This document shows, in pieces, positions 1 to 35,542 of a stretch of 35,542 bases of DNA (position 1 is its first letter; every line of letters starts with the position of its first letter). The position numbers and the translations under genes are program-made. The stretch is from positions 1 to 35,542 of the forward strand of contig JAQQAM010000208.1 in the NCBI GenBank assembly GCA_028532905.1, written 5' to 3'. The stretch comes from Spirochaetales bacterium (lineage in GTDB: Bacteria > Spirochaetota > Spirochaetia > DSM-2461). The notes beneath the pieces are model-generated. The model was not told where the DNA came from. It was given only the letters and a program-made list of their open reading frames with translations, and ran no database searches.

Positions 1-133
1 GTTCATCCACTAATAAACTGAACAAAGAAACGGGATAATCAATACCTGTTTCGAGAGAATTGATTTTCTGAAGAATACCGTTCCCGGCATCAGTCTGACC
101 CCGGGAACCGTTGGCTCTGTCAAGTAAACCCAT
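1..133 (-). CDS. Unknown protein, N-terminal 44 residues only (cut by window edge)
   Basis: An ATG on the minus strand shares its A with the TGA stop of the upstream acidic-repeat gene (TGATG), so the two are probably translationally coupled. The readable part begins MGLLDRANGS, and residues 22-44 (QKINSLETGIDYPVSLFSLL then VDE) stay open to the window edge. The last stretch looks like the start of an amphipathic helical region. I do not recognise the family. The coupling suggests that it works with, or is co-expressed with, the acidic repeat protein. The call as a gene rests on the overlap geometry and the open frame only. Confidence 0.6.
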   Translation of the reverse strand, partial: MGLLDRANGSRGQTDAGNGILQKINSLETGIDYPVSLFSLLVDE

Positions 134-3100
134 CAGCTGGTTATTCCAAGTTCCTCAAATATCTTTTTGTAAACCTCAAAATGTTCGCTGCGGGCAAACT
201 CCTGAATCTTTTCTTCAGGAAGAGATTCAAGCAGCTGATCCATATACGTGAGAATCTCCCGTATTTCTTCCCTCAGCTCCGGCGGAAGCTTTTTCAGGCT
301 GGCACTGCTGTTGGCTTCTTCAAGGTATGAACGAGACTTGTCAGGGGAGGGCTGAATCGTATTCTCCCTGTTTTTATCCTGTGAAACCGAAGCAGAATCA
401 ACGGGGGTACTGTGTTCTTCAACTGGTTCTTCAATTTCATTGCTGAATACAAATTCCTCAGGCGCCTCTTCAAGTTCTATTTCATTATCCTCAGATTCTA
501 ACTCCTCTGCTTCCAGGGGTTCTTCAGAAAGGTCTGCAGGAAGATCGATTGATATGACATCATCCTCTTCCTCATCTTCTGGTTCAGAGGCAGATAAATT
601 CTCATTCAAACCGTCAGTCAGATCATCAGGTACATCATCCAGATCTATTTCTATGGTTTCTGTCTCTTCGTTCAGCTCTTCAGGCTCATCTTCAGGTATA
701 GCCAGAGCTTCCAGAGAATTCAGATCGATTTCCTCAGTACCGGGGAGTTCATCATCAGACATTGATGATTCCGCTTCGTCAAGGATGGAGTCTATAGAGT
801 CCAGTTCCTGCTGCATTTCATCATTGAGTTCAAAGGAATCGGGTTCTTCTGTATCAATGGTATCTGAAACAGGTTCGGAAGAAATATCAAGGGTTATTTC
901 ATCATCAGATTCGGTAATATTGGGTAATCCGTCATCTATTTCAAGATCATCAAAATTATCAACTTCCGGCAGTTCAGACGTATCCAGACTGATGACCTGT
1001 TCATCCTTTTCACTGAGATGATTCAACAGGTCCACAGATGAGGGTTCGGAAACTTCTTCTTCTGAGGAATCCGGGGCACTTTCTTCCAGATCATCAAAAT
1101 CATCAGAAATAGTGATGTCCTCAATATCCAGATTATCAAGATCGTCAAGATCATCAAGACTGGATAACTCGGCAGCCTCTTCTTCCGGTGCTTCCGGAAT
1201 ATCAAGTTCATCCAGATCCATATCAAGTTCATCAACATCTGATTCTAAGGAAAGATCATCTATAATCTCATCAGAATCATCATTCAGATCTTCACCAAGA
1301 TCTACAATTTCACCTTCATCAAATTCCTCGTCCTGATCATCAGAAAGGGTAAGGTCGAAATCAAAATCCTCATCATCCTCTTCATCCCTGAGCTCTGCTG
1401 CAGGGGAGGAATCAAGATCATCAAGATCATCCAGTGAGACTTCTTCAATTTCATCTATTTCAAGATCCACTTCAGGAGCGGATTCTTCTTCATTGCCGGA
1501 ATCATCAAGGTCAAACCCAAACTCATCCAGACTGACTTCTTCAATTTCATCTTCCAGATCTGATTCACTATGATCAGCAACGGGACTCATCGATTCTTCC
1601 TCATCGCCGGTTAAATCAAGGATCAGTTCATCTTCATCGATCAAAAGATCATCGTCCAGGCTGAGCTCTTCGGTATCCAGTGAGATATCTTCGTCCAGGC
1701 TGAGCTCTTCTGTGTCCATAGATATGTCTTCATCAAGGCTAAGCTCTTCGGTATCCGGTGATAGATCGTCGTCCAAACCGATTTCTTCGGTATCCAGAGA
1801 GAGGTCCTCATCAAGGCTAAGCTCTTCTGTATCCAGAGAAAGATCGTCGTCTAGACTGAGTTCCTCTGTATCCAGTGAAAGATCTTCATCCAGACTGAGT
1901 TCCTCTGTATCCAGTGAAAGATCGTCGTCCAGTCTGAGCTCTTCGGTATCCAGTGAAAGATCGTCATCCAGACTGAGTTCCTCTGTATCCAGTGAAATAT
2001 CGTCGTCCAGACTGAGCTCTTCTGTATCCAGTGAAAGATCTTCATCCAGACTGAGTTCTTCTGTATCCAGTGAAATATCGTCGTCCAGACTGAGTTCTTC
2101 TGTGTCCAGAGATATGTCATCGTCCAGACTGAGTTCTTCTGTGTCCAGAGATATGTCATCGTCAAGGCTGAGTTCTTCTGTGTCCAGTGAAATGTCTTCA
2201 TCGAGGCTGAGCTCTTCTGTATCCAGTGAAAGATCTTCATCCAGACTGAGTTCCTCTGTGTCCAGTGAAAGATCTTCATCCAGGCTGATTTCTTCGGTAT
2301 CCAGAGATAGTTCATCCTCCGGTTCAGAAGCATCGGACTCATCATTCGGAATATCATCTGCTTCCGACAGCATGGATAAGCCGGGATCTTCCTGTTCAAG
2401 TTCTGTGTTTTCAACTTCTTCAACAGTCATTTCAGCTGTATTGAAAATATTATCCAGCTCATCACCTGTCAGGACAATAGATTCATCGTCATCTTCATCA
2501 AAGAATCCGCTGTTTTGAGAATCATCTTTATCAGTTGGGCGGGGAGAGGATTCATTCAGATCAAGCTGTTTTCTGATATCAAGAATCTCCTCTTTTATGG
2601 AAGAGAGGTCCTGTTCAATTTTGGAAAGGAGTTCTGTCTGTTTTTCAACAAGAGACAGGGCCGCATCTGAAACCAAAGAAGCTTCAGGCTCAGGTTCCAG
2701 TTCAGGACTGTCTTTCAGTTCAATGGAATTCCCGGGCAGAAAATCTTCGGCAGCTTCCAGGTCATTATCGTCGAGTTCCATTTGCTCGTCGCCTTCATCC
2801 CAGGGAGCATTGTCCAGTTCTTCATCTTCTTCAGGAGACCAGTTTCCGTCAGCCATGGATATGAGTTCATCCTCTTCTTCCGGTGAGATTAGGTCATCAC
2901 CAAAGTCATCCATATCGGGAAGTTCGTATTCATCATCCGATTCATTCAGATCATTCATGAAGTCATCAGAGAAATCATTCTCCTCGCCTGTTTCCAGGGG
3001 ATTTTCATTCAGGCTGAAATCATCATCTGTATCATTGTCGCTGATATCAAGATCATCAAAGTTCAGATCATCAAGGTTTTCCTCTTCGATCGAAACAGTT

Positions 3101-3192
3101 TCAGTTTCCACTGCTGTATCATTAAGGTCTTTTTTTACCCATGTACCATAATTTTCAAGTTCAATATTATTGTTATCTATTTCCCTGGCCAT
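133..3192 (-). CDS. Giant acidic Asp/Glu/Leu/Ser-rich repeat protein, function unknown
   Basis: The protein has 1019 residues, is extremely acidic and contains no cysteine that I can find. It has no signal peptide or membrane segment, so it is probably cytoplasmic. In order it shows: a short N-terminus with a few Trp residues in acidic context; a probable coiled coil around residues 180-215 (SLVEKQTELLSKIEQDL and on); a central block of 17 tandem 13-residue units of the type SLDTEELSLDEDL; more irregular acidic Leu/Asp sequence; and a C-terminal region of about 55 residues (LPPELREEIREILTYMDQLL onward) that looks like a folded helical domain. The start has a GGAG site 6 bases upstream. The gene overlaps the next one by one base. 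It resembles FimV-type acidic scaffolds in composition only, and I can assign no function. Long Ser-rich ORFs on the other strand are a by-product of its codons. Confidence 0.85.
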   Translation of the reverse strand: MAREIDNNNIELENYGTWVKKDLNDTAVETETVSIEEENLDDLNFDDLDISDNDTDDDFSLNENPLETGEENDFSDDFMNDLNESDDEYELPDMDDFGDDLISPEEEDELISMADGNWSPEEDEELDNAPWDEGDEQMELDDNDLEAAEDFLPGNSIELKDSPELEPEPEASLVSDAALSLVEKQTELLSKIEQDLSSIKEEILDIRKQLDLNESSPRPTDKDDSQNSGFFDEDDDESIVLTGDELDNIFNTAEMTVEEVENTELEQEDPGLSMLSEADDIPNDESDASEPEDELSLDTEEISLDEDLSLDTEELSLDEDLSLDTEELSLDEDISLDTEELSLDDDISLDTEELSLDDDISLDTEELSLDDDISLDTEELSLDEDLSLDTEELSLDDDISLDTEELSLDDDLSLDTEELRLDDDLSLDTEELSLDEDLSLDTEELSLDDDLSLDTEELSLDEDLSLDTEEIGLDDDLSPDTEELSLDEDISMDTEELSLDEDISLDTEELSLDDDLLIDEDELILDLTGDEEESMSPVADHSESDLEDEIEEVSLDEFGFDLDDSGNEEESAPEVDLEIDEIEEVSLDDLDDLDSSPAAELRDEEDDEDFDFDLTLSDDQDEEFDEGEIVDLGEDLNDDSDEIIDDLSLESDVDELDMDLDELDIPEAPEEEAAELSSLDDLDDLDNLDIEDITISDDFDDLEESAPDSSEEEVSEPSSVDLLNHLSEKDEQVISLDTSELPEVDNFDDLEIDDGLPNITESDDEITLDISSEPVSDTIDTEEPDSFELNDEMQQELDSIDSILDEAESSMSDDELPGTEEIDLNSLEALAIPEDEPEELNEETETIEIDLDDVPDDLTDGLNENLSASEPEDEEEDDVISIDLPADLSEEPLEAEELESEDNEIELEEAPEEFVFSNEIEEPVEEHSTPVDSASVSQDKNRENTIQPSPDKSRSYLEEANSSASLKKLPPELREEIREILTYMDQLLESLPEEKIQEFARSEHFEVYKKIFEELGITS
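1645..2307 (-). repeat. 17 tandem copies of a 39-bp coding repeat
   Basis: The tract is exactly 663 bases, that is 17 x 39, with no length variants, and it stays in frame within the acidic protein. Each unit encodes S-L-D-T-E-E-L-S-L-D-(E/D)-D-(L/I). Most variation is E or D at position 11 and L or I at position 13. Single departures are an Arg and a Gly at position 8, and Pro or Met at position 2 near the 3' end. A degenerate unit (LIDEDELILDL) follows. Such a tract could gain or lose units by slippage or recombination without breaking the frame. Confidence 0.95.
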
Positions 3193-3275
3193 TTACTGCT
3201 CCTGTATCCAGAATAATAAACCTTTAATGAATTATCGGAAACCCGTTTAATAAAGTTGAATCTAACAAACATTTT

Positions 3276-3300
3276 AAGGCATTTTACCAGATTATGCCTT
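3276..3300. promoter_or_regulatory. Inverted repeat between divergent genes
   Basis: Perfect 7-bp arms AAGGCAT and ATGCCTT are separated by 11 bp in the 150-bp gap between the acidic-repeat gene (minus) and the ftsB-like gene (plus). The position fits a shared operator. I see no U-tract that would make it a terminator. No clear promoter hexamers could be assigned in either direction, so its function is uncertain. Confidence 0.3.
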
Positions 3301-3342
3301 TATGGTGTTAAGCTTTTTCAAGAATATCCGTAAATCAAAAAG

Positions 3343-3777
3343 ATGAATAAACTAAATTTCTACTGGCCTTTGCTGACTGCTTTGTTATTTTACTCTCTAT
3401 TCAGTTTCCTGTGGGGTAGTACCGGGTTGAATGCTCTTCAGGAAATGGAAAGCAGAAAAGCTGTTCTAGAAAAAAATCTTTCCGAATTGAGTTCCATCAA
3501 TGAGCAGCTCAACGAAGATCTACTGTCCTTAAGCTCAGATCCTGAGCGTATTGCTGTACAGTCCAGAAACCTTGGTTATATTCAAAGCAATGAAAAAATG
3601 CTTTTTGCCAATCTGAGCAGCCTTGGAAGTTCTCAGCTGGATGTGGGTAAAATACTGCATCTGGAATCCATGGACCGGGAAAACGGAAATCTGGTAAAAG
3701 TCATAACACTTCTTATTTTCCTGACCGGACAGTCTTTCAGTATTTTAATGAACAGAAAAAAAAGACCGGCAGTATAA
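3343..3777 (+). CDS. FtsB/DivIC-like septum-formation protein
   Basis: The 144-residue protein has an N-terminal membrane segment (residues 8-25), then a coiled-coil stretch (about 32-65). It then has the sequence DPERIAVQSRNLGYIQSNEK, which matches the post-coil block typical of the FtsB/DivIC family. These proteins sit in the inner membrane and link FtsQ/DivIB and FtsL to the divisome. Unusually, a second hydrophobic segment lies near the C-terminus (about 118-136), followed by a basic tail, so this may be a two-membrane-pass variant. The gene is transcribed alone, divergent from the acidic-repeat gene. Family assignment is fairly firm, the exact divisome role is inferred. Confidence 0.72.
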   Translation: MNKLNFYWPLLTALLFYSLFSFLWGSTGLNALQEMESRKAVLEKNLSELSSINEQLNEDLLSLSSDPERIAVQSRNLGYIQSNEKMLFANLSSLGSSQLDVGKILHLESMDRENGNLVKVITLLIFLTGQSFSILMNRKKRPAV

Positions 3778-3786
3778 TCCTGCCGG
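3756..3786 (-). terminator. Intrinsic terminator of the ABC/GpgS/M20 operon
   Basis: Read on the minus strand, CCGGCAG pairs with CTGCCGG across a 7-base loop and is followed by TC and eight T. The hairpin lies over the last codons and the stop of the convergent ftsB-like gene, whose TAA is in the loop. Confidence 0.85.
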
Positions 3787-3807
3787 CTCCTTTCACAAAA
3801 AAAGAAA

Positions 3808-4611
3808 TCAGTCTATTACTTTGACGTTTTGACCCGAAAGGGATTCCGGATTGGCCGGATTAACCAGATGATCTCTGAAGAGTGTCTCTCTCTGGTAAAG
3901 GAGTTCCATCGGTACCTGATAGGCTTCTTCCAGATAATCTCGATGGAGAACAGTGGAAGAAGGACCCATGCAGATTGTGTGGTCTTTGTAGAAAAGCAGA
4001 GCATTGTCAGAATATTTTGTGGATAAATCCAGTTCATGAATGGAATAGTAGACACTCACATCCCTGGAGCGGCTGTAATCCTTGATATATTCAAGAATCG
4101 TCTCTTTCCATTTGTGTTCCAGGGCAAAAACAGGCTCATCCATCATTATGAAGGGAGACCCGTAAAGCAGACTGAAGGCAACACAGATTTTCTGCATATC
4201 TCCCTTACTGTTTTCCTGAAACTTTTTACCCAGGGCATTTTCCAGCCCGAAGGTTTTTACCATTTCTCCCACTGGATTCTGTCCGCTCTGCTGGCTCTGT
4301 TCAAATACAAAATGGAGCAGGTCTTCCACATTCTCATCTGACTCGAATTCCATATTCTGATAAATAAATGAAACAAGCCTGTTTCTGACTGCCTCATCCC
4401 TGATGTCTCTGGAATCCATTCCATTGATCAGTACAGACCCCTCTGCGGGTAATAATCTTCCCCCTGCCAGCAGAAGAAAGGTACTCTTGCCTGTTCCGTT
4501 CTGACCGACAAGAGTGGTAATCCCACCGGGAAGAGACATACTTATGTTCTTGAATAGATTTGATTCCTCATAGCCGAAGCTGAGATTCTCCAGACTTATG
4601 GATCCGCTCAT
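3808..4611 (-). CDS. ABC transporter ATP-binding protein (lone ATPase)
   Basis: This 267-residue nucleotide-binding subunit has Walker A GQNGTGKS at 36-43, a Q-loop Gln near 85, Walker B with catalytic Glu (IMMDEP, 155-160) and an H-loop His at 192. The signature is a weak variant (SKGDMQK, about 135-141) in place of LSGGQ. No permease gene is adjacent, so the substrate and direction are unknown. It could pair with a distant membrane subunit or act as a non-transport ATPase. Its ATG overlaps the gpgS stop by one base (TAATG), so it is translated as part of that operon, and the terminator follows about 20 bases after its stop. Confidence 0.88.
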   Translation of the reverse strand: MSGSISLENLSFGYEESNLFKNISMSLPGGITTLVGQNGTGKSTFLLLAGGRLLPAEGSVLINGMDSRDIRDEAVRNRLVSFIYQNMEFESDENVEDLLHFVFEQSQQSGQNPVGEMVKTFGLENALGKKFQENSKGDMQKICVAFSLLYGSPFIMMDEPVFALEHKWKETILEYIKDYSRSRDVSVYYSIHELDLSTKYSDNALLFYKDHTICMGPSSTVLHRDYLEEAYQVPMELLYQRETLFRDHLVNPANPESLSGQNVKVID

Positions 4612-5585
4612 TATTTTCCCCGTTTACGTTTTTTATATTCCGGTATGGTGTTCATGGGCGGTCTTTCTGCTTCGGGAATATTAAACTCAACAGTTTCAAA
4701 TATTTCATCTTTCACCTGAAACTGTCTGAATACCGTAGGCAGTTCATCAAATTTCTGCAGTATTCCATATTGAACCAGTCTGTTGAGAAAGGTCTGAAGA
4801 ATACCGAAAGACATCTTCCCCAAGGCTCTGGTTGTCTGGTTTCTGTGAACCCTCTGATCAAGATCCGTCTGTGCAAATGCGCTCATACCGTATTTCTGAT
4901 ACACATCCAGGAGGTGGGAGGTTTCCACTCCGTAGCCGATGGGAAAGGGGATGCTCTCCAGAACTTCCCTTCTTACAGCATATTCTCCTGAAAGCGGCTG
5001 TATTATAGCGGTTAAGTCCGGAAAAAACAATGAGAACAGGGGTCTTGTCAGAATTTCGGTTACACGCCCGCCTCCGGAAGGTCTAATGCTGTCAGAAAAG
5101 GCCAGGGGCCTGTCGTAGAATGCTTTTACATACTTAACTTCCGGTCTTTTGATCAGAGGGCCTACCATTCCGTAAACAAATCGGGGGTGAATATTCTTGA
5201 TATCCGCATCGATATAGACAATGATATCCCCCTTCAGCTGATAAATGGCTTTCCAGAGGTTTTCACCTTTCCCTCTCATAGGTTCCAGATCAGGAAGTAT
5301 TTCTGATGCCAGATAGGTGTCGGCTCCGAATGATGCGGCAATTTCAAGAGTTTTGTCTTCAGAACCGGAATCGATAACGGCAATCTCATCCAGAAGAGGG
5401 TAGCGGTTCATCAGTTCCGATTTAAACATCACTACTTCTTTACCGATTGTTTTTTCTTCATTGAGAGTCGGGATACACAGCGAAATGGTCAAACCCTGTT
5501 TTTCTTTTTCTTCAATCAGCTCTTTAATGTCTTCAAAGTTGGAATGGTGGTATGTATTGTTTTTAAGCCAATTATTTATATTCAC
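4611..5585 (-). CDS. gpgS: Glucosyl-3-phosphoglycerate synthase (GT81-type)
   Basis: This retaining glycosyltransferase would transfer glucose from an NDP-glucose to 3-phosphoglycerate, the first step to glucosylglycerate, a compatible solute and a precursor of larger glycolipids or polysaccharides. In the 324-residue form it has the nucleotide-binding fold start (SLCIPTLNEE, 35-44), VIDSGS at 70-75, the GKGE lysine (K106), metal-binding DAD at 126-128, GGGRVTE at 171-177, QPLSGEYA at 196-203 and the RVHRN histidine (H247). All match the mycobacterial enzyme as I recall it. I chose the GTG at 5585, which has AAGGGG 7 bases upstream. An in-frame TTG at 5603 would add six residues but has no better site. 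It overlaps the M20-like gene by 14 bases. No glucosyl-3-phosphoglycerate phosphatase is visible here. Confidence 0.85.
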   Translation of the reverse strand: MNINNWLKNNTYHHSNFEDIKELIEEKEKQGLTISLCIPTLNEEKTIGKEVVMFKSELMNRYPLLDEIAVIDSGSEDKTLEIAASFGADTYLASEILPDLEPMRGKGENLWKAIYQLKGDIIVYIDADIKNIHPRFVYGMVGPLIKRPEVKYVKAFYDRPLAFSDSIRPSGGGRVTEILTRPLFSLFFPDLTAIIQPLSGEYAVRREVLESIPFPIGYGVETSHLLDVYQKYGMSAFAQTDLDQRVHRNQTTRALGKMSFGILQTFLNRLVQYGILQKFDELPTVFRQFQVKDEIFETVEFNIPEAERPPMNTIPEYKKRKRGK

Positions 5586-6744
5586 TGCAGTACCCCTTAT
5601 CAACGGCCTGAAGAAGAGCTATCAGCTGGGCAATACCTTTCTTCATGGGTTCAATATTTATCATTTCATCAATTTCACCCAGTCTTTCACCATCAGTCAG
5701 ACCAATTGTGAGTGCGGGAATGTCTTTGTCTATAAAAGCGGACAGTTCGGATGTACTGGGTGACAATCTGGGAGTCACATCCAGGTTCTCCAGAATATCC
5801 CGGCTGACTTTATTCAGAGGATGTGAAAATTGTGTTCCTCCCGGTTTCCGTCTGGCTATTTCAAGAAAGCGCACATTGGCGCCTGTCATGGAGGTCATCT
5901 CTTCAGCGAGGGACTGGATCCTGACCGCCAGATTTTCCACCATCTCTTCTGATTCACTACGTACTTCAAACCGGAGTGACGCCTTCATTGGATTTTTATT
6001 ATAGGAAGTTCCGCCGCTGATGGAGCCTAATATAAAACTGGTTTTCGGTTTCAGGGGAAGGGGAATTTCCAGGAGCTTGTTGATCATTTCATTCATATTG
6101 ACAATAGCGCCTACTGAACTGAAGCGGGTCCAGTCATACTCTTCGGGAACCTCGTACTTGATCTCTCCCCTGAGCATCCCGATGGAAGAATAGCTTAATC
6201 GTCCCAGTTTGACACCTTCCAGACAAATACCCGCGGTAACCGGGTTTTTGAAATTCTCCATAAAGAAGCGTAGCCCTTCAATATCTCCGTTTCCCAGGCT
6301 CCGGGAGGAGCCCATAAGAATAAGATTCGATTCGAATTCAATTCCAAGCTTTTCAAGTATTATGGGCAATGTCGCCAGAGTCGCCAGACCCAGTCCGTTA
6401 TCACCGACGCCGGGCCCGATCACTTTATCCGGTTCCACTGTAATCGTATGATCCACATTGGAGGGATAAATTGTATCCAGATGAGCTACAACAAGTATAT
6501 TACTGTCTCTGGATTTTCCCGGAATAATACCAAGAGCATTTCCCTTCTCATCTGAGGAACAGTTCTGCAGGTTGTATTCTGTAAACCTGTTGAGCAGGAA
6601 TCGGTTCCTGTCCTGTTCTTCGAATGTGGGCGCCGGTATCTCACTGAGCATAATAAGATTCGTTAATAAGGTCTCTTTCAGTTCTTCGACAGCTTTCTCG
6701 TATTCGGGAAGTCTGTCCAGAATTTCTTGGCAGCTTGTATTCAT
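5572..6744 (-). CDS. M20-family metallopeptidase-like protein, active site degenerate
   Basis: The 390-residue protein has the M20 fold pattern: VVAHLDTIYP (residues 85-94, His88/Asp90), GPGVGDNGLG (110-119, Asp115), LEG with Glu176, and the C-terminal block STSELSAFIDKDIPALTIG. The usual Glu-Glu pair (base and metal ligand) is missing: the place reads GSSRSLGNGD (145-154). The C-terminal His ligand is missing too: the block reads GERLGEIDEM. It may therefore be a non-hydrolysing relative or one with altered chemistry. The start at 6744 has AGGA 6 bases upstream. An extension to 6819 would add 25 hydrophobic residues without ribosome-site support and was not used. It is the first gene of the operon with gpgS and the ABC ATPase. 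Confidence 0.8.
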   Translation of the reverse strand: MNTSCQEILDRLPEYEKAVEELKETLLTNLIMLSEIPAPTFEEQDRNRFLLNRFTEYNLQNCSSDEKGNALGIIPGKSRDSNILVVAHLDTIYPSNVDHTITVEPDKVIGPGVGDNGLGLATLATLPIILEKLGIEFESNLILMGSSRSLGNGDIEGLRFFMENFKNPVTAGICLEGVKLGRLSYSSIGMLRGEIKYEVPEEYDWTRFSSVGAIVNMNEMINKLLEIPLPLKPKTSFILGSISGGTSYNKNPMKASLRFEVRSESEEMVENLAVRIQSLAEEMTSMTGANVRFLEIARRKPGGTQFSHPLNKVSRDILENLDVTPRLSPSTSELSAFIDKDIPALTIGLTDGERLGEIDEMINIEPMKKGIAQLIALLQAVDKGYCSEYK

Positions 6745-6858
6745 TTTATATCCTGATTTAAGTGCTTGTTTAATAATAAGTATAAATATTAGGATTTTTT
6801 TAGCAATAATCGGAACCAATATTTTTTTCAGTGATAAAATCCGGGAGTAAATAAATGA

Positions 6859-6887
6859 TTGTATACTCAGGATTTTTTTAATAGAAT
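6859..6887 (+). promoter_or_regulatory. Promoter for phosphofructokinase gene
   Basis: TTGTAT and TAGAAT are separated by 17 bp, 34 bases upstream of the chosen GTG start. The -10 box matches five of six consensus positions and the -35 box is weak. Confidence 0.5.
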
Positions 6888-6920
6888 TAGTTTATCAGTA
6901 AATTGTTTACGGAGGATCAA

Positions 6921-8252
6921 GTGAGCAGCAATTTCGATTTCAGAATTAAATCTCTCGGGGAATGTAAAATACCGTCTCCCATGCCCTTTTCCAATATAAA
7001 AGGGGACAGCATTGCCAATTTTGTGAATGAAGATCAGTATGTGCTTCATTCTGTGACCTACGGTGAAAACCGGGATAAGGAAAATATCCACGAGTTTGCT
7101 CTCGAGATGGCAGGTCCCAGAGAAAAAATCTTCTTCAATCCGGGACATGTTCATGCGGGTATTGTGACCTGCGGCGGTCTGTGTCCGGGGCTGAACGGTG
7201 TGATCAGAGCCATTGTAAGAACCCTCTGGCAGCGATACGGTGTGAGACGAATTTCCGGTATCCGCTACGGTTATGTAGGATTTATGCCCGAGGAAAAGCT
7301 ATCCCCCATGCCCCTTGATCCTGATGTTGTTGATGATATTCATAATATGGGCGGAACCATTCTGGGCTCAGCCAGAGGCGGTTCAGATGTCATTAAAATT
7401 GTTGATGCTCTGGAACAGCTTAACATGAACATGTTGTTTACCATTGGAGGAGACGGAACCCAGCGCTGTGCTCTTGAGGTAACAGAAGAGATTGAAAAGA
7501 GGGGTTTGAAAATTGCGGTTGTGGGTATTCCCAAGACCGTTGACAATGACCTGAAGTTTATTGATAAGTCCTTCGGATTTGATACAGCTGTCTCCAAAGC
7601 GGAAACGGCTGTCCATGCGGCACATGTGGAAGCAAAATCAGCAATGAACGGCATGGGTCTTGTCAAGGTAATGGGACGGGAAGCCGGCTTTATTGCCGCC
7701 CATACCACACTGGCCACCAGCGATGTCAATTTCTGTCTTATTCCGGAGGTTCCATTTGAACTGGAAGGTGAAAACGGACTGCTCCGTCAGTTGGAGAAGA
7801 GGCTGGAGAGAAGAGACCATGCGGTTATTCTTGTAGCCGAAGGTGCCGGTCAGGAACTGTTGAAGGCAACAGGTGAAACCGATGCCAGCGGCAATAAAAA
7901 ACTGGCGGATATCGGAGTTTTTCTGAAAGATAAGATTACCCAGCATTTCAAGGATATCGGTTGGAATGCCAGTCTGAAATACATTGATCCCAGTTATATG
8001 ATCAGAGCATCCCGTGCCAATCCCAATGATTCACTATACTGTGCCAGGCTTGGCGCCAATGCGGTTCATGCCGCCATGGCAGGAAAAACAGGTATGCTGG
8101 TGTCAGAATGGAATAATTCCTTTGTGAATGTGCCCACTCAGATGGCTGTTCATCAGAAGAACCAGGTGGATCCGGAAAGTCCACTTTGGAGAGATGTACT
8201 GGAAGCGACACAGCAGCCTATTGTTTTGAAGGATGATATAAAGAAAAAATAA
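6921..8252 (+). CDS. pfkA: 6-phosphofructokinase (divergent, spirochaete/protist-like clade)
   Basis: It phosphorylates fructose-6-phosphate to fructose-1,6-bisphosphate in glycolysis. The protein is 443 residues, longer than the 320-residue bacterial ATP enzyme, with an N-terminal extension of about 75 residues. Core motifs are TCGGLCPGLN (83-92), GGTILGSARGG (144-154), GGDGTQ (176-181), the catalytic loop PKTVDNDL (204-211) and MGREAG. The residue after GGD is Gly, as in ATP enzymes, while the catalytic loop has Lys205, as in PPi enzymes and in some ATP-using enzymes of the same long clade. The phosphoryl donor is therefore uncertain, with ATP favoured. I chose GTG at 6921 because GGAGG lies 5 bases upstream. 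An in-frame TTG at 6903 lacks this. It faces pgi across a shared terminator. Confidence 0.9.
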   Translation: MSSNFDFRIKSLGECKIPSPMPFSNIKGDSIANFVNEDQYVLHSVTYGENRDKENIHEFALEMAGPREKIFFNPGHVHAGIVTCGGLCPGLNGVIRAIVRTLWQRYGVRRISGIRYGYVGFMPEEKLSPMPLDPDVVDDIHNMGGTILGSARGGSDVIKIVDALEQLNMNMLFTIGGDGTQRCALEVTEEIEKRGLKIAVVGIPKTVDNDLKFIDKSFGFDTAVSKAETAVHAAHVEAKSAMNGMGLVKVMGREAGFIAAHTTLATSDVNFCLIPEVPFELEGENGLLRQLEKRLERRDHAVILVAEGAGQELLKATGETDASGNKKLADIGVFLKDKITQHFKDIGWNASLKYIDPSYMIRASRANPNDSLYCARLGANAVHAAMAGKTGMLVSEWNNSFVNVPTQMAVHQKNQVDPESPLWRDVLEATQQPIVLKDDIKKK

Positions 8253-8287
8253 TCCTGTCAGTTGAATCGGTTCTCTGAATGAGAACC

Positions 8288-8347
8288 AAAAAAAAGACCG
8301 GATCAGAACAAGGAGGTATCCCCGTTCTGAGTACCGGTCTTTTTTTT
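8288..8347. terminator. Bidirectional terminator between pfkA and pgi
   Basis: GACCGG (8296-8301) pairs with CCGGTC (8334-8339), and TCAGAAC (8303-8309) with GTTCTGA (8324-8330). The stem is flanked by eight A on the left and eight T on the right, so it can stop transcription from both convergent genes. Confidence 0.92.
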
Positions 8348-8360
8348 ATCAGAACTGAAA

Positions 8361-9938
8361 TCAGATATTCAGAAGTTCTGAAAAGGCTTTGAGAGCCGGG
8401 TCCATATCATCACCACCGGCAAGAACCTGCCCGGCCAGAATCTTACCCAGCTGTACTCCCTCCTGGTCAAAGGAGTTGAGGTTCCAGACAAACCCCTGAA
8501 ACATGACCTTGTTTTCAAAGTGAGCCAGAAGGGCACCCAGTGCTTTGGGAGTGAGCTGTTTTCCCATAATGACAGAACTTGGCCGTCCGCCTTCAAAGTT
8601 TTTGTTGGCATTCTCATTGGGGCTTCCCTTGGCAAAGGCAACAATCTGGGCGACCAGATTGGCTTTCAATTTCTGCTGGCTTGTGGATCCTTCATAATCC
8701 AGGTCCGAATTGATCTGGGCGTCCAGAAACCCGATAAACTGAAGAGGTACAATATCAGTACCCTGGTGGAGAAGCTGGTAGAAGGAGTGCTGTCCATTGG
8801 TTCCAGGTTCACCGAATATAACGGGTCCTGTGGCATAGTCAACAGCTTTTCCGTCTCTGTTAACGGACTTTCCGTTACTTTCCATATCCATCTGCTGCAG
8901 GTGGGCAGGAAAGCGGGAAAGAGCCTGGCTGTAGGGGAGGACTGCTGTTGTGGGATAGCCCAGCACATTTCTTTCAAATACACCCAGAAGGGCATCCAGC
9001 ATGGACGCATTGCTGCGAATATCGCTGTTAAGAGCCAGTTTGTCCGCTTCCGCTGCTCCGGCAAGGATATCGCTGAAAACAGAATAACCGAAAGCCAGAG
9101 ACAGCACAGCTCCGCCTACAGCCGATGTGCTGGAATAGCGGCCGCCGATAAAATCATCCATATAGAATGCATCCAGGACATCAGAAGAACCTGCAAGAGG
9201 ACTGGTTTCACTGGTCACGGCAATCATATGTTTTGAAGGATCAAAACCGCTGATACCGGCTTGTTTGGATTTTTCTATAACAAAATTTCTATTGGCCAGA
9301 GTCTCCTGTGTCGTTCCGGATTTGGATACCAGAATAAACAATGTCGTTTCCAGGTCCAGTCCGGAAAGGACGGCATTCGCATCATCCGGGTCCACATTGG
9401 AGATGAAAGCAGCCTTCATAACAGGCGGACAGATGTTCTCCAGTGACAGATAGAGAGCCCGGGGACCGAGGTCGGAACCGCCGATGCCGATCTGCACCAC
9501 TGTGTCAAATTTCTTTCCTGTTGATCCTTTGATTTCACCGGCATGAACTGCAGCAACAAAGGCTTCAATTCTTTTCAGCTGTTCAAGGTAGAACTCTCTC
9601 TGGTTCTTTCCCTCATACATCACGGCTCCCGCCAGTTCTCCCCTGGTCAGCTGGTGCAGAACCATCCGGTTTTCTCCGGTGTTCACAAAGGATCCGGATA
9701 GGAGATCCTTGTATTTTTCAATCAGCTGCTGATCATCAGCCAGCGCCTGAAGCTGATCTATGAGCTTCTCATCCACTCTTTTGGCGGCATAGTTGTACTG
9801 AAGACCGCCTCCTGCATTGATATTGGCTTTTTTTATTCCTTCGGAAGTCAGAAGAACATTCTTCTGAATATCCTCAGATCGGGCCTGAAGCGCTTTATAG
9901 CTCTCCAGGGTGTCAAGATTTTTATACTGAATAGACAT
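8361..9938 (-). CDS. pgi: Glucose-6-phosphate isomerase
   Basis: It interconverts glucose-6-phosphate and fructose-6-phosphate in the cytoplasm. The 525-residue protein carries the sugar-phosphate-binding motifs VQIGIGGSDLGPRAL and VSKSGTTQETLAN, the DFIGGRYSSTSAVGG block, GEPGTNGQHSFYQLLHQGTD, and a C-terminal signature ending in the conserved lysine at about residue 499. In that last signature the usual Glu of GVExxK is Gln (GVQLGK), while the lysine is kept. ATG at 9938 has AGGGGG 5 bases upstream. The gene has its own promoter and shares a terminator with pfkA, so the two converging genes handle adjacent glycolytic steps. Confidence 0.97.
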   Translation of the reverse strand: MSIQYKNLDTLESYKALQARSEDIQKNVLLTSEGIKKANINAGGGLQYNYAAKRVDEKLIDQLQALADDQQLIEKYKDLLSGSFVNTGENRMVLHQLTRGELAGAVMYEGKNQREFYLEQLKRIEAFVAAVHAGEIKGSTGKKFDTVVQIGIGGSDLGPRALYLSLENICPPVMKAAFISNVDPDDANAVLSGLDLETTLFILVSKSGTTQETLANRNFVIEKSKQAGISGFDPSKHMIAVTSETSPLAGSSDVLDAFYMDDFIGGRYSSTSAVGGAVLSLAFGYSVFSDILAGAAEADKLALNSDIRSNASMLDALLGVFERNVLGYPTTAVLPYSQALSRFPAHLQQMDMESNGKSVNRDGKAVDYATGPVIFGEPGTNGQHSFYQLLHQGTDIVPLQFIGFLDAQINSDLDYEGSTSQQKLKANLVAQIVAFAKGSPNENANKNFEGGRPSSVIMGKQLTPKALGALLAHFENKVMFQGFVWNLNSFDQEGVQLGKILAGQVLAGGDDMDPALKAFSELLNI

Positions 9939-9964
9939 GATTGCCCCCTGTTAATAGTTTCTCA

Positions 9965-9993
9965 ATTATAATTGGACAGCTTCTCCTCTTCAA
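9965..9993 (-). promoter_or_regulatory. Promoter for pgi
   Basis: On the minus strand TTGAAG and a perfect TATAAT are separated by 17 bp. The -10 box is 26 bases upstream of the pgi ATG. Confidence 0.75.
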
Positions 9994-10029
9994 TAGCCTT
10001 AGAGGATTCAATAAGACTATTCGGGGCAG

Positions 10030-10055
10030 AAAAAAGGCTGCTCCCGAGAGCAGCC
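10030..10055 (-). terminator. Terminator of the arginine operon
   Basis: On the minus strand GGCTGCTC pairs with GAGCAGCC across a 4-base loop, followed by six T. It lies about 20 bases after the argG stop. Confidence 0.93.
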
Positions 10056-10076
10056 TGATCTGAAGGTCAGATTATT

Positions 10077-11351
10077 TTATTTATCATGGAAGGACGCCGC
10101 CGTTCCCTTGATCTTAAGGGCCTGACCGGAATCATCCTGAAGTCTGTTCTGTACCATGGCAGTTACACCGGTTGAAATACCGTAGAGGTTGATAAAACCT
10201 TCTGCATCGTGGTGGTCATAGCTGGATTCTCCAAAGGAGGCCAGGTCTTCCAGATACAGAGCATAGGGTGATTTTCTTCCGGCAACAAAAGCATTGCCCT
10301 TGTACATGACCAGTCTGACAGAACCTGTTGTGTACTCTGTTGTTTTCTTCATAAACTCTTCCAGAGCATAGCGGCTGGTGGTGTACCATTTTCCGGCATA
10401 CACCAAGTCGGCATAATCCAGTGCCAGTTTCTGCTTCAGGTGGAGGGCATCGTTATTGATGGTGAACATCTCAAGATCCCGTAAGGCTGTGTGCAGGAGT
10501 GTTCCCCCGGGAGTTTCATACACACCCCGGCTTTTCATTCCCACCAGTCTGGTTTCAACTATATCCACCCGACCGATGCCGTGGGCCGCCGCCTTTGTAT
10601 TCAGTTCCTGAAGAAGCTCGTAGGCGCCCATTTTTGTACCGTTAACAGCAACAGGAATCCCTTCTTCGAAGTCAATCACAATTTCTTCTTCGGTTTCCGG
10701 AGCATCCTTGGGAGCGGTTGTCAACTGGAACATGGGTTCCTGGGGTCTGTTCCAGGGATCTTCCAGGTCGCCGCCTTCATGGCTCATATGCCAGACATTC
10801 CAGTCTCTGGAATAGATATTTTTCTTGGAGATCTGACCCAGGTTGATATTGTGTTTTTCGGCATATTCAATGGCGTCTTCTCTGGAGCGGATGTCCCAGA
10901 TTCTCCAGGGAGCGATCACCTTGAGATGGGGCGCCAGGGCCTTGTAGGTCAGTTCGAAACGAACCTGGTCATTTCCCTTGCCTGTACAGCCGTGACACAG
11001 GGCATCACAGCCTTCGGCCAGAGCAATATCCACCTGGTATTTCGCCTGTATCGGTCTGGCAATGGATGTTCCCAGAAGGTACTGCCCTTCATAGATGGCT
11101 CCGGCTCTGACCATGGGATAGATGTAGTCTTTTGTCAGTTCTTCCCTCAGGTCGGCAAGGAAGTATTTGGAGGCACCTGCATTCAGGGCTTTCTGCTCCA
11201 TTCCTTCCCAGTCTTCATCCTGTCCGACATTGGTACAGATGGCAATAACCTCTGCATTGTCGTAGTTTTCCTTCAGCCACTGAATAATAATGGATGTATC
11301 CAGTCCGCCGGAGTAGGCCAGGGCGATTTTTTTTATTTTACTGTCGCTCAT
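10077..11351 (-). CDS. argG: Argininosuccinate synthase
   Basis: It joins citrulline and aspartate using ATP to give argininosuccinate, the penultimate step of arginine synthesis. The 424-residue protein opens with the ATP-pyrophosphatase loop AYSGGLDTS (12-20) and has GCTGKGNDQVRFE, the SRDWNVWHMSHEGGDLE region and the GRVDIVETRLVGMKSRGVYE block typical of ArgG. Its ATG overlaps the argD stop by 4 bases (ATGA). It is the last gene of the operon, followed by a terminator. No argH (the next step) or argF is in the window. Confidence 0.97.
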   Translation of the reverse strand: MSDSKIKKIALAYSGGLDTSIIIQWLKENYDNAEVIAICTNVGQDEDWEGMEQKALNAGASKYFLADLREELTKDYIYPMVRAGAIYEGQYLLGTSIARPIQAKYQVDIALAEGCDALCHGCTGKGNDQVRFELTYKALAPHLKVIAPWRIWDIRSREDAIEYAEKHNINLGQISKKNIYSRDWNVWHMSHEGGDLEDPWNRPQEPMFQLTTAPKDAPETEEEIVIDFEEGIPVAVNGTKMGAYELLQELNTKAAAHGIGRVDIVETRLVGMKSRGVYETPGGTLLHTALRDLEMFTINNDALHLKQKLALDYADLVYAGKWYTTSRYALEEFMKKTTEYTTGSVRLVMYKGNAFVAGRKSPYALYLEDLASFGESSYDHHDAEGFINLYGISTGVTAMVQNRLQDDSGQALKIKGTAASFHDK

Positions 11352-12547
11352 AATGTCTCCTTGATCACTTCAAATATAATATTGACTCCCTTCAGGAGTT
11401 CCTGTTTGCTGATTACAAGAGGGGGGACCATTCTCAGAACATCGGACCCGGACCTCAGCAGCAGTAAGCCTTTGTCTCTGCAGCCGTTCAGAATATCAGG
11501 TATTTTGTCAGTGGACAGTCCCTCTATCCTTAAGCCGCACATCAGTCCCTTTCCAAGTATTTCACCGGACAGCCCCTCTGTATCCATTGCCTCCTGAAGA
11601 ATCCCTTTCAGGTAATCTCCTTTTTCGGAGACAGAATCCAGAAAATCAGGGTTGTTTATCTTCTCCAGTACCTTCAGAGCCACCTGGCAGGTGACAGGTC
11701 CGCCGCCGAATGTCGTCCCATGGTCTCCGGGCTTTAAAAGATCATTCACTTTAGCCGGTATGAGGGTGGCGGAAAGAGGCAGTCCGGCGGCCAGTGGCTT
11801 GGCCAGTGTAATAATGTCTGCTTTCAAGCCGCAGGCCGTTGAGGCAAAAAGAGAACCAGTTCTTCCCAGACCTGTCTGCACTTCATCTGCAATGAGAAGG
11901 GCATTGTTCTTTTCACAGAAACTGTTCAAAGCCTGAATCATTTCATTGCTCAGACTGACCAGCCCGCCTTCTCCCTGTACGACTTCAACAATGACTCCCG
12001 CAATGCTCTGTGCCCCTTCAAAGTTTTTCAGAGCTTCAACATCATTGAAGGGAAGAACTGTACAGCCGGGGATGAGGGGTGAAAAGGGAGCCTTGTACTT
12101 TTCTGTCGCCGTGACACTGAGGGCGCCCATGGTTCTTCCATGAAATCCGGAAGAGAAAGAGATAAAGTCTGCGGCTTTCTCTCCCTTTGTTTTTTTTCCA
12201 TAGAGTCTTGCATACTTGAGGGCGGCTTCGTTTGCCTCTGTACCGCTGCTGCCGAAATGGACCGCTGCAAAATGACCGGCAGAGGTTAACTGTTCCGCCA
12301 GTTCGACGGTGGGTTCGGTGGTGTAGAGGTTCGAAATATGGATGAGTTTTTTCATCTGATCATAGGCCGCTTCGGCCAGATCATCCCGTCCGTATCCCAG
12401 GGCATTAACTGCGATGCCCGATCCGAAATCAAGATACTCATTGCCTGCTTTGTCATAAAGGTAACAGCCTTTTCCGTATTCAATCTGCAGAAAGGTGTCG
12501 GCAAAGTTTTTAGGCAGAGGCGGTTTTTCTATTATATAGGGTTTCAT
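11348..12547 (-). CDS. argD: Acetylornithine aminotransferase (class III, PLP-dependent)
   Basis: It converts N-acetylglutamate-semialdehyde to N2-acetylornithine with glutamate as amino donor. The 399-residue protein has FGSSGTEANEAALK (98-111), the FHGRTMGALS block (135-144), the PLP-binding Asp in IADEVQTGLGRTG (Asp221) and the Schiff-base lysine in ITLAKPLAAGLP (Lys250). The operon context with argB/argC makes the arginine role much more likely than other class III aminotransferase roles. Its ribosome site (GGAG) is 11 bases from the ATG. A closer ATG at 12551 is out of frame and soon stops. A hairpin lies in the 59-bp gap to argB. Confidence 0.95.
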   Translation of the reverse strand: MKPYIIEKPPLPKNFADTFLQIEYGKGCYLYDKAGNEYLDFGSGIAVNALGYGRDDLAEAAYDQMKKLIHISNLYTTEPTVELAEQLTSAGHFAAVHFGSSGTEANEAALKYARLYGKKTKGEKAADFISFSSGFHGRTMGALSVTATEKYKAPFSPLIPGCTVLPFNDVEALKNFEGAQSIAGVIVEVVQGEGGLVSLSNEMIQALNSFCEKNNALLIADEVQTGLGRTGSLFASTACGLKADIITLAKPLAAGLPLSATLIPAKVNDLLKPGDHGTTFGGGPVTCQVALKVLEKINNPDFLDSVSEKGDYLKGILQEAMDTEGLSGEILGKGLMCGLRIEGLSTDKIPDILNGCRDKGLLLLRSGSDVLRMVPPLVISKQELLKGVNIIFEVIKETL

Positions 12548-12564
12548 TCATTTTATTCTCCAAG

Positions 12565-12586
12565 GTCCGGCATGCGCGGGCCGGAC
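12565..12586. other. Hairpin in the argB-argD gap
   Basis: Perfect 7-bp GC-rich arms GTCCGGC and GCCGGAC flank an 8-base loop. No T-run follows on the minus strand, so it is not an ordinary terminator. It could affect mRNA stability or relative expression inside the operon. Confidence 0.5.
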
Positions 12587-12606
12587 ACAACTTCAGGGTA
12601 ACCGGG

Positions 12607-13383
12607 CTACAGTGTTATGGTAGATCCCTTGTTCCCGGATATAATTTTTTCCAGGTCTCCCGGATTCTCAAAATTACTGATTTGTATTTCTGATACACCC
12701 TGTCGGATTGCTGCCAGAGAAGATCTGACCTTCGGGATCATTCCCCCCTGAATCTCTCCATTGCCTATTGATTCTTCAATGGATTGTTCATTCATTGAGG
12801 AGACAACGGCGCCTTTTATAAGAATTCCCGGTATGTCCGAGATAAAAATCAGATCATCCGCTTTCAGTGCTGCAGCAACAGCCAGAGCCGCTTCATCTGC
12901 ATTTATATTCATTCCCCGTCCCCCAGCATCTGTGCTGACGGATGAGACCACAGGAAAAAAATGATTCTTCAGAAGGAGTTCCAGAAGTGTGGGATCTACT
13001 GACTGTACCGCTCCCGTCCTGTTTTCTTCTTTTCCTGAACCTGTCGCCGGGGTTGACAGGATCAGAGCGCCATCGGCTCCTGAGAGGCCGACAGCATTCA
13101 GTCCCGCCTGCTGAAACAGCCTGACCAGATGCTTGTTCATAAGGCCTGCAAGTCCCATGTCCACAAGATCCATCTCTGCTGCCGAGGTCATTCTTTTTCC
13201 CTCTACAAAACGGGGTTCAATCTCATACTGCTTCTGTATGGCACTGACCGCTGCCCCTCCGCCGTGAACAAGGACAACTCTGGCTCCCCTGGATATGATG
13301 CTTTTTATGTCCAGAGCCATTTCTGCCATTAGGCCGGATGATTCAGCTGCTTTTCCGCCGGTCTTGACTACAATCGTCTTCAT
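12607..13383 (-). CDS. argB: Acetylglutamate kinase
   Basis: It phosphorylates N-acetylglutamate, the second step of arginine synthesis. The 258-residue amino-acid-kinase protein begins with the phosphate-binding VKTGGKAAE, then LVHGGGAAVS, a mid-region AVGLSGADGALI, the NINADEAALAVAAALKADDL block and IQGGMIPKVRSSLAAI near the C-terminus, all in the expected order. It lacks the N-terminal helix of arginine-inhibited hexameric enzymes, so feedback inhibition by arginine is less likely. Its ATG shares one base with the argC stop (TAATG). Confidence 0.95.
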   Translation of the reverse strand: MKTIVVKTGGKAAESSGLMAEMALDIKSIISRGARVVLVHGGGAAVSAIQKQYEIEPRFVEGKRMTSAAEMDLVDMGLAGLMNKHLVRLFQQAGLNAVGLSGADGALILSTPATGSGKEENRTGAVQSVDPTLLELLLKNHFFPVVSSVSTDAGGRGMNINADEAALAVAAALKADDLIFISDIPGILIKGAVVSSMNEQSIEESIGNGEIQGGMIPKVRSSLAAIRQGVSEIQISNFENPGDLEKIISGNKGSTITL

Positions 13384-14420
13384 TATATCTCTCCATGAAT
13401 CCTTAATCCGGCAGTTTCATCAAAGCCGAAACGGATATTCATGTTCTGAACGGCCTGGCCGCTGGCTCCCTTAATCAGATTATCGATCACTGAAAAAAGG
13501 ATCAGCTTATTCCCTTCCAGATGCCAGGAAATGTCACAGCGGTTGGAGCCCCAGACTTGTTTGGTTTCCGGAATAGCCGGAAATACGGTTTTAACAAAGG
13601 GACTGTCTCCATAGGCTTTTTTATAAAGATCCATCATTTCCTGATCGGACAGGGAATCAGCAAGTAGACAGCTGCTTGTGATTGCCATTCCCCTTTTCAT
13701 GGGAACCAGATGAGGTACAAACAGTAATTCCGTTTGGCTGTCGGCTTTCTGAAGTTCCTTGAGGATCTCCCAGGAGTGTCTGTGGACGGTTCCAGGAGAG
13801 TATGCACAGATGTTTTCCGACCGTTCTACAAGAAGATTGCCGATTTTGGCCTTTCTGCCGGCTCCGGAGATTCCGGATAAGGCATTGACCATGATAGTAC
13901 CGCTGATCAGCCCCTTTTCTGCAAGAGGCAGGAGAGGAAGCAGGGTCGCCGTGGGATAGCAGCCGGGATTGGCGATCAGGTCGGCACCGGCTATTTGATC
14001 TTTGTATACTTCCGCCAGACCGAAGACTGCCTCTTTCTGCAATTCAGGTCTGGGGGGCTTTTCACCATAGGCTTTTTCAAAGAGAAGAGGATCTTCTATC
14101 CTGAAGTCCGCCGAGAGATCAATGACAACAGATTTTCCGAAGAATGGATCACAGACAGCCGCAGATGCCAGATGGGGGAGTGCTGAAAAGACAACATCCG
14201 GTTCACAGGAAACAGCCTCTTCCACAGAGACATAATTTCCTCCGCTGAGGCTCATTTTATCACATATGGACGGATGAAGCCCTGCATCTGTATTTAAAAC
14301 AGACGTGCCGGCAATCGATGAGGAAACAGGTATTATCTGTTCTATATCCGGGTGGACACTCAACTGCCTGAGCAGTATCTGACCGGTATAACCGGTGGCT
14401 CCCAATACAACTGCTTTCAT
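13383..14420 (-). CDS. argC: N-acetyl-gamma-glutamyl-phosphate reductase
   Basis: It reduces N-acetylglutamyl-phosphate with NADPH to the semialdehyde, the third step of arginine synthesis. The 345-residue protein has the nucleotide-binding start VVLGATGYTGQ (4-14), the DLSADFRIED block (101-110), the catalytic cysteine in ANPGCYPTATLL (Cys154) and LSGISGAGRKAK, matching the family in length and order. It is coupled on both sides by TAATG overlaps, to argR upstream and argB downstream. Confidence 0.97.
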   Translation of the reverse strand: MKAVVLGATGYTGQILLRQLSVHPDIEQIIPVSSSIAGTSVLNTDAGLHPSICDKMSLSGGNYVSVEEAVSCEPDVVFSALPHLASAAVCDPFFGKSVVIDLSADFRIEDPLLFEKAYGEKPPRPELQKEAVFGLAEVYKDQIAGADLIANPGCYPTATLLPLLPLAEKGLISGTIMVNALSGISGAGRKAKIGNLLVERSENICAYSPGTVHRHSWEILKELQKADSQTELLFVPHLVPMKRGMAITSSCLLADSLSDQEMMDLYKKAYGDSPFVKTVFPAIPETKQVWGSNRCDISWHLEGNKLILFSVIDNLIKGASGQAVQNMNIRFGFDETAGLRIHGEI

Positions 14421-14893
14421 TACTCAATCTCCAGTTCGGGAATCATGTTTTTTAATGTAGCCATAAACTGCTGGGAACTGAGGTTCTCTTTCATTACTAT
14501 GAGAATTGTATCGTCACCGGCAATGGTTCCCAGAATTTCATCCATTTCCAGGTTGTCCAGGGCAATGGCAACTGTGTCTGCATGACCGGCAAGAGTTTTC
14601 ATTATGCATAGATTGGCTGAAAAGCTGATGGAAAGGAAACCTCTGGTGATATCATTGATATACTGCTGGGTGGATTCCATCTCTTTTCTATTCCTGGGAA
14701 GGGTATAATAATATCCGTTATTACCATCTGAGACCTTACCCACTTTCAGCAGTTTCAAATCCCGGGACAAAGTGGCCTGGGTTACTGACACTTCTTCTTT
14801 CTGCAGGAAGGCAAGGAGCTGTTCCTGACTGGTGATATGGTATTCATTGATAATACGTTTAATAGACTTTAATCTGGCAGTTCTGCTGTTCAT
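14420..14893 (-). CDS. argR: Arginine repressor ArgR
   Basis: This hexameric transcription factor binds ARG boxes when arginine is plentiful. The 157-residue protein has an N-terminal winged helix-turn-helix (about 23-50, with VTQATLSRDLKLLKVGK) and a C-terminal arginine-binding/oligomerisation domain with HADTVAIALD (104-113) and GTIAGDDTILIV (122-133, the GDDT motif). It is the first gene of the operon it should control. GAGGAAAG directly precedes the ATG, and two ARG boxes lie just upstream, so autoregulation is likely. Confidence 0.96.
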   Translation of the reverse strand: MNSRTARLKSIKRIINEYHITSQEQLLAFLQKEEVSVTQATLSRDLKLLKVGKVSDGNNGYYYTLPRNRKEMESTQQYINDITRGFLSISFSANLCIMKTLAGHADTVAIALDNLEMDEILGTIAGDDTILIVMKENLSSQQFMATLKNMIPELEIE

Positions 14894-14906
14894 CTTTCCT
14901 CAACCA

Positions 14907-14924
14907 TATGAATATATATTCGTA
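14907..14924. promoter_or_regulatory. ARG box 1 (ArgR operator)
   Basis: TATGAATATATATTCGTA matches the ARG-box pattern TGAAT-4 A/T-ATTCA with one mismatch. It lies between the argR ribosome site and the transcription start. Box 2 follows after 3 bp, the spacing known for ArgR half-operators, with a centre-to-centre distance of 21 bp (two helical turns). Confidence 0.85.
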
Positions 14925-14927
14925 ATA

Positions 14928-14945
14928 GATGAATAAATATACATA
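14928..14945. promoter_or_regulatory. ARG box 2 (ArgR operator overlapping -10)
   Basis: GATGAATAAATATACATA matches the ARG-box pattern with one mismatch in the right half. It covers the -10 hexamer of the operon promoter, so bound ArgR would block RNA polymerase. Confidence 0.82.
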
Positions 14946-14964
14946 CAACTGAGTATTTGTTCAA
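14936..14964 (-). promoter_or_regulatory. Promoter of argRCBDG
   Basis: On the minus strand TTGAAC and TATATT are separated by 17 bp. The predicted start is near 14929, inside ARG box 2. Confidence 0.7.
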
Positions 14965-14997
14965 GATAGCAGGAATGACTTTCCTGATAGTTTCACT

Positions 14998-15636
14998 CTA
15001 TTGTTCCGCCCCGTGTTCTATCAGGAGGTCCTTGAGGGTTTCATATTGACGCCAGGTCGCATACATCAGGGGGGTGTATCCTCTTTTATCCATGATATTT
15101 ACTTCAGCCCCCCTTGAAACCAGAGCTTCTGCAGTTTCTCTGAGACCTTTCTGTACAGACAGGAGCAACGCTGGTACTCCCGCCGATGAAACTGTGTTCG
15201 GTTCGGCACCGTGTTTGACAAGTTCAAGAGATGTTAGTTCCATATTTCTGGAAATAGACATAATCAGAATACTGTTCCCGTACTGATTTATAAAATTCGG
15301 ATCACCACCGGCTCTCACCATAGCTGCCGCAGTCTGTTCCATGTCTCTGAGAACAGCAAGATACAGCACTGAGTCTCCTTCGCTGTCATATTCATCAGCT
15401 CTGGCTCCTGCGTTTACAAGAGCGACACCCATCTGATCATTATTATAAAGTATAGCCAGGTGAAGAGCTGAACGTCCACGGGAATCATACACATTGGGAT
15501 CGTCAAGTTCTCCCAGGGCAGAATGGAAACTCTGAATATTCTGTCTGGCAATGGCTCTGAACAGATCATCTTCCGCATCAGCGAAAAGGGAAAGAACAGG
15601 AATGAAAAGCAGCAAAAGTACAGTACGTTTAAACAT
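14998..15636 (-). CDS. Exported ankyrin-repeat protein
   Basis: The 212-residue protein begins with a signal peptide (MFKRTVLLLLFIPVLSLFADA, cleavage probably after about residue 21). Five ankyrin repeats fill the rest, with landmarks SRGRSALHLAILYNN, SEGDSVLYLAVLRD, QYGNSILIMSISRN, SAGVPALLLSVQKG and KRGYTPLMYATWRQ. Such repeats bind other proteins, and the signal peptide puts this one in the periplasm. The partner is unknown. The gene is separated from argR by about 100 bases holding the arginine operator, reads the same way and has its own promoter upstream. Confidence 0.88.
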   Translation of the reverse strand: MFKRTVLLLLFIPVLSLFADAEDDLFRAIARQNIQSFHSALGELDDPNVYDSRGRSALHLAILYNNDQMGVALVNAGARADEYDSEGDSVLYLAVLRDMEQTAAAMVRAGGDPNFINQYGNSILIMSISRNMELTSLELVKHGAEPNTVSSAGVPALLLSVQKGLRETAEALVSRGAEVNIMDKRGYTPLMYATWRQYETLKDLLIEHGAEQ

Positions 15637-15644
15637 ATCTACCT

Positions 15645-15673
15645 GATATAAAGTATGTTTCCCGAAAAATCAA
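15645..15673 (-). promoter_or_regulatory. Promoter for the ankyrin-repeat gene
   Basis: On the minus strand TTGATT and TATATC are separated by 17 bp, eight bases before the start codon of the ankyrin gene. The leader would be very short. Each box matches four of six consensus positions. Confidence 0.45.
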
Positions 15674-15675
15674 GG

Positions 15676-15704
15676 TTTTCCAGCTTTCTGCTTACCACTA
15701 TAAT
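15676..15704 (+). promoter_or_regulatory. Promoter for birA with near-leaderless start
   Basis: A perfect TATAAT lies at 15699-15704 with a weak -35 (TTTTCC) 17 bp upstream. Transcription would start about two bases before the birA ATG at 15713. No Shine-Dalgarno sequence is present before that ATG. Confidence 0.5.
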
Positions 15705-15712
15705 CTCTTGTA

Positions 15713-16459
15713 ATGACTATTCAAGATATTAGAAATCCCTTCGGGGAAGATGTTTTCTTTATAAATGAAACAGAATCCACAATGAAGGATGCAGCCGCTC
15801 TGGATAAATGGGCTCACGGGACAGTTGTACAGGCTGGGTATCAGAAGAGCGGCAGGGGCCGCGGATTAAACAGAACCTGGGAATCGGCAAAAGGGGAGAA
15901 TCTCCTTTTTACCATCTGTCTAGATCCTGACAGAATTAACCATCCCCTGATGCGCATCCCTCTGATTTCCGGTATGGCTCTGGCGGAATGCCTGAAAGAG
16001 ACATTTGATTGTAAGGTGTCTCTGAAATGGCCCAATGATGTTCTGGTGTCTGAGAAGAAAGTTGCCGGGATTCTCTGTGAATACAGATCGGGTAAACTCC
16101 TTCTTGGTGTCGGTGTGAACTGTCTGCAGAAATCTTTTCCTGATGAAATCTCGAATAAAACAACGTCCCTGGTTCTGGAGGGGGCTGTCCACTGCAGTCC
16201 CGCTGAGATCCTTGAACTCTATCTGCAATACCTGAAGGACAGCCTAGAAACAGAAGGATGGAAGGAAAAAGCTCTTTCTTTTCTATATAAGCTGGAAGAG
16301 ACTGTCCTGATCAGCGAGGGGACTCCCGAAAATGAGACGATTGTTGAAATTAAAATTATGGGATTAAGTGATGAGGGATTTCTGATTGTAAAAGATGTTG
16401 AACAGGGAAGAATCCGCCTGATTTCAGCCGGTGAAATCCGCTTCCTGCCTTTTCGATAG
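15713..16459 (+). CDS. birA: Biotin-[acetyl-CoA-carboxylase] ligase, no DNA-binding domain
   Basis: It activates biotin with ATP and attaches it to a lysine of biotin-dependent carboxylases. The 248-residue protein starts directly with the catalytic domain: ETESTMKDA (19-27), the biotinyl-AMP loop GRGRGLNRTW (47-56), KWPNDVLV (105-112) with KVAGILCE (116-123), GVGVNC (132-137) and a small C-terminal SH3-like domain. The N-terminal helix-turn-helix of bifunctional BirA repressors is missing, so it is an enzyme only. The ATG lacks a ribosome-binding site and is probably at or near the mRNA 5' end. No carboxylase genes are in the window. Confidence 0.94.
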   Translation: MTIQDIRNPFGEDVFFINETESTMKDAAALDKWAHGTVVQAGYQKSGRGRGLNRTWESAKGENLLFTICLDPDRINHPLMRIPLISGMALAECLKETFDCKVSLKWPNDVLVSEKKVAGILCEYRSGKLLLGVGVNCLQKSFPDEISNKTTSLVLEGAVHCSPAEILELYLQYLKDSLETEGWKEKALSFLYKLEETVLISEGTPENETIVEIKIMGLSDEGFLIVKDVEQGRIRLISAGEIRFLPFR

Positions 16460-16488
16460 TTTTTCCTTATGAATTAGTAAAATATTTC

Positions 16489-18230
<1,742 letters not shown>

Positions 18231-18256
18231 TCATTCCCCTGTCCCCGATACAGGAG

Positions 18257-18285
18257 GAGGGAGGCGTAAGCTTCCCTCTTTTTTT
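18257..18285 (+). terminator. Terminator of groEL
   Basis: GAGGGAGGC pairs with GCTTCCCTC (one G-T pair) across a GTAA loop, followed by seven T. It starts 26 bases after the groEL stop. Confidence 0.93.
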
Positions 18286-18286
18286 G

Positions 18287-18309
18287 GTATCCGGAAAATG
18301 AGCGGATAC
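18287..18309. other. Inverted repeat upstream of small unknown gene
   Basis: Perfect 7-bp arms GTATCCG and CGGATAC are separated by 9 bp, directly after the groEL terminator and about 70 bases before the next gene. It has no T-run. It could be an operator for the downstream gene. The sequence is not CIRCE. Confidence 0.35.
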
Positions 18310-18376
18310 ACAATTACAATACAGGAATAAAACTGGTCTGGAAGAACAGGTTTATCAGGAATACAGGAGACTGTTT

Positions 18377-18664
18377 ATGAAAAAGGATGATTTTGTCAGT
18401 ACCATCGGATACAGCGGAATATCTGCTATCTGTGACAAGAAACTGCAGAAACCGGGGACGCCCGTAGAAGCATTGCTGGAGAAAGGACTGTTTAAAGCCG
18501 CTTTCAGCAAAGCTCTTTACGAGGACAATACGGCTGATCAGGAAAAAGTCCTTGAATCCTATAACAGACAAAGCGGTTCACAGTATAAATCAATTGATGA
18601 GCTGAAACGCCTGTTTGGTGTTTTCCGGGTGCCCGATAAAATCACCAAAGTCAAACGGATCTGA
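18377..18664 (+). CDS. Small hypothetical protein (95 aa)
   Basis: I do not recognise this 95-residue basic protein. It has no signal peptide or membrane segment. The sequence contains a Cys at 19, repeated short helices (GTPVEALLEKGLFKAAFSKA, 27-46) and a basic C-terminus (VPDKITKVKRI). Gene support comes from a good ribosome site (AGGAG, 7 bases before ATG), normal codon use and isolation between the groEL terminator and the yajC promoter. It could be a cytoplasmic regulatory or accessory factor, but nothing in the sequence shows which. Confidence 0.7.
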   Translation: MKKDDFVSTIGYSGISAICDKKLQKPGTPVEALLEKGLFKAAFSKALYEDNTADQEKVLESYNRQSGSQYKSIDELKRLFGVFRVPDKITKVKRI

Positions 18665-18671
18665 TTGATTC

Positions 18672-18699
18672 TTGACGACTCCTGATTTTCTGTGCTAGT
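18672..18699 (+). promoter_or_regulatory. Candidate promoter for yajC-secD-secF
   Basis: A good -35 box TTGACG is followed after 16 bp by a weak -10 (GCTAGT) in a TGTGCTAGTT context, about 37 bases upstream of yajC. Confidence 0.35.
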
Positions 18700-18735
18700 T
18701 TTACCCAATATTTTATAAATCCGAGGATACATAAT

Positions 18736-19104
18736 ATGGAATTTTTAAGTCTGGCTCTCTTAATGGGCATGCCGGCCGGCGGAGGCGCTTCTTCTTCCGG
18801 CTCCATGACCACGAGCCTGGTTACCTTTGCACTGGTAATCGGAATTTTCTATTTTCTTATTATCAGACCCCAGAATAAGAAACAGAAAGAAACTAAAGCC
18901 ATGATCGATGCTGTCAAAAAGAATGATAAAATCGTTACCATCGGCGGTATCAGGGGTACTGTTCATTCAGTTAAAGAGGAAACAGTCATTGTCAAGGTTG
19001 ATGATGAATGCAAAATGGAATTCAACAAGTCTGCCATTTCCACTGTACTGAATGTCTCCGCTGAGAACAAAAAAGACAGCAAAGAAAGCAAAGAAAAAAA
19101 ATAA
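18736..19104 (+). CDS. yajC: Preprotein translocase accessory subunit YajC
   Basis: YajC is a small single-pass inner-membrane protein that associates with SecDF. The 122-residue protein has a Gly/Ser-rich N-terminus, one membrane helix (about 27-44), then the conserved RPQNKKQKETKAMIDAVKKN and a soluble domain (DKIVTIGGIRGTVHSVKEET then VIVKVD), and it ends in a lysine-rich tail. GAGGA precedes the ATG. secD follows after 18 bases, the classic yajC-secD-secF order. Confidence 0.95.
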   Translation: MEFLSLALLMGMPAGGGASSSGSMTTSLVTFALVIGIFYFLIIRPQNKKQKETKAMIDAVKKNDKIVTIGGIRGTVHSVKEETVIVKVDDECKMEFNKSAISTVLNVSAENKKDSKESKEKK

Positions 19105-19122
19105 CATCTACCGGAGAATTTA

Positions 19123-20847
19123 ATGAATAAGCGATTGAGATTCATCGTTGTTCTTTTCTTTCTGGGATTAGGTGCGTACTTTCTGTACCCCACGGTACAG
19201 TGGTATTTCAACACCTCCGAAGAAAAGAAAGTCCTTGCTAACGGCTCCAAGGAACAGATCAGAAATTATGCCAAAGTTGAAGCGTCTGAAGACCTCGACA
19301 CATTGGTAGAGCTCGTAAAGGAAAGTCCCGATGCGGAATTTCCTGCAGATATCGATTTTCTTGTATCAGTTGCCAAAGACAACTATAAACTTGAAAAACG
19401 TGATATGCCCGATTCATGGACTGTAAAAACTGTTCTGGCGGGATTTCAATCTGGAAATGAAGTATACAGTGCTCTGGAAAGTTACTACAGAGATGATATT
19501 CTCGGCCTGAAAGAAATGAAAAACCGGACACTGCTGCTCGGTCTTGACCTTTCCGGCGGTATGAGTGTTGTTGTAGAAGCGGATCAGGACAGTCTGGAAG
19601 ACAGACTGGGCAGAGCTCCCACTGATGATGACATGCAGGAAGCCCTAACACTGGCCATGGAGATTCTGAACAACAGAATCGATACATTCGGTGTAACAGA
19701 ACCTCAGATCAGAAAACAGGCCAACAACCAGATTCTTATTGAGATCCCCGGTGAAGTGGATCCCGAGAGAGTCAATTCCTTTCTTATGGGAAAGGGAAGC
19801 CTGAACTTCCATATTGTGGATGATGCGGCAACTACCCGTATGACTCAGTATGCCATGCAGAATCCCGGTGAAACCTTTGAAAACGGCAGACCCGCTGATC
19901 CCGATGTTCTGGAAGCGGGACTCCTTGTGTACGGCCACTACAAAAAAGACAGTTACGGAATCGATCAGTTCCAGAGATATGTTGTTATTTCTGATGAAGT
20001 CGGTCTGGACGGTCAGTATATTGAACAGGCCAATGTGATTGCCGATCAGGTTACCGGACAGCCCAATGTTATTTTTAACCTGTCCGGAGAAGGCGGAGAA
20101 ATCTTCTACAAGTTCACTTCAGACAATACAAACAGAACTCTTGCTGTTGTAATGGACAACAAAGTAAAAGCGGCTGCCCGTATTTCTGAACCTATCAGAG
20201 ATTCAGTAAGAATCACCGGCTTTGACTCGGATGAAGCCAATGACCTTGCTCTGGTTCTCAGAACGGCTGCCCTTCCTGTTGATCTTGAAGTAACCAATGA
20301 AACAGCAGTGGGTGCCTCTCTGGGTAGCGATGCTATTGCAGCAGGACTTAATGCTATCCTCTATGGTTTCATTGCCGTTTTCGTCTTTATGATTCTCTAC
20401 TACAAGAGCGCCGGTATCATTGCTTCTGTTGCTTTGATTCTGAACCTTGTATTTATTATGGCGATCCTCTCTTCCTTTAACATGACACTCACCATGACCA
20501 GTATTGCAGGTATCATCCTCAATGTGGGTATGGCTGTGGATGCCAATGTAATTATCTTTGAGTGTATCAAAGAGGAACTGAGACTGGGTAAATCCAGAGC
20601 CGCTGCCGTTGAAGCCGGATTCAAAAAGGCTTTCTGGACAGTTATGGATGCCAACATTACTACATTTATTGCTGCCATTTTTCTTTCTCAGCTCGGGAAG
20701 GGACCCATCCAGGGATTCGCAGTAACCCTGGCTGTCGGTATAGTTTGTTCACTCTTTACAGCTATTTTCGTGTCCCGTCTTATCTTTGACTTCGGTACAG
20801 AAGTTCTCAAGAAAGACAAAGTCAGCATTGCCTGGGGGCTTAAATAA
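19123..20847 (+). CDS. secD: Protein translocase subunit SecD
   Basis: With SecF it uses the ion gradient to pull secreted proteins into the periplasm. The 574-residue protein has membrane helix 1 (about 7-24), the LGLDLSGGM motif (139-147), periplasmic P1 with NNRIDTFGVTEPQIRKQ, and the C-terminal five-helix bundle with the GAILNVGMAVDANVIIFECI-type segment (here GIILNVGMAVDANVIIFE). Unlike the Escherichia coli protein, about 110 extra residues lie between helix 1 and the LGLDLSGG motif. The ATG has GGAG 6 bases upstream. The stop overlaps the secF ATG by one base. Confidence 0.97.
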   Translation: MNKRLRFIVVLFFLGLGAYFLYPTVQWYFNTSEEKKVLANGSKEQIRNYAKVEASEDLDTLVELVKESPDAEFPADIDFLVSVAKDNYKLEKRDMPDSWTVKTVLAGFQSGNEVYSALESYYRDDILGLKEMKNRTLLLGLDLSGGMSVVVEADQDSLEDRLGRAPTDDDMQEALTLAMEILNNRIDTFGVTEPQIRKQANNQILIEIPGEVDPERVNSFLMGKGSLNFHIVDDAATTRMTQYAMQNPGETFENGRPADPDVLEAGLLVYGHYKKDSYGIDQFQRYVVISDEVGLDGQYIEQANVIADQVTGQPNVIFNLSGEGGEIFYKFTSDNTNRTLAVVMDNKVKAAARISEPIRDSVRITGFDSDEANDLALVLRTAALPVDLEVTNETAVGASLGSDAIAAGLNAILYGFIAVFVFMILYYKSAGIIASVALILNLVFIMAILSSFNMTLTMTSIAGIILNVGMAVDANVIIFECIKEELRLGKSRAAAVEAGFKKAFWTVMDANITTFIAAIFLSQLGKGPIQGFAVTLAVGIVCSLFTAIFVSRLIFDFGTEVLKKDKVSIAWGLK

Positions 20848-21905
20848 TGGAAAAAGTGATTAACTTTACAAAAAGCAGATTTATCTTTCTGACTGTTTCA
20901 GTCGTGCTTATCATTGCTTTCTGGGCTGGAACATTTGCCCAGGGCGGATTTAACTTCGGTATCGATTTTCGTGCCGGTCTCAGCCAGAGGGTCAGCCTCT
21001 CTTCTGAAGCGTCTATCGCCGAAGTGAAAGATGCTCTGGACGGGATTGCCGCTCTTCAGGTTCAGACTGTAGGCGGAAGCGACTCCAACGATTATATGAT
21101 CCGAGTGGGTGTGGATGAAAGTGTCAAGGATTTTCAGGACGTTACAGAACGCCTGATCAAGGAAAGACTGACCGATGCCTTCGGTTCTGTGACTGTTCAG
21201 TCAACAGAATTTGTAGGTGCCCGTTTCGCGTCCAACCTGTCCAGCCAGACTGTTTTCCTGACCCTGGTGGCCATGGCACTGATTCTGATCTACATCTGGT
21301 TCCGCTTTAAGCTGAACTATGCGGTATCCGCCATTGTGGCGATTATCCATGACGTTCTGTTCCTGATGGGTTTTATCGGTGTCATGCAGCTTGAGTTCTC
21401 CACAGCAACCATAGCGGCCGTACTGACCATCATCGGTTACTCACTGAACGATACAATCGTTATCTTTGACAGAATCAGAGAGAACACCAGACTGGTTAAG
21501 GATAAGACTTTCAAGGATGTTATCAATATTTCTGTAACACAGTCTCTGTCCAGAACACTGATTACATCTGCAACCACTTTAGTTGCGGTTCTGTTTATCT
21601 TTGTTATCGGTACAGGAACAATACAGACCTTTGCCTTGAGTCTGATTGTAGGTGTCCTTGTGGGTACTTATTCCTCAATTTATATCGCTTCCACAGTTCT
21701 TCTGGGATGGCATGATTCTGCGGCTAAAAAAATCAAGGCCAAAGTGACTGCTGCTCCCAAAGCAGAGGAAGAGAAAAAGGTTGAAGCTCCCAAGCCTGCA
21801 GCTGCCAAAAAAGCGGCTCCTGTTGTAAAGCAGAGTGCTGAAGAGATTGCTGAAGCAACAGCCAAAAAGAAAAAAAGCAAAGAAAAGAAGAAGAAAAAAA
21901 AGTAA
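20847..21905 (+). CDS. secF: Protein translocase subunit SecF with lysine-rich tail
   Basis: The partner of SecD, 352 residues, has an N-terminal helix, the FGIDFRAGLSQRV segment (about 31-43), a periplasmic domain and a five-helix bundle with GYSLNDTIVIFDRIREN. After the last helix comes a cytoplasmic tail (287-352) rich in Lys, Ala and Glu, ending KKKKSKEKKKKKK. The tail is absent from the Escherichia coli protein as I recall it. It might contact the ribosome, SecA or anionic lipid, but that is inference. Translation is coupled to secD by a TAATG overlap. Confidence 0.97.
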   Translation: MEKVINFTKSRFIFLTVSVVLIIAFWAGTFAQGGFNFGIDFRAGLSQRVSLSSEASIAEVKDALDGIAALQVQTVGGSDSNDYMIRVGVDESVKDFQDVTERLIKERLTDAFGSVTVQSTEFVGARFASNLSSQTVFLTLVAMALILIYIWFRFKLNYAVSAIVAIIHDVLFLMGFIGVMQLEFSTATIAAVLTIIGYSLNDTIVIFDRIRENTRLVKDKTFKDVINISVTQSLSRTLITSATTLVAVLFIFVIGTGTIQTFALSLIVGVLVGTYSSIYIASTVLLGWHDSAAKKIKAKVTAAPKAEEEKKVEAPKPAAAKKAAPVVKQSAEEIAEATAKKKKSKEKKKKKK

Positions 21906-21929
21906 TCTGATTTTTATTTGACTTTTCTA

Positions 21930-21964
21930 CAGGAAACAGCTCCCCGGCGGAGCTGTTTCTGTTT
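21930..21964 (+). terminator. Probable terminator of yajC-secDF
   Basis: GAAACAGCTC pairs with GAGCTGTTTC around a small GC-rich loop, with a CAG/CTG extension outside a single bulge. Only three T follow at once, then AT-rich sequence, so it is a moderate terminator. Confidence 0.65.
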
Positions 21965-21998
21965 ATAATTGTTTTGAAGATTTTACTTGAAAATATTT

Positions 21999-22017
21999 CA
22001 GCTCAAACTTAGAGCTG
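21999..22017. promoter_or_regulatory. Inverted repeat upstream of the nitroreductase gene
   Basis: Perfect 6-bp arms CAGCTC and GAGCTG flank 7 bases, 33 bases upstream of the start codon. It is either an operator or a leader hairpin. Confidence 0.3.
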
Positions 22018-22050
22018 GCATATATGAATTAAACCAGTTAAGGAGTTTTT

Positions 22051-22626
22051 ATGAGTTTTTTGGATCTTGTCATTAAAACCAGGAGCTGCCGCAGATTTGA
22101 TCAGAAGCCACTTCCCGAAGGATTTCTGGAAACCCTGGTGAAAATCGCTGCCGTGTGTCCTTCCGGGAAAAATCAGCAGCCTTTGAAGTATATAACCATT
22201 GACGATCAGGATTTTATGAAGAAACTGTATCCCAGCCTCCGTTGGGCCGGAGCTCTCACAGACTGGGACGGTCCGGAGGAGCATGAGAGGCCCACAGGGT
22301 ATGTTGCTTTCGTTCTGGACAGGAATATCAGCAAGTCTGCCGGTCAGGATGTGGGCATTGTTGCCCAGACTATGCAGCTGGCCGCAATGGAGCAGGGCAT
22401 AGCCTCCTGTATGATCGGAGCTTACATTAAACCGGAAGTCACGGACGTTCTTTCTCTGGATGACTCCAAGGAGATTATGCTGATCCTGGCATTGGGATAC
22501 CCTGCTGAAGAAAGGGTTCTGGTGGATGTGGAAGATGAAGGAATAACCGCTTATTACAGGGATGAAAAGGGAGTTCATTATATTCCGAAAAGAACACCCG
22601 AAACCCTTTTACTGCGTCATATTTAA
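22051..22626 (+). CDS. Nitroreductase-family flavoprotein
   Basis: The 191-residue protein has the family start (KTRSCRRFDQKPLPEGFLE, FMN-phosphate-binding Arg/Ser), CPSGKNQQPLKY (FMN contact), the helix DVGIVAQTMQLAAMEQGIAS and the LILALGYPAEE segment near the end. Such proteins bind FMN, use NAD(P)H and reduce nitro compounds, quinones or enones. The natural substrate cannot be read from the sequence. AAGGAG lies 5 bases before ATG. It is transcribed alone and converges on a flavin split-barrel gene. Confidence 0.9.
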   Translation: MSFLDLVIKTRSCRRFDQKPLPEGFLETLVKIAAVCPSGKNQQPLKYITIDDQDFMKKLYPSLRWAGALTDWDGPEEHERPTGYVAFVLDRNISKSAGQDVGIVAQTMQLAAMEQGIASCMIGAYIKPEVTDVLSLDDSKEIMLILALGYPAEERVLVDVEDEGITAYYRDEKGVHYIPKRTPETLLLRHI

Positions 22627-22631
22627 TACCG

Positions 22632-22653
22632 GTGAGGACAGGGAAGTCCTTAC
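22632..22653. terminator. Hairpin between convergent genes
   Basis: GTGAGGAC pairs with GTCCTTAC (one G-T pair) over a 6-base loop, between and slightly over the two convergent stop codons. It lacks a T-run, so termination is only possible. Confidence 0.35.
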
Positions 22654-23105
22654 ACAGGATTCCTCTTGCCGGTCATCTCATCGATGCTCAGTTTCATAAC
22701 AAGAGCCTCATCACTGCCTGTATTATCGGGTAGGGGGGGCTCTTCTCTATTAATCTGTTTGAAAAGGGTTTCCAGAGCATGCCGTTTCTCATCGGATTTA
22801 TGAATCACTTCCATCAATCCATAATACACCACTGATTTACAGCAGGTTCTGTCTGTTTCGGCATCATACTCATTCTCCAGAATGACAGTTCCGCAGAGAT
22901 AGGGGTTGCTTTTCAGAAAATCCAGTTTTGTACCGCCTCTGGTGCTTTTGAAATAAAGAATGTCTTCCTTTTCATCAAGGCCGTAATTCAGGGTGAGAAT
23001 ATAAGAGTCATTGCCGTCATTCAATGCCAGAGTGGTATATGTGCAATTTGAAAGAAGAGCTCTGAGCTCATTTCTGTCTTCAAAAAAAAATTCTTCGTTC
23101 TGCAT
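22650..23105 (-). CDS. Pyridoxamine-phosphate-oxidase-like flavin split-barrel protein
   Basis: The 151-residue protein has the NimA/PPOX-like pattern: a helical start, then LLSNCTYTTLALNDGNDSYI, the strand pair ILTLNYGLDEKEDILYFKS, TRGGTKLDFLKSNPYLCGTV with the family's cofactor-phosphate residues, and a late YGLMEVIHKSDEKRHALETL segment. Relatives bind FMN, F420 or heme and include nitroimidazole-resistance proteins. Function here is not assignable beyond the fold. It converges with the nitroreductase gene 23 bases away. The two flavin-type genes may be linked by chance. Confidence 0.8.
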   Translation of the reverse strand: MQNEEFFFEDRNELRALLSNCTYTTLALNDGNDSYILTLNYGLDEKEDILYFKSTRGGTKLDFLKSNPYLCGTVILENEYDAETDRTCCKSVVYYGLMEVIHKSDEKRHALETLFKQINREEPPLPDNTGSDEALVMKLSIDEMTGKRNPV

Positions 23106-23205
23106 AATCTTCAGGTCCGTCCAGGGAACTAAAATATATCATAAAGAGACCGGTGAATAAACATAAAAATCATTGCTCCAAAAGACTATTCCTTTCTTAA
23201 AACAA

Positions 23206-23235
23206 TTGAAACTATGTCTTTATATTTGGTACTAT
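23206..23235 (+). promoter_or_regulatory. Promoter for valS
   Basis: TTGAAA and TACTAT are separated by 18 bp, 28 bases upstream of the valS ATG. The leader is too short for a T-box. Confidence 0.55.
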
Positions 23236-23263
23236 GCACAAAAGATTTTTTTAGGAAGGGCGC

Positions 23264-25909
23264 ATGAAGGCTATTGAACTGGAAAAAACCTATAATCCAG
23301 GTGAATTTGAAGACAGAATCTATACGTATTGGGAAGACGGCGGATATTTCAAACCCGCGGGAGATGACAGCAAAGAGCCCTTCGTCATTGTCATTCCTCC
23401 CCCCAATGTCACAGGTGTTCTTCATATGGGACACGGCCTGAACAACTCTCTCCAGGATATCCTGATCCGTTATCAGAGGATGCAGGGACGTCCCACCCTC
23501 TGGGTTCCAGGAACAGACCATGCCGGTATTGCCACACAGAATGTGGTGGAACGGAAACTGAAAGAGAAGGGACTGGGGCGCCATGACCTGGGCCGTGAAA
23601 AGTTCCTGGAAGAAACTTGGAAAGTAAAAGACGAACATCACAGCATCATCACAAAACAGCTGAAGAAGATCGGAGCCTCCTGTGACTGGTCACGGGAACG
23701 TTTTACCATGGATGAAGGTCTTTCGGGTGCTGTAAGGGAAGTGTTTGTATCCCTGTATGAACGGGGGTTGATCTATAAAGGGGAGTATCTTGTTAACTGG
23801 TGTCCCTCCTGCGGTACCGCTCTGGCGGATGATGAAGTAGATCACGAGGAGGCCAACGGGGCTCTCCATCATGTGAAATATCCTCTCAGTGACGGATCCG
23901 GTCATATTGAAGTGGCCACAACCCGTCCTGAAACCATGTTCGGAGATACAGCCGTTGCCGTACATCCTGATGATGACCGGTACAGGGATCTTGTTGGTAA
24001 AACCCTGGATCTGCCATTAACAGACAAGAAAATTAAAATTATCACAGACAGCTACTGTAATATGGAGTTCGGTTCGGGGGCTGTTAAAATCACTCCGGCC
24101 CATGATCCCAACGACTGGGAGATCGGCAACAGACACAATCTGGAGAGGGTGAACATTCTCAACGGTGACGGAACACTGAATTCCAACGTCCCTGAATCCT
24201 TTGTGGGTATGGATGTGAAAACGGCCCGGAAAGCCACCATTAAAGCCCTGGAAGAGGGGGGCTTTCTGACAAAGATTGAAGACCAGCCTCACCAGGTGGG
24301 CCACTGTTACCGCTGCAGCACAGTCATCGAACCCTATATGTCGGATCAGTGGTTTGTCAGAATGTCAGGGATGGCCGAAAAAGCCCTGAATGCCTGGAAG
24401 GAAGACCGGGTCCGCTTCTACCCCAAAAGATGGGAGAACACCTATACCCACTGGCTGGAAGGCATCAGAGACTGGTGCATCTCCAGACAGCTCTGGTGGG
24501 GCCACAGAATTCCTGCCTGGACCTGCGGAGACTGCGGTGAGATCATGGTGACCAGGGAAGATCCCGAGAGCTGCTCCAAATGCGGAAGTTCCAATATCGA
24601 ACAGGATCCCGATGTTCTGGATACCTGGTTCAGTTCATGGCTCTGGCCCTTTTCCACACTGGGATGGCCCGAAAAAACGGAGGATCTGGATACGTTTTTC
24701 CCCACATCCACTCTGGTCACCGGTTATGATATTATCTTTTTCTGGGTTGCCCGTATGATCATGTCCTCTGAGGAGTTTCTGGGACAGGCTCCTTTCCGGG
24801 ATATTTATATCACACCTCTTGTCCGTGACAAGCAGGGCCGGAAAATGTCCAAGTCTCTGGGGAACGGAATCGATCCACTGGATATTGTAGACCAGTACGG
24901 TGCGGATGCCATGAAATTCACTCTGGCCTACCTCTCGGCACAGGGTCAGGATATTCCCCTTGAAATGGATGACATCAAACTGGGAAGCCGTTTCTGCAAC
25001 AAGGTATGGAATGCCTCCCGTTATATCCTGATGAACCTGGAAGGCCGGGAACTGATGGATATTAAGGATGTAGAGCTGAAAGCTGCGGATAAATGGATCT
25101 ACCACAGACTCAATTCCGCCATTCGGAACGTCAACAAGGCTGTTGAAGCCTATCGTTTTGATGATATGTCCCACTCGGTATACGAGTTCTTCTGGAATGA
25201 TTTCTGCGACTGGTACGTGGAAGCCAGTAAGCTCTATCTCTACAACAAGGATGACAGGGAAAAAGACAGAGCCGTAACCGTACTGCTGGATGTTCTGAAT
25301 AAATCCCTGAGGCTGCTGCATCCCTTTATGTCCTTCCTGACAGAGGAAATTTTTCAGAAACTCCCCGGCGTCAATGAGCCTCTGATTACAGCGGCCTATC
25401 CGGAAGCCGATGATACTCTGGACAACAGTGAGCTTGAAAAACAGTTTACCCAGCTCCAGGATCTGGTTCAGTCAGTCAGAACCTTCCGCTCTGAGTTTAA
25501 TATCCCCCCCGCTAAAGATATTAAAGTCAGAATCAAAACTGATGATCAGGAACTCGCCGGCTTCCTCGCCAGTGAAGGAGCCCTTGTCTCCTCTCTGATC
25601 CACTGTGACGATTTCGGTGTTCTTTCTGACGGAGAGGATGCCATCGGTTCCGTAACGGCTGTCGGGAAAACCTTTGAAGCCTTTCTCTATATAAGAGATA
25701 TGATTGATGTGGACAAGGAGATTGCCAGGCTGACTAAGAATATTGCCAAGAATGAGAAACTCCTTGTGTCAACAGAGAAAAAACTGGGGAATGAGAAGTT
25801 TACATCAAGGGCGCCTGAAGATGTCATAGCCAAGGAAAAAGAGAAACTGGAAGAGTTCAGAAATGCCATTGAAAAAATGAATACCTACCTGAAAGAGCTG
25901 AAAAGCTGA
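23264..25909 (+). CDS. valS: Valyl-tRNA synthetase
   Basis: It charges tRNA-Val and edits mischarged threonine. The 881-residue class I enzyme has PPPNVTGVLHMGHG (HIGH motif HMGH, 54-57), an inserted editing domain with the VATTRPETMFGDTAVAV block, two Cys-pair zinc-type motifs (NWCPSCGTAL and TCGDCG...CSKCG), the KMSKSLGNGIDPLD motif at about 527-540 and a C-terminal anticodon-binding part with a coiled coil (about 810-881) typical of ValS. AGGAAGG precedes the ATG. The gene has its own promoter and ends at a terminator shared with the opposing operon. Confidence 0.98.
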   Translation: MKAIELEKTYNPGEFEDRIYTYWEDGGYFKPAGDDSKEPFVIVIPPPNVTGVLHMGHGLNNSLQDILIRYQRMQGRPTLWVPGTDHAGIATQNVVERKLKEKGLGRHDLGREKFLEETWKVKDEHHSIITKQLKKIGASCDWSRERFTMDEGLSGAVREVFVSLYERGLIYKGEYLVNWCPSCGTALADDEVDHEEANGALHHVKYPLSDGSGHIEVATTRPETMFGDTAVAVHPDDDRYRDLVGKTLDLPLTDKKIKIITDSYCNMEFGSGAVKITPAHDPNDWEIGNRHNLERVNILNGDGTLNSNVPESFVGMDVKTARKATIKALEEGGFLTKIEDQPHQVGHCYRCSTVIEPYMSDQWFVRMSGMAEKALNAWKEDRVRFYPKRWENTYTHWLEGIRDWCISRQLWWGHRIPAWTCGDCGEIMVTREDPESCSKCGSSNIEQDPDVLDTWFSSWLWPFSTLGWPEKTEDLDTFFPTSTLVTGYDIIFFWVARMIMSSEEFLGQAPFRDIYITPLVRDKQGRKMSKSLGNGIDPLDIVDQYGADAMKFTLAYLSAQGQDIPLEMDDIKLGSRFCNKVWNASRYILMNLEGRELMDIKDVELKAADKWIYHRLNSAIRNVNKAVEAYRFDDMSHSVYEFFWNDFCDWYVEASKLYLYNKDDREKDRAVTVLLDVLNKSLRLLHPFMSFLTEEIFQKLPGVNEPLITAAYPEADDTLDNSELEKQFTQLQDLVQSVRTFRSEFNIPPAKDIKVRIKTDDQELAGFLASEGALVSSLIHCDDFGVLSDGEDAIGSVTAVGKTFEAFLYIRDMIDVDKEIARLTKNIAKNEKLLVSTEKKLGNEKFTSRAPEDVIAKEKEKLEEFRNAIEKMNTYLKELKS

Positions 25910-25927
25910 TTGTCAGTCAGGTCTGAC

Positions 25928-25958
25928 CCTGTCCGAACAGCCTGGACTGACGGACAGG
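25928..25958. other. Stem-loop just after valS
   Basis: Perfect 8-bp arms CCTGTCCG and CGGACAGG flank 15 bases. Neighbouring CTGAC/GTCAG copies allow competing pairings. It lies between the valS stop and the strong terminator and may protect the mRNA 3' end. Confidence 0.4.
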
Positions 25959-25978
25959 CTGACACACATCTCTAAACC

Positions 25979-26030
25979 AAAAAAAGGTACCGGATCTGTT
26001 CTTTCTGAACAATCCCGGTGCCGTTTTTAT
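25979..26030. terminator. Bidirectional terminator between valS and the lysC operon
   Basis: GGTACCGG (25986-25993) pairs with CCGGTGCC (26015-26022) and TGTTC with GAACA further in. Seven A precede and five T follow, so it serves both converging transcripts. Confidence 0.85.
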
Positions 26031-26068
26031 TATTGGAGATCCCCCATGCGGGAATATTGATTTACCGG

Positions 26069-26821
26069 TCAGTGGGGCGTCAGACGGCCGGTCAGTTTCT
26101 GTATGACCCTGTAATGGGCATCTTCGGAGCTTCCCCAGGGCTTACTGTTATTTTCAGCCTTGAACTTCTGGGTGAACCAGTTGATCTCTTCTTCCAGGCG
26201 TTCAAAGTTTTTCTGCTGCAGCTCTTTCACATCAGCGTAAAAGGACTCCTGTTCACTGCTTTTCAGTATTTCCTCTGCCATAAGGAGCAGGGCATTCTCA
26301 TGGGGAATACAGAATCCCTTCGTATTTTTCATAAACTCCCGGAATCCCTCTTCATCCCGTTTCCACAGATAACAGGTTGTAAAGGTGTAGCGCTTGATGG
26401 TCCGTTCTATTCTGTCACAGATCAGGCAGCGGCGGCTCCTCTGGCCACAGTGCCGGCTGTAGGCGGCTGCAGCCGATATTTTGCGGGAGAAGAGTCCTTT
26501 TTTCTTCTCTGATTCTGCCGGGTCGGCTCCTTTGCCTCCCGATGGAAATCGTTTCCTACGGTCATCCATCCAGTCCTGCAGGTGAGTGTGGGTGATCAGT
26601 CCCAGATGCTGGGGGCTCCGTTCCAGAAGCAGTTTGCTGAAGTGTTCCGGACAGAACCCTGTTTTATTCAGCTCCACCCGGGTTTCCGGATTCATGGCTG
26701 AATTCCCGAGGTAGTATTTCAGATAGCGCTTTTCCGCTTTCTCCTGGAGCTGGCAGAAGGGGCACTCACAGTCTTCCTTAAAAGCATCCCATACGGGAAT
26801 GGTTTCCAGTTTGTATTTCAT
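26069..26821 (-). CDS. DUF6062-type cysteine-rich protein
   Basis: The 250-residue soluble protein has two similar halves, each with a Cys pair followed about 35 residues later by GFC-x-x-H: CPFC (20-23) with GFCPEH (55-60), and CLIC (132-135) with GFCIPH (169-174). Extra cysteines are at 18, 125 and 150. This suggests two Cys3His metal sites, zinc or possibly an iron-sulphur cluster. A basic stretch (RKRFPSGGKG) separates the halves. I recall this arrangement as the uncharacterised DUF6062 family. Its ATG overlaps the aspartate kinase stop by 4 bases (ATGA), so it is co-translated with it. Function is unknown. Confidence 0.8.
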   Translation of the reverse strand: MKYKLETIPVWDAFKEDCECPFCQLQEKAEKRYLKYYLGNSAMNPETRVELNKTGFCPEHFSKLLLERSPQHLGLITHTHLQDWMDDRRKRFPSGGKGADPAESEKKKGLFSRKISAAAAYSRHCGQRSRRCLICDRIERTIKRYTFTTCYLWKRDEEGFREFMKNTKGFCIPHENALLLMAEEILKSSEQESFYADVKELQQKNFERLEEEINWFTQKFKAENNSKPWGSSEDAHYRVIQKLTGRLTPH

Positions 26822-28194
26822 GATTCGAAGAACTCCTTATGTACTGCTTTGACAGCTTTTTCCTTGTCTTCCTGCTTGACCACAACATAGGCTGCCACGT
26901 CAGAGGCTCCCAGGGATACAATCTGGGTGTGAATATCCTCTTGTGCCAGGGCCTTGAGCATTCTGTGGGCGGCTTCAGGCTCATGGACAATCCCGGTGCC
27001 CACAAGGGAAACAATAGACATATCTGAAATCCCCTGTGCTTTGATAATGGCCTGCTCCTTCACATTCTGAATACTTTTTACGGCTCTTTCCAGGTCTGCC
27101 GACTCCAGATAGAAGTTGATGGAGGTCTGTGAGGTGACCACAGATTTTATATTCACCTGATACCGGTCCAGGGTCTCTGTCAGTTTGGCCAGGATTCCCG
27201 GTTTTATCCCGACACCGGGTCCGTTCACCTTGAGGATTGAAAAATCATCACTGTATGTTACGGATTTCGGGGCAGTATCTCCTGTGTTTATGCTGTCCGG
27301 TCCGATAGAGGACAGGGGAGTCAGTTTATCCTTGGGGCCGTCAATGTTAAAGATTCTCACAGGGATCTGCAATTGTTCCAGGGGTTCCACCGTCCGGGGA
27401 TGGAGTATTTTTGCTCCGAAATAGGACAGTTCGGCGGCCTCTGTATAGCTCAGAGAATCGACCCGTTCGGCAGAGGGAACCATTTTGGGGTCCGCTGTCA
27501 TGTATCCGTCCACATCCTTCCAGATGTCCAGGGACTCCGCATCGACACAACGGGCAATCCCTGCGGCAGAATAATCACTTCCCCCCCGGCCCAGGAGAGT
27601 GACCTTTCCCTCTTCCGATATCCCATAGAACCCGGGTACCACATATATCTTGTCCTCAGCCAGAGCTTTGGCGACAGGAGCTGTTGATTTAGAAAAGTTG
27701 ATGGTGCCGTTGCTGAACTCACCGTCCGTAACAAGCCCCATATCTTCGGGAAGCATCTCCTGTGCATCAATGCCCTTGCTTTTCAGGATAAGAGCCAGAA
27801 GGAGTGAACTGAGACGCTCCCCGTAACTCAGAATCCTGTCTTCAATAAAATTGGGGATATCCCCAATATAGTGGACACCCAGCAGATTCCGTTCCACCTG
27901 ATCCAGACGCTCCCTGATCAGACGGTAGGCCTCTTCCTTCTGATCAGGATCATCGATGTTATCCTCAATGGTCTCCCTTTTCATGTTTTTCAGATAACCG
28001 ATCATCTCCGTGATGTAGGCATCATCTCTCCGGACAGTTCTGATCCCGTCGGTCAGGTAGTTGGTTATTCCGTAAAATGCCGAAACCACAATCACAAGGG
28101 GGCGGTTGTACAGTTTGACCGTACTCACTATTTTCTGGATATCCTCTCTGGTCTTCAGATTGGAACCACCGAATTTAACAACTATTTTTTTCAT
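26818..28194 (-). CDS. lysC: Aspartate kinase
   Basis: It phosphorylates aspartate, the first step to lysine, threonine, methionine and diaminopimelate. The 458-residue protein has KFGGSNLKT at the start (7-15), VVSAFYGITNYL, a central GRGGSDYSAAGIARCVDAES block (nucleotide site), and the KVMPSAERV-like KMVPSAERV segment. Two ACT regulatory domains fill the C-terminal 140 residues. It is a stand-alone kinase, not a fusion to homoserine dehydrogenase. The ACT domains predict feedback control by an end-product amino acid. It lies 25 bases after a 2-hydroxyacid dehydrogenase gene and overlaps the DUF6062-type gene. Confidence 0.94.
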   Translation of the reverse strand: MKKIVVKFGGSNLKTREDIQKIVSTVKLYNRPLVIVVSAFYGITNYLTDGIRTVRRDDAYITEMIGYLKNMKRETIEDNIDDPDQKEEAYRLIRERLDQVERNLLGVHYIGDIPNFIEDRILSYGERLSSLLLALILKSKGIDAQEMLPEDMGLVTDGEFSNGTINFSKSTAPVAKALAEDKIYVVPGFYGISEEGKVTLLGRGGSDYSAAGIARCVDAESLDIWKDVDGYMTADPKMVPSAERVDSLSYTEAAELSYFGAKILHPRTVEPLEQLQIPVRIFNIDGPKDKLTPLSSIGPDSINTGDTAPKSVTYSDDFSILKVNGPGVGIKPGILAKLTETLDRYQVNIKSVVTSQTSINFYLESADLERAVKSIQNVKEQAIIKAQGISDMSIVSLVGTGIVHEPEAAHRMLKALAQEDIHTQIVSLGASDVAAYVVVKQEDKEKAVKAVHKEFFES

Positions 28195-28219
28195 TTTCTC
28201 ATCTCTCTATACTGACATT

Positions 28220-29173
28220 CTATAGAATGCGGTTTCTCTTTTCATCTTTCTGAAAGGCTTTAATATTCTCAAATACTTCATTGATCAGCCTGCTCCTGGA
28301 TTCTATGCTCCCCCAGGCATTATGGGGTGTGATCAGCAGTTTTTCACCGATCAGCGGCAGCAGAGGATTGTCTTCTGAAGGCGGCTCATCACACAGGACA
28401 TCCAGAGCGGCGCCCCTGATACTGCCGGCTGAAAGAGCCTCTGAGAGAGCCTTCTCATTCACAATGGCGCCTCTTCCCGCGTTAATCAGGAGAGAACTCT
28501 TTTTCATCATATTAAACTCCGTCTCTCCCAGAAGCCCGCAGGTCTGTTGATTTAGGGGGGCATGAATACTGATAATGTCAGAACTCCTGCACAATTCATC
28601 CAGACTGACAGACCGGAAGGCTTCAACCCGGTCAACGCCGCTGGTACTGAAATAGACGACTTCTGCACCGAAGGCTTCCGCCAGGGTGGCAACCTTTCTC
28701 CCGATTGTCCCCAGTCCGATTATGCCCCATCTTTTTCCTGATATTTCATACCAGGGACGGGACACATCTGCAAAGCGCCTGTCTTCTCTGAATTTACCCT
28801 GCCTCACATAATCGTCATAATACCTTGTCTGTTCCAGAAGATACAGAAGCATGGCAAAAGTATGCTGGGCCACACTACCGGTGGAATAGGATGTCACATT
28901 GGCAACAGCTATGTCTCTTTGTCTGCAGCGTTCCAGGTCTATGGTATTGAAACCGGTTGCCGTCAGGGCGATCATCCTGAGAGAAGGGGCAAAGGACAGT
29001 TCCTTTTCTCCCAGAATAACCCTGTTTGTGATTATAATATGGCAGTCTCTGATTCTCTGTTCCAGCTCATGGGGTTCTGTATTCTGCCATATCCGGCATG
29101 ATCCCAGTTCGGAAAAAACGGATAGATCCATATCACTGCCCAGACTGGCGGCATCCAAAATTACTATGTTCAT
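28220..29173 (-). CDS. D-2-hydroxyacid dehydrogenase (hydroxypyruvate reductase/glycerate dehydrogenase-like)
   Basis: This NAD(P)-dependent oxidoreductase of 317 residues has the Rossmann motif GLGTIG (153-158), and the catalytic Arg234 (NAGRG), Glu263 (DEPP) and His284 (TPHNAW) that define the family. The pattern ALTATGFNTIDL and the SVAQHTFAMLL helix resemble glycerate dehydrogenase (HprA). The exact 2-keto acid cannot be fixed from sequence. It has no C-terminal ACT domain, so it is not a long-form SerA. It is the first gene of a minus-strand operon with lysC, 25 bases apart. Confidence 0.88.
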   Translation of the reverse strand: MNIVILDAASLGSDMDLSVFSELGSCRIWQNTEPHELEQRIRDCHIIITNRVILGEKELSFAPSLRMIALTATGFNTIDLERCRQRDIAVANVTSYSTGSVAQHTFAMLLYLLEQTRYYDDYVRQGKFREDRRFADVSRPWYEISGKRWGIIGLGTIGRKVATLAEAFGAEVVYFSTSGVDRVEAFRSVSLDELCRSSDIISIHAPLNQQTCGLLGETEFNMMKKSSLLINAGRGAIVNEKALSEALSAGSIRGAALDVLCDEPPSEDNPLLPLIGEKLLITPHNAWGSIESRSRLINEVFENIKAFQKDEKRNRIL

Positions 29174-29219
29174 TTTAAAAAGCTGTCCTTGCGGATTTTT
29201 TGTATTTTATTAGAATACT

Positions 29220-29225
29220 TATAAT
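29220..29225 (+). promoter_or_regulatory. Perfect -10 box (TATAAT)
   Basis: A perfect TATAAT lies 47 bases upstream of the small TTG-start gene. No convincing -35 could be placed at 16-18 bp, so the promoter may need an activator or the real -10 may be the nearby TAGAAT at 29211. Confidence 0.45.
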
Positions 29226-29237
29226 ACAGAATTTACA

Positions 29238-29251
29238 GACTGTGCACAGTC
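29238..29251. promoter_or_regulatory. 14-bp perfect palindrome, candidate operator
   Basis: GACTGTGCACAGTC is self-complementary over all 14 bases. It sits 13 bases after the TATAAT box, near the predicted transcription start, in the divergent region between the hydroxyacid dehydrogenase and the small gene. Confidence 0.5.
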
Positions 29252-29271
29252 ACCCCAGGAGGGACAATCTT

Positions 29272-29535
29272 TTGTTTATAGAAGTTGATGACGGTATCTA
29301 TGTGAACCTCTCCCAGATTTTCTCGGTGCATTATAAAAGTTATCAGAATAAAGGGGTCTGGGTTTTCTCCTCATCCAATATAGAGGAGAGCGACCGTTCT
29401 CTGGCGGATAAGTCAAACAGGAAAATCCATTCCCGCTATTTTGTCTCCAAGGAAGAAGCCGAAGTCTGGCTGGAGGAGATGCTCAAACCCATTGGTGTGG
29501 TGCGGGAACAGAGGCGCCTGAGACGGCACCGGTAA
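29272..29535 (+). CDS. Small hypothetical protein, TTG start (87 aa)
   Basis: I do not recognise this protein. I chose TTG at 29272 because AGGAGGG lies 8 bases upstream. The frame is open further up to 29200, but that would place the start before the promoter. The protein is a short alpha/beta type: strands (FIEVDDGIYVNLSQIFSVHY, 2-21), GVWVFSSSN, then an acidic helix (SKEEAEVWLEEMLKPIG) and a strongly basic end (REQRRLRRHR). It could bind nucleic acid through the basic end, but that is a guess. A palindromic operator lies just upstream. Confidence 0.6.
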   Translation: MFIEVDDGIYVNLSQIFSVHYKSYQNKGVWVFSSSNIEESDRSLADKSNRKIHSRYFVSKEEAEVWLEEMLKPIGVVREQRRLRRHR

Positions 29536-29562
29536 AAGGGTATCCAGGCAAAGGATTTTGCT

Positions 29563-29576
29563 CTGGTATCTACCAG
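29563..29576. other. Palindrome between the small gene and glnS
   Basis: CTGGTA-TC-TACCAG is followed by a run of A in the 111-bp gap. The A-run is on the wrong side for a plus-strand terminator. It could be an operator for glnS or a weak hairpin. Confidence 0.3.
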
Positions 29577-29646
29577 TAAAAAAATCTTTATGATAATATA
29601 TGCGGAAATTCTGATTATATGAAAAAAATGTCTGAAAGAGGGAATT

Positions 29647-31350
29647 ATGGCTCCTGCAATGAATGAAAAAAACAGTGATGAAAAGACCAAAGGACCGGAT
29701 TTCATCCGGCAGATTATAAATGACGATCTGGCATCAGGGAAAGTCAAGGACGTACATACCCGTTTTCCGCCGGAACCCAACGGTTATCTTCATATTGGAC
29801 ACGGTAAGTCTATCTGCCTGAATTTCGGCATTGCTGAAGACTACAAGGGGAAATGCAATCTCCGTTTTGATGATACCAATCCCACCAAAGAAGATCAGGA
29901 GTATGTGGATTCCATTATTGAGGATGTGAACTGGCTCGGATTTGAACCGGAAGTATTTTTTGCATCCGACTACTTTGATCAGATGTACGCCTGGGCTCTG
30001 GAACTGATTAAAAGCGGTAAAGCCTATGTGGACAGCCAGAATGCCGAACAGATGCGGGAAAACAGAGGGACACCCACAAAACCGGGGACAGATTCACCCT
30101 ACAGAAACCGCAGCGTTGAAGAAAATCTTGAACTCTTTGACAAAATGACAAAGGGTGAAATGGAAGAAGGATCCTGCATCTTAAGAGCAAAAATTGATAT
30201 GGCTCATCAGAATATGAATATGAGAGATCCCGCCATTTACAGAATCAGAAAAGAGTCTCATCACAGAACCGGCGATAAATGGAAAATCTATCCCATGTAT
30301 GATTTCGCCCACGGTTATGAAGATGCCATTGAGGGAATTACCCATTCCATCTGTACTCTGGAGTTTGAGAACCACAGACCCCTGTATGACTGGTTTCTGG
30401 ATAATGTGTCAGCCCCCTGTCATCCGCAGCAGATAGAGTTTGCCAGACTCAATCTGAGCTATACGGTTATGAGTAAACGGAAACTTCTGGAGCTGGTCAG
30501 CGAAAAGATTGTGAACGGCTGGGATGATCCCCGTATGCCCACACTTTCAGGATTCAGAAGAAGAGGCTATACACCTTCTTCCATAAGGAGATTTGCCAGG
30601 GAAATCGGTGTTTCCAAGGTTAATTCCATGGTGGACATCAACTTTCTCCAGTACATCATCCGTGAAGAACTGAACGAAAGCGCCGACAGAGCCATGGCTG
30701 TAATAGATCCTCTGAAAGTGACCATTACGAATTATCCTGAAGGCCAGATTGAAGAGCTGGAAGGTGAGAATAATCCCGGTAATCAAGACGCCGGCAGCCG
30801 GCAGATTCCATTCGGCAGAGAACTCTATATTGAAAAAAGCGACTTTATGGAAGATGCTCCCAAAAAGTTTTTCCGCCTGGCTCCCGGCCGGGAAGTCCGT
30901 CTGAAACACGCTTATTTTATAACCTGTGATGAAGTCATCAAAGATGATAAGGGTGAAGTGACGGAGCTGCTGTGCAGCTATGATCCGGCCACAAGAGGGG
31001 GTGATGCCCCGGATGGCAGAAAGGTGAAAGGAACCCTCCACTGGGTCTCTGCAGACAAAGGCGTGAAAGCCGAAGTCAGACTGTATGATAACCTGTTTAC
31101 CCTTGAGAATATGGATGATATGGAAGAGGGTAAGGATTATAAAGATTATATCAACCCCGAATCCCTTGTTGTCAAAACAGACTGTTTTGTCGAGCCGTCC
31201 CTGACTCAGGCACCAGCCGGACGGGGATACCAGTTTCTGAGACAGGGATATTTCTGTGCCGATATTAAAGATCACAGTCCCGAACATCCTGTGTTCAACA
31301 GGACAGTCGCCCTCAAGGATTCCTGGGCAAAAATACAGAAGAAAGGGTAG
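29647..31350 (+). CDS. glnS: Glutaminyl-tRNA synthetase
   Basis: It charges tRNA-Gln directly. Its presence predicts that this organism does not rely only on the GatCAB amidation route. The 567-residue class I enzyme has [19 protein letters not shown] (HIGH motif HIGH, 49-52), [23 protein letters not shown]-side HRPLYDW, the MSKRK motif at 275-279 and a C-terminal two-barrel anticodon-binding region. AGAGGG precedes the ATG. zwf starts 3 bases after the stop, so the two are co-transcribed. I see no link between the two functions. Confidence 0.97.
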
Positions 31351-31353
31351 TAC

Positions 31354-32694
31354 ATGAACAAGTCCATAAAACGGTCCGCAATCGTTATCATGGGAGCTTC
31401 GGGAGACCTGGCTCAACGAAAACTGATTCCTGCCATTACAAAGATGTATGAGCAGGGGGTTATTGAAAAGAACTGTTGCGTACTGGGAAATGGACGAACA
31501 GAGTTGAGTAATGAAAGTTTCCGTGAATTGAATAACATTACGGAAAATAAATTTGCGGGAAACTTTCATTATCATCAGGGACTGGACGGCCTGTATGACA
31601 AAGTGCAGAGTCTGGGGCAATTTGAACAGATTATTGTCTTTATGGCACTGCCCCCCAGGGTCTACGGATCAACCGCAGAGCAGCTGTACAATCAGGGATT
31701 CAAGGAGAATGTCCGCCTGATTATCGAGAAGCCCTTTGGGACGGATCTGAAAACAGCCCGTGAATTAAATAAGAAACTAAAACAGTTTTATACGGAAAAA
31801 CAGATTTACCGGATAGACCATTATCTGGCCAAAGAGAGCATTCAGAATATTCTGGTCTTCCGCTTTGCCAATAATATTTTTTATCCGGTCTGGAATAACG
31901 GATTTATTGAATCCATTCAGATTTCAGCCTTCGAAGAGCTTGGTGTGGAGTCCCGGGGGGATTATTTCGATAAAGCCGGAATTATCCGGGATATGATTCA
32001 GAATCATCTGTTTCAGCTTCTGGCGCTTCTGACCATGGAAGCCCCGGTCTCTCTGGATCCTGAAGAAATCAGAATACAGAAAATGGCCATTCTCAAGGCA
32101 CTAGAGATCAAAGAGTGTAAAATAAAACAGTATGAAGGGTATCAGTCCGAGCCGAAGGTGGATGAGAACTCTCAGACCGAAACCTATGCCGAGATGAAAC
32201 TGGGAATCAACAGTTTCCGCTGGACAGGAGTGCCCATCTATATCAGAACTGGAAAAGCTGTGGGTGAGAAAATGACCAGCATTGCGATCACTCTGAAAAA
32301 AGTACCCCGGCTCCTCTTCAACAAGGAGAATGATCTGAAACAGAATAAGATTCTGATTCAGATACAGCCGGATTCCTCTATTATCATTGATCATTCCACC
32401 AAAATACCCGGGAGTGATATGGAAATTACGACCACCGATATGGATTTCTGCTTTTCCTCTTCCTTTGAAGGGCATAATATCCCCGATGCGTATCAGAAGC
32501 TGCTTCAGGATGCTCTCAGAGGGGACCAGACCCTTTTTGTCAGTGCAGAAGAGACTGAACTGTCCTGGGAGAAGATTGAACCCTATCTGGATATGGGAGA
32601 ACCCGGACTCTACAGAAAGGGAAGGGTGCCCCGGTCAGATCTGGATGCGGACTGGGTCGATATGAGCGCCTATGCCGGAAGCTGTCAATCCTGA
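31354..32694 (+). CDS. zwf: Glucose-6-phosphate 1-dehydrogenase
   Basis: It oxidises glucose-6-phosphate to 6-phosphogluconolactone with NAD(P)+, opening the oxidative pentose-phosphate path. The 446-residue protein has the nucleotide motif GASGDLAQRKL (14-24), EKPFG (125-129), the substrate/catalytic motif RIDHYLAKE (153-161, catalytic His one of these) and the FxxxGIIRDMIQNHLFQLLAL helix. In the motif Ala replaces the usual Gly of HYLGKE. It is about 40-50 residues shorter than typical enzymes. The stop overlaps the convergent RseC-family gene by 10 bases. Confidence 0.95.
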   Translation: MNKSIKRSAIVIMGASGDLAQRKLIPAITKMYEQGVIEKNCCVLGNGRTELSNESFRELNNITENKFAGNFHYHQGLDGLYDKVQSLGQFEQIIVFMALPPRVYGSTAEQLYNQGFKENVRLIIEKPFGTDLKTARELNKKLKQFYTEKQIYRIDHYLAKESIQNILVFRFANNIFYPVWNNGFIESIQISAFEELGVESRGDYFDKAGIIRDMIQNHLFQLLALLTMEAPVSLDPEEIRIQKMAILKALEIKECKIKQYEGYQSEPKVDENSQTETYAEMKLGINSFRWTGVPIYIRTGKAVGEKMTSIAITLKKVPRLLFNKENDLKQNKILIQIQPDSSIIIDHSTKIPGSDMEITTTDMDFCFSSSFEGHNIPDAYQKLLQDALRGDQTLFVSAEETELSWEKIEPYLDMGEPGLYRKGRVPRSDLDADWVDMSAYAGSCQS

Positions 32695-33116
32695 GAGGGA
32701 ATTTCTTCGGACTTCAGGGGAGTCAGTTCAATGGTCTGATCTTTCCTGAGTTTTTTTAGAACGGCAGCTGACAGGATAAAACCTCCCAGACCGGCGGTCA
32801 GGGCAGTAATGTTCCGTACAGATTCGGGACGATTCTGAAGCAGAAGAACCGCGGCAACAACCAGAATCAGAGGCAGAAAGATTAAAAGAAACCAGTCCAG
32901 AGCCGTCCCTTTGGGCAGTTTCATCTCCACATCAATACCGGTTTTCAGTCCCGCCTTCTGTGTGTAACCGGAAGGAACTTTAACGTTCATGGTCTGCATC
33001 TTGGTGGAGCAGCTGCATCCTTCACAGCTGCCTGAACCGCACAGGCCTTTATCATTCAGCAGACCCACAAGAACCTGCTCATTATTTATTTCCAGAATTC
33101 GTGCATATTTAGCCAT
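32685..33116 (-). CDS. RseC/SoxR-reducing-complex family membrane protein
   Basis: The 143-residue protein has a cytoplasmic N-domain with a Cys cluster (LCGSGSCEGCSCSTK; Cys26, 31, 34, 36), then two hydrophobic helices (about 80-100 and 108-125), the layout of the RseC/MucC family. These proteins are often encoded beside rnf genes and linked to redox control of SoxR or to Rnf function. Here the gene is divergent from rnfD and convergent with zwf. I chose ATG at 33116, with GGAG 6-7 bases upstream. An in-frame TTG at 33128 is less likely. The cysteines may bind a metal or cluster, which is inferred. Confidence 0.88.
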   Translation of the reverse strand: MAKYARILEINNEQVLVGLLNDKGLCGSGSCEGCSCSTKMQTMNVKVPSGYTQKAGLKTGIDVEMKLPKGTALDWFLLIFLPLILVVAAVLLLQNRPESVRNITALTAGLGGFILSAAVLKKLRKDQTIELTPLKSEEIPSQD

Positions 33117-33195
33117 TTTTTTCTCCAATTACTACTAATTTACAAATTTATACACTACAATTCCAGTAGTATTTGATAAAAATAGATTGAATGTT

Positions 33196-33225
33196 TTGAA
33201 ATTCGATTCATCGAAACATTATGAT
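33196..33225 (+). promoter_or_regulatory. Promoter of the rnf operon
   Basis: TTGAAA and TATGAT are separated by 18 bp, each matching five of six consensus positions. The -10 box is 71 bases upstream of rnfD. Confidence 0.7.
33202..33215. promoter_or_regulatory. Palindromic operator in the rnf promoter spacer
   Basis: TTCGAT-TC-ATCGAA is a perfect 6-bp inverted repeat that lies between the -35 and -10 boxes. A second, offset repeat (AATGTTT ... AAACATT, 33190-33220) overlaps it. A bound factor here would block RNA polymerase. Confidence 0.55.
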
Positions 33226-33296
33226 ATGATAGGTATGGTAATACAAATCATACTGTATCAAGTAAAAATCTGCATCTATAGAACAGGAGGGTATTC

Positions 33297-34196
33297 GTGT
33301 TTCAAAAACAAATCATGATGAGAAGGGTTGTCTACTCCATTCTTCCAATTATGATATTTTCTCTTTACCTCTACGGTCTGCGCTCACTCATGATCCATGC
33401 CGTTGTATTTATAGCCGGTACACTTACAGAGTATCTGTTTATGAAAACCAGAGGAAAAAAAGTGTCCGAGGCGGTTCTGGTTACCTGTGCACTGTATGCA
33501 CTGTCCATGCCGCCTTTGGTTCCTCTCTGGGTAGCTGTCATCGGTATTGTGTTCGGAGTCCTTTTCGGGAAATGTATTTTCGGAGGATTCGGCCGCAATA
33601 TCTTTAATCCGGCTATAACTGGACGTCTCTTCGTCTATATAACCTTTCCGTCCTTTATGACTACCGGATGGATGACACCAGGAAATTTCGGCATGAACAA
33701 TGCCGATGCTGTTACCACGGCAACCCCCCTGGGACTGATGAGAGCCGGTACAAATCCGGATCTTCTCAATCTTCTGACGGGTATCCGTGCCGGTTCCCTG
33801 GGTGAATCTGCTGTCCTGCTTATTATTCTGGCAGCCATCTATCTTATTTATACAAAGACAGCCAGCTGGAGAATCATACTGTCCACCACTCTCACATTTC
33901 TGATTCTCTCTTCTGCACTGTTTTTTATGGGGGTTCCCTCATCCTTTCCGCCTTTGGAATCCCTATTTTCCGGATCAGTTCTTTTTGTAATTGTCTTTAT
34001 GGCTACAGATCCGGTTACGGGTCCCAAAAAAAACCAGGCTCAGTATCTCTATGGTATCCTCATAGGTTCTGTTACCTGTCTGGTCCGGGTTTTCTCTCTG
34101 TTTCCCGAAGGAACCAGTTTCGGTGTGTTGATGGGCAATACCTTTGCATCTCTTTTTGACGAGTGGTTTACACCCAAAAAAGGAGCTGCCAAATGA
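33297..34196 (+). CDS. rnfD: Electron transport complex subunit RnfD
   Basis: This membrane subunit of the Rnf complex carries covalently bound FMN and takes part in ferredoxin:NAD+ electron transfer coupled to H+ or Na+ movement. The 299-residue protein has about eight membrane segments, the conserved FGGFGRNIFNPAITGRLF (95-112) and the flavinylation site DAVTTATPLG (137-146), with the FMN acceptor expected at Thr143. The start is GTG at 33297, with AGGAGGG 5 bases before it. The stop overlaps the rnfG ATG by 4 bases. No rnfC precedes it, unlike the usual order. Confidence 0.95.
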   Translation: MFQKQIMMRRVVYSILPIMIFSLYLYGLRSLMIHAVVFIAGTLTEYLFMKTRGKKVSEAVLVTCALYALSMPPLVPLWVAVIGIVFGVLFGKCIFGGFGRNIFNPAITGRLFVYITFPSFMTTGWMTPGNFGMNNADAVTTATPLGLMRAGTNPDLLNLLTGIRAGSLGESAVLLIILAAIYLIYTKTASWRIILSTTLTFLILSSALFFMGVPSSFPPLESLFSGSVLFVIVFMATDPVTGPKKNQAQYLYGILIGSVTCLVRVFSLFPEGTSFGVLMGNTFASLFDEWFTPKKGAAK

Positions 34197-34798
34197 ATAA
34201 AAACGGAATAGTCTATACAATTATTTTTACATTCATTACTGCCTTTTTCTTTGTTTTTTTTCTGGCACTGGCCAATGATGCGACAGAAGAGCTGGTGGAG
34301 CAGAACAAAATTGTCTCTGTACAGAGCTCTGTTCTGAAATCTATCGGTAAACTGCCGGAGGGCGGTGCATCCATTTCAGAGGCATACAGTTCGGAATTTG
34401 ATTCTGTACCTGTCCCCGGGGATACAATCAAGACAAATATTGCCGGAGAAGATGTTCTGATCCGCTATTTTTCTGGCAGCGGACTGTGGGGGACGATTAC
34501 CGGGATTCTGGCAGTCGACGGGTCAGTCAGCCGTATTATCGGTCTGGATATTATCAGTCACAATGAAACACCCGGACTGGGAGGACGAATTGATGAAGAC
34601 TGGTTCAAAGATCAGTTCAAAGGTGAACGAATCTCTTCTGAGGGCATCAAGGTTGTAAAGGGGAGCGGTTCAGCCGATGGGGATACTGAAAACGCATCCG
34701 TTGACGGGGTCACCGGTGCGTCTCTGACCAGTACGTCCATGGAGACCATTATCAATAAAGAAATCGACTATCTTAAAACTGAGGAGGCCGTACAATGA
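34193..34798 (+). CDS. rnfG: Electron transport complex subunit RnfG
   Basis: This single-pass periplasmic subunit (helix about 7-27) also carries covalent FMN. The 201-residue protein has GSGLWGTITGI (95-105), ETPGLGGRI (125-133) and the flavinylation motif DGVTGASLT (171-179). The acceptor position is Ser177 here, where Thr is usual. I chose the ATG at 34193, which has AAAGGAG upstream and overlaps the rnfD stop. The extra ten upstream residues of the open frame lie inside rnfD. Confidence 0.95.
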   Translation: MNKNGIVYTIIFTFITAFFFVFFLALANDATEELVEQNKIVSVQSSVLKSIGKLPEGGASISEAYSSEFDSVPVPGDTIKTNIAGEDVLIRYFSGSGLWGTITGILAVDGSVSRIIGLDIISHNETPGLGGRIDEDWFKDQFKGERISSEGIKVVKGSGSADGDTENASVDGVTGASLTSTSMETIINKEIDYLKTEEAVQ

Positions 34799-35406
34799 AT
34801 GAAGCAACCCCCTCTGCCATTCTGAAAGACAATATATGGACCAATAATCCTGTTTTTGTTCAGATATTGGGTATCTGTTCCACTCTGGCGGTAACCAATA
34901 ACCTGACCAATACATTCACCATGACCGTGGCACTTGTTTTTGTTGCGGCTCTCACAAATGTGACCGTTTCCATTATTAAATCCCTGATTCCCAGAAAGGT
35001 CAGGATGATTGTTCAGACTCTGATTATTGCCTTCTACGTTATTATCGTGGACATACTGTTAAGAGCCTATCTGCCGGATGTCAGTAAATCACTGGGTCCT
35101 TATGTAGGGCTGATCATCACAAACTGTATCATAATGGGACGGGCGGAAGCCTTTGCTCAGGCCAACGGCCCTCTGCTCTCTTTCTGGGACGGTGTCACGT
35201 CCGGTCTGGGATATATGTGGGTTCTTATGATCATAGCGTTTATCCGTGAACTTCTGGGATTCGGTACCCTTTTCGGTATTCCTGTCATGCCGGAAGGGTT
35301 CACAAAATGGACCATTATGGTTATGGCTCCCAGTGCTTTTTTCCTGCTGGGTACATTCCTGTGGATTGTAAAATCCATAATGCTTTCCAAAGGAGGAAGT
35401 AAATGA
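34795..35406 (+). CDS. rnfE: Electron transport complex subunit RnfE
   Basis: This 203-residue integral membrane subunit has about six helices and belongs to the RnfE/NqrD family. Landmarks are NNPVFVQILGICSTLAVTNN (18-37), a strongly conserved block, YVGLIITNCIIMGRAEAFA and FIRELLGFGTLFG. It pairs with RnfA to form the ion-conducting core. Its ATG overlaps the rnfG stop, and its stop overlaps the rnfA ATG (ATGA at both joints), so the operon is tightly coupled. Confidence 0.96.
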   Translation: MNEATPSAILKDNIWTNNPVFVQILGICSTLAVTNNLTNTFTMTVALVFVAALTNVTVSIIKSLIPRKVRMIVQTLIIAFYVIIVDILLRAYLPDVSKSLGPYVGLIITNCIIMGRAEAFAQANGPLLSFWDGVTSGLGYMWVLMIIAFIRELLGFGTLFGIPVMPEGFTKWTIMVMAPSAFFLLGTFLWIVKSIMLSKGGSK

Positions 35407-35542
35407 CACCGGATATTAACCCCATTGTACTGCTTTTTGCATCCATTTTTACCAGTAATATTCTGCTGGCCAACTTCCTGGGAATGTGTTCCTTTATCTC
35501 CATATCCAAGGATATAAAATCGTCCAACGGTCTGGGTATGGC
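35403..35542 (+). CDS. rnfA: Electron transport complex subunit RnfA, N-terminal part (cut by window edge)
   Basis: The first 46 residues are present. They include IFTSNILLANFLGMCSFIS and KSSNGLGM, which match the conserved start of RnfA (membrane helix 1 with the cluster-ligand cysteine region, LGMCSF). It overlaps rnfE by 4 bases. rnfB, and perhaps rnfC, would lie beyond the window. Confidence 0.92.
   Translation, partial: MTPDINPIVLLFASIFTSNILLANFLGMCSFISISKDIKSSNGLGM

What the first reader, a model, noticed from the sequence alone, without database searches (positions are those of the whole stretch)
133..3192. Cysteine-free 1019-residue acidic protein with 17 exact 39-bp repeats
The sequence shows 17 units of 13 residues with no length change over 663 bases, in a protein dominated by Asp, Glu, Leu and Ser and ending in an apparently folded C-terminal helical domain. 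I know no function for this architecture. A cytoplasmic polyanion of this size could be a scaffold, a counter-ion reservoir or a condensate former (all inference). The repeat number could vary between strains.
Basis: partly seen in the sequence, partly recalled or inferred. Interest (0 to 1): 0.6.

Follow-up and report, generated by a model that had tools for sequence, protein, structure and literature searches.

The report
Spirochaete flagella-linked acidic scaffold protein
The long acidic repeat protein is one species' version of a single-copy protein found almost throughout the spirochaetes, whose few conserved parts and gene neighbours point to an uncharacterised flexible scaffold of the flagellar machinery, while the repeats that drew attention are a fast-changing spacer.

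Summary
The gene is real: a Cys-free 1019-aa ORF with 17 units of 39 bp in perfect register. The units are not identical (17 distinct DNA units, 9 distinct peptides), but 79% of single-base codon differences are synonymous (22-30% expected), so the peptide is selected. The repeats are not the essence. Sister species carry 18-, 21- or 42-bp arrays there, and many homologues carry none. Four islands are conserved: an N-terminal motif, a coiled coil, a linear motif (consensus DETIALTGDELDNIL) and a C-terminal three-helix domain. That domain occurs once per genome in 198 of 297 Spirochaetota genomes, plus diverged copies in a Brachyspira-like family. It is absent from FliG-less (Sphaerochaeta-like) and from flagellated but Maf-less (Borrelia-like) families. 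The next gene is nearly always a GAF/dead-GGDEF protein. Further neighbours are Maf (MptE-like) glycosyltransferases, FliS, FapA or FliM, depending on class. Best reading: an unnamed, spirochaete-specific, intrinsically disordered adaptor of flagellar or flagellin assembly, built like PopZ or HubP but sharing no detected family with them. No profile or solved structure matched it, and I found no paper on it. The flagellar link rests on co-occurrence and gene order; the mechanism is inferred.

The parts
133..3192 (-). gene A: acidic disordered protein, 1019 aa
   Evidence: ORF; homologues
3109..3183 (-). conserved N-terminal motif, residues 4-28 (LENYGTWVK; LEQYGVWVK(S/A)GPED in relatives)
2563..2640 (-). 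short coiled coil, residues 185-210
   Evidence: helix with pLDDT 92-95 in a homologue
2410..2529 (-). island with linear motif DDESIVLTGDELDNIFNTAE, residues 222-261 (motif core 2428-2490)
1648..2310 (-). 17 tandem 39-bp units (13 aa, consensus LSLDTEELSLDED), variable spacer
136..294 (-). conserved C-terminal three-helix domain, residues 967-1019
1..133 (-). start of gene B (MGLLDRANGS...), ATG overlaps the stop of A, cut by the contig end; the rest is at the start of contig C121 (L111)
3343..3777 (+). divergent DivIC/FtsB-like gene, conserved neighbour in class Spirochaetia
   Evidence: PF04977 E 9e-12; 51 loci

Best explanation
Gene A encodes a cytoplasmic, intrinsically disordered scaffold that serves the flagellar system of spirochaetes. 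Shown by sequence: long, variable, strongly acidic linkers join four conserved elements (N-terminal motif, coiled coil, the IALTGDELDNIL linear motif, and a predicted three-helix C-terminal domain). A is single copy and nearly always paired, often with overlapping stop and start codons, with B, a GAF protein with a GGDEF-like domain that has lost its signature. Inferred: the coiled coil and C-terminal domain self-associate and/or bind B. The linear motif(s) and N-terminal motif dock flagellar clients, probably proteins that handle flagellin or the export and C-ring apparatus (the neighbours are Maf glycosyltransferases, FliS, FapA or FliM). The acidic repeats are an extended self-repelling spacer whose length drifts but whose acidic S-L-D/E character is selected. 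It would thus work like PopZ or HubP, gathering clients at one place, perhaps the cell pole or the flagellar base.
For: C-terminal domain in 198 of 297 Spirochaetota genomes, one match in every listed genome; a wider profile adds 9 of 10 tested genomes of a Brachyspira-like family and still finds no convincing match in 35 Borrelia-like and 20 FliG-less Sphaerochaeta-like genomes. Overlap with PF01973: 197 of 198 carriers also have it, and only 1 of 61 PF01973-negative genomes has A (compared by handle); FliG is missing in 25 genomes, only one of which (draft G073) has A as far as the lists show. Neighbours: Maf homologues downstream in 67 loci, a B-like protein in 72, C (TM, acidic tract, GGDEF remnant) in 52; FliS within 40 bp upstream in 5 loci of three families; FapA downstream in 3 of these; FliM about 2.8 kb downstream in 2 loci. 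Conserved islands and disorder. Purifying selection on the repeat peptide.
Against: No interaction, localisation or phenotype data exist here. In class Spirochaetia the Maf association could be operon co-inheritance. Some classes have ATP-synthase or other non-flagellar genes upstream (L099, L100, L102, L103, L122). Borrelia-like genomes have flagella and lack A, so A is not a universal flagellar part. Self-association of the C-terminal domain was not tested, and Foldseek found no structural match.
Confidence: 0.5

Rival explanations
1. A is specifically the scaffold of flagellin glycosylation: it gathers the two Maf-type enzymes, B and C, so that flagellin is modified before export.
For: A-B-Maf-Maf-C operon in class Spirochaetia; A is absent from flagellated Borrelia-like genomes that lack PF01973 and present with PF01973 in 197 of 198 carriers.
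Against: In several other classes no Maf lies beside A-B, and FliS, FapA or FliM do; the co-inheritance of an operon explains part of the correlation. That MptE-like proteins here act on flagellin was not tested.
Confidence: 0.2
2. A is a general cell-pole or division hub (PopZ-like) whose clients are not flagellar.
For: PopZ-like layout (PMC9512792); a divergent DivIC/FtsB-like neighbour in 51 loci.
Against: Missing from FliG-less relatives that still divide, and from Borrelia-like genomes; the DivIC neighbour is on the other strand and confined to one class; neighbours in other classes are often flagellar.
Confidence: 0.13
3. A and B form a signalling adaptor: B (GAF, dead GGDEF) senses a ligand or nucleotide and A relays it to a response-regulator-like target through its FliM-like peptide, e.g. 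CheY or FlhG.
For: B domains; C also has a GGDEF remnant; the linear motif resembles the FliM/FliY EIDALL peptide, with own FliM in the top 8e-5 of windows; CheY-P binds that peptide (PMC9126983) and FlhG contacts the FliM N-terminus (PMC12826062).
Against: The resemblance was noticed post hoc, and a profile search with the motif did not return FliM; no ligand is known for B.
Confidence: 0.12
4. A is a bulk polyanion (counter-ion reservoir or crowding agent) with no specific partners.
For: Net charge about -385 and 40% acidic residues.
Against: Four strongly conserved motifs, operon pairing, phylogenetic link to flagella and Maf; a mildly acidic (19% D+E) orthologue exists in the 1.14-Mb Treponema-like genome.
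Confidence: 0.05

Closest known systems
PopZ (Caulobacter polar condensate scaffold; PMC9512792)
   Same: Short N-terminal client-binding region, acidic disordered spacer whose length and charge matter, C-terminal helical domain; cytoplasmic, no TM segment.
   Different: No PopZ family match by sequence; spacer about ten times longer and Leu/Ser-rich rather than Pro-rich; extra internal linear motif and coiled coil; co-occurs with flagella and Maf; self-association untested.
HubP/FimV polar landmark proteins (PMC8789113)
   Same: Large, highly acidic region with D/E-rich repeats, coiled coil, small C-terminal helical domain, link to flagella.
   Different: No LysM domain, no transmembrane helix, no TPR or FimV profile hit; C-terminal domain unrelated by profile; predicted wholly cytoplasmic.
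Treponema pallidum acidic repeat protein Arp/TP0433 (PMC9531955)
   Same: Acidic tandem-repeat protein of a spirochaete with variable repeat number.
   Different: Arp has 60-bp repeats and is discussed as a cell-envelope protein; the A orthologue in the 1.14-Mb Treponema-like genome has no tandem repeats and sits in the A-B-Maf-Maf-C locus.
FliM/FliY N-terminal EIDALL peptide
   Same: Similar short acidic helix motif.
   Different: Embedded in a disordered protein rather than at a C-ring protein's N terminus; not detected by profile search.

Membership tests
PopZ | sequence match to a PopZ family profile | tested here: not met
   no family at E<=1 for the whole protein in Pfam or NCBIfam
PopZ | acidic disordered linker followed by C-terminal helical domain | tested here: met
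   AF2: disorder throughout, helices at the C terminus; composition
PopZ | C-terminal domain self-assembles into polar condensates | not testable with these tools
   needs an imaging or biochemical experiment
HubP/FimV | LysM domain and single transmembrane helix | tested here: not met
   no Pfam or NCBIfam match; maximum Kyte-Doolittle mean 0.62 over 19 residues
HubP/FimV | C-terminal TPR/FimV domain | tested here: not met
   C-terminal piece matches no such profile; no Foldseek hit
HubP/FimV | acidic D/E-rich repeats | tested here: met
T. pallidum Arp | 60-bp repeats | tested here: not met
   39-bp units here; none in the orthologue of the T. pallidum-sized genome
FliM/FliY EIDALL peptide | recognisable as the same motif by profile | tested here: inconclusive
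   FliM/FliY N-termini in the top 8e-5 of windows, but no FliM returned by profile search at E<=1

The most novel reading that the evidence does not exclude
A and B are an unrecognised, phylum-defining flagellar module of spirochaetes: a PopZ-like disordered hub that concentrates flagellin, its chaperone and Maf glycosyltransferases at the base of the periplasmic flagella, reading a signal through the dead-GGDEF partner and using a FliM-like peptide to engage CheY or FlhG.
Probability: 0.15. Interest if true: 0.85.

Novelty: new variant of a known kind. Interest (0 to 1): 0.58.

Why it matters
Spirochaetes (including those of syphilis and leptospirosis) swim with periplasmic flagella, and how these are placed at the poles and how flagellin is handled before export is only partly known. 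A single-copy gene pair conserved nearly throughout the phylum, next to flagellin-handling genes yet without family name or solved relative, is a concrete untested candidate. It is also a natural series of PopZ-like scaffolds in which total length varies from about 200 to almost 1,900 residues while the binding elements stay fixed.

Tried and rejected
Pfam and NCBIfam scans of the whole protein and pieces: nothing above cut-off; the weak MgtE_N and FliG_M hits of the C-terminal piece (E 0.002 and 0.016) are below curated cut-offs and were not believed. PDB by sequence profile and Foldseek: no relative. Profile search with the linear motif to find other carriers or FliM: only A proteins plus weak unrelated hits. 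A Patescibacteria hit (L080, 26 residues, E 1e-4) is probably noise. Arp was considered and rejected. Plus-strand ORFs over the gene (Ser/Arg-rich) are shadows of the acidic codons. Literature searches for spirochaete Maf, disordered flagellar scaffold and MptE-like proteins gave no paper on this protein; the library lacks most subscription journals.

Full report
OBSERVATION. The ORF at 133..3192 (minus) is intact, 1019 aa, Cys-free and 40% Asp+Glu. Seventeen 13-residue units occupy residues 295-515 (1648-2310) without indels. They are not exact copies: 17 different DNA units, 9 different peptides, mean pairwise DNA identity 82%. Changes are concentrated at third codon positions, and 79% of single-base codon differences are synonymous, against 22-30% expected. 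The tract is therefore old and its peptide selected, not a fresh slippage product.

WHAT IS CONSERVED. A window-by-window comparison with distant homologues gave four islands well above shuffled controls: residues 4-28, 185-210, 222-261 and 967-1019. The repeat region scored little above control. The third island holds a linear motif, consensus DETIALTGDELDNIL. It occurs once in nearly every class Spirochaetia protein and 3-6 times in several other classes: 72 hits in 65 proteins against 0.2 expected. In the alignment of 16 homologues the invariant columns lie mostly in the motif and the C-terminal domain. AlphaFold2 models the C-terminal domain as three helices with pLDDT 85-90. In a 586-aa homologue it leaves nearly everything else disordered, except the coiled coil (pLDDT 92-95), a short helix at the motif and one near the N terminus. 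No sequence profile and no PDB fold matched.

THE REPEATS ARE A VARIABLE SPACER. At the same place, congeners carry other arrays: 39 bp in G004 (at least 5 copies; the contig starts inside the array), 21 bp x 16.8 in G003, 42 bp in G002, 18 bp x 17 in L031 (the contig that matches G005). Many family members have almost no tandem sequence. Family members with complete ORFs range from 207 aa (L132) to 1890 aa (L074).

DISTRIBUTION. The C-terminal domain was found in 198 of 297 Spirochaetota genomes, one match each in every listed genome. In the same set PF01973 (MptE-like, the core of Maf flagellin glycosyltransferases) is in 236 and FliG_C in 272. Comparing handles: 197 have both A and PF01973, 1 has A alone (G234), 39 have PF01973 alone and 60 have neither. 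Of the 39, 26 belong to family f36, by size and content Brachyspira-like. A wider profile (A4) then found A in 9 of the 10 f36 genomes retested, and still no convincing match in 35 genomes of f20 (small genomes, FliG present, no PF01973: Borrelia-like) or 20 of f9 (no FliG: Sphaerochaeta-like), where one E=0.01 partial hit is taken as noise. A pattern scan of 84,980 species returned 49 spirochaete records and one doubtful other. One hit was titled Borreliella garinii, probably a mislabelled metagenome bin.

NEIGHBOURS. In class Spirochaetia the order is: divergent DivIC-like gene; A; B; two MptE-like proteins; often an opposite-strand gene; C, a one-TM protein with its own acidic tract and a GGDEF remnant. 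In the window B is cut by the contig end after about 43 residues. The rest of B, Maf1 and Maf2 are at the start of contig C121 of the same genome. In other classes B still follows A in most loci, while the Maf genes are mostly elsewhere. Instead FliS lies 15-39 bp upstream in five loci (L097, L104, L116, L119, L121), FapA downstream in three of them, and FliM about 2.8 kb downstream in two (L126, L129). B has GAF domains and a GGDEF-like C-terminal domain in several classes; no locus kept the GGDEF signature.

INTERPRETATION. A single-copy, phylum-wide gene whose neighbours change between classes but repeatedly belong to flagellin handling or the motor, and which is missing where flagella or Maf are missing, is most simply a flagellar accessory scaffold. 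Shown: sequence facts, conservation, co-occurrence, gene order, predicted order and disorder. Inferred: self-association, client docking, location. The layout resembles PopZ (PMC9512792) and HubP (PMC8789113), but sequence features tested for those families are not met, so it is described as working like them, not as a member. The resemblance of the linear motif to the FliM/FliY EIDALL peptide, which binds CheY-P (PMC9126983) and lies in the FliM N-terminus that FlhG contacts (PMC12826062), was noticed after the fact. Own FliM and FliY score in the top 8e-5 of windows, but a profile search did not return FliM, so this remains a lead.

LIMITS. No name, experiment or within-species repeat count is available. 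The literature library lacks most subscription journals. The Maf correlation in class Spirochaetia is partly built in by the shared operon; the FliS, FapA and FliM neighbourhoods in other classes are the more independent evidence.

Noticed in passing
L132 1048-1671 (genome G234): A minimal 207-aa version: N-terminal motif and C-terminal domain with hardly any acidic bulk, no B or Maf beside it, in a small-genome genus whose only FliG_C match is weak; possibly a relic.
   Followed up: partly
L081 7113-7964; L082 5996-6817; L050 10599-11438: An opposite-strand gene of about 270-285 aa sits between the second Maf and gene C in many loci; identity not tested.
   Followed up: no
L082 6837-8453: Gene C (one TM segment, acidic Ser/Asp tract, degenerate GGDEF in relatives) repeats the acidic-linker theme in a membrane protein of the same operon.
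   Followed up: partly
genomes G106, G101, G111: Brachyspira-like genomes have diverged homologues in open frames of 2000-2860 residues.
   Followed up: no
L131 7254-8342: A distant family has its own acidic unit of 13 residues (GGDEVSLDDELEL) in the A protein, possibly arisen independently.
   Followed up: no
L057, record DYOB01000028.1: Titled Borreliella garinii but carries A and a Maf homologue, which 35 Borrelia-like genomes lack; probably a mislabelled metagenome bin.
   Followed up: partly
L099 5096-7336 and L100, L102, L103, L112-L114: The B proteins carry their own repeated short motif (GLLxKA) at the N terminus, suggesting that B is multivalent too.
   Followed up: partly
window 4611-5603: Predicted glucosyl-3-phosphoglycerate synthase (NF010496, E 3e-118), a compatible-solute gene, close to A.
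   Followed up: no
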